Shown here in pieces: positions 1-64,000 of a stretch of 64,000 bases of DNA. Origin of the DNA: Caulobacter sp. (lineage in GTDB: Bacteria; Pseudomonadota; Alphaproteobacteria; Caulobacterales; Caulobacteraceae); assembly GCA_019636175.1 (NCBI GenBank), contig JAHBYC010000003.1, positions 108,291-172,290 on the forward strand. The letters run 5' to 3'. Numbering within the stretch: position 1 is the first letter of the stretch; every line of letters starts with the position of its first letter. The notes below the pieces were generated by a model. It saw nothing but the letters and a program-made list of their open reading frames with translations, was not told the origin of the DNA and searched no databases. The translations under genes were made by a program, and so were the position numbers.

Positions 1-183
<183 letters not shown>

Positions 184-227
184 TTAGGAAAATGGACGGC
201 GAGGGCAACCGTCCTTTTTTGAAACCA

Positions 228-1439
228 TCAGGCCTTGGCCGGGACCGCGAAGATGATCACGGTGAGGGCGACGACCACCCCCATCCCGTAGACGACCGCC
301 AGGCCGCGCTGGCCCCGCTTCCAGGCCGACATGGCCGCCTGGGCCGATTGCAGGCCGTAGTAGGCGACGAACATCTTCGAGGCCCAGGTGATCAGCTGGT
401 AGATATCGACCAGCCAGATGATGGCGATGGCGGCCAGGGCGGTGATCAGATTGCCGATGCGGACCTTGATGCGTCCGCCGAGCGCCTCCGCCAGCAATCC
501 CCCTGCCCCGTTGGTGTCGGCCACCGCCGCCGAGAGCTGTGAGGCCAGGGCTGTCAGGATGATCACCGGGGCGACGGCCAGGCCGACCGGACGCAGCATG
601 TCGATGATCGCCGTCTCGCCGCCGGAGTCCGGCAGGGTGTGGGTGAAGAAGCTGGTGATCAGCAGGATGAAGGTCAGATAGATGCCGGTCGCCAGCAGCT
701 GGGCCCAGCGCATGGTCTTGATGCGGGTGTCGGCGTCGTAGGCGTCTCCCAGATAGCGCGATGTCTCGAACCCCTGCACCAGAATGACCAGACCGAGCAG
801 GACGCTGATTTCATGCCAGCCGTGGGGATGGGAGGGCGCGACCCAGGTGAACTGCCCCCGGGTAAGCGCCAGGATGGTGGCCACCGTCAGAGCGACCAGC
901 AACCCGCCGATCAGTCCCAGCTTCAGACCCACGGCGCTGACCGCCACCCGCTCCAGGCCGTCCAGGCCCCATGCCGTGCCGACCGCGCCGACGAAGGCGA
1001 TGACGATGGTGGCGACGATCTTGATCCAGACCGGATCGACCACGTCGACCACCCGCAGGCCGAAGGCGGCGAACAGGTTCAGATAGTAGGCGACCGAGAC
1101 GAAATAGGCGAAGGCCAGCGTCAGGTCCGCCAGTCGCTCCAGCCCCCGGACGATGACCGGCGGATCGTCATGCAGTCGCGGCTCGACGTAGCGAATGTTG
1201 TGACGGATCGCCGATCCGAACAGCCAGGCGACGGCGCACAGGGCCAGCATCGCCAGCCAGGCCAGCCGGCCGGCGGTCGAGGCCAGGATGGGGCCGGCGA
1301 CCAGGAAGCCTGATCCGATGATCGAGGCCAGGGGCGTGACGGTGGCCTGCCACAGCTCCGACCGCACAAGACGCGGCCGGAACATGATCCCGACCAGGAC
1401 GACGGCGACCGCGACCAGCACCCAGCTGGGCAGGGTCAC
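228..1439 (-). CDS. Polytopic membrane protein, APC-permease-like
   Basis: A 403-residue protein made almost entirely of hydrophobic segments, about 11 to 12 predicted membrane helices. An early GSGFLVAGP stretch resembles the glycine-rich first helix of APC-superfamily amino-acid/cation transporters. A second helix-breaking motif (LVQGFETSRYLGDAYD) lies in the middle. I cannot assign a substrate. The gene stands alone between the nitronate monooxygenase and the GNAT gene, all on the minus strand. It could also be an uncharacterised conserved membrane family; transport is inferred from topology only. Confidence 0.55.
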   Translation of the reverse strand: MTLPSWVLVAVAVVLVGIMFRPRLVRSELWQATVTPLASIIGSGFLVAGPILASTAGRLAWLAMLALCAVAWLFGSAIRHNIRYVEPRLHDDPPVIVRGLERLADLTLAFAYFVSVAYYLNLFAAFGLRVVDVVDPVWIKIVATIVIAFVGAVGTAWGLDGLERVAVSAVGLKLGLIGGLLVALTVATILALTRGQFTWVAPSHPHGWHEISVLLGLVILVQGFETSRYLGDAYDADTRIKTMRWAQLLATGIYLTFILLITSFFTHTLPDSGGETAIIDMLRPVGLAVAPVIILTALASQLSAAVADTNGAGGLLAEALGGRIKVRIGNLITALAAIAIIWLVDIYQLITWASKMFVAYYGLQSAQAAMSAWKRGQRGLAVVYGMGVVVALTVIIFAVPAKA

Positions 1440-1472
1440 GGCGCGGTCTCCAAAACGCGGAGAGCCGACCGG

Positions 1473-1799
1473 CTAGATGCCAAGCGCCTTGCGATAGTCG
1501 GGATGAACAAGATCATGAAACTCGGGATGCTTGGCGATGTAGCCGGCGAAGAAGGTGCAGACCGGGATCACCTTCTGGCCCCGTTCGCGGGCGAAGGCCA
1601 TGCCGTGGCGCACCAGGGCCCCGCCGACGCCCTTGCCCTCGAAGGCGGGCGGCACGACGGTATGGGGGAACATCACGCCGCTCTCGAGCAGGCGGTATTC
1701 GGCGAAGGCCACCGCATCGCCAAGATGCACCTCGAACCGGCCTTCGCTGGCGCCGTCGGCCCGGTTGTCGATCACTTCAAAGGCGGGCCCGTCAGTCAC
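1473..1799 (-). CDS. Small GNAT-like N-acetyltransferase (YjdJ/COG2388 type)
   Basis: A 108-residue protein matching the compact GNAT-like family (COG2388). It has an N-terminal strand pair (GRFEVHLGDAVAFAEYRL), a cofactor-binding loop of the GKGVGGALVRHGM type near residue 55, and the C-terminal CTFFAGYIAKHPEF segment with the conserved Cys and the KHPEF tail. The family is thought to acetylate small amines or proteins; the substrate is unknown. Its start overlaps the stop of the preceding amidohydrolase gene by 8 bp, so the two are co-transcribed and probably translationally coupled. Confidence 0.85.
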   Translation of the reverse strand: MTDGPAFEVIDNRADGASEGRFEVHLGDAVAFAEYRLLESGVMFPHTVVPPAFEGKGVGGALVRHGMAFARERGQKVIPVCTFFAGYIAKHPEFHDLVHPDYRKALGI

Positions 1800-4700
1800 C
1801 GTCGTGCCCCACCGTCTCGGTCATCGCCGTTCCGCCCCAGGTCTCGCCGCCGGCCTGCTGGAACCAGAAGGGCTTGTGCTTCCGCTGGCGGGTTCCGACC
1901 TCGTTCATGTCGCTGTCGAACACCCGCCCATTGGCGATGGTGTAGCGGATCGAGGTGGTGTTGCGGATGTTGTCGAGCGGGTTCTGGTCCAGCACCACAA
2001 GGTCGGCCAGCTTGCCGACCTCGAGCGAGCCGATATCCCGATCCATGCCCAGGGTCTTGGCGCCGTTCCAGGTGGCGGTGCGAAGGGCTTCCATGGGGGT
2101 CATGCCGCCCTGGGCCATCATCCAGATTTCCCAATGCTCGCCCAGACCTTCGCGCTGGCCATGGGCTCCGGTCTCGACGCGAACGCCAAGGTCGCTGAGC
2201 TGCTTGGCGCCCCGGGCGATGTTGATGTGGTTCAACTCCTCGGGCGGGACCTTGAACGGGCGGCGTGAGCGGGCGTCGAGCACGCGGCGAGGCGCGTATT
2301 TCGACAGGATGGGGTCCTCCCAGACATTGGTCGTCTCGTACCAGTAGTTCTCGCCGAAGCTGCCGCCGTAGGCGACGATCAGGGTCGGGGTGTAGCCGGT
2401 GTCGACCTGTGACCAGAGCTGTTTGACGTCGTCGTAGAACACCGCCGTCGGGATGGAATGCTCGATGGTGGTGTGGCCATCGATCAGCATGGTCATGTTG
2501 TGCTCGAACAGCGACCCGCCCTCCGGCACCACGGACATGTCCAGGGCCCGGGCGGCGGCGATGATCTGCTGGCGCTGGTCGCGACGGGGCTGGTTGTAGC
2601 TCTTTACGCTGAAGGCCCCGGCGGCCTTCATGCGCCGCAGATGGCCGAGCGCGTCCTCGGCGTTGTCGATCTTGGCCGTGAAGGGGGTCGTGGCGCCGTA
2701 GAGGATGGTCCCCGTCGAGAAGATCCGCGGCCCGACGATCTCACCCGCCTTCTGCAACTCGCTGGCGGCGAAGATTTCGCTGGTGTCGTTGGAGGGGTCA
2801 TGGATCGTCGTCACCCCGAAGGCCAGGGCGGCGTAGTTGATCCAGCTCTGCTGCGGAATGATCTCGTCCGAGCCCATCGAGCCATGCCAGTGGGCGTCCA
2901 CCAGGCCGGGGATAATAGTCTTGCCGGCGAGATCGAAGGTCTTGGCGTCAGCCGGAACGGCAATGTCGCCGGCCGGGCCGATGGCCTCGATGCGGTTGCC
3001 GTTCAGGAGGATCGTGCCGTTCTCGATGACCTCATCGCCCTTCATCGTGATGATTCGGGCGCCGACCAGGGCGACGCGGCCGGAGGGGGCGTCGTAGGTC
3101 TGGCTGAATCCGAGCTGAAAGCCCTTCTCGGGCGCCTTGGGCAGGTCCTTGGGCGCGCCATCGACGAAGGCGAAGGCGTCCTTCAGATCGCGCGAGTAGA
3201 GCTCTGGTCCCAGCGACCACCACAGCCGCTTGCTGTCGCCCGACCAGTGCAGCCATTCGCCGGCGTCGCGGGTCACCTTGGTCACCGGAATGGACTTGGT
3301 GTCGGGCCCGATCTCGACCGCCTTTCCGGTCACCACCAGCGGGGCGATGTAAGCGTTGAACCGTTCGGTCCAGGCCACCCATTTCTCGTCGGGGGCCACG
3401 GCGTATTCGGTGGCGTTGGCGCTGATCAGCAGGGTGCGGGCATCGCCGCCGTCGAGCCTGGAGGAGCGAAGGGCGCGCTTGCCCTCGGACTCATAGGTCA
3501 TGAAGTAGACGCGGCCGGACGAGGCCCCGAACTGGGGCAGCACGCCGTCATGGGTGATCAGGCTGGAGGCGCCGCCGGCGGCGGGCACGGTGTAGAGCCC
3601 GGTCTCGGCGGACCACAGCCCGCTGGTCAGATAACCGTCCTGCACGGTGCGATAGGCAATGGTCGCGCCGTCGGGCGAGAAGGCCGGTTCGATGTAGTGG
3701 CCGGGCTTCTGGGTCACCACCCTGCCCTCGCCGCCCGTCGCCGGGGCGACGCGGACCGTGCCGAGGGTCTCGTCATTCCAGGTCGTGTAGACGATGGAAG
3801 ACCCGTCCCGCGACCAGGACGGATAGAGCTCGAAGTCATCGCTCTGGCTGGTCAGCCGCCGAGCGTCGCCGCCGGACAGGTCACGCAGCCACAGCTTGCC
3901 GAGCGCCTCGAAGACGACCTTGTCGCCCCGGGGCGAAACCTCGGCCCAGCGCACCATCTTCACGTCAAAGGACTTGGGGGCGACATCGACCCTGGCGCGG
4001 ACAGGCGTGGTGACGCGGCGGGTGGTTTTCACATGGAAGGGAATGTTGGTCGCCTCGCCGGTCGCGGCGTCGACCTTCCAGATCTTGCCCTTGGCCCACA
4101 GGATCAGGGCCTTGTTGTCCGGGGTCCAGGCCATGGCGGGATAGACCCCGTGGATGGCCCAGGTTTCCTGCATGTCGCGGTCGAGACCGTCATAGACCGG
4201 CGTCTCACGCCCGCTCTCCAGGTCGCGCACGAACAGCACCGACTGGTAGCGAACCCGGCGGATGAAGGCGAGGCTCTTGCCGTCCGGCGACGGCGTTGGG
4301 CGGATCGATCCGCCGGGGCCGGTGACATAGGCCCCGGTCTCGCCGGTCTGGCGATCCAGCCGCTGGATCACATAGATCTGGCCGTTGGGGTCCTTGCTGT
4401 ATTCGAACACCCCGCCGGGCGTGGCGTCGTCGCTGTAGTAGAGGTAGCGGCCGTCGGGGCTGAAGGCGGGCTCGCCGCTGTCCTTCTGTTCGGTCCGCTT
4501 CTTGGTCAATTGCAGGCCGTCGCCGCCGGAGCGGTGGTACAGCCACATCTCCCCGGCGCCGAGCGAACGGCCGGAGGTGAAGTGCTTGCGAGCGACGATG
4601 AACTGGCTGTCGGGGGTCCAGTTGGGCGAGTTGAGCAGGCGGAAGGTCTCCTTGGTCACCGCGTGCATGTTGGAGCCGTCGCGATTCATGACCCAGATGT

Positions 4701-5052
4701 TGTCGCCGCCGCCGCGGTCGGACGTGAAGGCGATCCAGCGGCCGTTGGGGGAGTACCGGGCCTGCATGTCCCAGGCGACGCCGCTGGTCAGGGCCCTGGC
4801 CTCGCCGCCGGCGACGGGGATCACATAGAGATCGCCCAGCAGGTCGAAGATGATCTCCTTGCCGTCGGGGCTGATGTCGACACTCATCCAGGTTCCGGTG
4901 GTGGTGTCGATGGTGACGTCCTTGGAGGGTCCAGGAGGCGCATTGACGTCCCACTTGGGCGGATCCTTCCTGGCGGCCGCCGCGAAACTGGCCGGCGCGG
5001 CGCCGAGCGCCAGGGAAAGGCTTACAGCCGCCGCAATCAGGAACCTGGTCAT
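1792..5052 (-). CDS. Secreted beta-propeller/amidohydrolase fusion protein
   Basis: A 1086-residue protein with a Sec signal peptide (residues 1-24, ending ASFAAAA). Residues about 45 to 640 hold TolB/PD40-type propeller repeats, seen as recurring SPDG, WTPDS, FSPDGRYLYYS and WSRDGSSIVYT motifs. From about 660 the amidohydrolase fold begins: LVGARIITMKG, the HxH metal motif in VDAHWHGSM, HTTIEHS, ETGAHGQ and the C-terminal GSLEVGKLADLVVLD segment. Known relatives are periplasmic or outer-membrane-associated hydrolases, often linked to peptide or cyclic amide degradation. The substrate is unknown. It forms an operon with the downstream GNAT gene (8-bp overlap). Confidence 0.88.
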   Translation of the reverse strand: MTRFLIAAAVSLSLALGAAPASFAAAARKDPPKWDVNAPPGPSKDVTIDTTTGTWMSVDISPDGKEIIFDLLGDLYVIPVAGGEARALTSGVAWDMQARYSPNGRWIAFTSDRGGGDNIWVMNRDGSNMHAVTKETFRLLNSPNWTPDSQFIVARKHFTSGRSLGAGEMWLYHRSGGDGLQLTKKRTEQKDSGEPAFSPDGRYLYYSDDATPGGVFEYSKDPNGQIYVIQRLDRQTGETGAYVTGPGGSIRPTPSPDGKSLAFIRRVRYQSVLFVRDLESGRETPVYDGLDRDMQETWAIHGVYPAMAWTPDNKALILWAKGKIWKVDAATGEATNIPFHVKTTRRVTTPVRARVDVAPKSFDVKMVRWAEVSPRGDKVVFEALGKLWLRDLSGGDARRLTSQSDDFELYPSWSRDGSSIVYTTWNDETLGTVRVAPATGGEGRVVTQKPGHYIEPAFSPDGATIAYRTVQDGYLTSGLWSAETGLYTVPAAGGASSLITHDGVLPQFGASSGRVYFMTYESEGKRALRSSRLDGGDARTLLISANATEYAVAPDEKWVAWTERFNAYIAPLVVTGKAVEIGPDTKSIPVTKVTRDAGEWLHWSGDSKRLWWSLGPELYSRDLKDAFAFVDGAPKDLPKAPEKGFQLGFSQTYDAPSGRVALVGARIITMKGDEVIENGTILLNGNRIEAIGPAGDIAVPADAKTFDLAGKTIIPGLVDAHWHGSMGSDEIIPQQSWINYAALAFGVTTIHDPSNDTSEIFAASELQKAGEIVGPRIFSTGTILYGATTPFTAKIDNAEDALGHLRRMKAAGAFSVKSYNQPRRDQRQQIIAAARALDMSVVPEGGSLFEHNMTMLIDGHTTIEHSIPTAVFYDDVKQLWSQVDTGYTPTLIVAYGGSFGENYWYETTNVWEDPILSKYAPRRVLDARSRRPFKVPPEELNHINIARGAKQLSDLGVRVETGAHGQREGLGEHWEIWMMAQGGMTPMEALRTATWNGAKTLGMDRDIGSLEVGKLADLVVLDQNPLDNIRNTTSIRYTIANGRVFDSDMNEVGTRQRKHKPFWFQQAGGETWGGTAMTETVGHDGD

Positions 5053-5169
5053 GAACGCCCCTCGAAATCAGATCAGGGTCGGACCCTAGCGACTGTGGCG
5101 GCGGACGCCACCCCCGATGTTCAGCCCGACGATTTGCGCTATGCAGCCTGACCAGAGCGGAGAGCCGAC

Positions 5170-5403
5170 GTGTCGCAAGACCCCCTTCTGATCGACGCCC
5201 GCGGCCACCGCTGCCCGGTGCCGACGCTGAAGCTGCGCAAGGCGCTGGAAGGGCTGGCGGTCGGAGAGGCGGTGACGCTGCTGGCCGACGACCCCATGGC
5301 GAAAGTCGATGTCCCGCACTTCGTGAGCCAGACGGGCCATGAACTGGTCGACAGCGGCGTCGAGGGAAGCTGGGCCAGCTTCACCGTCCGCAAGACAGCC
5401 TAG
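5170..5403 (+). CDS. tusA: TusA/SirA-family sulfur carrier protein
   Basis: A 77-residue single-domain protein with the diagnostic CPVP motif (Cys-Pro-x-Pro) in HRCPVPTLKLRKAL, whose Cys carries persulfide sulfur in tRNA thiolation and molybdenum-cofactor pathways. The start is GTG at 5170, supported by a GGAG at 5159-5162 with 7-base spacing. It is divergent from the amidohydrolase and convergent with the BrkB-type gene, sharing a CTAG in which both genes terminate. Whether it acts in 2-thiouridine synthesis or in another relay is not shown here, since no tusBCDE genes are nearby. Confidence 0.88.
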   Translation: MSQDPLLIDARGHRCPVPTLKLRKALEGLAVGEAVTLLADDPMAKVDVPHFVSQTGHELVDSGVEGSWASFTVRKTA

Positions 5404-6326
5404 ATCAGCGGCGGCGGCTCGAAATCCGGGTCGCCCTGGGCGATGGCGATCTCCACCTCGGTGGCGATGGCGCCGCCGAGGAAGACGACATTGACGTTCC
5501 AGCTGAGCCAGATGAGGAAGACCACGACCGCCGAGACGGAGCCGTAGGTCGCGCCCAGATGGGCGATCTGCTCGACGTAGAAGGCGCTGGCCCAGCTGGC
5601 TCCGACAGCGAGGGCCGCCGCCGCCATGCCGCCGATGATCGAGGCGCGCCAGACCACCAGCTGACGGCTCATGGCGTAGCGATAGATCAGGGTCATGGCC
5701 AGGGTCAGGCCGATGCTGGTCCAGGTCCATTCGCTGTAGAGCCACCAGGCGCCGGCCAGCGGCTTGAGGTTCATCGCCGCCCCCATCAGCCGCAGCATCA
5801 GGAACATGGCCGAAACCACGCCCATCAAGACAAAGGCGCTGATCAGAACCACCAGCGCCATGAAATTGAAGCTGAAGAACCCCCGCTGGTTTTCCTCGTC
5901 GTGGATGAATGACAGCCCGGCCAGCAGAGCCTTGAAGCCGCGGTGCGCGGCATAGCCGCCGATGATCAGGGCCAGGGCGCTCTGGGCCGAGACCGCCTGC
6001 AGCGGCGCGTGGGCCAGGCGGATCAGCTCCTGCTCGAACAGGGCGCGGGCGCCGGGCGGCATCATGCCGGTGAAGTATTCGGCGCGGCGGGCGATCTGTT
6101 CGGGGTCCACCAGCAGGCCGAACAGGCCCATGCCGATGGCGATGGCGGGAAAGGCGGCGAGCATGGCCCAGAAGGAAACCCCGCCGACGTAGAGCATGAC
6201 GTCCCGGCCCCACAGTCGCGACAACGACTTGCCGGCGACCGACAGGCTCAGCCGCAGCCAGTGGGCTGGGTCGAGATCTCGCCAATGAGACGCAAGGCTG
6301 GAGAAGCGGGCCCGGGTGTCCGACAT
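5400..6326 (-). CDS. YihY/BrkB-family inner-membrane protein
   Basis: A 308-residue membrane protein of the YihY/virulence factor BrkB family (once wrongly called RNase BN). It has about six helices. Hallmarks are LYVGGVSFWAMLAAFPAIAI near residue 45, GASWASAFYVEQIAHLGATYG and the terminal YGSVSAVVVFLIWL...N...FLGGAIATEVE block. The ATG at 6326 fits the conserved N-terminus; a longer frame starts 12 codons upstream. The function of the family is still unclear. Its stop codon overlaps that of tusA through CTAG at 5400-5403. Confidence 0.88.
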   Translation of the reverse strand: MSDTRARFSSLASHWRDLDPAHWLRLSLSVAGKSLSRLWGRDVMLYVGGVSFWAMLAAFPAIAIGMGLFGLLVDPEQIARRAEYFTGMMPPGARALFEQELIRLAHAPLQAVSAQSALALIIGGYAAHRGFKALLAGLSFIHDEENQRGFFSFNFMALVVLISAFVLMGVVSAMFLMLRLMGAAMNLKPLAGAWWLYSEWTWTSIGLTLAMTLIYRYAMSRQLVVWRASIIGGMAAAALAVGASWASAFYVEQIAHLGATYGSVSAVVVFLIWLSWNVNVVFLGGAIATEVEIAIAQGDPDFEPPPLI

Positions 6327-6579
6327 GGCGGGGAACCTGCCCGCTGAACGCCGTTGACGCAACAGGCGACGGCGCGCCGCCCCGGTTGAGGGGGCGACGC
6401 GCCTCCAGGATGATCTTGCCTTCGTCCTGTATGACCGAAAACCCCGCTATCGAGGGACGGGGGAGCGCGGGGCCTCCAGTCACGATGACAAGCTAGCGAG
6501 TCGCCGCTGAACCGTGGCTGAACGCGGCTGGCAGCCGTTATTGAGACTTCCGCCAGCCCTTTCCCTGTCCCCCGGAGAC

Positions 6580-7707
6580 CTAAAGCGCGCCGGACGCCTT
6601 CAGGGCGTCGATGTCGCCCGTCGAGAATCCCCAGTCGCCAAGGGCCGTTTCGTTGTCCGCGCCGATCTTGGGCGGCGGGCCCTGGATGACGCCGGGCGTG
6701 GCCGAAAAGCGCGGCGCCGGAGCCGGCTGGACGACGCCCTCGACGGTGACAAAGGTCTCGCGGGCGACGTTGTGGGCGTGGCGGGGGGCCTCGTCGAGAT
6801 CGAGAACCGGGGCAAAGCAGATGTCGGTGGCGTCCATGATCGCGCACCATTCCGCCTGGGTCTTCTGCTTGAGGACATCGGCCAGTTTGGCCTTGAGCTC
6901 GGGCCAGGCGCGGCGATCCATCTGGTTGGCGAACTCAGGATCGGTGATGCCGGTCTTTTCCAGCAGCAGGGCGTAGAACTGCGGCTCGATGGAGCCGATG
7001 GAAATCCACTTGCCGTCGGCGCACTGGTAGGTGTCGTAGAAGTGGGCGCCGCCGTCGAGCAGGTTGGCGCGGCGTTGCTCCTGCCACATGCCGCTGGCCT
7101 TGAAGCCGTAGAACATCGCCATCAGCGAGGCCGCGCCGTCGCTCATGGCGCAGTCGATGACCTGGCCCTGGCCGGTGGCGCGGGCGTGGATGACACCGGC
7201 CAGCAGGCCGAAGGCCAGATACAGGGCGCCGCCGCCGAAATCCCCGACAAGGTTGAGCGGCGGGACCGGCTTTTCCTCGGTGCCGATGGCGTGCAGGGCG
7301 CCGGTGATGGCGATGTAGTTCATGTCGTGGCCGGCGGCCTTGGCGTAGGGACCGAACTGGCCCCAGCCGGTCATGCGCCCGAACACCAGTTTCGGATTAC
7401 GCTTGAGCGCGACGTCCGGCCCGAGGCCGAGCCGCTCCATGACGCCCGGGCGGAAGCCCTCGATGATGCCGTCGGCGCCTTCCATCAGTTTCAGGCAGGT
7501 CTCGATCGCGGCGGGGTTCTTCAGGTCCAGCGCCACCGAGCGTCGGCCCCGGGCGGTGATGTCCGCCGGCGAGGAGCGGCCCGAGCCCTTGCGGTCGATG
7601 CGCACCACATCGGCGCCGAGGTCCGACAGCAGCATGCCGCAGAACGGTCCCGGACCGATGCCGGCGAACTCGATGATCTTCAATCCAGACAGGGGCCCCT
7701 GGGCCAT
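6580..7707 (-). CDS. CaiB/BaiF-family CoA transferase, alpha-methylacyl-CoA racemase type
   Basis: A 375-residue class III CoA-transferase fold protein. The three residues that mark the racemase subgroup are all visible: His in GHDMNYIA, Asp in LVGDFGGGA and Glu in GSIEPQFY. Together these point to alpha-methylacyl-CoA racemase, which interconverts 2R and 2S methyl-branched acyl-CoAs so that they can enter beta-oxidation. The start ATG at 7707 ([14 protein letters not shown]) matches the family; the open frame extends further upstream but without homology. It stands alone, 121 bp from the divergent mak gene. A CoA-transferase activity cannot be excluded. Confidence 0.88.
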
Positions 7708-7828
7708 GACGCAATCTCCCGATGTTTGCACAAGGACTAGAGGCGGTGACGATAGGTCAGGCAAGCGCTCGCAGCACCGCAAGCGCGGCGCCCTTGCCCG
7801 CCCCGCCGCGCCCGGGTGATATCCGCCG

Positions 7829-8731
7829 ATGATCCGGATCGGCGTGGACTTCGGCGGAACCAAGATCGAGGCGGCGGCCCTCGACGAGGCCGGCCGCTTT
7901 GTCGCCCGGGTCCGCCTGCCCAATCCCCGACTCTATGAGGACTCCCTGGAGGTCGCCCGGCAGGTGGTCGAGGAGGCCGAGCGCCAGGCCGGGATCAGGG
8001 TCGACCGGGTCGGGGTGGGCATTCCCGGCTCGATCTCGCCGGCCACGGGCCTGTCCCGCAACGCCAACAGCTTCTGGCTCAATGACCGGCCGCTGCCGGT
8101 GGACATGGAACGGGTCGTCGAACGGCGCCTGCGGCTGCGCAACGACGCCGACTGCCTGATCATTTCCGAGGCGGCCGACGGCGCGGCGGCGGGAGCGAGG
8201 GTCGCCTTCGGGGTGATCATCGGCACCGGCTGCGGCGGCGGGCTGTATCTGAACGGCGCCGACTGGCCGGGGGCCGGCGGATTCGCCGGTGAATGGGGCC
8301 ATACCCCCCTGCCCTGGCCGACGGCGCGGGAACGGGGCGCGCACGCCTGCTGGTGCGGCCGCGTCGACTGTCTGGAGACCTGGGTCTCCGGCACCGCCTT
8401 CATGGAAGACTATCGGGCCACGAGCGGCGAGCCCCTCGACGGCGAGGCGATCATCACCGCCGCCCGCGCCGGTCAGGGCGCCGCCATCGAGGTCCTGGAC
8501 CGCTACATCGACCGGCTGGGCCGGGGCCTGGCGACGGTCTGCGATGTGCTCGACCCCGAGGTGATCGTGCTGGGCGGCGGCATGAGCAACATCGACGAGC
8601 TGTACGAGCGCCTGCCGGCGGTGGTGGGCCGCCACGTGTTCTCCGACACCTTCACGACGGCGATCCGCAGGGCGGCGCATGGGGATTCCTCGGGGGTCCG
8701 CGGGGCGGCATGGCTGTGGCCGGACAGCTAG
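7829..8731 (+). CDS. mak: Fructokinase of the ROK family (Mak type)
   Basis: A 300-residue sugar kinase that closely resembles E. coli Mak along its whole length. Visible are the N-terminal ATP-phosphate loop VDFGGTK, the GIPGSISP motif, NDADC, the GTGCGGGL motif, and the ROK zinc site (HTPLPW...[10 protein letters not shown]). VLGGGMSN and a C-terminal [15 protein letters not shown] are near-identical to Mak. It phosphorylates fructose and, more weakly, mannose or glucose in the cytosol. The start ATG sits directly at the conserved N-terminus. No other sugar-catabolic gene is adjacent. Confidence 0.9.
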
Positions 8732-9080
8732 CCGCGCGGCGCTTTTCGAAGCGGCCTCCATTGTAGCATGGCTACGAAACAGGCGCTGATTCCGGATCGG
8801 CCCGGAAAATCCCGGTGTCTGTTGGCTTTTGCGTGGGTCGGGCGCCCTGGATCGTAGGCATTGGCGTAGGCCGGCGCGTGGTCTGGCGGCGGGTTTTGTA
8901 GGTCTGTGAGAGATCTCGCCGGCCTACGCCGAGGCGCGGCCAAGCGGCGCGGCCAAATCAGGCCTCGGAATTTTCACCGGGTGAAATTGCCAGTCCGCCG
9001 GCGACCGTCGTCAGGCGTCGCATCCGGGCCCAGCCAAAAATGCTGCATTCCCCGCCGACACGCTGCACCATGGCCGGATC
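8732..9080. repeat. Intergenic gap with a 14-bp perfect inverted repeat
   Basis: This 349-base stretch between mak and dinB has no convincing gene. Its main structure is a perfect 14-bp inverted repeat with arms at 8863-8876 (GGCGTAGGCCGGCG) and 8917-8930, separated by 40 bases. The core GGCGTAGGCC recurs at 26725-26736 and, reversed, at 44002-44011. A smaller dyad (TGTAGC / GCTACG) lies at about 8762-8776. The GTG/ATG frames here lack homology and ribosome sites. Confidence 0.6.
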
Positions 9081-10346
9081 ATGACCCTGAAGGCTTTTTG
9101 CCGTGACTGCTTCTGGACCGGAGAGACGGCGCCGCGCCGATGCCCGGCCTGCGGTTCGCCGCGCGTGGTGGCGCATGAGGAACTGGACCGGCTGAGCATC
9201 GCCCACATGGACTGCGACGCCTTCTACGCCTCGGTGGAAAAGCGCGACCGGCCCGAACTGCGGGACGTGCCGGTGATCATCGGCGGCGGGGTGCGGGGCG
9301 TGGTCTCGACTTGCTGCTACATCGCCCGGATGAGCGGCGTGCGCTCGGCCATGCCGATGTTCACCGCCCGCAAGCTGTGCCCGCAGGCGGTGATCCTGAA
9401 GCCGGATTTCGGCAAGTACGTGCCCGAGAGCAAGCGGATCATGGAGATGATCCGCGACCTGACGCCCCTGGTGCAGACCCTGTCGCTGGACGAGTGCTGG
9501 ATCGATCTGTCGGGCACGGAGCGGCTGCACGGCATGAGCCCGGCCCTGACCCTGGCGCGGCTGCAGGCGCGGATCGAGGCGGAGGTCGGGATCACGGTGT
9601 CGATCGGCCTGGCGCCCAACAAGTTCCTGGCCAAGATCGCCTCGGAACTGGACAAGCCGCGCGGGTTCTCGGTCCTCGGCTCGGAGGCGCCGGCGGTTCT
9701 GGCGCCCAAGTCGGTGCGGATCCTCCCGGGCGTCGGGCCGGTCTTCGCCGCGACGCTGGAGAAGGCCGGATACCGGACCGTCGGCGATCTGGCCCGGGCA
9801 GACCTGAAGGAGCTGGCGACCGAGTTTGGCAGCCAGGGGATGAGCCTGCACCGGCTGGCCAATGGCCAGGACGCCCGGGTGGTGAACCCTCGCGAAGGCC
9901 GCAAGACCATCAGCGCCGAGACGACCTTCAACGAGGACCATTCGGACCGCGAGACCCTGGAGAACATTCTCTGGCCGCTCTGTGAAAAGGTGGCGCGGCA
10001 ACTGCGCAAGGAAGGGATCACCGGGCGGGTGGCGGTGCTGAAGCTGCGCCGCACCGACTTCAGGATCATCACCCGCCGTCGTACCCTGCCCGTGGCGACC
10101 CAGACGGCGCGGACCCTGTTTGGCGTGGTGCGGGAACTGCTGGCCCCCGAGGTGGACGGCACGGCCTACCGGCTGATCGGCGCCGGCCTGTCTGATTTCG
10201 AACCGGCGGGGGCGTCGGGCGAGGACTTCTTCGCGGGAGACGAGCGACGGGCCCTCAGCCAGGAGACGGCGATGGATCGGCTGGAGGCCAAGTTCGGCAA
10301 GGGGGCCCTGATGACCGGCCGTGCGCTCAAGAAGGACCAGGACTAA
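9081..10346 (+). CDS. dinB: DNA polymerase IV (Y family) with N-terminal zinc ribbon
   Basis: A 421-residue translesion polymerase. The palm motifs are intact: MDCDAFYASVE (metal-binding Asp near residue 44) and SLDECWIDL (catalytic Asp-Glu near 136). These are followed by the thumb/HhH region (ILPGVGPVFAATLEKAGY) and the little-finger domain (ISAETTFNEDHSD). Before the polymerase domain lies a CxxC-x10-CxxC cluster (Cys 7, 10, 21, 24), probably a zinc ribbon, seen in many alphaproteobacterial DinB proteins but absent from E. coli. It copies damaged templates with low fidelity. No LexA box was identified by eye. Single gene. Confidence 0.94.
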   Translation: MTLKAFCRDCFWTGETAPRRCPACGSPRVVAHEELDRLSIAHMDCDAFYASVEKRDRPELRDVPVIIGGGVRGVVSTCCYIARMSGVRSAMPMFTARKLCPQAVILKPDFGKYVPESKRIMEMIRDLTPLVQTLSLDECWIDLSGTERLHGMSPALTLARLQARIEAEVGITVSIGLAPNKFLAKIASELDKPRGFSVLGSEAPAVLAPKSVRILPGVGPVFAATLEKAGYRTVGDLARADLKELATEFGSQGMSLHRLANGQDARVVNPREGRKTISAETTFNEDHSDRETLENILWPLCEKVARQLRKEGITGRVAVLKLRRTDFRIITRRRTLPVATQTARTLFGVVRELLAPEVDGTAYRLIGAGLSDFEPAGASGEDFFAGDERRALSQETAMDRLEAKFGKGALMTGRALKKDQD

Positions 10347-10478
10347 CCGACATTCAGACGAGCCATCGCAATCGGCCCTTCCTGGCGACCTGAGCGCGAC
10401 TCCAGCCAGGGCCGAGGCTCATTTTCAGGCGCGTGTCCACCGAATTACTCAGGAAACGCCGGCGCTCAGGCGGCTGGG

Positions 10479-10496
10479 CCCCGGCCTTCGCCGGGG
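10479..10496. repeat. GC-rich hairpin (CCCCGGC/GCCGGGG)
   Basis: A perfect 7-bp stem with a four-base CTTC loop in the 236-base gap between dinB and the DUF2332 gene. No T-tract follows on either strand, so it is not a classical terminator. Similar 'CCGGCCT(T/A)CGCCGG' hairpins are common between genes in this lineage. The rest of the gap shows no gene. Confidence 0.5.
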
Positions 10497-10582
10497 AGAG
10501 CGGAAAAGGGGGGACAGCCAGGCCAGGTATTGATCGACGCCGTCAAGCTATGCGGGGCCGATCAGCCGGCTAGGCTGGGGCC

Positions 10583-11650
10583 ATGGATGCGACAAACCAG
10601 GCCCTGCGCTGGCAGGCGGATCAATGTGACGCCCTGGGCTCGCCCTTCTCGGGAACGCTCCTGCGGGCGGCGGCGGATGGCGAGCTTGGCCCGCTGGACG
10701 ATCTCTTTGCAGCCTGGGCCGGGCGCGAGCCGGCCTCGCATATCCGCGACGCGACGCCCTTGCGCCTGCTCGGCGCCCTGCATCATCTGACCCTGACCGG
10801 CGCCGCGCCCGTCCTGGCCGGGCTTTATCCCGATCAGGCGCCAGGCACGGACTGGACGGCGCTGATCCCGGCCGCGCGTTCCGCCCTGGAGACGCACCGC
10901 GCGCAGGTCGCCGACTTCATGACCTCTCCACCGCAGACCAACGAGGTCGGGCGGTCGCTTTGCCTGGCGCCGGGCTTTTTGATCATCGCGGCGCGGACCG
11001 GTCTGCCGCTCAGCCTGCAGGAGATCGGCGCCAGCGCCGGCCTGAATCTGCGATGGGACCGGTATGGCTATGACCTTGGAGGCCGGCGCTGGGGCGACGC
11101 CGCCTCCCCCGTTCAGCTGTCGGCCAACTGGCGGGGCGCGGCGCCGGCCCGGACACCCCCGGTGACGGTCGCCGCCCGGGCGGCCTGTGACCAGGCGCCG
11201 CTGGATGTGAACGACGAGGCTACTGCCCTGAGGCTGCAGTCCTATGTCTGGGCCGACCAGCCGGCGCGTCTGGCCCGTCTGCGCGGCGCCATCGCCATCG
11301 CCCGGACCACCCCGGCCGATCTGGTCAAGGCCGACGCCGCCGTCTGGACCGAGTCGCGGCTGGCCCCGGTAGAAGGCGTGGCGAGCGTCCTGTTCCACTC
11401 GGTGATGTGGCAATACATGCCGCAGGCGACTCAAAATGCCGTGAGCGCGGCGATCGACGCGGCGGCCTCCGCCGCGACCGCATCGGCGCCCTTCGCCTGG
11501 CTGAGGATGGAGCCCGACCTGTCGCGGGAGGGGTTTCCGATGGCGGTTCGGCTGACCCTCTGGCCCGATGGACAGACCCTGCATCTGGCCAATGTTCACC
11601 CTCACGGAGCGTGGGTGGACTGGCTCGGCGACCGGGCGCCAGCCCCTTAA
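10583..11650 (+). CDS. DUF2332 family protein
   Basis: A 355-residue protein matching DUF2332. The family signature includes the N-terminal CDALGSPFSGTLL, ATPLRLLGALHHLTLTG near residue 55, the IGASAGLNLRWDRY motif in the middle and the late SVMWQYMP segment. No catalytic activity has been established for the family, and nothing here resolves it. The start is ATG at 10583. It is a single gene upstream of clpS, with 108 bases between them. Confidence 0.85.
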   Translation: MDATNQALRWQADQCDALGSPFSGTLLRAAADGELGPLDDLFAAWAGREPASHIRDATPLRLLGALHHLTLTGAAPVLAGLYPDQAPGTDWTALIPAARSALETHRAQVADFMTSPPQTNEVGRSLCLAPGFLIIAARTGLPLSLQEIGASAGLNLRWDRYGYDLGGRRWGDAASPVQLSANWRGAAPARTPPVTVAARAACDQAPLDVNDEATALRLQSYVWADQPARLARLRGAIAIARTTPADLVKADAAVWTESRLAPVEGVASVLFHSVMWQYMPQATQNAVSAAIDAAASAATASAPFAWLRMEPDLSREGFPMAVRLTLWPDGQTLHLANVHPHGAWVDWLGDRAPAP

Positions 11651-11758
11651 TGCGCCGGCGCGGCCATCAGGCCCCTTCCAAAGCGCCGATGTTTTCATAT
11701 CTAATCATCAAGAATGGCGGCCGCGTCGCGGACCGTCGCTACGGGTATCAAGGTCGGC

Positions 11759-12094
11759 ATGGCGGAACGGAAATCAGGGACTGGCGCGGGCCAGGGCGGC
11801 GCGGGAACGGGCGTGGTCACACAGACCAGGGCCAAGACCGCCAAACCGTCGCTGTATCGTGTTCTGATCCTGAACGACGACTACACGCCGATGGAGTTCG
11901 TGGTTTACGTGCTTGAGCGTTTTTTCAACAAATCGCGCGAAGATGCGACGAGGATCATGCTTCACGTGCACCAGAATGGCGTCGGAGTATGCGGGGTCTT
12001 CACCTACGAGGTCGCCGAGACCAAGGTGGCCCAGGTGACCGACGCCGCTCACCGGCACCAGCACCCGTTGCAGTGCACTATGGAAAAGGATTGA
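11759..12094 (+). CDS. clpS: ClpS adaptor of the ClpAP protease
   Basis: A 111-residue N-end-rule adaptor. A flexible glycine/threonine-rich tail (about 30 residues) precedes the core [21 protein letters not shown], and the N-degron pocket residues are in the block with [21 protein letters not shown]. It is nearly identical to the Caulobacter protein from KPSLYRV onward. I chose ATG 11759 (MAERKSG) because Caulobacter ClpS starts the same way; a frame from 11714 also exists. It hands substrates with destabilising N-termini to ClpA, encoded 10 bases downstream, so the pair is an operon. Confidence 0.94.
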
Positions 12095-12104
12095 GGAGCC
12101 CACA

Positions 12105-14426
12105 TTGCCCTCTTTTTCGCGCAATCTCGAAGAGACCCTCCATCGCGCCGTGGCGTTCGCCAACCAGCGAAAGCACGAATATGCGACCCTCGAGCACCTG
12201 CTGCTCTCCCTGGCCGATGACGAGGACGCCGCCGGTGTGATGATCGCCTGCGATGTCGATCTGCCGGAGTTGAAGAAGACCCTGGTCAACTACATCGACA
12301 CCGAGCTGAAGGCCCTGGTCGTCGAGGACGGCGAGGACGCCAAGCCGACCGCCGGCTTCCAGCGCGTGATCCAGCGCGCGGTGATCCATGTCCAGTCGTC
12401 CGGCCGCGACGACGTCACCGGGGCCAATGTGCTGGTGGCGGTGTTCAGCGAGCGCGAGAGCCACGCCGCCTACTTCCTGCAGGAGCAGGACATGACCCGC
12501 TATGACGCGGTCAACTACATCGCCCATGGCATCGCCAAGAAGGCCGGCGCCTCCGAGCCCAAGAACATCAAGGGCGCCTCGCCCGAGGACGAGGACGGCA
12601 AGCCCAGCGTCAAGACCGGCGGCGAGGCCCTGGAGGCCTATTGCGTCAATCTCAACGAGAAGTCGCGGGCCGGTAAGGTCGATCCGCTGATCGGGCGGAT
12701 GGCCGAGGTCGAGCGCTGCATCCAGATCCTGTGCCGGCGAACCAAGAACAATCCGCTGCTGGTCGGCGATCCGGGGGTCGGCAAGACCGCCATCGCCGAG
12801 GGCCTGGCCCGCAAGATCGTCAATCACGAAGTGCCCGAGGTTCTGGAAGGGGCGACCATCTTCTCCCTCGACATGGGCTCGCTGCTGGCGGGCACCCGCT
12901 ATCGCGGTGATTTCGAGGAGCGGATCAAGCAGGTGATCAAGGAGTTGGAGACCCACGCCAACGCCATCCTGTTCATCGACGAAATCCACACGGTGATCGG
13001 CGCCGGGGCGACCAGCGGCGGGGCGATGGACGCCTCCAACCTGTTGAAGCCGGCCCTGGCCAGCGGCAGCCTGCGCTGCATGGGCTCGACGACCTACAAG
13101 GAGTTTCGCCAGCACTTCGAGAAGGATCGCGCCCTGGTGCGCCGGTTCCAGAAGATCGACGTCAACGAGCCGACGATCAGCGACACCATCAAGATCCTCA
13201 AGGGTCTGAAGACCTACTACGAGGACTTCCACAAGCTGAAATACACCAACGACGCCATCAAGACGGCGGTGGACCTTTCGGCGCGCTACATCACCGACCG
13301 CAAGCTGCCGGACAAGGCCATCGACGTGATCGACGAGGCCGGCGCCGGGCAGATGCTGCTGCCGGAATCCCGGCGCAAGAAGACCATCGGGGTCAAGGAG
13401 ATCGAGGCGGTGATCGCCAAGATCGCCCGCATCCCGCCCAAGTCCGTCTCCAAGACCGACACCGAGGCTCTCAAGCAGCTTGAGGAGGATCTCAAGCACG
13501 CGGTGTTCGGCCAGGACGAGGCCATCGTCCAGCTGTCCTCGGCGATGAAGATGGCCCGGGCCGGACTGCGCGACGCCAACAAGCCGATCGGCAGCTATCT
13601 GTTCAGCGGACCGACCGGCGTGGGCAAGACCGAGGCCGCCCGCCAGCTGGCCCAGACCCTGGGCATCGAGCTGCTGCGCTTCGACATGAGCGAATACATG
13701 GAGCGCCATACGGTCAGCCGCCTGATCGGGGCCCCTCCCGGCTATGTCGGCTATGACCAGGGCGGCCAGCTGACCGATGCGGTCGACCAGCATCCTCACG
13801 CGGTGGTTCTGCTCGACGAGATCGAGAAGGCGCACCAGGACGTCTACAACATCCTGCTGCAGGTCATGGACCACGGGGTGCTGACCGACGCCAACGGCAA
13901 GAAGGTCGACTTCCGCAATGTGGTCCTGATCATGACCACCAACGCCGGCGCCTCGGACGCCCAGCGCCAGTCGATCGGCTTTGGCCGCGGCAAGGTGGAG
14001 GGCGAGGAAGAGGCCGCGCTGAAGCGGCTGTTCACCCCCGAATTCCGCAACCGTCTCGACGCGGTGGTGGCGTTCAAGCCGCTGACCAAGGACATCATCC
14101 GCCAGGTGGTGCAGAAGTTCGTTCTGCAGCTGGAAGCCCAGCTGGCCGACCGCAACATCACCATCGAGACCAGCGACGAGGCTGCCGACTGGCTGGCCGA
14201 GAACGGCTTCGACGAGCTTTACGGCGCCCGGCCCCTGGCCCGGGTGATCCAGGAGCACATCAAGAAGCCGCTGGCCGACGACATCCTGTTCGGCAAGCTG
14301 GCCAAGGGCGGCCACGTCCGCGTGGTGCTCAAGGACGGCAAGATCGCCTTCGACTTCGAGGTGGATGAGCCCGAGCCCCGCGAACCCGGCGCGCCGGAAA
14401 TCGAAGAGCCGGCGCTGGCGGAATAG
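12105..14426 (+). CDS. clpA: ATP-dependent Clp protease ATP-binding subunit ClpA
   Basis: A 773-residue AAA+ unfoldase. The N-domain (residues 1-145) binds ClpS. The D1 Walker A GDPGVGKT lies near residue 220 and the D2 Walker A GPTGVGKT near residue 500. The D2 domain contains the IGF loop used to dock ClpP (QSIGFG near residue 625). It lacks the long coiled-coil middle domain of ClpB. The start codon is TTG at 12105, preceded by GAGGAG, and agrees with the conserved MPSFSR N-terminus; no ATG fits. It follows clpS by 10 bases. clpP is not in the window. Confidence 0.95.
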
Positions 14427-14449
14427 CGCCGGGAACAGACCAGAGACGA

Positions 14450-14482
14450 GGCCGGGCGGAGACATCTCCCCCGGCCTTTTTT
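14450..14482 (+). terminator. Intrinsic terminator after clpA
   Basis: The 7-bp stem GGCCGGG (14450-14456) pairs with CCCGGCC (14470-14476) and is followed by six T residues. It lies 24 bases after the clpA stop, so it closes the clpS-clpA transcript. Confidence 0.85.
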
Positions 14483-14552
14483 CCGAGTTCCCTTGTCATC
14501 ACTGCCCCCGACCCCCACGTCAGTGAACAGGGTTCAGTTGAGGGGAAGACAC

Positions 14553-15404
14553 ATGAAACGTAGCGTCGTCGTCACCGGCGTCTCGACCGGCATCGGCTGG
14601 GGCGCCGTGAAGGTGCTGACCGAAAAGGGCTTTCACGTCTTCGGCAGCGTGCGCAAACAGGCGGACGCAGACCGGTTGAAGCAGGAATTCGGCGACCGTT
14701 TCACCCCCCTGCTCTTCGATGTCACCGACGAGACGGCGGTCAAGACCTCGGTCGCGACCGTCCGCGAGGCGCTGCAGGGCCAGACTCTGGCGGGGCTGGT
14801 CAACAACGCCGGCATCGCGGTGGCCGGACCCTTGCTGATGCTGCCCGTCGATGAGTTCCGCAAGCAGATGGAGGTCAATGTCACCGGCCTGGTGATCACC
14901 AGCCAGGCGTTCGCGCCCCTGCTGGCGGCCGATCCGGGCACGACCGGCGACCCGGGCCGGATCGTCAACATCAGTTCCGTTGGCGGGCGCAACGCCATGC
15001 CGTTCATAGCGCCCTACAACGCCTCGAAGTTCGCCGTGGAGGCTATTTCCGAAAGCCTGCGGCGCGAGCTGCAGCTGTTCGGCGTCGATGTGGTCGTGGT
15101 GGCCCCCGGCGCGGTGGCGACGCCGATCTGGAGCAAGGCCGACGAGGTGGATGTCACCCCCTATGCCGCCAGCGCCTATGCGCCCGCGCTGGAGCGGCTG
15201 CGCGCCTTCATGTCCAGCAATGGCCCCAAGGGCCTGGCGCCCGAGGCCATCGGCCGGACGATCCACAAGGCGCTGACCACGGCCAGACCGAAGGCCCGCT
15301 ACACCGTGACGCCCGATCCGGTGCAGGTGCTGATGAGCGAGATCCTGCCCCGGCGGATGATGGACCGGATCGTCGGCAAGCGGCTGGGGCTGTTGCCGGA
15401 TTAG
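14553..15404 (+). CDS. Short-chain dehydrogenase/reductase
   Basis: A 283-residue classical SDR. It has the NAD(P)-binding TGVSTGIG motif at residues 8-15, NNAG, the catalytic Ser in NISSVGG, and YNASK with the catalytic Tyr and Lys. The C-terminal region resembles SDRs annotated as broad-specificity oxidoreductases, and the substrate is not predictable. The start ATG 14553 sits immediately before the Rossmann strand and has AGGGGAAG upstream; a frame from 14493 adds a non-conserved tail. It is a single gene, convergent with nupC. Confidence 0.88.
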   Translation: MKRSVVVTGVSTGIGWGAVKVLTEKGFHVFGSVRKQADADRLKQEFGDRFTPLLFDVTDETAVKTSVATVREALQGQTLAGLVNNAGIAVAGPLLMLPVDEFRKQMEVNVTGLVITSQAFAPLLAADPGTTGDPGRIVNISSVGGRNAMPFIAPYNASKFAVEAISESLRRELQLFGVDVVVVAPGAVATPIWSKADEVDVTPYAASAYAPALERLRAFMSSNGPKGLAPEAIGRTIHKALTTARPKARYTVTPDPVQVLMSEILPRRMMDRIVGKRLGLLPD

Positions 15405-15408
15405 GCGT

Positions 15409-16659
15409 CTAGGCCAGCAGCAGGCCGGCCATGGCCGCGCTCATCAGATTGGCCAGGGAGCCCGCGGCCACGGCCAGCAGGCCGAGGCGGGCGATCAGCG
15501 GTCGCTTTTCGGGAATCAGCCCGCCCAGCACACCCATCTGGATGGCGATGGAACTGATGTTGGCGAAGCCGCACAGGGCGAAGGTGACCACCGCCTGGGT
15601 GTGGGGCGACAGGGCGGCGCGGGCCTCGCCATAGTGAAGATAGGCGACGAACTCGTTGAGGATCAGCTTCTCGCCGAACAGCTCGCCCGCCTTTGACGCC
15701 TCGTCCCAGGGCACGTTCAGCATGAACATCACCGGGGCGAAGACGTAGCCGAGAATCTGCTGGAAGCTGAGGTCCGGGTGGCCGAACAGGCCGCCGACCG
15801 CGCCGAGGATGCCGTTGGCCAGGGCGATCAGGGCCACGAAGACGATCAGCATGGCGCCGACGGCCACGGCTAGCTGCACCCCGTCCTGGGCGCCGTTGAA
15901 GGCGGCCATGATGATGTTGGTCGCCCTCTCCTCCTCCTCCGGCTCGGCCGCGACCGCGGCGACGGCTTGAACCTCTTCGTCCGCCTCGGCCGGCGGCGCG
16001 GCCTTCTCGTCCGGCATGATCAGCTTGGCCATCAACAGCCCGCCCGGCGCCGACATGAAGGCCGCCGCCAGCAGATAGCGCAGGTCCGCGCCCATCGAGG
16101 CGTAGGCGGCGAGGATGGAGCCGGCGACCCCGGCCATGCCGGTGACCATCAGGGCGAAGATCTGGGCGTCGGTCAGGCCGCGAAGATAGCGACGCACGAC
16201 CAGCGGCGACTCCGACTGGCCGACCAGCACATTGGCGGCGGCATAGAGCCCCTCGACCCGGTCAACGCCGAGCAGCCAGCGCAAGGCGCCCCCGCCCCAC
16301 TTCACCACCAGCTGCATGACGCCGAGGTAGTAGAGGATCGACACCAAGGCGCTGAAGAAGATGATGATCGGCAGGATGTTGATGGCGAAGCTGGCGACGC
16401 CGTTTACCTGCGTCAGGCCGCCGAAGACCATCTCGATGCCGACCTTGCTGTAGCCGAGCAGACTTTCGACGCCGCTGGCCGCCCCGGCCATGACCGCGCG
16501 GCCGAACGGCAGATAGAGAACGAACACCGCCATCGCCGCCTGCAGCAGGAAGGCGCTGCCGACGATGCGCAGATTGATCCGCCGCCGTCCGCGCGACAGC
16601 AGCAGGGCTACCGCCAGGATCAGCAGGATGCCGCCCAGGCCGATGAGAATACGTTGCAT
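15409..16659 (-). CDS. nupC: Concentrative nucleoside transporter (NupC family)
   Basis: A 416-residue CNT-family transporter with about ten helices. Family signatures include the FFSALVSILYYLGVMQ helix, VGQSESPLVVRRYL (substrate-binding loop), MSAPGGLLMAKL, and the C-terminal ALCGFANISSIAIQMGVLGG. It imports nucleosides with H+ or Na+. An acidic Ala/Glu-rich insertion of about 30 residues (near 205-240) sits between helices. The start ATG is at 16659. Base and ribose specificity cannot be read from the sequence. Confidence 0.9.
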   Translation of the reverse strand: MQRILIGLGGILLILAVALLLSRGRRRINLRIVGSAFLLQAAMAVFVLYLPFGRAVMAGAASGVESLLGYSKVGIEMVFGGLTQVNGVASFAINILPIIIFFSALVSILYYLGVMQLVVKWGGGALRWLLGVDRVEGLYAAANVLVGQSESPLVVRRYLRGLTDAQIFALMVTGMAGVAGSILAAYASMGADLRYLLAAAFMSAPGGLLMAKLIMPDEKAAPPAEADEEVQAVAAVAAEPEEEERATNIIMAAFNGAQDGVQLAVAVGAMLIVFVALIALANGILGAVGGLFGHPDLSFQQILGYVFAPVMFMLNVPWDEASKAGELFGEKLILNEFVAYLHYGEARAALSPHTQAVVTFALCGFANISSIAIQMGVLGGLIPEKRPLIARLGLLAVAAGSLANLMSAAMAGLLLA

Positions 16660-16712
16660 GGATGGCGCCCCCGACGGCTGGACTCGCCCGCATGGGGCCA
16701 GGCGCCAGGTTA

Positions 16713-17666
16713 TCAGAAGCTGATGGCGGCGCTATCGAGGATCGGCTTGCCAGGCGCCGGGGCCTGGATGACGTATCGATAGTTTTTCTCGGCCCGAACA
16801 TGCAAGACCACATCACCAAACGGGATGTCGGATTCCGCGGCGCGAACGGCGTCCAGTCGGGCAAGCGCCGCGGATTTCGCGGCCTCCGAGGCGTTGCGAT
16901 TGATCACCCACATCATCAGCCGCAAGCCGTCACGCAGGACGGAGCGCTGGTCGGCTGTGGCCAGGGGTTCGAGAATCACCGCCACAAGGCGGGTCTGGTT
17001 TGCGTCATCGGTGCAGACGCGCCATTCCCGATCCCAGTAGTCCAATCTGTTGCAGGCGCGGGCCACGGAGGGAAAGAGCGGCCAGGGCCCCGATGCTGGA
17101 GGACGTCTGATACCTTCGGGCTCCGCCAGCATGATCTTTGCTATCGCCCGCTCCGGGTCGAAGGGATAGCCGCCCCCCGCCGCCAACCTGACCCTCTCGG
17201 CCTGCTCCATTCGGGACTGCACCTCCAACGGCGCCCAGATCTGATAGCCGCGATAGCTGCTGGCCAGCACCGTGCAGCCCGCAGCGGCCACCAAAAGGAC
17301 GGCGGTCAGCCGGCCGGCGAGCCGCCAGCCGGCGGAGGCCGGCCTTTCACCAAAGCCCATTCTGCCTAGAAGGTTGGATCGATTGACAAGCTCGATCAGA
17401 ATACCGCCGAGAACCCAGATCAGTTTGGCGCCGGCAAAGGAAACCAGGGCGCTCCAGATCACCGCAAGGGCGGTCACTGACCAGTAGAGATAGGCTTTTT
17501 GACGAAGGTCGAACGTGAAATCGGGGTGTCGTCGCGGCGGCGCCCGCCAAGCCAAAAGACTGAAGGCGCCAAGCAGCGTGACAACCACTGCAAAGAAGAT
17601 GATCGCGAACCGATGCTCGGTCGCCAAATACTCCAGATAGCCCGGAGCGGCTGGCGCGAGGTTCAC
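16713..17666 (-). CDS. Uncharacterised membrane protein downstream of the D,D-carboxypeptidase
   Basis: A 317-residue protein that I do not recognise. It has four hydrophobic segments (about 20-40, 62-80, 85-102 and 125-145), followed by a soluble C-terminal half with two tryptophan-rich stretches and a few Cys residues (ACNRLDYWDREWRVCTDD). Its start overlaps the stop of the carboxypeptidase gene by 4 bp (ATGA). It is therefore the second gene of that operon and may serve envelope maintenance, but this is context only. The frame is uninterrupted and the start is ATG. Confidence 0.65.
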   Translation of the reverse strand: MNLAPAAPGYLEYLATEHRFAIIFFAVVVTLLGAFSLLAWRAPPRRHPDFTFDLRQKAYLYWSVTALAVIWSALVSFAGAKLIWVLGGILIELVNRSNLLGRMGFGERPASAGWRLAGRLTAVLLVAAAGCTVLASSYRGYQIWAPLEVQSRMEQAERVRLAAGGGYPFDPERAIAKIMLAEPEGIRRPPASGPWPLFPSVARACNRLDYWDREWRVCTDDANQTRLVAVILEPLATADQRSVLRDGLRLMMWVINRNASEAAKSAALARLDAVRAAESDIPFGDVVLHVRAEKNYRYVIQAPAPGKPILDSAAISF

Positions 17667-19018
17667 CGCCCCGGGGCCACGACCATGCAGGTCTGACGCT
17701 TGGCGCTGAGGGCCTTGCAGGCGGCGCGGGCGCCGTCGGCGGTGAGGCCGGTGAACTGGACCCGGAAGAAGCCGCCGACGCGATCGCCGATCACGCCCTC
17801 GGCGTCATCCAGCACCTGGCCGAACCGCTTGCGAATGGTGACCAGCTGGGTCTTCGCCTGGTCCTTGCTCTTGAAGGCGCCGACCTGGGCGGTCCACTCG
17901 CCCTTGGGCTTCTTCGGGGCCGGCTTGCGGGCGGGCGTCGGCTTGGTCCGGGCCGGAGGATCGGCGACCGGGGCCATGGCGCTGGCGACCTTGAAGGTGG
18001 AGGCGGACGGGCCCGGGCCGTTGACGAAGGAGGCCTGCGGCAGCTCGGCGTCGCCCTGTTCAAGGGAGGCATATTGTGTCGCGTCGGGCTCCGGCGGCTC
18101 GAACATGCTCTGGGCGACCAGGATCGGCTCGCCCTGCTGGCGGCGGCGCAGCACGTCCCAGCCGGTGTTGAGCAGATACTGCACATGATTGTCGCGGGCG
18201 GCGTTGGAGGTTCCGCCCAGCATGACGACGATCAGGCGCCGGCCGTCCTGCACGCCCGAGGCGGCGAGATTGTAGCCGGAGGCGTTGGTATAGCCGGTCT
18301 TCAGGCCGTCGACGCCGTCCATCCGGAACAGCAGCCGGTTGTGGTTGTTCATGCTGACGCCCCGGTAGGTGAAGGTGCGCAGGTTGAACAGGCTGTAGTA
18401 CTGCGGATAGTCGCGCATCACCGCGCGGGACAGGATGGCGATGTCGCGGGCGGTCGAGACTTGGCGGCTGTCAGGCAGGCCCGAGGCGTTGACGAACCGG
18501 GTATTGAGCATGCCCAGCTCCTGGGCCCGCAGGGTCATCAGGGCGGCGAATTTCTCTTCCGAGCCGCCGGCCATGTGTTCGGCCAGGGCCACGGCCATGT
18601 CGTTGGCCGATTTGACGGCGATGGCCTTCATCGCGTCATCGACGGTGATCACGTCGCCGGCGGTCATGCCCAGCTTGGTCGGCGGCTGCTTGGCGGCCTT
18701 GGCCGAGACGGTGATCAGATCGGTCGGCTTCATACGGCCTTCCGACAGGGCCTCGAAGGCCAGGTAGAGGGTCATCACCTTGGTGATCGAGGCGGGGTAG
18801 CGCTGGCTGTCCGCCCGCTTGGCGTAGAGCACCTCCCCGGTGTTGGCGTCGACGACGACCGCCGCGTACTTGGGCTGATCCGCCGGATTGGGACGCATCG
18901 CCGCCTGAAGCTGGGCGTAGGGAACCTGAGCCTGGGCCAGGCCGTTCATCATTGGCGCGATAACCATCGCCAGGGCGGCCAGGGCTGCGAAAACAACGCG
19001 TCGGGCGGGCTGGAACAT
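17663..19018 (-). CDS. D-alanyl-D-alanine carboxypeptidase with C-terminal SPOR domain
   Basis: A 451-residue penicillin-binding protein of the PBP5/DacA class. It has a signal peptide (about residues 1-30). The three serine-hydrolase motifs are SITK (Ser near 77), SAN and KTG (GLKTGY). A low-complexity Pro/Lys linker near 340-370 leads to a C-terminal SPOR domain (WTAQVGAFKSKDQAK onward) that binds denuded septal glycans. The enzyme trims the terminal D-Ala of stem peptides; the SPOR domain suggests septal localisation. E. coli DacA instead carries an amphipathic anchor. It is the first gene of a two-gene operon. Confidence 0.92.
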   Translation of the reverse strand: MFQPARRVVFAALAALAMVIAPMMNGLAQAQVPYAQLQAAMRPNPADQPKYAAVVVDANTGEVLYAKRADSQRYPASITKVMTLYLAFEALSEGRMKPTDLITVSAKAAKQPPTKLGMTAGDVITVDDAMKAIAVKSANDMAVALAEHMAGGSEEKFAALMTLRAQELGMLNTRFVNASGLPDSRQVSTARDIAILSRAVMRDYPQYYSLFNLRTFTYRGVSMNNHNRLLFRMDGVDGLKTGYTNASGYNLAASGVQDGRRLIVVMLGGTSNAARDNHVQYLLNTGWDVLRRRQQGEPILVAQSMFEPPEPDATQYASLEQGDAELPQASFVNGPGPSASTFKVASAMAPVADPPARTKPTPARKPAPKKPKGEWTAQVGAFKSKDQAKTQLVTIRKRFGQVLDDAEGVIGDRVGGFFRVQFTGLTADGARAACKALSAKRQTCMVVAPGR

Positions 19019-19169
19019 GCTGCGTCCGTCGTAAAATTCAATGGGTTAGGTCACCACGGCGATTGCGGCGATCGTTACCCTAACATGCACCATCCCGACT
19101 TACGCCAAAGTAAACACCTCTTGAGCGAATTGGCCGCAATTGCGCTGATGGCCCTGATTTTCCCGTGAT

Positions 19170-19215
19170 TTGACAGTTTTGTGCACTGCACAATTTTCTT
19201 GACTGCTGCACTGCA
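19170..19215 (+). promoter_or_regulatory. Phasin promoter with two TGCACTGCA boxes (candidate PhaR operator)
   Basis: The 281-base gap between the divergent carboxypeptidase and phasin genes is AT-richer than its surroundings. It holds a TTGACA (19170-19175) and two copies of TGCACTGCA at 19182-19190 and 19207-19215, whose starts are 25 bases apart. TGC-rich boxes of this form are bound by the polyhydroxybutyrate regulator PhaR in alphaproteobacteria. The first box overlaps the promoter spacer, as expected for repression. Identification as PhaR sites is inference from this resemblance and from the downstream phasin. Confidence 0.55.
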
Positions 19216-19299
19216 ACATGGGAGAACCGCGGTGCGTCGATCCTCCCCGGTTGTCGACCCCAACACGATCCGAGCCCACGCCCTTCAAGGAGCCCTGTC

Positions 19300-19734
19300 A
19301 TGGCCGCCGCTGAAACCTTCAAGACCACCGTCGAGCAGTTCACCACCGCCGGCAATCAGGCTTTCAAGGACTCCGTCGAGAAGTCCCTGGCCGGCCTGAA
19401 CGAAATCAACGCCCATTCCAAGAAGAACCTGGAAGCCGTTGTCGCCTCGGTGACCGCCGCGACCAAGGGCGCCGAATCGCTGGGCGCCCAGGCCATGGCC
19501 TACTCCAAGAAGGCCATGGAAGATCAGGTCTCGGCCGCCAAGGCCCTGTCCGGCGCCAAGAGCGTGCAGGAAGCCATGGAACTGCAGACCAGCTGGGCCA
19601 AGAGCGCCATGGAGCTGTACATGGCCGAAATGGGCAAGATGGGTGAAACCGTCGCCGCCGCCGTCAAGGACAGCATGAAGCCCCTGAACGAGCGCGTGAC
19701 CGCCACCGTCGAGAAGATCCAGTCGGTGAAGTAA
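19300..19734 (+). CDS. Phasin family protein
   Basis: A 144-residue alanine-rich, almost wholly helical protein with the Phasin_2 layout: VEQFTTAGNQAFKDSVEKSL at the N-terminus and a coiled-coil middle with LQTSWAKSAMELYMAEM. Phasins coat polyhydroxyalkanoate granules and control their size. It is a single gene with its own promoter (TGC boxes) and its own terminator. Some alphaproteobacterial phasin-like proteins act without PHA, and no PHA synthase is in the window, so the granule role is inferred from the family. Confidence 0.88.
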   Translation: MAAAETFKTTVEQFTTAGNQAFKDSVEKSLAGLNEINAHSKKNLEAVVASVTAATKGAESLGAQAMAYSKKAMEDQVSAAKALSGAKSVQEAMELQTSWAKSAMELYMAEMGKMGETVAAAVKDSMKPLNERVTATVEKIQSVK

Positions 19735-19766
19735 GCCTTCGGCCGCAAGGCCTCGAAGCCGAAGAC

Positions 19767-19795
19767 GCCCGGGCCCGCAAGGACCCGGGCTTTTT
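19767..19795 (+). terminator. Intrinsic terminator after the phasin gene
   Basis: The perfect 7-bp stem GCCCGGG (19767-19773) / CCCGGGC (19784-19790) is followed by TTTTT. It isolates the phasin transcript from the ridA operon. Confidence 0.85.
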
Positions 19796-19856
19796 CGTGC
19801 GCATTGCACTCCCGGCCAGCTTTCCCGCCGCCCCGGAGCGGTCTAGGTATTGGGCC

Positions 19857-20318
19857 ATGTCAAAAGTCGAACAACGCCTCGTCGCCGCCGGCATCACCCT
19901 GCCCGATCCGGTCGCCCCGATCGCCAACTACGTGCCCTTTGTGAGGTCCGGGAACCTGCTCCACATCTCGGGCCAGGTGTCGCTGGACGCCTCTGGCGGG
20001 ATCAAGGGCATTGTCGGCCAGGATGTCGATGTCGATACCGCCATCGCCGCCGCCCGGCTGTGCGGGATTAACCTGGTGGCCCAGATGAAGGCGGCTGCCG
20101 GCGACCTCGACAAGGTGGCGCGGGTGGTCAAGCTGGGCGGCTTCGTCCAGGCCGGCCCGGACTTCTACGACATTCCCGCAATCGTGAACGGCTGCTCCGA
20201 TCTGATGGTCGAGGTTTTCGGCGAGGCGGGTCGTCACGCCCGGTCCGCCGTGGGCGTCTATCGCCTGCCCCGCAACTTCGCCGTCGAGGTGGACGCGATC
20301 GTGGAGCTGGCGCCATGA
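19857..20318 (+). CDS. RidA family protein
   Basis: A 153-residue YjgF/YER057c/UK114 protein. The core reads SGNLLHISGQVSLDASGG, with the later KLGGFVQAGPDFYD and ARSAVGVYRLP. This longer subgroup differs from E. coli RidA, but an Arg in the HARSAVGV block is at the place of the catalytic Arg. RidA enzymes hydrolyse reactive enamine/imine intermediates. The start ATG 19857 is preferred over an upstream frame because it begins the conserved region. The stop overlaps the next gene by 4 bp. Confidence 0.88.
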   Translation: MSKVEQRLVAAGITLPDPVAPIANYVPFVRSGNLLHISGQVSLDASGGIKGIVGQDVDVDTAIAAARLCGINLVAQMKAAAGDLDKVARVVKLGGFVQAGPDFYDIPAIVNGCSDLMVEVFGEAGRHARSAVGVYRLPRNFAVEVDAIVELAP

Positions 20319-21088
20319 AACACCATCCGCGCCCCCGGCCGGAGGATTTCGGCGAGGCCTGGGAGCTGCTGTTCAGTCCGCCGATCGCCCATCGTGGCCT
20401 GTGGTCGCCGGACGGGGCGCCGGAGAACAGCCTGGGCGCCTTTCAGGCCGCCTGCGCCGGCGGCTATGGCATCGAGCTGGACGTCCAGATCACCGCTGAC
20501 GGCGAGGCGGTGGTGTTCCATGACTACGGCCTGCAGCGGATGACCGGCGCCGAGGGCAAGGTCCGCGACCATACCCTGGCCGAACTCCAGGCGCTTCGCC
20601 TTGCCGGAACCGACGAGACCATCCCGACCCTGGCCGAGGCCCTGGTCGAGGTGGGCCACCGGGCCCTGGTGCATATCGAGCTGAAGACGCCCTTCGGCGA
20701 GGTCGGCGTGCTGGAGAAGCGGGTCAGCGAGGTGCTGCTCGACCACAACGGCCCGACCTGCGTGATCGGCTTCAACCCCTACAGCCACGCCTGGTTCGCC
20801 GATCACCACCCGCAGATCCTGCGCGGGCTGGACAGCTACGCCTGGACCGACGGCGCGGTGACCCACCTGTCGCCGGAAATCCGCAAGAGTTTCGCCAATC
20901 TGGAGCATGTCTCCATCGCAAGGCCCGACTTCCTGGCGCTGCACGCCGAGATGCTGCCCAGCGCCCGGGCCGACCACTTCCGCCAGCAGGGAATGCCGAT
21001 CATCGCCTGGACGGTCAGGAGCCTGGAGGAAGGCGAGCGGCTCGAGCCCTACTGCGACAACGTCATCTTCGAGGGCTTCCGGGCGTGA
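20315..21088 (+). CDS. Glycerophosphodiester phosphodiesterase
   Basis: A 257-residue GDPD-family TIM barrel. The catalytic and metal residues are visible: IAHRG with His/Arg, PENSLGAF (Glu), GIELDVQ (Glu and Asp), FHDYGLQRMT (His) and LVHIELK (Glu). It hydrolyses deacylated phospholipids to glycerol-3-phosphate and an alcohol. No signal peptide is present, so it resembles cytosolic UgpQ rather than periplasmic GlpQ. It is the middle gene of a three-gene operon with ridA (4-bp overlap upstream) and the FemAB-like gene (TGATG overlap downstream). Confidence 0.9.
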   Translation: MKHHPRPRPEDFGEAWELLFSPPIAHRGLWSPDGAPENSLGAFQAACAGGYGIELDVQITADGEAVVFHDYGLQRMTGAEGKVRDHTLAELQALRLAGTDETIPTLAEALVEVGHRALVHIELKTPFGEVGVLEKRVSEVLLDHNGPTCVIGFNPYSHAWFADHHPQILRGLDSYAWTDGAVTHLSPEIRKSFANLEHVSIARPDFLALHAEMLPSARADHFRQQGMPIIAWTVRSLEEGERLEPYCDNVIFEGFRA

Positions 21089-22248
21089 TGCTGAAGCCGG
21101 CGGTCCGCATCCACCGCCGCATCAACGAGATCGGCCGGGACGCCTGGCAGGCCTGCGCCGGGGATGGCAATCCCTTCGTGGCCTATGACTTTCTCGACAG
21201 CCTCGAGGAGAGCGGCTGCGCCTCCGACCGCACCGGCTGGGCGCCGCATCACCTGGCCATCGAGGACGAGGCCGGCGCGGTGGCGGCGGTGATGCCGCTT
21301 TATCTGAAGAGCCACAGCCAGGGCGAATACGTCTTCGACTGGTCCTGGGCCGACGCCTATGAGCGGGCCGGCGGCCGGTATTATCCAAAACTGCAGTGCG
21401 CCTCGCCCTTCTCGCCGGTGACCGGCCCCCGGCTGCTGGTGCGGCCGGATGTCGACCGCGACGAGGGCCGGCGGATGCTGCTCGGCGGCGCCCTGACCCT
21501 CTGCGACAGGATCGGCGCCTCGGGTCTGCACGTCACCTTCCCGGACGAAGGCGACTGGCGGTTCCTGACCGAGGCCGGACTGCTGGCGCGGCAGGACCAG
21601 CAATATCACTGGAGCAACGCGGGCTATCAGACCTTCGACGACTTCCTGGCCGCCCTGTCGTCAAACCGCCGCAAGACCATCCGCCGGGAACGCCGCGACG
21701 CCCAGGCAGGGCTGGAGATCGTCGCCCTGACCGGCGAGGCGCTCAACGAGGACCACTGGGACGCCTTCTTCGGCTTCTATACCGACACCGGCTCGCGCAA
21801 GTGGGGCCGGCCTTACCTCAACCGCCTGTTCTTCTCCCTGCTTGGCGAGCGGATGGCCGACCGCGTGCTGCTGGTCATGGCCCGACACAGGGATCAGGGG
21901 CGCGAGGGCCGCTGGATCGCCGGGGCGCTGAATCTGATCGGTGACGACTGCCTGTATGGCCGCAACTGGGGATGCATCGAGGAACGGCCCTTCCTGCATT
22001 TCGAACTCTGCTACTACCGGGCCATCGAGGAGGCGATCCGGCTGGGTCTCAAGCGCGTCGAGGCCGGCGCCCAGGGCCAGCACAAGATCGCCCGGGGCTA
22101 CCTCCCCTCCCCGGTCTATTCCGCCCACTGGATCGCCGATCCGATGCTGCGCGAGCCGGTGGCGCGGTTTCTCGACCAGGAACGGGCGGCGGTGCAGGGC
22201 GAGATGGACTGGCTGTCCGAGGAGATGTCTCCGTTCAGACAGGGGTAG
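21088..22248 (+). CDS. FemAB-like GNAT-fold protein (PF04339 type)
   Basis: A 386-residue protein of the alphaproteobacterial COG3146/PF04339 family. Hallmarks are NPFVAYDFLDSLEESGC near the N-terminus, the FDWSWADAYER block, PFSPVTGPRLL, SSNRRKTIRRER and the C-terminal VEAGAQGQHKIARGYLP. The fold is a tandem GNAT like FemABX aminoacyl transferases, but the reaction is unknown. The ATG at 21088 overlaps the GDPD stop as TGATG; a GTG one codon upstream is also possible. The 3' end overlaps the convergent monooxygenase gene by 14 bp. Confidence 0.88.
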   Translation: MLKPAVRIHRRINEIGRDAWQACAGDGNPFVAYDFLDSLEESGCASDRTGWAPHHLAIEDEAGAVAAVMPLYLKSHSQGEYVFDWSWADAYERAGGRYYPKLQCASPFSPVTGPRLLVRPDVDRDEGRRMLLGGALTLCDRIGASGLHVTFPDEGDWRFLTEAGLLARQDQQYHWSNAGYQTFDDFLAALSSNRRKTIRRERRDAQAGLEIVALTGEALNEDHWDAFFGFYTDTGSRKWGRPYLNRLFFSLLGERMADRVLLVMARHRDQGREGRWIAGALNLIGDDCLYGRNWGCIEERPFLHFELCYYRAIEEAIRLGLKRVEAGAQGQHKIARGYLPSPVYSAHWIADPMLREPVARFLDQERAAVQGEMDWLSEEMSPFRQG

Positions 22249-22552
22249 GCGGAAGGTCCGCCCAGAGATCGTCGATAAGATCGAGCTCCATCCCCGGCAG
22301 GTGTTCCAGCACCGCCTCGCGCTGTCGCTCCCGCAGCACGGGGTCGAAATCGGATCGGTCAAAGAAGGCCTGCCGATCCTCGCGGCTGCGCCAGCGGGCG
22401 ATGGCGACGAAGTCTCCGTTCTCGTCCCGGAACAGGGACGACCCGCCCGAGCCGAACTGGCTGACCGCCACCCGGGTCACATCGGCCCAGTCGCGGGCGT
22501 ATTGCGCCTCATGTCCGGGCCGGATCCTCATCCGGTAGACGACGACGAACAT
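22235..22552 (-). CDS. Antibiotic biosynthesis monooxygenase (ABM)-domain protein
   Basis: A 105-residue ferredoxin-like alpha+beta domain, with VVYRMRIRPGHEAQYARDW at the start and FVAIARWRSREDRQAFF in the middle. This is the ABM pattern found in heme-degrading or quinone-forming monooxygenases and in many proteins of unknown role. No catalytic residue can be named. The start overlaps the stop of the upstream DUF4287 gene (TGATG), so they are co-transcribed. Confidence 0.7.
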   Translation of the reverse strand: MFVVVYRMRIRPGHEAQYARDWADVTRVAVSQFGSGGSSLFRDENGDFVAIARWRSREDRQAFFDRSDFDPVLRERQREAVLEHLPGMELDLIDDLWADLPPTPV

Positions 22553-23142
22553 CAGGAAGCCGCCGCCGCCGACTTCAGGAGATCGATCATCCGGTCATCG
22601 ACATCGGACGGAGACGACAGGGTCACAGCCGTCTTCAGCCGCTCGGACCAGCCCTCGTTGCGCGCCGGCTCCAGACCGGGTGCGGCGTCGGGAGGGACCG
22701 CCAGCCCCAGCCTCGCCTTGCCGCCCTTCAACGGGCGGATCGCGGCGAACTGGAAGTTCCGCGACCAGGCGGAGAAGCCCTTGCGCTGGCCAGCCACCAG
22801 ACCCTCGAAGCCGCCGACGGCCGCCTCCACCGCCTCGAAGATCGCCCGGGAGGCCGGATCTTTCCACAAGGCGTCGCGCAGGCGGGAGGGATCGTCCCAG
22901 CCCATCTCGGCGGGAAAGGCCTGGGACATGATGATAGAGCCCCGGTTTTGCCCCAGGCCGTGATGGGTCTTCATCCAGGTGACCCGGGCCCGCATGGTGT
23001 TTTCGGGACAGGTTCTGGCGATGGCGACCCAGTCCTCCATCGACCTGCCTGTTTCCTTCTCGAGATTGGCGCGAATGGTGGCGAACCAGGACTTCTGTCG
23101 CTCCGTCAGGTTCTCGCCGTCGTATCCGCCCGCCTCAGCCAT
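22552..23142 (-). CDS. DUF4287/DUF5655 protein
   Basis: A 196-residue protein with two parts. The N-terminal DUF4287 (LTERQKSWFATIRANLEKET, then TCPENTMRARVTWMKTHHGL) and a C-terminal DUF5655 with DALWKDPASRAIFEAVEAAV and FSAWSRNFQFAAIRPLKGGK. The family often appears near DNA-uptake or transport regulators, but the function is not known. The start ATG 23142 begins at MAEAGGYD; a longer frame upstream is antisense to the HIT gene and is not credible. It is the first gene of an operon with the ABM gene. Confidence 0.85.
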   Translation of the reverse strand: MAEAGGYDGENLTERQKSWFATIRANLEKETGRSMEDWVAIARTCPENTMRARVTWMKTHHGLGQNRGSIIMSQAFPAEMGWDDPSRLRDALWKDPASRAIFEAVEAAVGGFEGLVAGQRKGFSAWSRNFQFAAIRPLKGGKARLGLAVPPDAAPGLEPARNEGWSERLKTAVTLSSPSDVDDRMIDLLKSAAAAS

Positions 23143-23196
23143 CGTCAGCCCTTCCCGTTCTTGGTATCCCTGCCCCCTGCATCGAGGGAGCAAGCC

Positions 23197-23631
23197 ATGA
23201 GTTTGGACGGCCAGTACGACGACGCCAACATCTTCGCGAAAATTGTGCGGGGCGAGGTTCCCAGCGTGAAGGTGTTCGAGACGGACGAGGTTCTGGCCTT
23301 CATGGACGCCTTTCCCCAGTCGCCCGGCCATTGCCTGGTGATTTCCAAGGTCTCCCGGGCCCGCAATCTGCTGGACGTCGAACCGGAGGTGCTGACCGTG
23401 ATGATGGCCGCCGTCCAGCGGCTGGCGCGGGCGGTGGAGGCCGCGCTCAAGCCCGACGGACTGGTGGTCAATCAATACAACGGCAGCCCCGCCGGCCAGA
23501 CCGTGTTCCATCTGCATTTCCACGTCATTCCCCGCTGGCTCGACCGCCCCATGGGCCGTCACGGCTCGGACATGGCCGACGTCGAGGTCCTGAAGCAGCA
23601 GGCGGCGAAGATCACCGCGGCGCTCGACTGA
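23197..23631 (+). CDS. HIT family nucleotide hydrolase
   Basis: A 144-residue histidine-triad protein with the exact HLHFHVIPRW motif near residue 107. It has the N-terminal NIFAKIVRGEVPSVKV typical of the Hint/PKCI branch and FMDAFPQSPGHCLVI. It probably hydrolyses adenosine phosphoramidates or AMP-linked compounds in the cytosol. The start ATG 23197 is preceded by GAGGGAG. It ends 5 bases before the convergent J-domain gene. Confidence 0.93.
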   Translation: MSLDGQYDDANIFAKIVRGEVPSVKVFETDEVLAFMDAFPQSPGHCLVISKVSRARNLLDVEPEVLTVMMAAVQRLARAVEAALKPDGLVVNQYNGSPAGQTVFHLHFHVIPRWLDRPMGRHGSDMADVEVLKQQAAKITAALD

Positions 23632-23635
23632 CGCC

Positions 23636-24058
23636 CTACTTCAGCCGGCCCAGAAGCTGGTCCCGCGCGGCGTTCAGTTGCGCGGCGAGGCCGGAGGTGC
23701 CGCCCCGGTCGGGGTGGGCCATGCGGATCAGGCGGCTGTAGGCGGCCTTGATCTCGGCCTCGTCGGCATTGGGCCCGACACCCAGAATGGCCCGCGCCTC
23801 GCTGTCGCTGGCGACCGGCGCCGGCGGTCTGGGCGGCTGCTTGCGTGCGGCCAGAGCAAGGGCCCCGCCAACAAGGATCAGTCCGCCGCCGATGAGCCAG
23901 CCGCCGCGAGACGCGGCCGCGGCGCCGCCGAGCAGGGTCAGGGCCGACAGACCGCCGGTGACGACCCGCCAGTCTCGGATCCTCAGCCTCGGCGCCGCCC
24001 GACGTCCGGTCCAGACCAGAAGGGCGACCAGGGCGCCGAACAGCAGCAGATAGATCAT
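23636..24058 (-). CDS. Membrane-anchored J-domain protein (Tim14/Pam18-like layout)
   Basis: A 140-residue protein with an N-terminal membrane segment (residues 2-18) and a second hydrophobic pair (about 34-70). A short Pro-rich linker follows, then a compact C-terminal J-domain with the intact HPD triad (RMAHPDRGG). The J-domain lacks the last helix and all G/F or zinc regions of DnaJ. This is the arrangement of mitochondrial Tim14/Pam18 and of its alphaproteobacterial relatives. It should stimulate an Hsp70 (DnaK) at the inner membrane; the partner pathway is not shown. Monocistronic, just downstream of mipZ. Confidence 0.87.
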   Translation of the reverse strand: MIYLLLFGALVALLVWTGRRAAPRLRIRDWRVVTGGLSALTLLGGAAAASRGGWLIGGGLILVGGALALAARKQPPRPPAPVASDSEARAILGVGPNADEAEIKAAYSRLIRMAHPDRGGTSGLAAQLNAARDQLLGRLK

Positions 24059-24076
24059 CCGGGGCTCCGGACCGCC

Positions 24077-24916
24077 CTATTCGGCGGCCAGCAGAACGTC
24101 GCCGGAGAAGTTCGACAGGCCAAGGGAATGCATCAGGCTGCGCAGCTCCTGGCGGGCGGCGACGTGGCTGAGGGCGACGGGGATCGGTCGCACCTGGGGC
24201 GACAGGTCGGCCACCGTCAGGCCGAACGGGAACAGTTCGCGGTAAATCACCCGGTCGCGCAGGCCCGGCCCGGTGCGGAAGCCCACCCGCTTGGCCAGCA
24301 GCAGCAAGCGATCGTTGACCCGCTTGCGATTGCGCGCATCGGCGCTGGCCAGACGGTTGCGCAGGACCACCCAGTCCAGCGGCGCGCGCTGACCGGCCAT
24401 CGCCCGGGCCTTGCGGGCCTCCCAGACCGTCTCCGAATAGAGGCTGGGCCGTTCCAGCTCCAGGGTGACGGGATTGACGTGGCCCAGCATGTCGAAGTCG
24501 ACGAAGCTGTCGTTCATCGGGGTGACGATCAGGTCCGCCCGGGCATGGGCGGCGCGCGACAGGGGGGTGTCGCCCCCGGGGGTGTCGATGACCAGGAAGT
24601 CGGCGTCGGCGACCCCGGCGGCGAAAGCCTCCTCGAACCGGGCCATCTGCTCGGCCGGCTCGGTGCGGGCCAGGGCGACGCCGTCCAGCGCCGGGTGCCG
24701 GGCCAGGGGCTCGGGCAGACAGACCTCCGGCGCCGAGGCCAGCCAGGCGGTGCGGTTGCGGTAGAAGCGGGCCAGGGACGACTGGCGCAGGTCCAGATCC
24801 ATGATCGCCACCCGGGCGCCGCCATGCAGCAGGGCGCTGGTCAGATGGATGGCGATGGTGGACTTTCCGGCGCCGCCCTTCTCGTTGCCGACGACGATAA
24901 CCCGGGGTTGGTTCAT
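24077..24916 (-). CDS. mipZ: Division-site positioning ATPase MipZ
   Basis: A 279-residue ParA/MinD-family P-loop ATPase that follows Caulobacter MipZ through most of its length. It has the deviant Walker A GNEKGGAGKST, DLDLRQSSLARF, the Walker B region VIDTPGGD, and MNDSFVDFDMLG. The MipZ-specific C-terminal blocks WVVLRNRLAS, NRKRVNDRLLLLAKRVGFR and RVIYRELFPFGLT are also present. MipZ dimers form a gradient from the ParB/origin pole and inhibit FtsZ, placing the ring at midcell. The start ATG 24916 begins MNQPRVIVVGNEKGG. A GANTC site lies 26 bases upstream of it. Confidence 0.96.
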   Translation of the reverse strand: MNQPRVIVVGNEKGGAGKSTIAIHLTSALLHGGARVAIMDLDLRQSSLARFYRNRTAWLASAPEVCLPEPLARHPALDGVALARTEPAEQMARFEEAFAAGVADADFLVIDTPGGDTPLSRAAHARADLIVTPMNDSFVDFDMLGHVNPVTLELERPSLYSETVWEARKARAMAGQRAPLDWVVLRNRLASADARNRKRVNDRLLLLAKRVGFRTGPGLRDRVIYRELFPFGLTVADLSPQVRPIPVALSHVAARQELRSLMHSLGLSNFSGDVLLAAE

Positions 24917-24941
24917 GGCGGGCTCCTTCCGCGGCGGCCGC

Positions 24942-25030
24942 GACTCACCGGTCGCTGGCTGACCACGAGACACCCTCCAGGCCGGAGGGGTCAACGCAAC
25001 CCGAGGGGTTGTCCACAGGCGTGTGGATAC
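24942..25030. promoter_or_regulatory. mipZ-panC intergenic control region: GANTC site and DnaA-box-like dyad
   Basis: Between divergent mipZ and panC lies GACTC at 24942-24946, a CcrM methylation site placed like those of GcrA-controlled promoters. Further on are two 9-mers in inverted orientation, TTGTCCACA (25009-25017) and TGTGGATAC (25022-25030, reverse GTATCCACA). Each differs from the DnaA box TTATCCACA by one base. The dyad is extended by GGGG and CCCC on its outer sides. Both signals fit cell-cycle control of mipZ; this is inferred from the motifs alone. Confidence 0.5.
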
Positions 25031-25104
25031 CCCCGGTTCGTCTGGACTTCGGCCGTCCCCACGGGTCATAAGCCAATCCCCTGTTGCACCGCGAAGAGGC
25101 GTTC

Positions 25105-25959
<855 letters not shown>

Positions 25960-25986
25960 GGGGCCCGCGACGCTCGTTCAGGCGGC

Positions 25987-26165
25987 CTCGGGGCTTCCTT
26001 TCTCCCCTTGCGGGAGAAGGTGGGCCCGTAGGGTCCGGATGAGGGGTTGAAGACTGCCGAGGCCTGCGACAGGTGCGGGCGGCCGCGCCCCCGCCGGCCG
26101 GTGCGCCCCCTCATCCGTCGGCTTCGCCGACACCTTCTCCCGCAAGGGGAGAAGGAAGCCCCGAG
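25987..26165. repeat. 179-bp long-inverted-repeat (MITE-like) element, copy 1
   Basis: The left arm 25987-26022 and right arm 26131-26165 are perfect reverse complements apart from one extra T. Each contains CTCCCCTTGCGGGAGAAGG. Inside the arms are second inverted motifs, CGGATGAGGG (left) and CCCTCATCCG (right). The centre (about 26047-26100) is GC-rich and unique. It fills the convergent gap between panC and the DUF1489 gene, where it may also serve as a bidirectional terminator. A sister element lies at 29565-29747. Confidence 0.85.
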
Positions 26166-26183
26166 GTCAATCGCTCAGTACAG

Positions 26184-26591
26184 CTACCACGCCCCCAGTT
26201 CGCGCAGTTGCTTCGCCAGTTCCTGCGACATCTCCTCCCCCTCTCCGGTCGCGAGATCCGGGGGGGCGTCGCCGGGGTCTAGGTAGCGCCAGCCCTGGAA
26301 GGGGCGGCGGGGCTGGGGGGCGGTTTCGATCAGGTCGGGGGCGAGCATGAAGCGCACCGGCTGGTGGCCCGGAAGATCGGTTTTGATTTCGGTGATCATT
26401 TGCCGGCACAGAACCTGACCCTTGATCACCCAGTAGAGCGAACCGCCATCGAGGATTTCCGCCGCGCGCTTGGGCGCCATGCGGGTGGGACAATAACTGG
26501 GATGGCCCTCGGCGGCGCGTTTCGCCCGCCAGTCGCGAAGGTCCTGAAGGCTGTCGACGCCGACGCAGAGCTTGATGATGTGGAGCGGCAT
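26184..26591 (-). CDS. DUF1489 family protein
   Basis: A 135-residue protein of the alphaproteobacterial DUF1489 family, recognised by the N-terminal LHIIKLCVGVDSLQDLRDW, the SYCPTRMAPKRAAEIL segment, SLYWVIKGQVLCRQMI and RPFQGWRYL. No function is known. The start ATG is at 26591. The following 185 bases up to liuD contain the second copy of the TTGGCGTAGGCC motif (26725-26736) and no gene. Confidence 0.9.
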   Translation of the reverse strand: MPLHIIKLCVGVDSLQDLRDWRAKRAAEGHPSYCPTRMAPKRAAEILDGGSLYWVIKGQVLCRQMITEIKTDLPGHQPVRFMLAPDLIETAPQPRRPFQGWRYLDPGDAPPDLATGEGEEMSQELAKQLRELGAW

Positions 26592-26776
26592 GGCGGGCTT
26601 TGGGGCCTGAGGCTACGGATGAAGAGGCGAGCGAAGCGGTTGACCATCATAGCGCAAAGGTCCGCGCCTAGCCTGTTGTTTTCCTGTGGCTTTTTCGTAG
26701 GGCGATGCGCGGCGGCCGTGGGCTTTGGCGTAGGCCCCGCGTAGTCCGACCGGATGGAGGTGTGGGTTGATGAGCG

Positions 26777-28675
26777 CTAGGCGGCCTCCAGCCTGGCCAA
26801 AACCACCCCTTCGCTGACCTGGCCGCCAGCGACGGCCGACAGCTCCGCCACCGTGCCGTCGAAGGGCGCGGCCAGGGCGTGCTCCATCTTCATGGCCTCG
26901 AGCACCAGCAGGACCTGGCCCTTGGTCACGGCATCGCCGGCCTTTACCGAGACGGAGACGACCTTGCCGGGCATGGGTGAGAGGACGGAGCCGTCAGACC
27001 CGTGGGCGTCAAGGGCGCCCGCGCCGGAAGGACGGCTGAACTGGTAGGCCTCGCCATCGTCAAAGGTCACCACGCCGTCATCGAGGTAATGGCTGCGGGA
27101 GGCCGATTTCCAGCCCAGACCCTCAAGGCTGGCGACGACGGGTTGACCGTCACAGAGCAGTTGCACGGTCATCGCCGGCGGCGCGTTCAGCCGCCAGCCG
27201 ACCGCCCCCTCGACGGCCGACCAGGGGGAACGACTGTCGTCCCGCACTCGAGAATCCAGGAGACTCCAGCCCGCGCCGACCGCAAGCACCGCGGCCGACG
27301 GCGCGGGACGCAGGATCAGATCGTCGAGCTGGCGCTCGATGAACCCGGTATCCACGTCGCCGCCGACGAAGCCGGGGTGGGCGGCGCAGCGGGCGAGGAA
27401 GGCGGCATTGGTCTTGACCGGCCAGACTTCCACCGACCGGCAGGCATCGGCCAGGGCCCCGGCGGCGGCCCGGCGGTCTCGCCCGTGGACGATCAGCTTG
27501 GCAATCATCGGATCATAAAAGGGAGAGACCTCGCCTCCCTGCTCCACCGCGCTGTCGACGCGCACGAGGTCCTGATCCGGCAGCTGGAAGTGGTCCAGCG
27601 GGCCGGTGCTGGGCAGGAAGCCCGTCGCGGGGTTCTCGGCGTAGAGGCGCGCCTCCATGGCCCAGCCGTCGATCGACAGCTCTTCCTGCTTAAGCGGCAG
27701 CGGTTCGCCCGAAGCCACACGCAGCTGCCATTCGACCAGGTCCTGGCCGGTGATCATCTCGGTGACCGGGTGTTCGACCTGCAGGCGGGTGTTCATCTCC
27801 ATGAACCAGATGCGGTCGGCCTTCAGGCCCTCGCTGGCGTCGGCGATGAATTCGATGGTGCCGGCGCCTTCGTAGTTCACGGCCTTGGCGGCCAGGACGG
27901 CGGCGTTGCAGACGGCGGCGCGGGTGGCCTCGTCCATGCCGGGGGCCGGGGCTTCCTCGATGACCTTCTGGTGGCGGCGCTGAAGGGAGCAATCGCGCTC
28001 GAACAGGTGGACGACGGCGCCATGGCTGTCGCCGAACACCTGCACCTCGATGTGGCGCGGGCGGGTGACGTACTTCTCGATCAGCACCTTGTCGTCGCCG
28101 AAGCTGGCGGACGCCTCGCGCTGGCAGGAGGCGAGCGCGGCGGCGAAATCACCGGCCTCGAGGACCTTGCGCATGCCCTTGCCGCCGCCGCCGGCGACGG
28201 CCTTGATCAGGACGGGATAGCCGATCTGGTCGGCCTCCTGCTGCAGGCGTTCGGGGCTCTGGTCGTCGCCGAGATAGCCCGGTGTGACCGGCACGCCGGC
28301 CTCGGCCATACGCTTCTTGGCGGCGTCCTTCAGGCCCATGGCGTCGATGGCGGCCGGCGGCGGGCCGACCCAGATCAGGCCGGCGTCGATCACCGCCTGG
28401 GCGAAGCCGGCGTTCTCCGACAGGAAGCCGTAGCCGGGGTGGATGGCGGCGGCGCGCGTCTGTCTGGCGGCGGCGAGAATCTTCTCCTGCACCAGGTAGC
28501 TCTCGCGGGCCGGGGCCGGGCCGATGTGGACGGCCTCGTCGGCCTCGCGGACATGGGGGGCGTCGGCGTCGGCGTCGGAATAGACAGCGATGGTGCGCAC
28601 GCCCAGCCGGCGGGCGGTGCGGATGATCCGGCGGGCGATCTCGCCGCGATTGGCGATCAGGACGCTTTCAAGCAT
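26777..28675 (-). CDS. liuD: Methylcrotonyl-CoA carboxylase, biotin-containing alpha subunit
   Basis: A 632-residue biotin carboxylase/BCCP fusion. The biotin carboxylase domain (1 to about 445) starts ESVLIANRGEIARRIIRTAR and has the ATP-grasp GGGGKGMR loop and EMNTRLQVEHPVTE. A linker domain follows, then a C-terminal biotinyl domain with EAMKMEHAL, whose Lys is biotinylated (near residue 600). Context with liuB and liuC assigns it to 3-methylcrotonyl-CoA in leucine breakdown rather than to acetyl- or propionyl-CoA, for which a separate pccA exists at 40.5 kb. It starts 8 bases after the liuC stop. Confidence 0.92.
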   Translation of the reverse strand: MLESVLIANRGEIARRIIRTARRLGVRTIAVYSDADADAPHVREADEAVHIGPAPARESYLVQEKILAAARQTRAAAIHPGYGFLSENAGFAQAVIDAGLIWVGPPPAAIDAMGLKDAAKKRMAEAGVPVTPGYLGDDQSPERLQQEADQIGYPVLIKAVAGGGGKGMRKVLEAGDFAAALASCQREASASFGDDKVLIEKYVTRPRHIEVQVFGDSHGAVVHLFERDCSLQRRHQKVIEEAPAPGMDEATRAAVCNAAVLAAKAVNYEGAGTIEFIADASEGLKADRIWFMEMNTRLQVEHPVTEMITGQDLVEWQLRVASGEPLPLKQEELSIDGWAMEARLYAENPATGFLPSTGPLDHFQLPDQDLVRVDSAVEQGGEVSPFYDPMIAKLIVHGRDRRAAAGALADACRSVEVWPVKTNAAFLARCAAHPGFVGGDVDTGFIERQLDDLILRPAPSAAVLAVGAGWSLLDSRVRDDSRSPWSAVEGAVGWRLNAPPAMTVQLLCDGQPVVASLEGLGWKSASRSHYLDDGVVTFDDGEAYQFSRPSGAGALDAHGSDGSVLSPMPGKVVSVSVKAGDAVTKGQVLLVLEAMKMEHALAAPFDGTVAELSAVAGGQVSEGVVLARLEAA

Positions 28676-28683
28676 GGGAGATG

Positions 28684-29523
28684 CTATTCCGCCCAGCCCG
28701 GCTTGCGGCGTTCCAGGAAGGCCATGACCCCTTCCCGCCCCTCTTCGCTGACCCGGCGGGCGGCGATGCGGCGGGCGGTGTCTTCCATCAGGCCGTGGGT
28801 GATCTCGCGGCCGTCCATATCGTCGACCAGGCGCTTGGCCGCCGCCACGGCCCCGGGGGCGGTGTCCTTGCTGGCCTTGGCCATGCCGGCGCGAATCGGC
28901 TCGAAGGCGGCGGCGTCGGAGACCACCTGCTGCACCAAGCCAAAGCCCAGCGCGTCGGTGGCGCGGAACACATGGCCGGTGGCGAACAGCACCCGCGCGG
29001 TGCGGGCGCCGATGGCGCGGATCACATAGGGGCTGATGGTCGCCGGGGTCAGGCCAAGCTTGACCTCGGAGAAGGCGAAGCTGGACCGCTCGGTGGCGAT
29101 GGCCAGATCACAGGCCGCCGCCAGCCCCGCGCCGCCGCCGAAGGCCGGGCCGTCGATCAGGGCCACGGTCAGCTGCGGCAGATCGAACAGGGCCTTCAGC
29201 ATCACGGCCAGGCCCATGGCGTCCTCGCGATTGTCGCTCTCGCTCCATTCGGTGGCCGCCCGCATCCACTCAAGGTCGGCGCCCGCGCTGAAGGCGTCGC
29301 CGGCCCCGGTGAGGAAGACCAGCCGCACCCCGTCGGCGTCCTTCAGGGTCTCGAAGGTCTGGTGCAGGGCGGCGATCACCTCGGCGTTGAAGGCGTTGCG
29401 CTTGTCGGGCCGGTTGATGGTGACGGTGGCGACGCCATCGGGCGTGGCCTCCAGCCGGACGAGGTCGGACAGGGCGTCGGTGTCGGGGACTTCGACGAGG
29501 GGGTCGGCGATGGGATTGGTCAT
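28684..29523 (-). CDS. liuC: Methylglutaconyl-CoA hydratase (enoyl-CoA hydratase family)
   Basis: A 279-residue crotonase-fold enzyme. The first oxyanion loop is in AFSAGADLEWM and the second in GPAFGGGAGLAAACDLAIA, followed by FSEVKLGLTPATISPYV, with Glu at the catalytic position. Position between liuB and liuD points to hydration of 3-methylglutaconyl-CoA to HMG-CoA. The first 25 residues (ending DALSDL) are a slightly longer leader than usual. A repeat element of about 180 bp separates it from liuB. HMG-CoA lyase, the next enzyme, is not in the window. Confidence 0.88.
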   Translation of the reverse strand: MTNPIADPLVEVPDTDALSDLVRLEATPDGVATVTINRPDKRNAFNAEVIAALHQTFETLKDADGVRLVFLTGAGDAFSAGADLEWMRAATEWSESDNREDAMGLAVMLKALFDLPQLTVALIDGPAFGGGAGLAAACDLAIATERSSFAFSEVKLGLTPATISPYVIRAIGARTARVLFATGHVFRATDALGFGLVQQVVSDAAAFEPIRAGMAKASKDTAPGAVAAAKRLVDDMDGREITHGLMEDTARRIAARRVSEEGREGVMAFLERRKPGWAE

Positions 29524-29564
29524 GGGGAGGTTTTAGGTCGGATTTGAGGTTGGGTGAAGGCGTG

Positions 29565-29747
29565 ATCCCTTCTCCCGCTCGCCGGGAGAAGGTGGCCTCC
29601 CGGAGGGAGGTCGGATGAGGGCCGCGCGGACAGCGGGAGGCGAGAACCGGGCGAGCGCGCTTCGTGGCGTTGCCAAACCTTTCGGGCCGGCGATGCCCTC
29701 ATCCGGCCCCTTCGGGTCCACCTTCTCCCGGCAAGCGGGAGAAGGAT
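29565..29747. repeat. 183-bp long-inverted-repeat (MITE-like) element, copy 2, inside the liu operon
   Basis: The left arm 29565-29595 and right arm 29718-29747 are reverse complements apart from one base change and one indel; the shared core is GGGAGAAGGTGG. As in copy 1, CGGATGAGGG and CCCTCATCCG lie just inside the arms. The right arm ends 2 bases before the liuB stop codon at 29750, so the element sits between liuB and liuC. Its folded RNA could affect how much transcript reads through to liuC and liuD. Confidence 0.85.
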
Positions 29748-29749
29748 TT

Positions 29750-31357
29750 CTACATCCGGAACACGCCGAAGGGCGTGTCGGCGACGGGGGCGTTCAGGCT
29801 GGCGCTGATGGCGAGGCCGAGGACGTCGCGGGTCTGGGCGGGGTCGATGACGCCGTCGTCCCAGAGGCGAGCGGTGGCGTGGTAGGGATTGCCCTCGTCC
29901 TCGTATTTCTGGCGCACCGGGGCCTTGAAGGCCTCGGCCTCCTCGGGCGTCCATTTGTCGGCGTCGCGGTGGACGGTGGCGAGAACGCTGGCGGCCTGTT
30001 CGCCACCCATCACGCTGATGCGGCTGTTGGGCCAGGTGAAGAGGAAGCGGGGGCTGTAGGCGCGGCCGCACATGCCGTAGTTGCCGGCCCCGAAGCTGCC
30101 GCCGATCAGGACGGTGAACTTGGGCACATTGGCGGATGCGACGGCGGTGACCATCTTGGCCCCGTCCTTGGCGATGCCGCCGGCCTCGTATTTGCCGCCG
30201 ACCATGAAGCCGGAGATGTTCTGCAGGAACACCAGCGGGATCTTCCGCTTGCAGGCCAGCTCGATGAAGTGGGCGGCCTTCTGGGCGCTTTCGCTGAAAA
30301 GCACGCCGTTGTTGGCCAGGATGGCGACCGGATAGCCCCAGATGCGGGCGAAGCCGCAGACCAGGCTGGTCCCGTAGAGGGCCTTGAACTCGTCGAAATC
30401 GCTGCCGTCGACAATGCGGGCGATGACCTCATGGACATCGTAGGGGGCGCGGACGTCGGCCGGGACGATGCCGTAGAGCTCCTCGGGATCGAAGACCGGC
30501 GGGCGGGGGGTGCGGACGTCCATCTCCGCCGGCTTGGTGGTGTTGAGATTGGCGACGATGCCGCGGACGATCTCCAGGGCATGCTCGTCGTTGGCGGCGA
30601 CATGGTCGACGACGCCGCTCTTGCGGCCGTGGACGTCGGCGCCGCCCAGATCGGTGGCGGAGATGACCTCGCCGGTGGCGGCCTTCACCAGCGGCGGACC
30701 GGCCAGGAAGATGGTGCCCTGGCTCTCCTCCCCCGCCCCGCGCACGATCACCGTCTCGTCACTCATGGCCGGGACATAGGCCCCGCCGGCGGTGCAACTG
30801 CCCATGACACAGGCGATCTGGGCGATGCCCTCGGCGCTCATCCGGGCCTGGTTGAAGAAGATGCGGCCGAAGTGGTCGCGGTCGGGGAAGACCTCGTCCT
30901 GGTGCGGCAGGTTGGCGCCGCCGCTGTCGACCAGATAGATGCAGGGCAGACGGTTCTGCTGGGCGATCTCCTGGGCGCGGAGGTGCTTTTTCACCGTCAT
31001 CGGATAGTAGGTGCCGCCCTTCACGGTGGCGTCGTTGGCGACGATCATCACCTCGCGGCCGGACACCCGCCCCACCCCGCAGATCAAACCCGCGCCGGCG
31101 ATCTCGCCATCGTAGAGGTCGAAGGCGGCGAGCTGGCCGATCTCCAGGAAGGGCGACCCGGGATCGAGAAGGCGCTCGACCCGCTCGCGGGGCAGGAGCT
31201 TGCCACGGGCGGCATGGCGCTGGCGCGAGGACTCCGAGCCGCCCAAGGCCGCTTTCGCCACACGGTCGCGCAGTTCAGCGACCAGGCCGCGGTTGACCGC
31301 CGCGTTGGCGGCGAAGGATTCGCTGGTCTTGTCGACAGTCGTGCTCAGTTTCGGCAT
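29750..31357 (-). CDS. liuB: Methylcrotonyl-CoA carboxylase, carboxyltransferase (beta) subunit
   Basis: A 535-residue carboxyltransferase. It has N-terminal [23 protein letters not shown], then [20 protein letters not shown], typical of methylcrotonyl-CoA carboxylase (propionyl-type subunits have GARIQEG here). [13 protein letters not shown] and [14 protein letters not shown] follow. The C-terminal half carries [20 protein letters not shown] and [16 protein letters not shown]. It transfers CO2 from biotin on LiuD to 3-methylcrotonyl-CoA. The start ATG 31357 begins MPKLSTTVD; a frame from 31453 is not conserved. Confidence 0.94.
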
Positions 31358-31467
31358 GGGGGAGGCATAACCCGTCCCGTCGGACGGCGAAAGCGCGAGT
31401 TCCTTCCCCCGACGCCCCGGCTGACAGAGGGCGCGAGCAATCGGGAGACTCACGATATCGTCGCGGC

Positions 31468-33219
31468 GTGGCGGCGCCCTTCACATACCGCGATGACACG
31501 GCGCTGAGCCGGCTGTTCGAGCGCGAGCGCGCGGAGGGGACGGCCAGCTGGTTTTCCCTGCCCGGCGGGGCGACCCTGTTCGAGGCCGGGGAGAAGGCCG
31601 AACAGATCTTTCTGGTCCATGCCGGCAAGCTGGGCGCATTTCGCATCGAGGAGGGCCAGGACCCGGTGTTCGTCGGGGTGATCCGGCCGGGCGAACCGGC
31701 CGGCGAGATGGCCCTGATCGGCGGCACGCCGCACAGCGGCCGGGTGGTCGCGCTGCGTGATTCCGAGGTTCTGGCCCTGTCGGCCGAGGACTTCTTCGAC
31801 GCCGCCGAGCGCGATCCGCATGTGATGCTGGAAATCGCCCGCCTGATGCTGACCAGGGCCCGGCAGACCGGCAGCCGCGCCTCGACCGGTGACCCGGCGG
31901 TGTTCGGTTTCGTGGCGGCCGAGCGGGGACCGAAGATTCGCGGTCTTGTCGCGAAGATCGCCCGGGCGGTCGCCGAGATGGGCCATTCGGTGACCCTGGT
32001 CGGCTCCGAGGCGGCCCAGGCGCCGACCGAGTGGTTCTCCAATGTCGAGGCCGACCATGAGTATGTGCTGTATGTCGCCGAGGCCGGCGAGATCGCCTGG
32101 CGGGCCGTGGTCGGGCGACAGGTGGACAGGCTGTTCCGGGTGGGACGCGGCGACCGGCCGCCGCCGGCCAATCCGGTCGACTACGCCATCGACGCCCTGC
32201 AGACCTACCGGCTGGTCGACCTGCTGCTGATCCAGCCCTCGCATATCCAGCGGCCGCGCGGGGCGGAGGCCTGGATGGCGGCGACCGGGGCGGCGCGACT
32301 GTTCCACATGCGGGCCGACAACCGGGCCGACGCCGACCGTCTGGCCCGGCTGCTGACCGGGCGGTCGGTGGGGCTGGTGCTGTCGGGCGGCGGGGCGCGG
32401 GCCTATGCCCACATTGGCGCCCTGAGGGCCCTGAAGGAGGCCGGCACGCCAATCGACTTCGTGGGCGGCGCTTCGATGGGGGCGATCATCGCCGCCAGCC
32501 TGGCCATGGGATGGGACGAGGCGGAGCTGGAGCGGCGCATCCGGGCCGCCTTTGTCGACACCAGCCCGCTGGACGACATCGCCATCCCGCTGATCGCCAT
32601 GACCCACGGCCGAAAGGTCAACCACCGGCTGGCGCAGCACTTCGACGATGTCGAGATTCCGGACCTGTGGCTGCCGTTCTTCTGCATTTCCTCGAACCTG
32701 ACGGCGGGCGGCTTTCAGCTGCATCAGCGGGGTCTGGTCCGCGAGGCCCTGCGCGCCTCCATCGCCCTGCCCGGGGTGATGCCGCCGTCGATCATGGCCG
32801 GCGAGGTGCTGGTCGACGGGGCGGTGATGAAGAACTTTCCGGCCGACATCATGCGGGCCATGCAGCGCGGACCGGTGGTGGGGGTGGACGTCACGCGGGG
32901 CCGCAGCATCTCGGCCGAGGACATCGCCGTGCCGCCGCTGCTGAAGTGGGTGCTGTCGGGCGAATGGCGCAAGGGACCGCCGATCGTGGCCCTGCTGATG
33001 CGCGCCGCGACCCTGTCGACCAACCGCGAGGTGGTGGCGGCGCGGGAGGCCACGGACCTGCTGGTGCTGCCGGACGTCGACCACATCGACATCCGCGACT
33101 GGAAGGCGTTCGAGACCGGGGCCGACGCCGGCTACAGCGCGACCCGGGCGGTTCTGGACGATCTGAAGCGGCCGATCACGGAGCTGAGGCGGGGCAAGCC
33201 GGGCATCCCTCACGCCTGA
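31468..33219 (+). CDS. cNMP-binding domain/patatin phospholipase (NTE-like)
   Basis: A 583-residue protein with an N-terminal cyclic-nucleotide-binding-type beta-barrel (about 20-130; [20 protein letters not shown] and GEMALIGG). A middle domain follows, then a C-terminal patatin domain: the glycine-rich oxyanion loop [14 protein letters not shown], the nucleophile elbow GASMG and the catalytic VDGAVMKN (Asp-Gly). This is the architecture of neuropathy target esterase and bacterial RssA-like lysophospholipases, but without membrane segments. It probably deacylates lysophospholipids. The start is GTG at 31468, divergent from liuB. I cannot confirm that it binds cyclic nucleotides. Confidence 0.9.
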
Positions 33220-33231
33220 CCTTCCAGACCC

Positions 33232-34008
33232 TCACCGCCGCCGCGCCACCATGAACAGACGCGGGAAGGGAAACAGCGTCGCGCCGTCGGCGCCGGGGGG
33301 AAAGGCCTCGGCGATGCGGCGGGTGAACTCGGCGAGGAAATCGTCACGCAGGGCCCCTTCGGGCAGCCGGTCGAGATAGGGCCGAAGCGCCGTGCCCATC
33401 ATCCAGTCGACAACGGGGTCCTTGCCCTCAAGGACGTGCAGGTAGGTGGTGGTCCAGATGTCGACCAGGGCGCAGCCTGTCGCCAGCCAGCCGTAGTAGT
33501 CGGACAGGGACGGCGTGGGCTGGATCAGCCGCGCATCGGCGGTGGCGGCGGCCCAGGGCCCCTCCTCCGCCACCTGGCGCAGGATCTGGTGATGCCGGGT
33601 CTCGAAGGCGGTCGGCATCTGGCAGGCGAAGACGCCGCCGGGCGCCAGGCAGGCCGCGAGGCGCGGAAACAGGGCGGCGTGATCCGGAACCCATTGCAGC
33701 GCCGCATTGGTGAAGATCAGGTCGGGGGCCCGGGGCGGATCGAAGCCGGCGATATCGCCGCGCAGCCAGGTGACCTTCTCGGGTCGTTTCGCGGCCGAGG
33801 CCAGCATCCCGGGACTGGAATCCAGACCGAACACCTCCGCCTGCGGATGGCGCCGCGCTAGAAGGGCCGCCTGCTCGCCCGCGCCGCAACCAAGGTCCCA
33901 GATCACCTTCGGGTCGAGGTCGGCGGGAATCTGCAGCAACAGATCGAGCGCGGGGCGATCACGATAGCCCTTGTAGCGCGCGTAGATGTCCGGATCCCAG
34001 CTGGGCAT
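33232..34008 (-). CDS. tam: Trans-aconitate 2-methyltransferase
   Basis: A 258-residue SAM-dependent methyltransferase with family-specific features: SWDPDIYARYKGYRDRPALDLL at the start, motif I VIWDLGCGAGEQAALLARR, GLDSSPGML, FTNAALQWVPDH and MPTAFETRHHQI. Tam methylates trans-aconitate, a spontaneous by-product that inhibits aconitase. Monocistronic, 12 bases from the convergent phospholipase gene. The start is ATG at 34008. Confidence 0.93.
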   Translation of the reverse strand: MPSWDPDIYARYKGYRDRPALDLLLQIPADLDPKVIWDLGCGAGEQAALLARRHPQAEVFGLDSSPGMLASAAKRPEKVTWLRGDIAGFDPPRAPDLIFTNAALQWVPDHAALFPRLAACLAPGGVFACQMPTAFETRHHQILRQVAEEGPWAAATADARLIQPTPSLSDYYGWLATGCALVDIWTTTYLHVLEGKDPVVDWMMGTALRPYLDRLPEGALRDDFLAEFTRRIAEAFPPGADGATLFPFPRLFMVARRR

Positions 34009-34061
34009 GCCTTCTGCCTACACCGCCCGGCGGGCGCTGTCAGCGGCCCGGACGTGCCCTG

Positions 34062-34070
34062 TTATCCACA
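34062..34070 (+). promoter_or_regulatory. Perfect DnaA-box sequence TTATCCACA
   Basis: An exact match to the strong DnaA box lies in the gap between tam and the micro-ORF, about 40 bases upstream of the candidate -35 of the micro-ORF. A single box could be chance or could serve gene control; there is no AT-rich unwinding region or box cluster to suggest an origin. Confidence 0.4.
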
Positions 34071-34107
34071 GGTCGACCCTGAAATGACCCGGGGCGTCAA
34101 AAGACCT

Positions 34108-34137
34108 TTGCAGAACAGCGCCCGGCGCCCATATCCT
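34108..34137 (+). promoter_or_regulatory. Candidate promoter of the 34.2-kb micro-ORF
   Basis: TTGCAG (34108-34113) and TATCCT (34132-34137) are separated by 18 bases, a weak match to the -35/-10 consensus. Start of transcription would be near 34144, giving an RNA of about 178 nt to the terminator. This is the best candidate I see, not a firm call. Confidence 0.3.
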
Positions 34138-34159
34138 GAAGGTCCTGTTCTCAACAGCT

Positions 34160-34176
34160 GAAAGGAGGTGATCCAG
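34160..34176 (+). promoter_or_regulatory. 17-base super Shine-Dalgarno complementary to the whole 16S 3' tail
   Basis: GAAAGGAGGTGATCCAG is perfectly complementary to the single-stranded 3' tail of alphaproteobacterial 16S rRNA (CTGGATCACCTCCTTTC), well beyond a normal 4-7 base Shine-Dalgarno. The core GGAGG ends 7 bases before the GTG at 34176. Sequence on either side is unrelated to 16S rRNA, so it is not an rRNA fragment. It is the only such match I found in the window. Confidence 0.75.
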
Positions 34177-34244
34177 TGTCTCACCAAAAACACACGGCAA
34201 CCGCTCAAGGATCGAAGGTTGCGGGGGTCTCTCCCCTCCTTTGA
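34176..34244 (+). CDS. 22-codon micro-ORF behind the super Shine-Dalgarno
   Basis: A GTG-started frame of 22 codons ending in TGA. The peptide starts MSHQKHTATAQ and ends VSPLL; it is hydrophilic, with two His and two Lys, and matches no protein I know. The start is strongly supported by the 17-base ribosome-binding match at perfect spacing. Its last codons contain CCTCCTTT (34235-34242), which can pair with AAAGGAGG (34161-34168). An internal stem GCAACC/GGTTGC (34197-34202 / 34217-34222) nests inside. No plus-strand gene follows, so it is either a true micropeptide or the translated part of a regulatory RNA. Confidence 0.5.
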   Translation: MSHQKHTATAQGSKVAGVSPLL

Positions 34245-34289
34245 TCTGTGAAGTCGTCTGACGACGCGGTTTGTCCGTCGTTTGGTGTG

Positions 34290-34322
34290 GGGCCGGCTCT
34301 CGTAAGGGAGCCGGCCCTTTCC
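34290..34322 (+). terminator. Intrinsic terminator of the micro-ORF transcript
   Basis: The perfect 10-bp stem GGGCCGGCTC (34290-34299) / GAGCCGGCCC (34308-34317) is followed by TTTCC. A smaller stem (ACGACG 34261-34266 / CGTCGT 34276-34281) precedes it. The T-tract is short, but the stem is very stable; it lies between the micro-ORF and the convergent small membrane gene. Confidence 0.7.
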
Positions 34323-34334
34323 ATTTCGGGATGG

Positions 34335-34574
34335 TCAGTGGGGCAGCAGCGACCAGACCCAGAAGCCGAAGGCGGCGATGCCGACGCCAAGGATCATGAC
34401 GCCCAGCGCGCGCCCGATCAGGCGGCCGGTGCGGACGGCGCGGGGGCCATGCTCAGCCAGGCGGCGACGGTTTTCGGCGTCACGGGCGGCGCGGGCCTGC
34501 TCTCGCCGGCGCTCGGCCTCCCGCTCGCGGGCGCGGTCGAGACTGACAACCTTGTCTTCGTCTTCGCGGCTCAT
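34335..34574 (-). CDS. Small uncharacterised protein with charged helix and C-terminal membrane segment
   Basis: A 79-residue protein. The first 50 residues are an Arg/Glu-rich, probably coiled helix ([20 protein letters not shown]), followed by one C-terminal hydrophobic helix (GVMILGVGIAAFGFWVWSLL). This is a tail-anchored layout with the charged part in the cytosol. I do not recognise the family. It lies 56 bases downstream of liuA on the same strand, perhaps in its transcript. Confidence 0.65.
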   Translation of the reverse strand: MSREDEDKVVSLDRAREREAERRREQARAARDAENRRRLAEHGPRAVRTGRLIGRALGVMILGVGIAAFGFWVWSLLPH

Positions 34575-34630
34575 GGCGCGGGTCTAGCGCCGGTCGCCCG
34601 CTGGCGGCAAGTCCACATGACGCGCCCCGG

Positions 34631-35785
34631 TCACCCGCCAACCAACTCGCGGCCGATCAGGAAGCGACGGATCTCGTTGGTGCCGGCGCCGATGTCGTAG
34701 AGCTTGGCGTCGCGCAGGAAGCGTTCGACCGGCCATTCCTTCGTATAACCGGCGCCGCCCAGGGCCTGGATGGCCTCCAGCGAGGTCTTCACGGCGTTCT
34801 CACTGGCCAGCAGGATGGCGCCGGCGGCGTCGAAACGGGTGGTCTTGCCGGCATCGCAGGCGCGGGCGACGGCGTAGACATAGGCGCGGGCGCTGTTGAG
34901 GGCGACATACATGTCGGCGACCTTGCCCTGCATCAGCTGGAAATTGCCGATCGGTGCGCCGAACTGCTTACGGTCACGGACGTAGGGCAGAACCACGTCG
35001 AGACAGGCCTGCATGATGCCGAGCGGCCCAGCCGACAGCACGGCGCGCTCGTAGTCGAGCCCGCTCATCAGCACGCCGACGCCGCCGTTCAGCGGCCCCA
35101 TGATGTTTTCCTCGGGAACCTCGCAGTCCTCGAATACCAGTTCGGCGGTGTCCGACCCGCGCATGCCCATCTTGTCCAGCTTCCGGCTGACGCTGAAGCC
35201 CTTCATGCCCTTCTCGATGAGGAAGGCGGTGATGCCGCGGCTGCCCTCGCCGGTCTTGGCGTAGACCACCAGGGTGTCGGCATGGGGGGCGTTGGTGATC
35301 CAGAACTTCGTTCCGTTCAGGATGTAGCGGTCGCCCTGCTGTTCGGCGCGCAGCGTCATCGACACCACATCGGAGCCGGAGCCGGCCTCGCTCATGGCCA
35401 GGGAGCCGACATGTTCGCCGCTGATCAGTTTGGGCAGATAGCGTCGCTTCTGTTCCGGCGTCGCCCAGCGGCGGATCTGGTTGATGCAGAGATTGGAGTG
35501 GGCGCCGTAGCTGAGGCCGATGCTGGCCGAGGCGCGGGACACCTCCTCCATGGCGACGACGTGTTCGAGGTAGCCGAGGCCAAGGCCGCCCCACTCTTCC
35601 TCGACGGTGATGCCGTGCAGACCAAGCTCGCCCATCTCGGGCCAGAGCTCGCGGGGGAAGTGGTTGTCGGCGTCGATCTGCGCCGCCATCGGCGCGATGC
35701 GGTCGGCGGCGAAGCGGGCGGTGGTGTCGCGGATCGCGTCCGCGGTTTCGCCGAGGGCGAAGTCCATCTGGGGTGAGTTGCTCAT
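34631..35785 (-). CDS. liuA: Isovaleryl-CoA dehydrogenase
   Basis: A 384-residue acyl-CoA dehydrogenase. It opens with [30 protein letters not shown], which is close to mitochondrial isovaleryl-CoA dehydrogenase. It has the FAD-binding [13 protein letters not shown] and [16 protein letters not shown], plus the catalytic Glu in the GLDYERAVL block. It ends with the [17 protein letters not shown] tail. It oxidises isovaleryl-CoA to 3-methylcrotonyl-CoA, passing electrons to ETF. Start ATG 35785. It is on the same strand as liuBCD but 3.3 kb upstream, separated by four other genes. Confidence 0.92.
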
Positions 35786-35856
35786 GGGCGCCAGATAGCA
35801 CGAGGCCGCGCGGATCGGCGAGACCCCAGGCCCCCTGCCCTCGCCGACCGCGCGTG

Positions 35857-35903
35857 CAAAAGAACGAGAGCGCGACAGCGGTCCCCCGACCGCCATCGCG
35901 CTC
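35857..35903 (-). terminator. Terminator downstream of the GH24-like gene (minus strand)
   Basis: A strong two-part hairpin has outer arms 35868-35875 / 35896-35903 (GAGCGCGA / TCGCGCTC) and inner arms 35878-35883 / 35888-35893. Read on the minus strand it is followed by TCGTTCTTTT. It lies 40 bases after the stop of the GH24-like gene and upstream of liuA. Confidence 0.65.
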
Positions 35904-35942
35904 CCTTACGCGGTACGCTTACTCTCCCCCAATCAGACGGCC

Positions 35943-37499
35943 CTACTCGGCCGGCTGAATTCCGTTTTCGCCTTCGGCGTCCTCGTCCTCATCGTCGAGC
36001 GACGGCATGCCCAGGCTTTCCAGCCAGCGCCAGGCGCCCAGGAAGAAGACGCCCGCACCGGTGATGCCCAGCCCCCAGGCCACGGCGGTGGTGACCGAAT
36101 TGCCGGTGTGATCCAGGTAGCCCCAGGCCACGCCGCCGCCGCAGAGCACGACGCCGGCCGCCGCCACGCCCAGCCAGGGCAGGCCGACAATGCGGGCCTG
36201 TTCCAGCGGCGGGTAGTCGATCTCGGGATCGAAGTTGGCCGCCAGTTCGCGCTCGTCGGCCTCGACCAGGCGGCGGACGTGGTCCTCGCTGACCAGCGGC
36301 TGGCTGCGGACCGGGGTCATCTCCTCGATCGGCTGGCTGGAGATGTCGAACAGGCCCGGCGAGGACTCATTGGCCGGTTCCGGCAGACGGAAGGCGTCAT
36401 CGGCCTCCGCCGTTCCCGAGGCCTCGACCTCCGGCTCCTCTTCCGGGGCCGGCGTCAGGACGAAGGCGCGCTCGCCGTTGCGGACGGCCAGGGCCGGCGT
36501 CGAGGGATAGGGCGCATAGCGCTCCGGCTCGCGCGGGAGGGCCTCGACCGGCGCGGGAGGCGGCGGGAAGGACAGGGCGTCGGCGGCCGGCGTCGCGGTC
36601 GGCTCGGCCGGGGTGCTGGAGATTTCCAGAATGGGATCTTCGGCGGTGGCGTCGGCGTCGGCGACATCCTCGGCCGCGGTCGTCTCCGGGGCGGCTTCAG
36701 GAGCCGCTTCCGGGGCCGCCGCCGGGGACCACGACTGGACCTCGGGCGCGGCGGAGGTGGGAGCCGGCGCGGGCGGGGCCTCGGCCTGAGGCTCGGGACG
36801 GGCCGTCGGCTCCGGGGCGATGTCCGCCAGGCGCGAGGTGACGGCGGCGGCGGCGGTCATCGTCGCCGTGGCCCCCAGGGAGGCCGGCGCGGACTGGCCC
36901 TGGGGCCGGTCTTCCCGCTCGACCACCGCCTTGTCGCCGGTCATCGAGGCGGTCAGGGAGGTCGGGGTCTGGCGGGGAACGAAGTTGACTGCGTCGTAGT
37001 CGACCTTGGGCCGGACGATGGGCGACGGGGCGGGCACCCAGCCGCCGGCCGGGGTCAGGAACAGGGTCTTTTCGGCGGAGCGGCGGCGAACCAGGGCGTC
37101 GACGACGATGCGTTCGCCCTCGAAGTCGGCCTTGCGCCACATCTCCATGGCGCAGGCGGCCTGCAGCAGGCTGCCCTCATTGACCCGGCGCAGGACGCTG
37201 GAGCGCTTGAAGTTGTCGATGCCGATGTTGAAGGCGAAGCAGCAGAGGGCGTCGAACTGGTTCTGCGTCAGGGGCGTGTAGGTCTGTTCGTTGACCGCAT
37301 GGGCGATGGCGATGAGGTCGTAGAGCAGCAACGCCTCGGCGTCCTGTTCCGAGACCTGCGCGCCTTCACGGGCGGTCAGGGTATGACCGAAGCCGATGGT
37401 CCAGCGGCCGTCGGCCATCTGGGCCGCCTTGCTGCGGTAGCCCTCGAACTTCTTGATCAGTTCGACGGCGGCTTTGGAAACTTGATGACGGGGGTTCAT
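35943..37499 (-). CDS. GH24 (T4-type) lysozyme-like domain protein with long linker and C-terminal membrane hairpin
   Basis: A 518-residue protein. Residues 1-145 form a T4-lysozyme-like domain (LIKKFEGYRSKAAQ, then DGRWTIGFGHTLT and NQFDALCCFAFNIG). The catalytic Glu (FEG) and the Thr of WTIG are kept. At the Asp position, nine residues after Glu, there is Met; an Asp occurs two residues later. Residues about 150-430 are a low-complexity Ala/Pro/Glu linker, and two hydrophobic helices lie near 450-500. No N-terminal signal is seen. The start could also be two codons upstream (37505). It may act on peptidoglycan or be a degenerate binding protein. Confidence 0.8.
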   Translation of the reverse strand: MNPRHQVSKAAVELIKKFEGYRSKAAQMADGRWTIGFGHTLTAREGAQVSEQDAEALLLYDLIAIAHAVNEQTYTPLTQNQFDALCCFAFNIGIDNFKRSSVLRRVNEGSLLQAACAMEMWRKADFEGERIVVDALVRRRSAEKTLFLTPAGGWVPAPSPIVRPKVDYDAVNFVPRQTPTSLTASMTGDKAVVEREDRPQGQSAPASLGATATMTAAAAVTSRLADIAPEPTARPEPQAEAPPAPAPTSAAPEVQSWSPAAAPEAAPEAAPETTAAEDVADADATAEDPILEISSTPAEPTATPAADALSFPPPPAPVEALPREPERYAPYPSTPALAVRNGERAFVLTPAPEEEPEVEASGTAEADDAFRLPEPANESSPGLFDISSQPIEEMTPVRSQPLVSEDHVRRLVEADERELAANFDPEIDYPPLEQARIVGLPWLGVAAAGVVLCGGGVAWGYLDHTGNSVTTAVAWGLGITGAGVFFLGAWRWLESLGMPSLDDEDEDAEGENGIQPAE

Positions 37500-37596
37500 G
37501 CCCATTTGACCCAAATTGAAACGAACGCCGGTGCGCTTGGGACTCCCCGGGCAAGATAGGGGCCGTTCGCAACGTCGCCACGAAAGCAGCGGCAAT

Positions 37597-39030
37597 TCAG
37601 AGAAGAATCAGGGCCGCCAGCCAGAGAAATGACAGAAAACCCATGAAGTCTGTCAGGAAAGTGACGAAGACCGAAGAGGACACCGCCGGGTCGCGGCCCA
37701 GACGATCGAGGGTCAGCGGCACCAGAATGCCGGCCATGGAGGCGATGAACAGATTGACGACCAGCGCCAGGGCGATGGTCAGGCACAACATCGGGCTGCG
37801 GAAGAAGATGAACACCGCCACAGACATGATCACCGCCAGGGCCAGGCCGTTGATCAGACCCACCCCCAGTTCGCGCCAGACGATGCGGGCGGCGTTGGAA
37901 GCGTTGAGCTCGCGGCTGGCCAGGGCGCGGACCGCGACCGCCAGGGCCTGGGCGCCGGCGTTGCCGCCCAGGGAGGCGACGATGGGCATCAGGATGGCGA
38001 GGGTCACCAGCTTGCCGATCTCGGCCTGAAACGCGCCGATCACGCTGGCGGCGACCGCGGCGGTGATGGTGTTGACCGCCAGCCAGGGCAGGCGCGAGCG
38101 AGCGATGCCCCAGATGGTGGCGTCACGGCCGGCGTCGCTCACCCCGGCCAGGGCGAGGATGTCTTCCTCGCTCTCTTCCTGAATGACCCCGACGATGTCG
38201 TCGACGGTGATCTGACCCACCAGCCGGCCGCCCGGATCGGTGACCGGGGCGCTGATCAGGTGATACTTGTCGAAGATGTAGGCGACCTCTTCCTGGTCCA
38301 TGGTCACATCGATCTCGGTGACCGGCTCCATGATCTCGGCAAGGGGCTGGGCCCGCTGGGCCCGCAGCAGGCGGCTGATCGGCACCGCGCCGGTCGGCTT
38401 GTAGGCGGGATCGACGACATAGATGTCGAAGAACAGCTCCGGCAGGTCGTCGCCGGCGGAGCGGACGTGGTCGATGGTCTGGCCGACGGTCCAGAAGCTG
38501 GGCGCGGCGAGGACCTCGCGCTGCATCAGGCGGCCGGCGGTCTCGTCGTCGTATTTCAGGGCCGACTCGATGGCGTCCCGGTCGGTCTTGTCCAGGGCGG
38601 CCAGGACCTGCTCGCGCTTGTCGTCTTCCAGGTCCTCGACCAGGTCGACGGCGTCGTCGGAGTCCATTTCCTCGAGGGCCCGGGCCAGGGTCAGGCTGGG
38701 CACGCCCTCCAGGACCTCCTCGCGCAGGTTGGTGTCCAGTTCGGACAGCACCTCGCCGAGGGTCTCCGAATCGAGCTGCGGAATCACCTGCTCGCGATAG
38801 TCGGAGGTCAGGAAGCCCATCAGGTCGGCGACGTCTTCGGACCGCAGCGCCCCGACCAGCTCGCGCAGCCGGTCATCGTCGCCGCGATCGGCGGCGTCGA
38901 TCACCAGTTCGACGTATTCGGGATTGAGGGCGTAGTCGTCCCCGAGGGCGAGGTCTTCAAGATCCTCGGGGATGTCGACGATGGCGGGGATGCCCAGCTC
39001 TTCGGTCAGGTCGGCGTTGTCCCGGGTCAT
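37597..39030 (-). CDS. mgtE: Magnesium transporter MgtE
   Basis: A 477-residue MgtE. The acidic N-domain superhelix (about 45-165; EMDSDDAVDLVEDLEDDKRE) is followed by two CBS domains (AGRLMQREVLAAP onward, to about 290). The plug helix leads into five membrane helices with the pore signature ASLGGNAGAQALAVAVRAL. It passes Mg2+ into the cell; the N and CBS domains close the channel when Mg2+ is high. Monocistronic, 97 bases upstream of the GH24-like gene on the same strand. No Mg-sensing leader is visible. Confidence 0.94.
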   Translation of the reverse strand: MTRDNADLTEELGIPAIVDIPEDLEDLALGDDYALNPEYVELVIDAADRGDDDRLRELVGALRSEDVADLMGFLTSDYREQVIPQLDSETLGEVLSELDTNLREEVLEGVPSLTLARALEEMDSDDAVDLVEDLEDDKREQVLAALDKTDRDAIESALKYDDETAGRLMQREVLAAPSFWTVGQTIDHVRSAGDDLPELFFDIYVVDPAYKPTGAVPISRLLRAQRAQPLAEIMEPVTEIDVTMDQEEVAYIFDKYHLISAPVTDPGGRLVGQITVDDIVGVIQEESEEDILALAGVSDAGRDATIWGIARSRLPWLAVNTITAAVAASVIGAFQAEIGKLVTLAILMPIVASLGGNAGAQALAVAVRALASRELNASNAARIVWRELGVGLINGLALAVIMSVAVFIFFRSPMLCLTIALALVVNLFIASMAGILVPLTLDRLGRDPAVSSSVFVTFLTDFMGFLSFLWLAALILL

Positions 39031-39091
39031 GGGGGCCTCCTGGCGAAAGTGGGTGCGACGGATCCGGCGCTAGCTTACTTCCCTGATTCAC

Positions 39092-39176
39092 TGGTGCGGT
39101 CGAGAAGACTCGAACTTCCACGGGTTGCCCCACAGCGACCTCAACGCTGCGCGTCTACCAATTCCGCCACGACCGC
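39092..39176 (-). tRNA. tRNA-Leu (anticodon GAG)
   Basis: The minus strand gives a class II tRNA of 85 nt including an encoded CCA. The 7-bp acceptor stem GCGGTCG/CGACCGC is perfect, the D-loop has GGTAGACGC, and the anticodon loop reads TTGAGGT (GAG). A variable arm follows, and the T-loop is TTCGAGT. It decodes CUC/CUU leucine codons. Confidence 0.96.
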
Positions 39177-39255
39177 TCGTGGTGAGGCGCGGGGGTTAGC
39201 AAAAGCCGGGAGGCATGGGAAGCGGTTTATGCCAACGCCGTCCCGCGAGCGCCGG

Positions 39256-39819
39256 TCAGTCCACCCCGAAGGCGCAGACCGGCTGGTTTCCGCCGCCCCG
39301 GCCGCCCCAGCCCCAGGCGTTGTTGCCGAGGTTCGGCGCCAGGGCGAGGCCGTACTCACCGGGCGTCAGAGGCTCGGTCGGCGTGATCCGCCACAGGTCC
39401 CCCTCCCGGACCGCCGCGAACTCGACGGCGGCCTGATTCTTGACGTTGCGGGTGCCGTATCCCAGCGGATTGACCTTGCCGGTCGTGAGCCGCCGCGTCG
39501 CCTTGACCGTCGCCAGGCGAAAGAGCCCGATGCGCTGCTGAGGATCGATCTCGGCCGGCTCGTCGCTGAAAACGCTAATGGCTTGGCCGCCGGGAACGCG
39601 AACCGGACTGGCCGCGCCCTTCAATTCATAGAAGACGTCCGCGCCGCCGTAGCCGAAGGCGCGGGTTTGCGCCTTGAAGGTCGCGACCTGGATCTCAAGG
39701 GTCAGGGGCTCATCGCCGACGCGCGCGTTGAAGGCGGGAACCAGCGGCTTTCTGGCCGCGAACGCCGGAGTCGCCAGGGCGGCCCCGGCGGCTGTCAGAA
39801 GAAATGCTCGTCTGTGCAT
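39256..39819 (-). CDS. Secreted protein of unknown function
   Basis: A 187-residue protein with a signal peptide (MHRRAFLLTAAGAALATPAFA), where the paired Arg allows Sec or Tat export. The mature part has a mixed-strand look with YGYG/GGADVFYELKGAAS and a Gly/Trp-rich end (NAWGWGGRGGGNQ). There is a single Cys near the C-terminus. I do not recognise the family. It is 72 bases downstream of msrB on the same strand and may share its transcript. Confidence 0.65.
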   Translation of the reverse strand: MHRRAFLLTAAGAALATPAFAARKPLVPAFNARVGDEPLTLEIQVATFKAQTRAFGYGGADVFYELKGAASPVRVPGGQAISVFSDEPAEIDPQQRIGLFRLATVKATRRLTTGKVNPLGYGTRNVKNQAAVEFAAVREGDLWRITPTEPLTPGEYGLALAPNLGNNAWGWGGRGGGNQPVCAFGVD

Positions 39820-39891
39820 GTCGGCTCCCCTGCTGTGAAGCCAGCATGGGCCCGAGCCGATTCCGCCGCGCCCCCGGAATGGGGGGCCGGC

Positions 39892-40371
39892 TCAGGCCGC
39901 GCCGTCGCCGCGCCCGAGAGGATCGCGCAGCGGCTCGCCGGCGCCGACGAATTCGAGCGAGACCGAGTTGATGCAGTAGCGCAGGCCGGTCGGCGGCGGG
40001 CCGTCGGGGAAGACGTGACCCTGATGGCTGTCGCACCGGGCGCAGCGGGTCTCGACACGGCGCATGCCGTAGCTGCGGTCCTCGACGCCCTTCACATGGG
40101 CCGGGTCGATGGGCGCATAGAAGCTGGGCCAGCCGGTACCGCTTTCGAACTTGGTCTCGAACCGGAACAGGGGCAGGCCGCAGAGACGGCAGCAATAGGC
40201 GCCCGGCCGCTTTTCGCCCAGAAGGCCGCCGCAGAACGGCGCCTCGGTGCCGTGATGCAGCAGGACGTCGCGTTCTTCCTGGTTGAGGTCGGCCTCCAGG
40301 GCCCGGCGCTCGGCCTCGTCCGGCGGCGTGAGGTCGAATCCGGTGGCGGAGCGGGTCGCGGTGTCGGTCAT
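39892..40371 (-). CDS. msrB: Peptide-methionine (R)-S-oxide reductase
   Basis: A 159-residue MsrB. It has the two structural-zinc pairs (CRLC and CARC), the substrate-binding FESGTGWPSFY, GHVFPDGPPPTG, and the catalytic Cys in RYCINSVSL. It reduces the R-sulfoxide of methionine in damaged proteins, and no signal peptide is seen, so it is cytosolic. ATG 40371 (MTDTATRS) and an ATG three codons upstream are both possible. Confidence 0.94.
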   Translation of the reverse strand: MTDTATRSATGFDLTPPDEAERRALEADLNQEERDVLLHHGTEAPFCGGLLGEKRPGAYCCRLCGLPLFRFETKFESGTGWPSFYAPIDPAHVKGVEDRSYGMRRVETRCARCDSHQGHVFPDGPPPTGLRYCINSVSLEFVGAGEPLRDPLGRGDGAA

Positions 40372-40535
40372 GGCTTTCAATCTAGGACGAATGGCGACAA
40401 CCGCAATCGTTGGCCGGCGACGGAGAGAAACCGGCGTCCTCCTCTCGCCTGACCTAGCGTCGCCGTTGCCAAGCCCGCCTCGCCGGTCTAACCCGCAAGC
40501 GCAAGAACCGTGCGCGCAAGGGGCATCATCCGCCG

Positions 40536-42512
<1,977 letters not shown>

Positions 42513-42641
42513 CAGGCGGGCGACGAGCCGCGACTTCCCGTGACGGGCGGCCCTTTACCGCCCCGGAAACGCCAAGCTGTTGCAACCGGGGAACAGCCGA
42601 CGGGAACCGGGACTATTTTTGGCTGAACATGCATCCAGAAT

Positions 42642-42675
42642 CCGCCGACCTGCGTTATCGTTTGCAGGTTGGCGG
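42642..42675 (+). promoter_or_regulatory. 12-bp hairpin directly before a DUF805 start codon
   Basis: CCGCCGACCTGC (42642-42653) pairs with GCAGGTTGGCGG (42664-42675), with one G-T mismatch and a 10-base loop. The hairpin ends 11 bases before the ATG at 42687, inside the expected ribosome-binding zone. It could control translation or cap the pccA transcript; no T-tract follows. Confidence 0.5.
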
Positions 42676-42686
42676 GTGATGCGGCG

Positions 42687-43097
42687 ATGAGCCTCTTCGA
42701 GCTTTACAGTTTCAATGGCCGGATCGGGCGTCGGCGCTTCGTGCTGACCCAGATCGGCGTTTTCCTGTTCAGCTATTTCGCGACCTTTCTCCTGATCGTC
42801 ATCGGCGGCGCGGGCTTTGCCAGCATGACCGGCGTGCGCGGCGTCTGGGAGGCCCTGGTCAACGTCGTCGGCGTGCTGACCGCCGTGCAGGCGGTGTGGA
42901 TCAGCATCGCGGCGGCGGTGCGTCGCTGTCATGATCGCGGCCTGTCCGGCTGGATGCTGCTGTTCGCCATGCCGCCGGTGATCGGCCAGCTGTGGCTGTT
43001 TCTCAGTCTGGTCGCCGGACGGGGCGACGCCGGGAGCAACCTCTATGGCCCCCCGCAGGCGCCCGCCGATCTTTCCCCCGTCGCCGTCGTCGCCTAG
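42687..43097 (+). CDS. DUF805 membrane protein (first of two)
   Basis: A 136-residue inner-membrane protein. The DUF805 signature is clear: LYSFNGRIGRRRFVLTQIG at the start and AAVRRCHDRGLSGW in the middle. Four helices are predicted. Function unknown; members are often associated with phage-shock-like or stress functions, but this is not evidence here. The start ATG 42687 fits the MSLFELY N-terminus. Confidence 0.88.
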   Translation: MSLFELYSFNGRIGRRRFVLTQIGVFLFSYFATFLLIVIGGAGFASMTGVRGVWEALVNVVGVLTAVQAVWISIAAAVRRCHDRGLSGWMLLFAMPPVIGQLWLFLSLVAGRGDAGSNLYGPPQAPADLSPVAVVA

Positions 43098-43154
43098 AAA
43101 GGGGCCTGATCGGCCTCGTCATTCCGGGGCCCTTGAGTCGGAGCCCCTGCGCGC

Positions 43155-43553
43155 ATGAACGGCCAAATGAACTGGGCGGAGCTGTTCTTCTCCTCCACCG
43201 GACGGCTGGCGCGCACGCCGTTCGTGGTGGCCGGGACGGCGCTGTTCGCCATCGCCTATCTGTTTCTGGTGGTCACCCCCGGGGCGGTGCTGTCCCTGAT
43301 CGGCTGGATCGTCTATCCGGCGCTGCTGATCATGGGCTGCTGCCTGCTGGCCAAGCGTCTGCACGACCGGGGTCGGTCGGGATGGTGGGCGGCGATCGTC
43401 ATCATCGCCCTGGTGGCCGTCTGGCCGTTTCCCGAGACCTTCTTCGACTTCATCTTTGCCGCTATCGTCGTCTGGGCCGTTGTCGAGCTGGGCCTGATGC
43501 CCGGCGAGGCCGGAGCCAATCGCTTTGGGCCCAGCCCCCTGAAGACCGCCTGA
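43155..43553 (+). CDS. DUF805 membrane protein (second of two)
   Basis: A 132-residue protein of the same family as its neighbour, with FFSSTGRLARTPFVVAGTAL and LLAKRLHDRGRSGWWA. About four helices. The 57-base gap and common strand suggest a tandem duplication and co-expression. The first copy has a polar Gly/Asn tail (GDAGSNLYGPP) and this one NRFGPSPLK, which are the same feature. Confidence 0.87.
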   Translation: MNGQMNWAELFFSSTGRLARTPFVVAGTALFAIAYLFLVVTPGAVLSLIGWIVYPALLIMGCCLLAKRLHDRGRSGWWAAIVIIALVAVWPFPETFFDFIFAAIVVWAVVELGLMPGEAGANRFGPSPLKTA

Positions 43554-43570
43554 CCGGAGTTTATCGAACC

Positions 43571-43921
43571 ATGCGTATCCTCGCCGCCGCCCTCGCCCTC
43601 TCTCTCGTCGCCGGAGCCGCTGTCGCCGCCGACGCCCCGCCGGAAGCCGAAGCCGGCCTGGCCATCGCCCGCACCTACGCCAAGAGCGACCAGATCCGCT
43701 TTCGCAAGGTCAAGGTCGGCGCCGACGGCATGGTCTGCGGCCTGACGGGTCTCGGCAGCGACCGCGAAATCCAGTTCATGGTCAGCCCGGACGCCCAGAC
43801 CCTGTGGCTGAACGAGAGCCCTGACGAGCCCTATTCCGACTACGGCTATGGCGAGAAGATCATGCGCTCCACCGAGCGGGCGCCCTACAGCCAGTGGAAG
43901 GCCTGCCAGAAGGGCAAGTAG
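43571..43921 (+). CDS. Small secreted protein of unknown function
   Basis: A 116-residue protein with a clear signal peptide (MRILAAALALSLVAGAAVAA). The mature part of about 95 residues has two Cys and a Tyr/Gly-rich end (YSDYGYGEKIM). I do not recognise it. It starts 17 bases after the second DUF805 gene, so it belongs to the same transcript. A GGCCTACGCC hairpin core follows at 44002-44011. Confidence 0.65.
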   Translation: MRILAAALALSLVAGAAVAADAPPEAEAGLAIARTYAKSDQIRFRKVKVGADGMVCGLTGLGSDREIQFMVSPDAQTLWLNESPDEPYSDYGYGEKIMRSTERAPYSQWKACQKGK

Positions 43922-44024
43922 AGCCTCCGCTTCCCGGGAGCCTGTTTCGACGACCGCATCAGCGCGGGATCGTCCATCGGTTCGTCGCTGGCCTGGACCT
44001 CGGCCTACGCCGGGGACGCGGAAG

Positions 44025-44750
44025 TCAGAACGGCGGCGGCTCGGCCGCCGTCACCGGCCCGAAGACCTGTTCGAAGGCGCGCTTCAGGGCGCTGTCCGCC
44101 TCATCCATCGTCACCGGCAGGCCCTGGTCGACCAGGCTGGTGACGCCATGCTCGGTGACGCCGCAGGGCACGATGCCGGCGAAATGCTCCAGGTCGGGTT
44201 CGACGTTGAGGCTGACGCCGTGAAAGCTGACCCAGCGGCGCAGCTTGACGCCGATGGCGGCGATCTTGTCCTCCCGCGACCAGCCCGCGCCCTTGCGCTC
44301 CACCCAGACCCCGACCCGGCCTTCGCGGATCTGGCCTTCGAGATTGAAGGCGGCCAGCGCCTCGATGACCCAGGCCTCCAGGGCGCCCACGAAGGCGCGG
44401 ACATCCTTGCGGCGCCGTCCCAGGTCGAGCATCACATAGGCCACCCGCTGTCCGGGGCCGTGATAGGTGTACTGCCCGCCCCGGCCGCTCTCGAACACCG
44501 GAAAACGGCCGGGGTCGAGCAGGTCCCCGCCCCTGGCCGAGACGCCGGCGGTGTAGAGCGGCGGATGCTCCAGCAGCCAGACCAGTTCCCCGGCGGTCCC
44601 CTCGGCGATGGCCGCCGCCCTCGCCTCCATGGCGGCGACGGCCCGGGGATAGGGCACGGGCGCGGTCGACACTGCCCACCCGGCGGGCGCGCCGTCGTCG
44701 CGGCCGAAAATCGGCGGGGAAGTGTCGCGGCTTAACAGGTGATCAAGCAT
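44025..44750 (-). CDS. lipB: Octanoyl-(acyl-carrier-protein) transferase LipB
   Basis: A 241-residue lipoate-biosynthesis enzyme. It has the [14 protein letters not shown] segment, [20 protein letters not shown], the catalytic Lys in [10 protein letters not shown] and the catalytic Cys in [13 protein letters not shown]. It transfers octanoate from ACP to the E2 and GcvH lipoyl domains before LipA adds sulfur. The start is ATG 44750. It is divergent from the FliN-like gene by 53 bases. A poorly conserved 20-residue N-terminal extension is present. Confidence 0.95.
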
Positions 44751-44803
44751 GTCAGCGGCAATGTGGGGCCTGCGCCGTTCCTGCGCGAGGGGTCAAAGCG
44801 TTC

Positions 44804-45061
44804 GTGAGCCAGGTCAATTCCGTCAACGTCGAGATTTCCGTGGTCCTGGGCCGCTCGCAGCTGCCCATGGCCCAACTGCTGCGCATGGGCCGCGGCGCGG
44901 TGATCCCGCTGGACGCCAAGGCCAGCGACGAGGTCTGGATCCTGGCCAACAACCACCCGGTGGCCCGCGGCGAAATCCAAATCAACGACGACAAGATCAG
45001 CATCGCCGTGACCCGGGCGGCGGATGTTTATGATTTCATGGCCGGCGGCGGCGCGAGCTAG
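44804..45061 (+). CDS. FliN-like flagellar motor-switch domain protein
   Basis: An 85-residue SpoA-domain protein: VNVEISVVLGRSQLPMAQLL, then GRGAVIPLDAKASDEVWILANNHPVARGEI. The FliN fold is complete, but the N-terminal extension of usual FliN proteins is missing. No other flagellar gene is nearby. FliN forms the C-ring and binds export cargo, so this could be a true fliN placed away from its operon or a paralogue. The start is GTG at 44804 with only a weak ribosome site. Its stop shares CTAG with vapC. Confidence 0.82.
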   Translation: MSQVNSVNVEISVVLGRSQLPMAQLLRMGRGAVIPLDAKASDEVWILANNHPVARGEIQINDDKISIAVTRAADVYDFMAGGGAS

Positions 45062-45444
45062 ACCGTCTCGATATCTGTCAGCGCGAAATCGTTGCCCTTG
45101 TATAGCAACGCGCATCCCATCGCTTTGGCAGTCGCATAGGCGAAACAGTCGCCCATGTTCAACGCGGCAGGGTGCCGGCCTTTGCCGAAACGCTTCCAGG
45201 CTTGCCACGCCATTTCCAGCTCTTCCGCACCAATCGGCGCGATCCTTAAATCGCCAGCCTCAATCAGCCTTTCAAGGACGGGCAAAGCCTCTGGCAACCG
45301 GCGAGCGACAGTGACGCGCGCCTCCCAAAGGTTCAGCGCGGAAACGGTCGCCTCTGGATTTGACAGCAGCAAGTCCTCGAAATGCGCCCCGTCAGGTTCT
45401 TGCAGACAGATCGCACAGAGCGCTGAGGCATCCACAGCGATCAC
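45058..45444 (-). CDS. vapC: VapC-type PIN-domain toxin
   Basis: A 128-residue PIN-domain ribonuclease. The acidic metal site is visible: Asp in AVDASALC, Glu in NLWEARV, Asp in MGDCFAYA and Asp in KGNDFALTD. It is expected to cleave tRNA or rRNA when free of antitoxin. It overlaps vapB by 4 bp and its stop shares CTAG with the FliN-like gene. The stretch is visibly less GC-rich in codon third positions than its neighbours, which suggests later acquisition. Confidence 0.92.
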   Translation of the reverse strand: MIAVDASALCAICLQEPDGAHFEDLLLSNPEATVSALNLWEARVTVARRLPEALPVLERLIEAGDLRIAPIGAEELEMAWQAWKRFGKGRHPAALNMGDCFAYATAKAMGCALLYKGNDFALTDIETV

Positions 45445-45713
45445 GCCGGGAGTCCATCCTCGTCATAGAGCTCATCCATGAGCTCTTTCGCCGACGGCCC
45501 CGGAGGAATTTTGAGGGCCCGAATCTCCGCAAAGACCGCTTTCAGCCGCGCCTCGCGGGTGGCCAGCCGCGCCTTGGTCGGCTTGGCGGCGAAATCCTCG
45601 AGGGCTTCCTTCACGACCTCGGTGAGAGACATTCCATGCTTGGCTGCGAGGTCGCGCGCCAGCTGATCCGTCTCTCTATCTCGAATGCTCAGCGTCACCG
45701 TATGACTCCGCAC
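45441..45713 (-). CDS. vapB: VapB-type antitoxin
   Basis: A 90-residue antitoxin with an N-terminal DNA-binding strand-helix (TVTLSIRDRETDQLARDLAA) of the PSK-type transcription factor family, and a C-terminal toxin-binding helix (ELMDELYDEDGLPA). It neutralises VapC and normally represses its own promoter. The first gene of the pair; its stop overlaps the vapC start (ATGA). Confidence 0.9.
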   Translation of the reverse strand: MRSHTVTLSIRDRETDQLARDLAAKHGMSLTEVVKEALEDFAAKPTKARLATREARLKAVFAEIRALKIPPGPSAKELMDELYDEDGLPA

Positions 45714-45753
45714 CCATTGAAGTCATACAAATAGCACCACAGCAGCCTGCTCG

Positions 45754-47286
45754 CTACAGCGGGATGTTGTCGTGCTTCTTCCAGGGGTTGGAAAGCTCCT
45801 TCCCACGTAGGCTCTTCAGCGCCCGCACGATCCGCCGGCGCGTGCCGTGGGGCATGATCACGTCGTCGATGTAGCCGCGCGACGCCGCCACGAAGGGATT
45901 GGCGAAGCGGGCTTTGTAGTCGGCTTCCTTCTCGGCGATCTTGTCCGGGTCGCCGATGTCGGCGCGGAATATGATCTCGACGGCCCCCTTGGAGCCCATG
46001 ACGGCGATCTCGGCGGTGGGCCAGGCGTAGTTGACGTCACCGCGCAGGTGCTTGGAACTCATCACGTCGTAGGCGCCGCCATAGGCCTTGCGGGTGATCA
46101 GGGTGACCTTGGGCACGGTGGCCTCGGCGTAGGCGAACAGGAGCTTGGCGCCGTGTTTGATCAGGCCGCCGTACTCCTGCTTGGTGCCGGGCATGAAGCC
46201 GGGCACGTCGACCAGGGTCAGGATCGGGATGTTGAAGGCGTCGCAGAAGCGCACGAACCGGGCGGCCTTGCGGCTGGCGTCGATGTCCAGAACCCCGGCC
46301 AGGACCTGCGGCTGATTGGCGACGATGCCGACGCTCTCGCCATCCATGCGGGCGAAACCGCAGATGATGTTCTTGGCCCATTCGCTTGATATTTCGAAGA
46401 AATCGGCCTCATCGACGATCTTGAGGATCAGCTCCTTCATGTCGTAGGGCTTGTTGGCGTTGGCCGGGATCAGGGTGTCGAGGCTGGGCTCCTCGCGCAG
46501 GGGCGGATCGAAGCTTTCGCGCACCGGCGCCTTCTCGCGGTTGGACGAGGGCAGGAAGTCGACCAGCCGGCGGACCTGGGTCAGGGCCTCGAGGTCATTG
46601 TCGAAGGCCCCTTCGGCCACGCCCGACTTGGCGGCATGGACGCGCGCGCCGCCGAGGTCCTCATGGCTGACGGTCTCGTTGGTCACCGTCTTCACCACGT
46701 CGGGACCGGTGACGTACATGTAGGAGGTGTCCTTCACCATGAAGATGAAGTCGGTCATGGCCGGGGAATAGACGTCGCCGCCGGCGCAGGGGCCCATGAT
46801 CACGCTGATCTGCGGGATGACGCCGCTGGAGAGGACGTTTTCGAGGAAGATGTCGGCATAGCCGGCGAGGCTGTCGACACCCTCCTGGATGCGGGCGCCG
46901 CCGGCGTCGAACAGGCCGATGATCGGAGCGCCGACCTTGGCCGCCTGGCGCTGAACCTTGACGATCTTCTGGGCGTGGGCGCCCGAAAGGGAGCCGCCGA
47001 AGACGGTGAAGTCCTTGGAGAAGACGAACACCACCTTGCCGTTGATCGTGCCCCAGCCGGTGACGACGCCGTCGCCGGCCACCTTCTGGTTCTCCATGCC
47101 GAAGTCGTGGCTGCGGTGTTCGACAAACATGTCGAACTCCTCGAAGGAGCCCTCGTCGAGCAGCAGGTCGATGCGTTCCCGCGCGGTCAGCTTGCCCTTT
47201 GCGTGCTGGTTGGCGATGCGCTTCTCGCCACCGCCCATCCGGGCCTGTTCGCGGCGACGCTCAAGCTCAACGAGGATATCTTTCAC
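45754..47286 (-). CDS. pccB: Propionyl-CoA carboxylase, carboxyltransferase (beta) subunit
   Basis: A 510-residue carboxyltransferase. N-terminal [41 protein letters not shown] (propionyl type), and [20 protein letters not shown]. The C-terminal half has [24 protein letters not shown] and [21 protein letters not shown]. It works with PccA. The two genes are 3.2 kb apart on opposite strands, with lipB, fliN-like and vapBC between. The start is ATG 47286. Confidence 0.95.
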
Positions 47287-47364
47287 GCGGAGGCTCCCAA
47301 GCTAACTGTCCGTTCCCGGTTAAAGCCCGTCACCCGGCGTGGCAAGCATGTCGCAGGGGGAGGC

Positions 47365-48090
47365 TCAGCTCCGAAGACCGGCGAACCAGCGATCCAGCAT
47401 CTGGGATTCATCGCGGCGGCGCTCGGTGCGAAGGATGGCCTCGGCGTCCTGGCCCCACTGCTCTTCCTGAAACCGCTCCTCCAGGCTCGACGCCTCATAG
47501 GCCTCCAGACCGCCAAGACGCCCGCGCTGCAGCGCCAGGGCCAGGATGGCCGAACCGAACAGGGCCGTGGCGTGCACCAGGCCGATCAGGGAAAAATCAT
47601 CAAGCCCGGCGGCCAGCGCCTTGACCCGGGCCAGGGTCGCGGGGGGCTGTTGGCGGTGCAGGATGCCGACGGCGCGGTGAAATTCCAGACCGAGGGTGGA
47701 TTGCGCCCAGTCCAGCAACGGGCCCCAGGCCTGTTCCTGCCGCTCGATCAACGAGGCCGGGGCGTCGGCGAAGTAGCAGAGGGCGTCGGAGCCGGCGAAG
47801 CGGGCCACCTCCTCGGCGAGCCCCTCGCGAACCGGGCCGGCCTTTTCCAGGGCGGTGAAGGCCAGACGGGTGGCGGGCATCTCCGCCAGGCGAATGAACT
47901 CGGTCTGGGCGGCCCACTCCCCGGCGACCAGCTCGGCCAGGGGACGGGTCGGCAGGGTCAGGGCCAGGCCGCCCGGACTCTTTGGCGGCCTGCCGTCGAG
48001 GCGGACGGTGAAGGCGTTGTCGTCGGCGGTCACCTCGACGGTCTTGTAGAACCGCCGGGCTGTCTGCACCGTGTCGTCCGGTCCGCGCAT
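47365..48090 (-). CDS. ATP12-family F1-ATPase assembly chaperone
   Basis: A 241-residue protein of the ATP12 family, which binds the F1 alpha subunit during ATP-synthase assembly in mitochondria and alphaproteobacteria. Signatures: RRFYKTVEVTADDNAFTVRLDGRPPKSPGG, WAAQTEFIRLAEMPATRLAFTAL and the GLVHATALFGSAILALAL helix. The start is ATG 48090; a GTG two codons upstream is possible. It is on the same strand as pccB, 78 bases upstream, perhaps as one transcript. Confidence 0.9.
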   Translation of the reverse strand: MRGPDDTVQTARRFYKTVEVTADDNAFTVRLDGRPPKSPGGLALTLPTRPLAELVAGEWAAQTEFIRLAEMPATRLAFTALEKAGPVREGLAEEVARFAGSDALCYFADAPASLIERQEQAWGPLLDWAQSTLGLEFHRAVGILHRQQPPATLARVKALAAGLDDFSLIGLVHATALFGSAILALALQRGRLGGLEAYEASSLEERFQEEQWGQDAEAILRTERRRDESQMLDRWFAGLRS

Positions 48091-48170
48091 AATCACTCCC
48101 GCTGGCGACGGAACCGCTCCGTCTCGGCGTGGAATTGAGGCAAGCGCGAGACAAGTGCAAGGAGGCCCGG

Positions 48171-49592
48171 TTGGCCCAGCCCTCGAAAGACCTGATGGCG
48201 GCGATCGCCGCGACGCGGTTTGGCCTCGGCGCGAGGCCGGGCGAGCTGTCGGAGGCCGCCAGTGATCCCCAAGGCTGGCTGACCGCCCAGATCACGCCGC
48301 GCGGCGCCGATCTTGGCCTGGCGAGCAACGCGCTGAGCGCCAGCCGGGTCCGGTCGCTGCGGGAGTATCAGACGGACCGCCGCGACGCCCGCCGGGCCGC
48401 CGACGGCAAGACCCCGGAGGAGGCCCAGGCCGAGCGCGATCCGGTCGTCGCCGCCCGCCGGCTGATCCGCGAGAGCGCCGCCGAGGACTTCCTGGCCCGG
48501 GCCCGGCTGGCCGCCACCACCCCGGCCGGCTTTCGTGAGCGTTGGGCGCTGTTCTGGTGCAATCACTTCACGGTTTCGGGGATCAAGCTGATCACCGCCA
48601 CGGTCGTCGGACCATTCGAGCAGGAGGCCATCCGTCCTCGGGTGTTCGGCCGCTTTGAAGACCTGCTGATCGCCTCGACGGCCCATCCCGGCATGCTGCT
48701 CTATCTGGACCAGGTCCAGTCGATCGGCCCCAACAGCCGGGCGGCCGAATTCTTCAAGCGCCGTCAGCGCGGCCAGGGACAGCGCCCTGGCGGGCTGAAC
48801 GAGAATCTGGCCCGGGAGATCCTCGAACTGCACACCGTCGGCGTCGATGGCGGCTACAGCCAGGCTGACGTCACCGAGTTCGCCCGCTGCCTGACCGGCT
48901 GGAGCATCGGCGGCCAGCGCGAGCCCGACAAGATGGGCCAGTTCGTCTTTCGCGAACTGGCCCATGAGCCCGGCGCCCGGACCGTTATGGGCAAGCGCTA
49001 CAGCGAAGACGGGGTGATGCAGGCGGCCGCGGTGATGAAGGACCTGGCGGCCAGTCCGGCGACGGCGCGGCATCTGTGCGGCAAGATCGCGCGCCACTTC
49101 GTGTCCGACACCCCGCCGCCGGCCCTGGTCGAGGCGCTGGAGCGAAGCTGGATGACCAGCGGCGGCGATCTGTCGGCCGTGGCCAGGACCCTGATCGCCT
49201 CGCCGCTGGCCTGGTCGCCGACGCCGGAGAAGTTCAAGACCCCCTATGAGTATGTGATCTCCGGCTATCGCGTGATCGGGGGGCAGCCGGCGGCGGTCGA
49301 GCACCTGGCCGGGCTGACCGGCATGGGCCAGCGGCCCTTCTCCGCCCCCTCCCCCAAGGGCTGGCCCGATGAGGCCGCCTACTGGGCCACGCCGGACGCC
49401 CTGATCAAGCGGATGGCCTGGGCGCAGCAGTTTTCCGCCGTCGTGGCGCCGGAACGCGATCCGGACGCCATGGCCCAGCTGGCGCTCGGCGCCCGCCTGT
49501 CCCCCGCCGTCGCCAGAGCCGTGGCCAGGGCCGAGTCCCGGCCGGAAGCCCTGTCCCTGCTGTTGATGTCTCCGGAGTTCCTGCGCCGATGA
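48171..49592 (+). CDS. DUF1800 family protein
   Basis: A 473-residue protein with the DUF1800 layout: RFGLGARPGELSE at the N-terminus, RERWALFWCNHFTVS near 130, NLAREILELHTVGVDGGYSQADVTEFARCLTGWS and the late ALIKRMAWAQQF. The start is TTG at 48171, five bases behind an excellent AAGGAGG; the GTG at 48129 lacks a ribosome site. It has no signal peptide. Its stop overlaps the next gene by 4 bp. DUF1800 and DUF1501 genes are paired in many bacteria; the function is not established. Confidence 0.87.
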   Translation: MAQPSKDLMAAIAATRFGLGARPGELSEAASDPQGWLTAQITPRGADLGLASNALSASRVRSLREYQTDRRDARRAADGKTPEEAQAERDPVVAARRLIRESAAEDFLARARLAATTPAGFRERWALFWCNHFTVSGIKLITATVVGPFEQEAIRPRVFGRFEDLLIASTAHPGMLLYLDQVQSIGPNSRAAEFFKRRQRGQGQRPGGLNENLAREILELHTVGVDGGYSQADVTEFARCLTGWSIGGQREPDKMGQFVFRELAHEPGARTVMGKRYSEDGVMQAAAVMKDLAASPATARHLCGKIARHFVSDTPPPALVEALERSWMTSGGDLSAVARTLIASPLAWSPTPEKFKTPYEYVISGYRVIGGQPAAVEHLAGLTGMGQRPFSAPSPKGWPDEAAYWATPDALIKRMAWAQQFSAVVAPERDPDAMAQLALGARLSPAVARAVARAESRPEALSLLLMSPEFLRR

Positions 49593-50845
49593 CCCGTTCC
49601 CCCCAATCCAGCGGCGGCCTTTCGCGCCGCGGCCTGCTCGGCGCCGCCGGCGCGGCGGGCCTGGGCATCAGCTTCATGGGCCGCAGCGCCTTCGCAGCCG
49701 GGGATCTGGCCGGGCGAAAGCTGGTGGTCATCGTCTGTCGCGGCGGGATGGACGGCCTCAGCGTCTCCCCGCCGGTCGGCGACCCGGACTACGCCGGGCT
49801 GCGGCGCGGCATCGCCATCCCGGCGGAACAGGCGCTCAGGCTGGACGACACCTTCGGCCTGCATCCGGCCCTGGCCAGCACCCACGCCCTGGCGATGAAG
49901 GGGCAGGCGCGGATCGTTCCGGCCATGGCCAGCCCCGACCGGGCGCGGTCCCACTTCGAGGCGCAGGACGTGCTGGAGACCGGCGCGGCGGGGGTCTACA
50001 GCACCGACAGCGGCTGGCTGAACCGGGCGGTCCAGGCGATGAGCCCCGGCCGCCGCGTCGAGGCCCTGTCGGTCGGCGCCACCGCCCCACTGATCCTGCG
50101 CGGCAAGGCCCAGACCGGCAGCTGGTCGCCCGGGCCCGCCGGCGAGGGCAGCCCGCGCCTGCCGGGCCTGTTGACCGATCTCTACGCCGGAGACCCCCTG
50201 CTGGCCCCGGCCTTCGCCAAGGGGCTCGACACCGAGGCCATGGCCCAGACCGCCAGCATGAGCACGATGCAGACCGAAGGCGGGATGTCCGGTCAGGCGG
50301 CGGGCGGCGTGCAGAGCCTGATCCGTCAGGGCCAGACCGCCGCGCGCGGCATCGGCGAGACCGTGGCCGGCTTCATGACCCAGCCGCGAGGGCCGCAGAT
50401 CGTCGCCATGTCGGCGGAGGGTTTCGACACCCACGCAAACCAGGGCGCGGCCCAGGGCCAGCTGGCCAATCGCCTGCTCTATCTCGACGCCCTGGTCGAC
50501 GGCCTGCGGACGGGCCTTGGCCCCGAATGGGCCAATACGGTGGTGGTCTGCGCCACCGAGTTTGGCCGCACGGCCCGGATCAACGGCACCGGCGGCACCG
50601 ACCACGGGACCGGCTCCACCGCCCTTCTGATGGGCGGCTCCCTGAAGCCCGGCGGCATTGTCGGCGACTGGCCGACCTTGAAGGCCAACGCCCTGTTCGA
50701 GGGCCGCGACACGGCCCCGACGGTCGACAGCCGGGCCCTGTTCAAGGGTCTGCTGGGCGATCACATGGGTATCGACCGGGCCACCCTCGACAGTCGCGTT
50801 TTCCCTGACAGCGCCTCTGTCGCGCCGGTGACGGGTCTGGTCTGA
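49589..50845 (+). CDS. DUF1501 family secreted protein (sulfatase-like fold)
   Basis: A 418-residue protein with a Tat-type signal (LSRRGLLGAAGAAGLGISFM). DUF1501 hallmarks are VVIVCRGGMDGLSVSPPVGD, FGLHPALA, SPDRARSHFEAQDVLE, FDTHANQG and the VVCATEFGRTARING-TGGTDHGTGS pair. These His/Asp residues resemble an alkaline-phosphatase-type metal site. It is the second gene of the DUF1800/DUF1501 operon, with a 4-bp overlap. The Tat signal suggests folding before export. Confidence 0.9.
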   Translation: MTRSPQSSGGLSRRGLLGAAGAAGLGISFMGRSAFAAGDLAGRKLVVIVCRGGMDGLSVSPPVGDPDYAGLRRGIAIPAEQALRLDDTFGLHPALASTHALAMKGQARIVPAMASPDRARSHFEAQDVLETGAAGVYSTDSGWLNRAVQAMSPGRRVEALSVGATAPLILRGKAQTGSWSPGPAGEGSPRLPGLLTDLYAGDPLLAPAFAKGLDTEAMAQTASMSTMQTEGGMSGQAAGGVQSLIRQGQTAARGIGETVAGFMTQPRGPQIVAMSAEGFDTHANQGAAQGQLANRLLYLDALVDGLRTGLGPEWANTVVVCATEFGRTARINGTGGTDHGTGSTALLMGGSLKPGGIVGDWPTLKANALFEGRDTAPTVDSRALFKGLLGDHMGIDRATLDSRVFPDSASVAPVTGLV

Positions 50846-50862
50846 CGGCCAGATCCGAAGGC

Positions 50863-52671
50863 TCAGCCCGGGATGACGTCGAAGGCGATGGTCAGACGGG
50901 GCTGATCGCCGTCAAAGGGCTCGGTGCCGTGCCACATGTAGGAGGGGAACAGCGCCAGAAGGCCCGGTTGCGGCCTGACCCGGTGCTCGGCCTCGAGCGC
51001 CGGACGGGTCGGCGTGCCCGGTTGCCCGAACCGCAGCGATCCCTGGTCGTCGTCCGCCAGCACCGAGGGCGGCAGGTCGACATAGAAGGCCGATGAAATC
51101 CAGCCGGCGTCGTGCAGGTGATCGACATGTCGTCCGCCGCCGGGCGCCAGTCGCACCGACCATGACCCCGACAGCCGCCAGGCCTGGCCGTTGGCCCGCG
51201 AACGCAGGGGATCATCCCCCTCGCCCAGGCCCGCGATATAGGCGCGGATGGGCGCGTCCACGGCCTTGAAGAAGGCCTGGATCGCCGGGTGGTCGCTGTG
51301 GTCCAGACGGACGGTGGTCTGGGTCCCGCCGCGCAGCGACTGACCGACCGGATGGGCGGCGTGGCCATGCAGGTCGGCGAGCGCGGCCTTCAGATCGGTC
51401 AGCCAGGCGGCCAGATCGCTCCAGCCTTCCGGCGTCTCCAGGACGGTGGTCGAGACCATGGCGTCATAGTCGTAGAGGGTGCGGTAGGCGTCATCGCCCT
51501 TCAGCCGCTGGGCGGTGGCCAGCAGGGCCAGGCCATGCTGGTTGAAGGGGGCCAGGGCCCGGATGCGGCCGGCGGTGATCAGGGCGCCGTCGATGTCGCC
51601 GGCGGACAGCTGGGCCTCGGCCAGGACGGCCAGACCAAAGGTGTCGCCCGGAGCGCGGGAGACCGCCGTGGCGGCCAGGGTGGCGGCCTGCAGCCTGTCG
51701 GTGTCGACCAGGATCTGCGACGCCGCGCAGAGCAGATAGTTGGGCGCGTCCGGCGCGGCGGCCGCCTCGCTGAGTAGCTTGCGGGCGGCGGGGAGGTCGC
51801 CGGCGGTCTCCAGCAGCTTGGCCTTGACCACGATCAGCGGCGAAACCCCGACGGAGGCCGCCATGGCCTGATCCAGACGCGACAGGACAAGATCGATATC
51901 GCCGGTCCTCGCCCAGACCAGATGGGCCAGGTCGCGATGGGCGCCGGGGTGGACCGGATCAATGGCGATGGCCTTTTCATAGGCCGCCTGGGCCTCGGCC
52001 AGGGCGTTGCGCGCCTCCAGCGCCCGGCCCAGCACCTGCCACAGATTGGGGTCGCGCGGCGCCGCGTCCAGGGCCTGGCGGGCCTTGGTCTCGCCCTCGG
52101 CGACCTGGCCATCGGCGACCAGGGCGGTCGCCAGATTGCGCAGGGTCTGCGGCGCCCGGCGGGAGGCGGCGACGGCGGACCGGTAGTCGGCGATGGACTC
52201 GGCATTGCGGCCGGCGGCGGACAGCGCCAGGGCGCGCATGGTCAGCAGGGCCGGATCATCGCCCCGGCGCAGCGAGGTTCCCAGCACCTCGATGGCCCCG
52301 GCGGCGTCGCCGGTGGACAGCAGATACTCGGCCAGATGAAGCGTCGCCGGCTTGAAGCCCGGATCGCGGGCATGGGCCTCGCGCCAGGCGGCCAGCGCCT
52401 CCTCGACCCTCTCCTGTCCGTAGAACAGATCGCCCAGCGCCATGGAGGCGAAGGGGGCCTTGGGATCCAGTTCCGCCGTGCGCAGCAGCGCCTGTTCAGC
52501 CGTCGCCGGGTCGCCGTTCATCTGGGCGATGGTCGCCCTGGACCACCAGACGCGCGGTTCCTGTTCGAGTTCGCCGGCGACCTGGTCAAGGAGACGCTGG
52601 GCGTCGTCCGGGCGGTTCATCTGAATCTGCTGTTCGACAAGGCTCAGCACGCGGACCTGTTCAGGCGTCAA
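50863..52671 (-). CDS. TPR-repeat protein with C-terminal 2OG-Fe(II) oxygenase domain
   Basis: A 602-residue protein. Residues 1 to about 390 are tetratricopeptide repeats (for example AEQALLRTAELDPKAPFASM, AQAAYEKAIAIDPVHPGAHR). The C-terminal part is a putative 2-oxoglutarate/iron oxygenase of the 2OG-FeII_Oxy_5 type, with HVDHLHDAGWISSAFYVDLP (iron-binding His) and FPSYMWHGTEPF (second His), then RLTIAFD (2OG-binding Arg). It probably hydroxylates a protein recognised by the repeats. It follows rluC by a 4-bp overlap, as the last gene of the crcB-rluC operon. The target is unknown. Confidence 0.88.
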   Translation of the reverse strand: MTPEQVRVLSLVEQQIQMNRPDDAQRLLDQVAGELEQEPRVWWSRATIAQMNGDPATAEQALLRTAELDPKAPFASMALGDLFYGQERVEEALAAWREAHARDPGFKPATLHLAEYLLSTGDAAGAIEVLGTSLRRGDDPALLTMRALALSAAGRNAESIADYRSAVAASRRAPQTLRNLATALVADGQVAEGETKARQALDAAPRDPNLWQVLGRALEARNALAEAQAAYEKAIAIDPVHPGAHRDLAHLVWARTGDIDLVLSRLDQAMAASVGVSPLIVVKAKLLETAGDLPAARKLLSEAAAAPDAPNYLLCAASQILVDTDRLQAATLAATAVSRAPGDTFGLAVLAEAQLSAGDIDGALITAGRIRALAPFNQHGLALLATAQRLKGDDAYRTLYDYDAMVSTTVLETPEGWSDLAAWLTDLKAALADLHGHAAHPVGQSLRGGTQTTVRLDHSDHPAIQAFFKAVDAPIRAYIAGLGEGDDPLRSRANGQAWRLSGSWSVRLAPGGGRHVDHLHDAGWISSAFYVDLPPSVLADDDQGSLRFGQPGTPTRPALEAEHRVRPQPGLLALFPSYMWHGTEPFDGDQPRLTIAFDVIPG

Positions 52672-53654
52672 CGCTTGTATCTCCGGCTCGTAAAGGGGTC
52701 ATTCTCGGCTTCGGACTCATGGAAGCCGAACCGTTCAAATCCGGCCCGCAGCTCCGGGCTGATCGGGGCCGTGACGTCGATGAGGCCGCCCGAGGGATGC
52801 GGCGCGACCAGGCGGCGGGCGTGAAGTTGCAGCTTCAGGCCGCCGGACAGGTCGGATGACGCCTCGTTGGAGTACTTCGGGTCCCCGAGGATCGGATGGC
52901 CGATGGCCTGCATATGGGCGCGAAGCTGGTGCGTGCGGCCGGTGTGGGGACGCAGGGCCATCCAGGCCGCGCGGTGGGCGGCGCGGGACAGGGTGACGTA
53001 TTCGGTCTCGGCCGGATCGCCGCGCGGATCCTTGGGGTCCGCGGCCACGACGAGCTCGCGGTCTCCGACGCCGGTCTTGACCAGGGGCAGTTCGATCACG
53101 CCCTCCGCCGGCTTGGGATTGCCCGAGACCACGGCCCAGTAGGTCTTCTTCGCCTTGCGGTGGGCGAAGGCGCCCGACAGCTTGGCCGCCGCGCCCGGGC
53201 TCTTGCCCAGGATCAGCACCCCGGAGGTGTCGCGGTCGAGACGGTGCACCAGACGCGGCCGCTCCAGCCCCTCCCCCCAGGCCGACAGCAGCCGGTCGAT
53301 ATGGTGCGCGGTCTTGGTGCCGCCCTGGACGGCCAGGCCGGCGGGCTTGTTGAGGGCCAGCACCTCGTCGTCCTCATAGAGCACCAGCGAGCGGACATAG
53401 GCGGCGTCACGATCGCTGATCTGTTTCTTTTCGCCCGGATCGGGGGCGTCAGGCAGGGGCGGAACACGGACGATGGCGCCGGCCGTCAGGCGCGTTTCGG
53501 GCTTGGCCCGGGCGCCGTCCACGCGGAGCTGGCCGGTGCGCGCCAGCTTCTGAATCTGGATCTGGCCCAGATGCGGCCAGCGACGCCGCAACCAGCGATC
53601 CAGGCGCGAGCCGTCTTCGCCGTCGGCGACGACAAGATTCTTGACCTCCCTCAT
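52668..53654 (-). CDS. rluC: RluA-family 23S rRNA pseudouridine synthase (RluC-like)
   Basis: A 328-residue enzyme with an N-terminal S4 domain (SRLDRWLRRRWPHLGQIQIQ) and a catalytic RluA domain. The active-site Asp is in RLVHRLDRDTSGVLIL; also RPHTGRTHQLRAHMQAIGHPILGD. RluC modifies 23S rRNA at positions 955, 2504 and 2580 in E. coli. Assignment as RluC rather than RluD is by S4 type and context (crcB next door). It overlaps both neighbours by 4 bp. Confidence 0.9.
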   Translation of the reverse strand: MREVKNLVVADGEDGSRLDRWLRRRWPHLGQIQIQKLARTGQLRVDGARAKPETRLTAGAIVRVPPLPDAPDPGEKKQISDRDAAYVRSLVLYEDDEVLALNKPAGLAVQGGTKTAHHIDRLLSAWGEGLERPRLVHRLDRDTSGVLILGKSPGAAAKLSGAFAHRKAKKTYWAVVSGNPKPAEGVIELPLVKTGVGDRELVVAADPKDPRGDPAETEYVTLSRAAHRAAWMALRPHTGRTHQLRAHMQAIGHPILGDPKYSNEASSDLSGGLKLQLHARRLVAPHPSGGLIDVTAPISPELRAGFERFGFHESEAENDPFTSRRYKR

Positions 53655-54034
53655 GCCGCCAGCCTCCGGGCCAGCATCATGCCGGCGAACAGGGCCGCGA
53701 GGGAGAAGGCGACCGAAACCACGGCATAGCCGAAGGCCTGGCCCAGGGCCTTGCGTTCCACCATCAGGGCGGTCTCCAGGGTGAAGGCGGAAAAGGTGGT
53801 GAAGCCGCCAAGGAAGCCGACCCCGATCAGCAGCCGCCAGCGTTCCTGATCGGCTCCGCCGCGATGGGCCAGGACCCCGACCAGCAGACCCATCAGCAGG
53901 CCGCCGAGGATGTTCACGCTCAGGGTGCCCCAGGGCCAGGCAAGGCCCGTCCAGCGCCCGGCCGCGACGCCGGTCAGATAGCGCAGGGTCGATCCCGCCG
54001 CCCCTCCGGCGGCCACCAGGAGCAGCTTTTCCAT
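53651..54034 (-). CDS. crcB: Fluoride exporter CrcB/Fluc
   Basis: A 127-residue, four-helix membrane protein of the Fluc family. Key motifs are GGAAGSTLRYL, TLSVNILGGLLMGLL (conserved Asn) and GFLGGFTTFSAFTLE with the Phe-box and TTFS region. It forms dual-topology dimers that leak fluoride out of the cell. The first gene of crcB-rluC-TPR/2OG. I looked for a fluoride riboswitch upstream and did not see one. Confidence 0.94.
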   Translation of the reverse strand: MEKLLLVAAGGAAGSTLRYLTGVAAGRWTGLAWPWGTLSVNILGGLLMGLLVGVLAHRGGADQERWRLLIGVGFLGGFTTFSAFTLETALMVERKALGQAFGYAVVSVAFSLAALFAGMMLARRLAA

Positions 54035-54174
54035 AGGCGCCTTATAGCGAAGCGCGCCGATGACGCACGCGCAATCGCGCGGGACGAGGCTGGGCCACCT
54101 GCACTCACATTGCGCATACACCGGCTGTTAAAGGCGAAGGGCGGATATTCGGGGGCCAATCAGCCGAGCCAGCC

Positions 54175-55398
54175 GTGACCAAGCCGACGTCCCCGCACCG
54201 GATTGCCGCCGCCGACGTCGCCGCGGTGCTGGAGCGCGTTTCCGGGGCCGAGCTGGCGGCCCAGGGCGGCATCAACATCATCAGCGTCGAGGCCATTCGC
54301 GACAAGACCGGCAGTCGCTGGGAGCGCAGTCGCTCGGCTGTCTGGGCCTATGTGCAACGGCGCATGGGCGAACATCTGCAGGGCGGCGACCTGTTCCATC
54401 GCGTCGGCGACACCGACTTCCTGATCGCCATGACCAGCGAACAGGGCGCGGCCGCCCAGGCCATCGCCATGAAGATCCTCGAGGAGGTGCTGATCCACTT
54501 TCTCGGCGAGGCCAGTCCCGGCGACATGCGCATTCGCACGGTCACCTCGATCAATCCCGAGGAACTGGTCTGCGAGCCGCTGGACCCGCGCATCGTCGCG
54601 GTGGCGCGGCGCAAGGTGGATGCGCCCGATTCGCCCCACCGCCACGGGGTCAGCCCCGTCGAGGAGCAGCGGCGCAATCCGGTGTCCTTTGTCACCGCCA
54701 GCGGCCTGAGGCTGCGCGTCGACTTCGCCCTCGAACATCTGGTCAGCCTGCGCCATCAGGTCACCGCGGCGCTGCGGGTCGAACCGACGGTGACCGACCT
54801 GTCCACCGGGCGGGCGATCGCTTCCCGTTTCCTGGGGCGCCTTTCCGACTCCGAACTGGCCCAGATCGACCAGGCGACCATGGACTATGGCGCCCTCTTC
54901 CTGCCCGTCGAACGCGATGGGCCGCGCACGCCGCTGATCCTGCCGGCCTCTTTCCGCACGATGATGGCGCGAAAGGGCCGAGGCATGCTGATCGCCACGG
55001 CGAGCCAGGCGCCGGAACTGGCCCGCACCGGGCTTCTGGTCGAATTGGCCGATGTCGACAGCGGCACCCCGCCGGGTCGCCTGGTCGAGGTCGTGGGCCT
55101 TCTGCGAACGCTCACACGGGGGGTCTTTGTTCGCGGCGGCCTGGCCCGCGACGCCCTGGAGCCCTTGAGGGGGTCGCGCCTGTCGGGGGTTACGCTGGAC
55201 GCCGGGGAACTGGCGTCCGATCCCTCGAAGCTGGCGGCGGCGCTGCTCGACTTTGGCCGGCAGGCCAAGGGACTGGCCCCCGCTGTCGCCGTGCAGGGAC
55301 TGCCGTCGGAAGACTACTTCGCCGTCGCGGAGGTGGCCGGGATGAGCCATGCCGGGGTGCGGGGCAAGCCGGGCTCGGCGACGCGTTCGGCGGCCTGA
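54175..55398 (+). CDS. Probable degenerate GGDEF/EAL-like regulatory protein
   Basis: A 407-residue protein without signal or membrane segments. The N-terminal half has a helical SRSAVWAYVQRRMGEHLQGGDL followed by FHRVGDTDFLIAM, which resembles a GGDEF motif (R-x-G-G-D-E-F) with the second Gly and the Glu changed. The C-terminal half could be an inactive EAL-like domain, but only weakly. If right, it would be a catalytically dead c-di-GMP-related scaffold. The start is GTG at 54175. Divergent from crcB by 140 bases. The fold assignment is tentative. Confidence 0.5.
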   Translation: MTKPTSPHRIAAADVAAVLERVSGAELAAQGGINIISVEAIRDKTGSRWERSRSAVWAYVQRRMGEHLQGGDLFHRVGDTDFLIAMTSEQGAAAQAIAMKILEEVLIHFLGEASPGDMRIRTVTSINPEELVCEPLDPRIVAVARRKVDAPDSPHRHGVSPVEEQRRNPVSFVTASGLRLRVDFALEHLVSLRHQVTAALRVEPTVTDLSTGRAIASRFLGRLSDSELAQIDQATMDYGALFLPVERDGPRTPLILPASFRTMMARKGRGMLIATASQAPELARTGLLVELADVDSGTPPGRLVEVVGLLRTLTRGVFVRGGLARDALEPLRGSRLSGVTLDAGELASDPSKLAAALLDFGRQAKGLAPAVAVQGLPSEDYFAVAEVAGMSHAGVRGKPGSATRSAA

Positions 55399-55419
55399 TG
55401 CAGCGGCCACGGATTGCTC

Positions 55420-55463
55420 TTGACGACAACTAATTAGGCGCCTTACCGTTAGCCCGCTAATTA
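55420..55463 (+). promoter_or_regulatory. Promoter/operator of the MarR gene
   Basis: TTGACG (55420-55425) is followed by the palindrome CTAATTAG (55430-55437). A second CTAATTA occurs at 55457-55463, so two repeats are spaced 27 bases apart on either side of the likely transcription start. AT-rich dyads of this form are usual MarR targets, which suggests autoregulation of the downstream MarR and membrane genes. Confidence 0.5.
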
Positions 55464-55476
55464 TCTGGGTTCGACG

Positions 55477-56010
55477 ATGGTTGCCGATTTTTCCTTTCGC
55501 GATACGCCGGCGCTTGAGGCCCTGGCCCGCCGCGGCGCCAGGCTTGGACACCTGGACCCGGCCGCCCTCGCCGCCGCGCAGGATATTCTGCGCGCGTCAA
55601 AGAAAATGCTGTCCGCGTTCGCCGAAGCCTTCGCGACGCACGGTTTGTCTCCCGGGCGCTACGCGGCGCTGATGGCCCTGGATGTCCAGCGCCCGTCAAT
55701 GTCGCCATCAGAGATCGCCGATCGGCTAGGCGTCACCAGGGCCACGGTCACTGGCCTGATCGACGGCCTGGCAAGGGACGGCCTTGTCGGCTACGCCCCG
55801 GAAGGGCCGGACCGGCGACGCAAGGCCATCTGCCTGACCCCGGCTGGCGAGGCGTTGATCGACAGAGTTGTTCCCGACATCTTCGGGCGCATGGCGAAGC
55901 TGACATCGCCTCTCTCCCTCGATGAGCGCCGGACCGCGCTCCGGCTTCTCGGAAAGATCGAGGATGGCCTGAAGTCGCCGGGCGCGAACGAGAAGGTGGT
56001 CGCCGAATGA
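55477..56010 (+). CDS. MarR family transcriptional regulator
   Basis: A 177-residue winged helix-turn-helix regulator. The DNA-binding part reads MSPSEIADRLGVTRATVTGLIDGLARDGLV, with the wing at PEGPDRRRKAICLTPAGEAL. It has an N-terminal extension of about 25 residues. Probably represses itself and the overlapping membrane gene. The ligand is unknown. The start ATG at 55477 lies 13 bases after the second CTAATTA box. Its stop overlaps the next start by 4 bp. Confidence 0.92.
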   Translation: MVADFSFRDTPALEALARRGARLGHLDPAALAAAQDILRASKKMLSAFAEAFATHGLSPGRYAALMALDVQRPSMSPSEIADRLGVTRATVTGLIDGLARDGLVGYAPEGPDRRRKAICLTPAGEALIDRVVPDIFGRMAKLTSPLSLDERRTALRLLGKIEDGLKSPGANEKVVAE

Positions 56011-56672
56011 CCTCCGCCGTCCCCCTACAGAAGGCGAAACCGCAACGCCTGTGGTTCTTCATCGGCATGGCGCTGATGATCTATTGCGTGCTCGGCAACT
56101 GGCTGGTGCTTCCGGGCTACCGCCGGCACCTGGCCCACACTGGCGGCGGGGGAGATGTGTCGGAACTGACGCTAATCTGGGGCGTGGCCAGAACGATCGA
56201 GTGGATGCTGTCCTTCCACCTCGGCGCCCTATGCCTCGCCTGGGCGGCGCTGGCCTCCGCGGGCGGCGGATCACGAACCTTTCGCCGCTGGTTCGCGGCG
56301 GGGGCGGCGGTATGGATCGTTCTCTGGGCCATCCCCACCCTGCCCGGTCCCTATGCCGCCTTCTTCGCAAGTGTCGGGGTGGTGATTGTTGTGATGGTCC
56401 TGACCGTCTTTGGTCGCGCCGCCCTCACAGGCGAACCCTTCGCCGACGCCAGGGGGCCGGAGTGGCGGATCGCCAGCACCTTCTTCTTCGCCCTGGCGAC
56501 CTGGGACATCTGCGGATTGGGCAGTGTCGGCGGCATCCTCGATCCCGACGGCGCTGCGCGGACCGCCAGCCAATCCCTCGTTGTCGCTCAGACGACCAAG
56601 CTCATCGTTGAGCTGGCGTTGGCATGGGCCCTCCTGGCCCTCGCCGCATTCCCCCGCCGAACCGCCGGCTAG
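56007..56672 (+). CDS. Uncharacterised membrane protein in MarR operon
   Basis: A 221-residue protein with about six hydrophobic helices: LWFFIGMALMIYCVLGNWLVL, LGALCLAWAALAS, AAVWIVLWAIPTL, FFASVGVVIVVMVLTV, a weaker one, and LIVELALAWALLALAAF. I do not recognise the family. Its 4-bp overlap with the MarR gene makes it the likely regulated target. Its stop shares CTAG with rodA. Confidence 0.68.
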   Translation: MTSAVPLQKAKPQRLWFFIGMALMIYCVLGNWLVLPGYRRHLAHTGGGGDVSELTLIWGVARTIEWMLSFHLGALCLAWAALASAGGGSRTFRRWFAAGAAVWIVLWAIPTLPGPYAAFFASVGVVIVVMVLTVFGRAALTGEPFADARGPEWRIASTFFFALATWDICGLGSVGGILDPDGAARTASQSLVVAQTTKLIVELALAWALLALAAFPRRTAG

Positions 56673-57823
56673 AGCAGGCTGCCGCGACCGCTGGTGACTT
56701 CCGAATAGCGGTGGACCCGGGTCGAGAGCACCAGGCCAAAGCCGATCATCACGGTCAGCATCACCGTGCCGCCATAGCTGAGCAGCGGCATCGGCACGCC
56801 GACGACCGGCGCCATGCCCATCACCATGGCCCCGTTGATCAGCACATAGAGGGCGAAGGTAGCGGTGACCCCGGCCGAGCCCAGGCGTCCGAAATGGCTG
56901 TGGCTGGAGGAAGCGATCCTCAGGGCGATGAAGATGATGCCGGCGTAGAGCAGCAGCACGGCGGTGCTGCCGACAAAGCCGAGTTCTTCCGACAGGGCCG
57001 CGAAGATGAAGTCGGTGTGCTTTTCCGGCAGGTAGTTCAGCTGGCTCTGGGTGCCCAGGCCCAGGCCCTTGCCGAGGAAGCCGCCGGAGCCCAGGGCGAT
57101 CTTCGACTGCAGGATGTGATAGCCGTCGCCGGACGGGTCGGCCTCCGGATTGAGGAAGGTCAGGATCCGCTTGCGCTGATAATCGTGCAGCACAAAGAAG
57201 ATGAACGGCGGCAGGGCGGCGGCAACCGCCACCATCCCGGCGATGATCAGCCGCCAGGACAGCCCAGCCAGCACCATGATCGCCACACCGGTGGCGCCAA
57301 TGAGAATGGCGGTGCCAAGGTCCGGCTGATGGGCGACCAGCAGCACCGGCGCGCCGATCATCGCCAGCGGCACCAGCAGCCACCAGCTCATGTGGGCGCT
57401 GTCGGCGGTGAGGCCGTGGTAGAACCGGGCCAAGGCCAGCACGATGCCGATCTTCATCACCTCGGACGGCTGAAACCGCACCGGACCGATGCTCAGCCAG
57501 CGTTGCGCGCCCTTGGAGACATCGCCGGCCAGCTCGACCCCGACCAGCAGGATCAGGCCGATGACGTAGACCGGATAGGCGACGAAGAACCAGACCCTCA
57601 GATCGACCATCGACAGGGCGATCATCAGCAGGAAGAACAGGCCAAAACGCACGAAATGCGCCGCCGCCCAGGGCCCCCAGGAGCCGCCGGCGACCGAATA
57701 CATGATCAGCCCCCCTGCCCCGGCCACCATGCACAGCAGCAGGCAGAAGACCCAGTCGATCTCCAGGAACTTCATCAGCGGCCGGTCGCGCTCGCCAGGC
57801 CGGGACAGGGCGGAGATGCTCAT
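56669..57823 (-). CDS. rodA: Rod-shape peptidoglycan polymerase RodA
   Basis: A 384-residue SEDS glycosyltransferase with about ten helices. Family motifs are RWLSIGPVRFQPSEVMKIGIVLALARF, HQPDLGTAILIGATG, GKGLGLGTQSQLNYLPEKHTDFIFAALSEELGF and the end MLSYGGTVMLTVMIGFGLVLS. It polymerises lipid II at the elongasome with PBP2. The last gene of the minus-strand mreBCD-mrdA-rodA operon; its start overlaps the mrdA stop by 4 bp. Confidence 0.96.
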   Translation of the reverse strand: MSISALSRPGERDRPLMKFLEIDWVFCLLLCMVAGAGGLIMYSVAGGSWGPWAAAHFVRFGLFFLLMIALSMVDLRVWFFVAYPVYVIGLILLVGVELAGDVSKGAQRWLSIGPVRFQPSEVMKIGIVLALARFYHGLTADSAHMSWWLLVPLAMIGAPVLLVAHQPDLGTAILIGATGVAIMVLAGLSWRLIIAGMVAVAAALPPFIFFVLHDYQRKRILTFLNPEADPSGDGYHILQSKIALGSGGFLGKGLGLGTQSQLNYLPEKHTDFIFAALSEELGFVGSTAVLLLYAGIIFIALRIASSSHSHFGRLGSAGVTATFALYVLINGAMVMGMAPVVGVPMPLLSYGGTVMLTVMIGFGLVLSTRVHRYSEVTSGRGSLL

Positions 57824-59865
57824 CGTTCCGGCGCTCCCACGAGCGGCTGATCGGGTTGCGGCACCAGCGGGCCAGACTCGAGCGGCGGCGGCGCGGCGCC
57901 GACATCAGCCGGAGCGTCCGGCGCGGCGCCTTCAACCTCGGCCTCGGGTTCGACCTCGGGAAGGGGCAACGGCTTCTCGATCCGCGCCCTGATCTCTGGG
58001 TCCTTCAGCAGGACGGTGCGCATGATCTCGCGGGCCTTGGGGGCCGCCGCCAAGGCGCCGCTGACGCCGCCGTGCTGGACGATGATGGCCAGGGCGTAGC
58101 GCGGCGCGTCATAGGGCGCGAAGGCGATGAACAGGTTGTGGTCCTTGAGCTTCCACGGCAGGCCGGCGTTCTTGCGCGACTTTGCCCCCCGAAGCTGACG
58201 CACCTGAGCCGTGCCGGTCTTGCCGGCCATCAGGACATCGCCAAGACCCAGCTGGCTCTGGCGATAGGCGCCGCCGGAAACGTCGTTGGCCACGGCGGCC
58301 ATCCCGGCCCGGACGGTGTCGAGATGATCCTTGGGGATCGGCAGATCGGGGACGGCGGCGCCGGAGGGCTGGGCGACACCGCCAATCGAACGGATCAGCC
58401 TCGGTTCCAGCGCCTTGCGCCCGTTGGCGATCCGCGACGCGGCGACGCACATCTGCAGGGCGTTGACGGTCAACGCGCCCTGCCCGATGGCCACGGACAG
58501 GGTCTCGCCCTTCTGCCAGACCTTTTGCCGCGGATCCTTGTAGGCCTTTTTCTTCCAGTCGGTGCTCGGAACAATGCCGTGGCTCTGCCCCGGAATGCCG
58601 ATGTCGAACACCTGGCCAAATCCCAGCTTCACGGCGGTGTCGTGAATCCGGTCGATCCCCGCGCGGTTGCACAGGTGATAGAAGTAGACGTCGCAGGAAT
58701 TCTTGATGGCGTCGTGCATGTCCTGGGCGCCGTGACCGTCGGCCTTCCAGCAGCGAAACGTCGTATTGCCGAAGCGATAGCTGCCGCCGCAGTGCACCCG
58801 CTCCTTGGGATCAACACCCGCGGCCAGCAAGGCCAGGGCGGTCGTCGGCTTGAAGGTCGAGCCGGGCGGATAGGTGCCGGACAGGGCCTTGTCGAGCAGC
58901 GGGTTGCGCTCGTAGTCGGCCAGGGCGCGGTATTCGGAGGTGGTCAGGCCGCGCACGAAGAGGTTGGCGTCGAAGGCCGGGGCCGAGGCCATGCACAGGA
59001 TGTCGCCGGTGCGGCAGTCCATCACCACCGCCGCCCCGCTCTCCTCGCCGAAGACCTCCAGGGCGCGCTGCTGCACATCGGCGTCCAGAGTCAGGACGAT
59101 TTCCTTGCCGGGCGTGGGCGGAATGTCGCCGCCCGGGTCCTCGGCCACGACCCGGCCCTGGGCGTCGACCTCGACCTTCTTGCCGCCGGGCTTGCCGCGC
59201 AGGTCCAGATCGAAGGCCTTTTCCACGCCTTGCCGGCCGATGCGGAAGCCGGGGTTGTAGAGCAAGGGATCGGGCGTCTGGCCCTTGGCCCGGATCGCCT
59301 TGATGTCGCGGTCATTGACCTTGGCGACGTAGCCGATGACGTGGGCGAAGGCGCCGCCGAAGGGATAGACCCGCACCTCGGCCATGTCGGCGGTGACGCC
59401 GGGCAGCTCGGGCGAGCGCACGTTGATGCGGGAGAACTCCTCCCAGGACAGGTCCTCCATCACTGGCACCGGCGCCTTGGCCGGGGCGCGTTTGATGTCG
59501 CGGATCAGGCGCGGAATCTTGGCTTCGGGAATCGGCACCAGTTCGCAGAGATTCTTGACCACCGCCTCGACGTCGGAGTCCTTTTCCCGCGCCACCATCA
59601 GCCGGAAGTTGGGACGGTTGGAGGCAAGCACGACGCCGTTGCGATCAAGCACCCGGCCGCGCGGCGGCGGCACCATGCGGAAGTTGAACTGGTTGGAATC
59701 GGCCAGCTTCTCGTAGCGCTGCGCCTCGACGACCTGCAGCAGCGCCAGTCGGCCGCCCAGGGCGGTCAGGCCAAGACCGGTGATGCCGCCGAGCAGGAAG
59801 GCGCGGCGGTTGAAGTCGCCCTGGCGGCGATTGACCTCGCTGAAGAAGATGGATGGTTCGCTCAT
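57820..59865 (-). CDS. mrdA: Penicillin-binding protein 2
   Basis: A 681-residue class B PBP. It has one N-terminal membrane anchor (RRAFLLGGITGLGLTAL), the dimerisation domain with PPPRGRVLDRNGVVLASNRP, and a transpeptidase domain: STFK in YPPGSTFKP, SCD in KNSCDVYFYH and KTG in MAGKTGTAQ. The last 50 residues are an acidic Pro/Glu-rich tail. It cross-links the glycan made by RodA during elongation. The start ATG is at 59865; a longer frame would run through mreD. It overlaps both mreD and rodA by 4 bp. Confidence 0.96.
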   Translation of the reverse strand: MSEPSIFFSEVNRRQGDFNRRAFLLGGITGLGLTALGGRLALLQVVEAQRYEKLADSNQFNFRMVPPPRGRVLDRNGVVLASNRPNFRLMVAREKDSDVEAVVKNLCELVPIPEAKIPRLIRDIKRAPAKAPVPVMEDLSWEEFSRINVRSPELPGVTADMAEVRVYPFGGAFAHVIGYVAKVNDRDIKAIRAKGQTPDPLLYNPGFRIGRQGVEKAFDLDLRGKPGGKKVEVDAQGRVVAEDPGGDIPPTPGKEIVLTLDADVQQRALEVFGEESGAAVVMDCRTGDILCMASAPAFDANLFVRGLTTSEYRALADYERNPLLDKALSGTYPPGSTFKPTTALALLAAGVDPKERVHCGGSYRFGNTTFRCWKADGHGAQDMHDAIKNSCDVYFYHLCNRAGIDRIHDTAVKLGFGQVFDIGIPGQSHGIVPSTDWKKKAYKDPRQKVWQKGETLSVAIGQGALTVNALQMCVAASRIANGRKALEPRLIRSIGGVAQPSGAAVPDLPIPKDHLDTVRAGMAAVANDVSGGAYRQSQLGLGDVLMAGKTGTAQVRQLRGAKSRKNAGLPWKLKDHNLFIAFAPYDAPRYALAIIVQHGGVSGALAAAPKAREIMRTVLLKDPEIRARIEKPLPLPEVEPEAEVEGAAPDAPADVGAAPPPLESGPLVPQPDQPLVGAPER

Positions 59866-60377
59866 CGAAATCTCACATCCGCGTCGTCGAAGCGGTCGAT
59901 GAGGCGGTGAGCGAAGGGATACAGCAGACTCGTGGCGAGAAGTTGCCAGACCACCCCGACGAGGTTGGGCGGATGGTGGAAGGCGAGCATGGTGAAGAGA
60001 TAGCCGGCGGCCAGGGTGACGGCGCAGACGCCCGCGTACCAGGCCCACATCATCATCCGGCTCTGGCCGGTCATCATCGCCCGCATGGCCAGGGTCAGGC
60101 CGTAGCCGACCAGCATCGACATGCCCCACATACCGAACGGCGAGCCCCACAGCAGGTCAAGCACCAGACCGATCGCCAGGAGGGCGATGGGCGACAGCAC
60201 CGAAGGCCGGATGACAGCCCAGGAGAAGGCGCAGATCATCGGAAAGACCGGCTCAGGGAGCTGCAGTCCAAAGACCCGGAACGGCAGGCCCAGCAGCAGG
60301 GTCGCGCCCAGACAGATCAGGGCGGGCGCGCCCATCCAGCGCCAGGGATCAAGCGGCCGGGCGGCCTGGAAACTCAC
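59862..60377 (-). CDS. mreD: Rod-shape-determining membrane protein MreD
   Basis: A 171-residue polytopic protein with five to six helices: ALICLGATLLLGLPFRVFG, ICAFSWAVIRPSVLSPIALL, GLVLDLLWGSPFGMWGMSML and TLAAGYLFTMLAFHHPPNLV. It links MreC to the synthases. The start is GTG at 60377, forming a GTGA overlap with the mreC stop; the same reading frame continues upstream, but that part is antisense-like sequence within mreC. Overlaps mrdA by 4 bp. Confidence 0.9.
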   Translation of the reverse strand: MSFQAARPLDPWRWMGAPALICLGATLLLGLPFRVFGLQLPEPVFPMICAFSWAVIRPSVLSPIALLAIGLVLDLLWGSPFGMWGMSMLVGYGLTLAMRAMMTGQSRMMMWAWYAGVCAVTLAAGYLFTMLAFHHPPNLVGVVWQLLATSLLYPFAHRLIDRFDDADVRFR

Positions 60378-61528
60378 GGCTGGCCTCCGGGCCGGTAGGG
60401 CATCGGCCGGGTCGGCAGACCCTCCGGCGTCAGTCGGGGCGGCGGCGGCTTTGTCGTTTTGGGCTTCGTCGCCGGGGGCTTGGGCGGCGTGGCGGCGGGC
60501 GGCGCCGGGGTCGGCGGCGCGATGCTGATCGGCGGCCGGGCGGCCGGACCCGGCGTCGCCGGCGGCGGCTGCGCGGCGGACGGTGTCGAGGGCCTGGGCG
60601 TCGGCGACGGCGCGCGCTGGCTGGAGGGCGCATCGGTGATGACGCTGGGCATGTCGCTGTTTGCCAGGGCCTTGCGGTCCGCCAGCTGCGAGAAGTCCTT
60701 GAACTGCAGGATGCGAACCCAGTCGACGGGCGCGGTGTCGGAGTCCAGGGCGACGCGCCATTTGCCGTCCAGCCCCCTGACCGCCCGGCCGACCGGAAGC
60801 CCGCCCGGATAGACCCCGCCATCGCCGCTGGTCAGGACGCGGTCGCCCGGTTTGACCGGATCGGCGCCGCGCAGGTTGTCGAGACGGGGATTGTCGCCGC
60901 CATCGCCGGTCAGGATGGCGCGGGCGTTGGTGCGGGCGATCATCACCGGAGTGCGGGACGAGACGTCCTTCAGCAACAGGATGCGGCTGGCGTTGCCGGA
61001 GACGCCGACCACCCGGCCGATCACACCCCGCTCACTGATCACCGGATAGCCGATCGCCACGCCCTTGTCGGTTCCGGCATTGGCCAGCTGGGCCCGTCGG
61101 AAGGGTCCGCGACCATCGAACACCACCCGCGCCGTCACCATCGGCATCGGCGGATCGGTCCGCACGTTCAGCATGGCCCGCAGCCGGGCGTTTTCCAGCC
61201 CCAGGGCCGTGGCCCGGTCCTCGGCGCGGCGGGCTTCCTGCAATTCGGCCTTCAGCCTGCGGTTCTCGCCGGCGGAGTTCCAGTAGCTGCCGATGAAGTC
61301 GAAGCCGCCGGATATCCAGCGTCCCGGCGTGGACAGGACATCGCCGACGGGCGTGACCACGGTGTCGGCGACCTGCTGGGTCGCCGCCTGGGCCGTGCCT
61401 TCAACGGTTCCGCGGCGGTCGGAGAGCATCAGGGCGATGGCGATGACCACGCAGACGACCAGCGCCACCCCGGCCGTCCAGGCCAGAGGCACCTTCAGTT
61501 CGCCGAATGAATCCTGGCGAAACGCCAC
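60374..61528 (-). CDS. mreC: Rod-shape-determining protein MreC
   Basis: A 384-residue protein with one N-terminal helix (VPLAWTAGVALVVCVVIAIAL) and a coiled coil (NRRLKAELQEARRAEDRATAL). The beta-barrel part carries ARVVFDGRGPFRRAQLANAG and VLTSGDGGVYPGGLPVG. Residues about 290-384 are a long Pro/Thr/Lys extension with no fold, which makes it longer than the typical 270-330. It stimulates PBP2/RodA from the periplasm. It starts 121 bases after the mreB stop, across a hairpin. Confidence 0.93.
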   Translation of the reverse strand: MAFRQDSFGELKVPLAWTAGVALVVCVVIAIALMLSDRRGTVEGTAQAATQQVADTVVTPVGDVLSTPGRWISGGFDFIGSYWNSAGENRRLKAELQEARRAEDRATALGLENARLRAMLNVRTDPPMPMVTARVVFDGRGPFRRAQLANAGTDKGVAIGYPVISERGVIGRVVGVSGNASRILLLKDVSSRTPVMIARTNARAILTGDGGDNPRLDNLRGADPVKPGDRVLTSGDGGVYPGGLPVGRAVRGLDGKWRVALDSDTAPVDWVRILQFKDFSQLADRKALANSDMPSVITDAPSSQRAPSPTPRPSTPSAAQPPPATPGPAARPPISIAPPTPAPPAATPPKPPATKPKTTKPPPPRLTPEGLPTRPMPYRPGGQP

Positions 61529-61614
61529 CCTGTTGCTCCGAAGGGGTCTGATCGCCCCGATTCGAGAATGCTAGCGCGACGACCGGCCCTGGCTAGTAGC
61601 CCGCCATACCGGCA

Positions 61615-61643
61615 CATCGCGACGCGACTGTGTCGTCGCGATG
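61615..61643 (-). promoter_or_regulatory. 10-bp hairpin between mreB and mreC
   Basis: CATCGCGACG (61615-61624) and CGTCGCGATG (61634-61643) are perfect inverted repeats with a 9-base loop. On the minus strand the stem lies 6 bases after the mreB stop and about 86 before the mreC start, without a T-tract. Such hairpins stabilise or partly terminate upstream mRNA and could keep MreB far more abundant than MreC. Confidence 0.5.
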
Positions 61644-61649
61644 CAAGGT

Positions 61650-62693
<1,044 letters not shown>

Positions 62694-62916
62694 TCAGGGC
62701 CTTGGGGTCAGGAGCAAATCGGGACGGGCGAACGCTGCCCTGCAAACCTGCGACCATACGAAACCAGCCCCCGGGGCCCCCATTTCGCAAATCGGTCGCA
62801 AGCGATGCGGAACAGGGGCGGTTTGCCCTGCGAACGTGTTGAATTCAAGGTCAATCTGGTCCCGACTTCAAGTCGATCGCCCGCGGGGCGAATGGGGCCG
62901 CCCGTGGAACCCTCGC

Positions 62917-63795
62917 TCAGGCCAGGGCGGCGAGCAGAACACCCGCGGCCGTGACCCCGCCCAGCAGCCACTGACGCAGCGTCAAATGCTCCGCAAACAG
63001 ACGGTTTCCGGCCAGGGCGGCCATGGGCATCTCGACCACTCCGACGGCCCTCACCGGCCCGGCGGGAGACAGCGCCAGGGCGGTAAACCACCCCGAAGAG
63101 GCCAGGGCCCCGAACAGGCCGGCGCCCAGTGAAACCCGCCAGGCCCGCAGCACGGCGATGAGGGCCGTGCGGGCGAACAGCGCCATCCAGCCCCCCAGCG
63201 CCAGCGACTGCAGCGCCTGGACCACCGCGACGGTGACGATGGCCGCCGGGATCGGATGGGCCGGGTCCAGGGCGATGGCCGCCTGGCGAAAGGCGTTGGC
63301 CGAGACGGCGAAACTGGCGCCCGAGACCGTGCCGAGGGCGGCGGCGGTCCAGTCCGCCGGGCCATCGATTCGCCTGGGCCAGGACAGGGCGATCAGCGCC
63401 GCCGTGGCCAGCAGGATGCCGGTCCAGGCCAGGACCGAAAGGTGGTCGCCAAACACCAGCCAGCCGATCAGGGCGGCGAACAGCAGCCCGCTTTGCTGAA
63501 AGGCGGTGCCGAGCGCGAAGCTGGAGCGGTGCATGGCGACCAGCAGCGCCGCGGTGGCGCCGATCTGCGCCAGGGCGCCAAGACCGGCCCAGCCGAAATA
63601 GGCCGGCGCGAAGGCCAGGCCGCTGGGCAGCAGGAGCAGGGCGGCGGCGGCGAACAGGCCGCTGAAGGGCAGCCCGAACAGAAACCGCACCAGGGTCGCG
63701 CCCCAGGGGCCGCCGCCGCCCATCAGGCTGCGCTGGGCGGCGTTGCGGGCGACCTGGAAGCCGGCCGCGGCGATGGTTACGGGAATCCACAGCAT
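62917..63795 (-). CDS. EamA/DMT-family transporter
   Basis: A 292-residue protein with ten predicted helices in two EamA repeats: LWIPVTIAAAGFQVARNAAQ, ALGTAFQQSGLLFAALIGWLVFGDHLSV in the first and GPVRAVGVVEMPMAALAGNRLFAEHLTLRQWLLGG in the second. Members export amino acids, nucleotides or drugs; the substrate is unknown. The start is ATG 63795. Same strand as mreB but separated by 223 bases, so it is not part of that operon. Confidence 0.85.
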   Translation of the reverse strand: MLWIPVTIAAAGFQVARNAAQRSLMGGGGPWGATLVRFLFGLPFSGLFAAAALLLLPSGLAFAPAYFGWAGLGALAQIGATAALLVAMHRSSFALGTAFQQSGLLFAALIGWLVFGDHLSVLAWTGILLATAALIALSWPRRIDGPADWTAAALGTVSGASFAVSANAFRQAAIALDPAHPIPAAIVTVAVVQALQSLALGGWMALFARTALIAVLRAWRVSLGAGLFGALASSGWFTALALSPAGPVRAVGVVEMPMAALAGNRLFAEHLTLRQWLLGGVTAAGVLLAALA

Positions 63796-63823
63796 GGGTG
63801 ACAGTTCGCCTACACGGCCCTCA

Positions 63824-63965
63824 CCCCGTCGTCATCCTCGGCCCCCGTGCCGAGGACCCATAGTCCGGTCAGGCGCGAAGGCCGCCGCAGATGGCGCGGG
63901 CGATCCCTGCGGCTCGCGTGAGTGGACAGAGGGATCCTCGGCACGGCGGCCGAGGATGACGGGGG
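63824..63965. repeat. 142-bp inverted-repeat element of a second family
   Basis: The left arm 63824-63859 and right arm 63932-63965 are imperfect reverse complements (shared GTCATCCTCGG and GTGCCGAGGA). The centre is unique. The sequence differs from the CTCCCC-type elements at 26 and 29.6 kb. It sits between the EamA start and the next gene, so it may affect transcription of neither coding region directly. Confidence 0.7.
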
Positions 63966-63972
63966 TTGGGGG

Positions 63973-64000
63973 TCAGAAACCGCTGGCGATCGCCGTTTCG
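63973..64000 (-). CDS. C-terminal end of a gene cut by the window edge
   Basis: A minus-strand frame open to the edge ends with ETAIASGF and a TGA at 63973-63975. The short length prevents identification. The position next to a repeat that ends exactly before it makes a real 3' end plausible, but it could be chance. Confidence 0.3.

What the first reader, a model, noticed from the sequence alone, without database searches (positions are those of the whole stretch)
34108..34322. Stand-alone micro-gene with a 17-base match to the entire 16S rRNA 3' tail
Seen directly: GAAAGGAGGTGATCCAG at 34160-34176 is a perfect complement of the single-stranded 16S 3' tail of alphaproteobacteria. It is followed at 7-base spacing by a GTG and 22 codons, then by a strong terminator at 34290. 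No plus-strand gene follows for 6 kb, so it is not a leader of a downstream operon. Known: natural Shine-Dalgarno sites rarely exceed 6-9 bases, since longer matches slow initiation. Inference: the RNA may hold 30S subunits, titrate anti-SD, act as a ribosome-status sensor, or encode an extremely well translated micropeptide. A DnaA box lies 90 bases upstream.
Basis: partly seen in the sequence, partly recalled or inferred. Interest (0 to 1): 0.78.

Follow-up and report, generated by a model that had tools for sequence, protein, structure and literature searches.

The report
Alphaproteobacterial RNA with full 16S-tail match
This is the window's copy of a little-studied small RNA found across many Alphaproteobacteria; it begins with a perfect partner for the free end of the ribosome's RNA, carries a tiny reading frame whose length but not amino acids is kept, and folds in a conserved way, which suggests an RNA whose job is tied to being read by ribosomes.

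Summary
GAAAGGAGGTGATCCAG lies at 34160-34176; its last G opens a GTG frame of 22 codons (34176-34244), followed by a terminator hairpin. The locus is a member of Rfam RF01867 "CC2171" (77.9 bits, cut-off 75), a Caulobacter sRNA. It is no chance match: 247 of 299 Caulobacteraceae genomes match, and an SD-plus-start pattern is in 52 of 86 Alphaproteobacteria but 1 of 213 other Pseudomonadota. Two layers are conserved. RNA: codons 3-5 pair with the segment before the terminator (helix P1), with compensatory changes (covariation score reached by 0 of 500 shuffles); the window has its own version, CACCAAA/TTTGGTG. Frame: 231 of 248 SD hits end after 18-26 codons, against 24 and 49 in the other frames, while replacements are as radical as in a null model. 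So translation, more than the peptide, appears selected. Many members also carry inside the ORF a near-copy of the 16S tail that could mask the SD; that helix has complementarity but no covariation in the main test, and is weak in the window. Best reading: a ribosome-gated RNA of unknown output.

The parts
34107..34112 (+). -35-like hexamer TTTGCA
34130..34135 (+). -10-like hexamer CATATC, 17-nt spacer
   Evidence: the best -10-like hexamer begins 36-46 nt before the start codon in 211 of 283 members, against 51 of 283 with shuffled upstream sequence; strong matches (score 9 or more) are few, 31 against 4
34152..34317 (+). RNA matching Rfam RF01867 (CC2171) over its full model; transcript ends inferred as about 34140-34320
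   Evidence: fold z-score -5.5
34160..34176 (+). 17-nt Shine-Dalgarno segment, complement of the 16S 3' tail CTGGATCACCTCCTTTC
34176..34244 (+). micro-ORF, 22 codons from GTG, then TGA
   Evidence: same peptide in the nearest relative G022
34182..34188 (+). helix P1, 5' arm CACCAAA (codons 3-5)
34235..34242 (+). CCTCCTTT, complementary to AAAGGAGG 34161-34168; possible SD-masking segment, weak in the window
   Evidence: 15 of 60 shuffles as good; open state better by 8.7 kcal/mol
34281..34287 (+). helix P1, 3' arm TTTGGTG
34289..34318 (+). intrinsic terminator hairpin (13 bp, GTAA loop)

Best explanation
An RF01867-type RNA that works as a ribosome-gated micro-mRNA. Shown by sequence and comparison: a short leader presents an SD that can pair with up to the entire single-stranded 16S tail; a start codon sits at its end; from base 7 of the frame the RNA folds back (P1) onto the segment beside the terminator; the frame closes after about 22 codons and is kept while the amino acids drift. 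Inferred: a 30S subunit docks by the long SD although the coding part is folded, initiation then has to melt P1, and each passing ribosome remodels the RNA. In many members an internal near-copy of the 16S tail (ACCTGGATC..GCCTCC, read as T-W-I-V-A-S) could close the SD when no 30S holds it, giving a two-state RNA set by competition between the ribosome's tail and the RNA's own copy. What the RNA then does in the cell is not shown.
For: P1: in 42 class-wide sequences 92.8% of cells pair; 5 of 7 pairs have changes on both sides (4 of 500 shuffles reach that), covariation score and paired cells 0 of 500. Anchored on the terminator, 205 of 237 members have a good P1; among the 77 with a non-majority 5' arm 52 fit their own partner window, against 24% of 15,056 draws of other genomes' windows. 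Frame: 231 of 248 against 24 and 49 of 248; 3-nt indels 23 of 64 inside the ORF against 18 of 280 after it, counted as unique contexts. Amino acids: codon-position changes 150/188/170; BLOSUM per replacement -0.86 against null -0.87. 16S match: median 17 contiguous nt, 13 or more in 223 of 284 members, part of which were picked by that motif; SD:16S duplex -32.2 kcal/mol. Helix S: SD:ORF duplex -20.0 against -15.9 shuffled and -16.1 after the ORF, 46% of 238 with at most 3 of 60 shuffles as good; SD variants fit their own ORF better than permuted ones in mean (0 of 100 permutations). Transcript: MH_s33 of Mesorhizobium huakuii is listed as RF01867 with a 215-nt sequence (PMC5596092, passages).
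Against: Helix S does not exceed shuffles in the 42-sequence alignment (131 of 500 for paired cells, 96 of 500 for the score), the SD being almost invariant; among 85 SD variants the own SD beats the consensus in 41 and loses in 22, without correction for relatedness. Over all 237 members the open state is favoured (median +2.6 kcal/mol; closed lower in 77); in the 60 diverse ones the median is +0.9 and closed is lower in 28. In the window S is weak. Synonymous changes (0.265 against 0.207; 1 of 300 simulations) and third-position changes (0.335 against 0.299; 5 of 300) slightly exceed the null, so some coding selection is possible. 30 of 64 ORF indel contexts are 1 nt. Most distant members do not reach the RF01867 cut-off (10 of 289 class genomes do; 5 of 12 and 0 of 20 chosen loci), and P1 was tested only up to L272; in the most distant loci (L297-L312) its arms are not evident by eye. 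Schrader 2014 (passages) says ribosome profiling shows these ncRNA regions untranslated, but two earlier ncRNAs translated; whether CC2171 is one could not be seen. No expression or binding data for this organism.
Confidence: 0.5

Rival explanations
1. A base-pairing sRNA in which translation is incidental: the SD-like 5' end pairs with anti-SD motifs of other sRNAs and acts as a sponge, or other parts pair with mRNAs.
For: Filed in Rfam as sRNA. Caulobacter SisA-D carry an anti-SD 10-mer and CrfA sponges them (PMC12559287, passages); rhizobial sRNAs with CCUCCUCCC loops exist (PMC3927594, passages).
Against: Does not explain the kept frame, nor why the match runs on to the full 16S tail in many members.
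Confidence: 0.2
2. A 30S decoy: the RNA docks free 30S subunits by the long SD and holds them, without needing its ORF.
For: SD:16S duplex of -32.2 kcal/mol; P1 starts at base 7 of the frame and would obstruct accommodation.
Against: Frame conservation says that ribosomes elongate; abundance against 30S is unknown.
Confidence: 0.15
3. A functional micropeptide of about 22 residues made from a very strong RBS.
For: Frame and length kept; consensus VSHC..PRS..TW..AS.EV in many members; slight excess of synonymous and third-position changes.
Against: Replacements as radical as in the null; the recurring SHC and TW.xAS residues coincide with P1 and with the SD-complementary segment, with near-fixed third bases around TGG; peptides of other lineages look unrelated.
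Confidence: 0.1
4. Type I toxin mRNA or similar hydrophobic small protein with masked SD.
For: Short ORF, structured mRNA, terminator.
Against: Median GRAVY -0.01; only 8 of 277 peptides have a 15-residue stretch above 1.6; sequence not kept.
Confidence: 0.02
5. Chance match or 16S assembly fragment.
For: None found.
Against: Conservation, frame and covariation.
Confidence: 0.01

Closest known systems
Rfam RF01867 CC2171 (Caulobacter sRNA)
   Same: Full-length match above the curated cut-off.
   Different: The Rfam label says only Caulobacter sRNA; the micro-ORF, the 16S-tail match, the SD-complementary segment and the reach across the class are added here. The searches of the held library showed no paper on them; Landt 2008 is not held.
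MH_s33 of Mesorhizobium huakuii (PMC5596092, passages seen)
   Same: Listed as RF01867 with a 215-nt sequence.
   Different: Treated as a non-coding RNA; no ORF or function in the passages seen.
Extended SD-aSD initiation in Staphylococcus aureus (PMC13009471, passages seen)
   Same: Long pairing between an mRNA and the 16S tail.
   Different: There in mRNAs of S. aureus proteins; here a stand-alone structured RNA with an apparently unselected peptide.
Dual-function sRNAs and leader-peptide attenuators (SgrS/SgrT, ermC; recalled, no call)
   Same: Small ORF in a regulatory RNA; SD masking by structure.
   Different: No downstream gene shared across the class was seen and no conserved peptide.

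Membership tests
Rfam RF01867 CC2171 | Covariance-model score at or above 75 bits | tested here: met
   Window: 77.9 bits, model 1-159 of 159. Distant loci mostly fall short
Rfam RF01867 CC2171 | Long-range helix beside the terminator (P1) | tested here: met
   CACCAAA/TTTGGTG in the window; covariation
Rfam RF01867 CC2171 | Made as a discrete small transcript | not testable with these tools
   Promoter-like pair and terminator present; a transcript is listed for M. huakuii
Leader-peptide attenuator | Same-strand regulated gene downstream, conserved with it | tested here: not met
   No neighbour shared across the class: largest sharing 57 of 244 loci; 11 of 21 usable representatives share none with 8 or more loci (many loci have short flanks). 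In the window the next plus-strand gene is about 6 kb away
Type I toxin mRNA | Hydrophobic, conserved toxin peptide | tested here: not met
Small protein gene | Reading frame kept | tested here: met
Small protein gene | Purifying selection on amino acids | tested here: not met
   replacements as in the null; only a slight synonymous and third-position excess
SD-masking RNA switch | Covarying helix that closes the SD | tested here: inconclusive
   complementarity; no covariation

The most novel reading that the evidence does not exclude
An ancient alphaproteobacterial RNA that senses free 30S subunits: its fold is decided by competition between the ribosome's 16S tail and a copy of that tail inside its own reading frame, and the act of translating a peptide of no importance is the read-out.
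Probability: 0.25. Interest if true: 0.88.

Novelty: new variant of a known kind. Interest (0 to 1): 0.68.

Why it matters
A structured RNA that keeps a full-length partner of the 16S tail and a reading frame without keeping the peptide would be a direct handle on how cells read or buffer their supply of initiating ribosomes. It also gives an orphan Rfam entry a wider reach and a testable anatomy, and suggests that some alphaproteobacterial 'non-coding' RNAs may be translated for the sake of translation.

Tried and rejected
Peptide selection: tested by codon position, synonymous share and BLOSUM against simulated substitutions; rejected as the main force. My first ORF-length count was made after a length filter and is replaced by the count without one. 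Pairing of the SD in plain folds ran into sequence beyond the terminator and was not used. A second stem P2 beside P1: 91 of 237 with 6 or more complementary bases against 63 with swapped partners and 38 shuffled; suggestive only, not claimed. Attenuator: no downstream gene shared across the class (of the 22 representatives one, L194, had been removed as a duplicate, so its empty row means nothing). Phage origin: the window RNA has no match in the phage collection. Three Methylobacterium plasmid records match one relative, one over most of it, with no gene annotated under the match (that gene table is incomplete). Other Rfam families over the element in distant members: none (12 loci, 20; tRNA and ffh hits lie elsewhere in them). 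Papers seen as passages without anything I could tie to the element: PMC4842269, PMC5082802, PMC7685610, PMC4287350, PMC11005374, PMC5988900 (one section). Landt 2008 is not held.

Rows dropped before counts: one search kept ORFs of 12-30 codons (244 unique of 250); those of 18-30; those of 18-28 (238); searches used the 237 with a terminator found; one search used 42 of the 60 diverse sequences, picked by eye for clear 3' ends, which favours P1; P1 and the frame count were not run on loci fetched later (L273-L329).

Full report
What is there. The start codon's G is the last base of the 17-mer; there are 7 nt between GGAGG and GTG. In the own assembly the exact 17-mer occurs once, with one other place at two mismatches, and AAAGGAGGTGAT occurs only here. 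The tail GGCTGGATCACCTCCTTTCT was found in 6 of 15 related genomes, four of them of the same genus.

Identity. The Rfam search of the whole window gives two hits, a tRNA and RF01867 CC2171 at 34152-34317, full length, 77.9 bits against a cut-off of 75. In the family 247 of 299 genomes match at E up to 0.001, 178 of 299 over the cut-off, in 21 of 22 genera. Of 289 genomes of the class 61 match, 10 over the cut-off. The pattern GAAAGGAGGTGATCCARTGTCTCA with up to 2 mismatches is in 51 of 385 class genomes. A looser SD-plus-start pattern is in 53 of 299 genomes of the phylum: counted by hand from that listing, 52 of 86 Alphaproteobacteria and 1 of 213 others. I fetched 11 of the 52, all with a frame of 14-31 codons; the one outsider has 10 codons and, by eye, nothing else of the element. 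For the distant loci kinship rests on the SD block, the short frame and the terminator; most do not reach the Rfam cut-off (5 of 12, 0 of 20).

RNA layer. The bases of codons 3-5 pair with the segment beside the terminator. Variants: CATTGTC/GACAATG, CATAGTT/GACTATG, CAATGTC/GACATTG, CATTTGT/ACAAATG, and CACCAAA/TTTGGTG in the window. Searched in a window set by the terminator, 205 of 237 members have a good P1; non-majority arms fit their own partner window in 52 of 77 cases and other genomes' windows in 24% of draws. On a 42-sequence alignment 92.8% of cells pair, 5 of 7 pairs change on both sides (4 of 500 shuffles reach that), and no shuffle of 500 reaches the covariation score. The window RNA folds with z = -5.5; P1 and terminator form, and the SD is unpaired except for a 3-bp hairpin that is absent from the centroid.

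Frame layer. Of 248 unique SD hits taken without regard to ORF length, 231 have 18-26 codons in the frame of the start codon, against 24 and 49 in the other two frames; 4 are shorter and 13 longer. Indels of 3 nt are 23 of 64 unique contexts in the ORF and 18 of 280 after it. Yet in 80 disjoint pairs the changes fall about evenly on codon positions (150/188/170) and replacements are as radical as in simulated substitutions; the synonymous share (0.265 against 0.207) and the third-position share (0.335 against 0.299) are slightly raised. The nearest relative, G022, encodes the same peptide. Distant members have peptides that look unrelated, and Azospirillum-type loci run on to 56-59 codons.

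The internal tail copy. In many members the frame holds ACC TGG A.C with third bases almost fixed around TGG, and RNAalifold pairs GGAGGTGATCCAGTGTC with GACCTGGATC...GCCTCC or its like in three of five clades, and P1 in the other two. SD:ORF duplex energies are lower than with shuffled ORFs or the sequence after the ORF. Among SD variants the own SD fits better than permuted ones in mean (0 of 100 permutations), though against the consensus it is better in 41 and worse in 22 of 85. Sliding the helix lowers pairing from 79% to 30-51%, but shuffling does not (131 of 500), so covariation is not shown. Closed and open folds are near equal in 60 diverse members (median +0.9, closed lower in 28) but over all 237 the open one is favoured (median +2.6, closed lower in 77). 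The window is a weak case: 15 of 60 shuffles as good, open fold better by 8.7 kcal/mol. I hold the masked state as likely for a good part of the members and doubtful for the window.

Mechanism. Shown: anatomy, P1, frame, distribution. Inferred: that 30S docks on the long SD, that P1 must melt for initiation, that translation remodels the RNA, and that the internal copy competes with the 16S tail. The output is open. It seems to stand alone: no neighbouring gene shared across the class was seen (largest sharing 57 of 244 loci), a -10-like hexamer lies 36-46 nt before the start codon in 211 of 283 members against 51 with shuffled upstream sequence, and a terminator was found for 237 members.

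Literature. RF01867 appears in the Rfam 15 paper as a family that gained one covarying pair (PMC11701678, passage) and as MH_s33 in Mesorhizobium huakuii (PMC5596092, passages). Schrader 2014 (PMC4117421, passages) reports from ribosome profiling that the ncRNA regions of C. crescentus are not translated, but that two previously predicted ncRNAs are; its table could not be opened, so translation of CC2171 may already be known, or already contradicted. The searches showed no paper on the 16S-tail match; they cover only the held library.

Noticed in passing
window 34062-34070: Perfect DnaA box TTATCCACA, also in the nearest relative G022 at about the same distance (L318); within 120 nt upstream it was found in 2 of 284 members, the window and L303, and it is visible in L325.
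   Followed up: partly
L065, L068, L168, L179, L186, L219, L220, L245: In Azospirillum-type genomes the same SD opens a 56-59-codon frame that looks like an exported small protein (MSHGA..); L285 and L286 have another such frame of 55-56 codons.
   Followed up: no
L222, L257, L290, L323, L324: Members including Rhodopseudomonas rhenobacensis (L222) have only 14 codons with a KRCHL..xAR end and CACCTC inside, perhaps another tail copy; a tRNA gene lies near two of them.
   Followed up: no
L297, L302, L308, L310, L319, L326, L328: Distant members share GG(A/G)GCA(A/G)CCT near the end of the frame, perhaps another way to mask the SD.
   Followed up: no
G310 (L279, L280): Two different copies in one genome, both with ATG starts.
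   Followed up: no
L029: A Caulobacter-genus member whose frame stops after 13 codons, an exception to the kept length.
   Followed up: no
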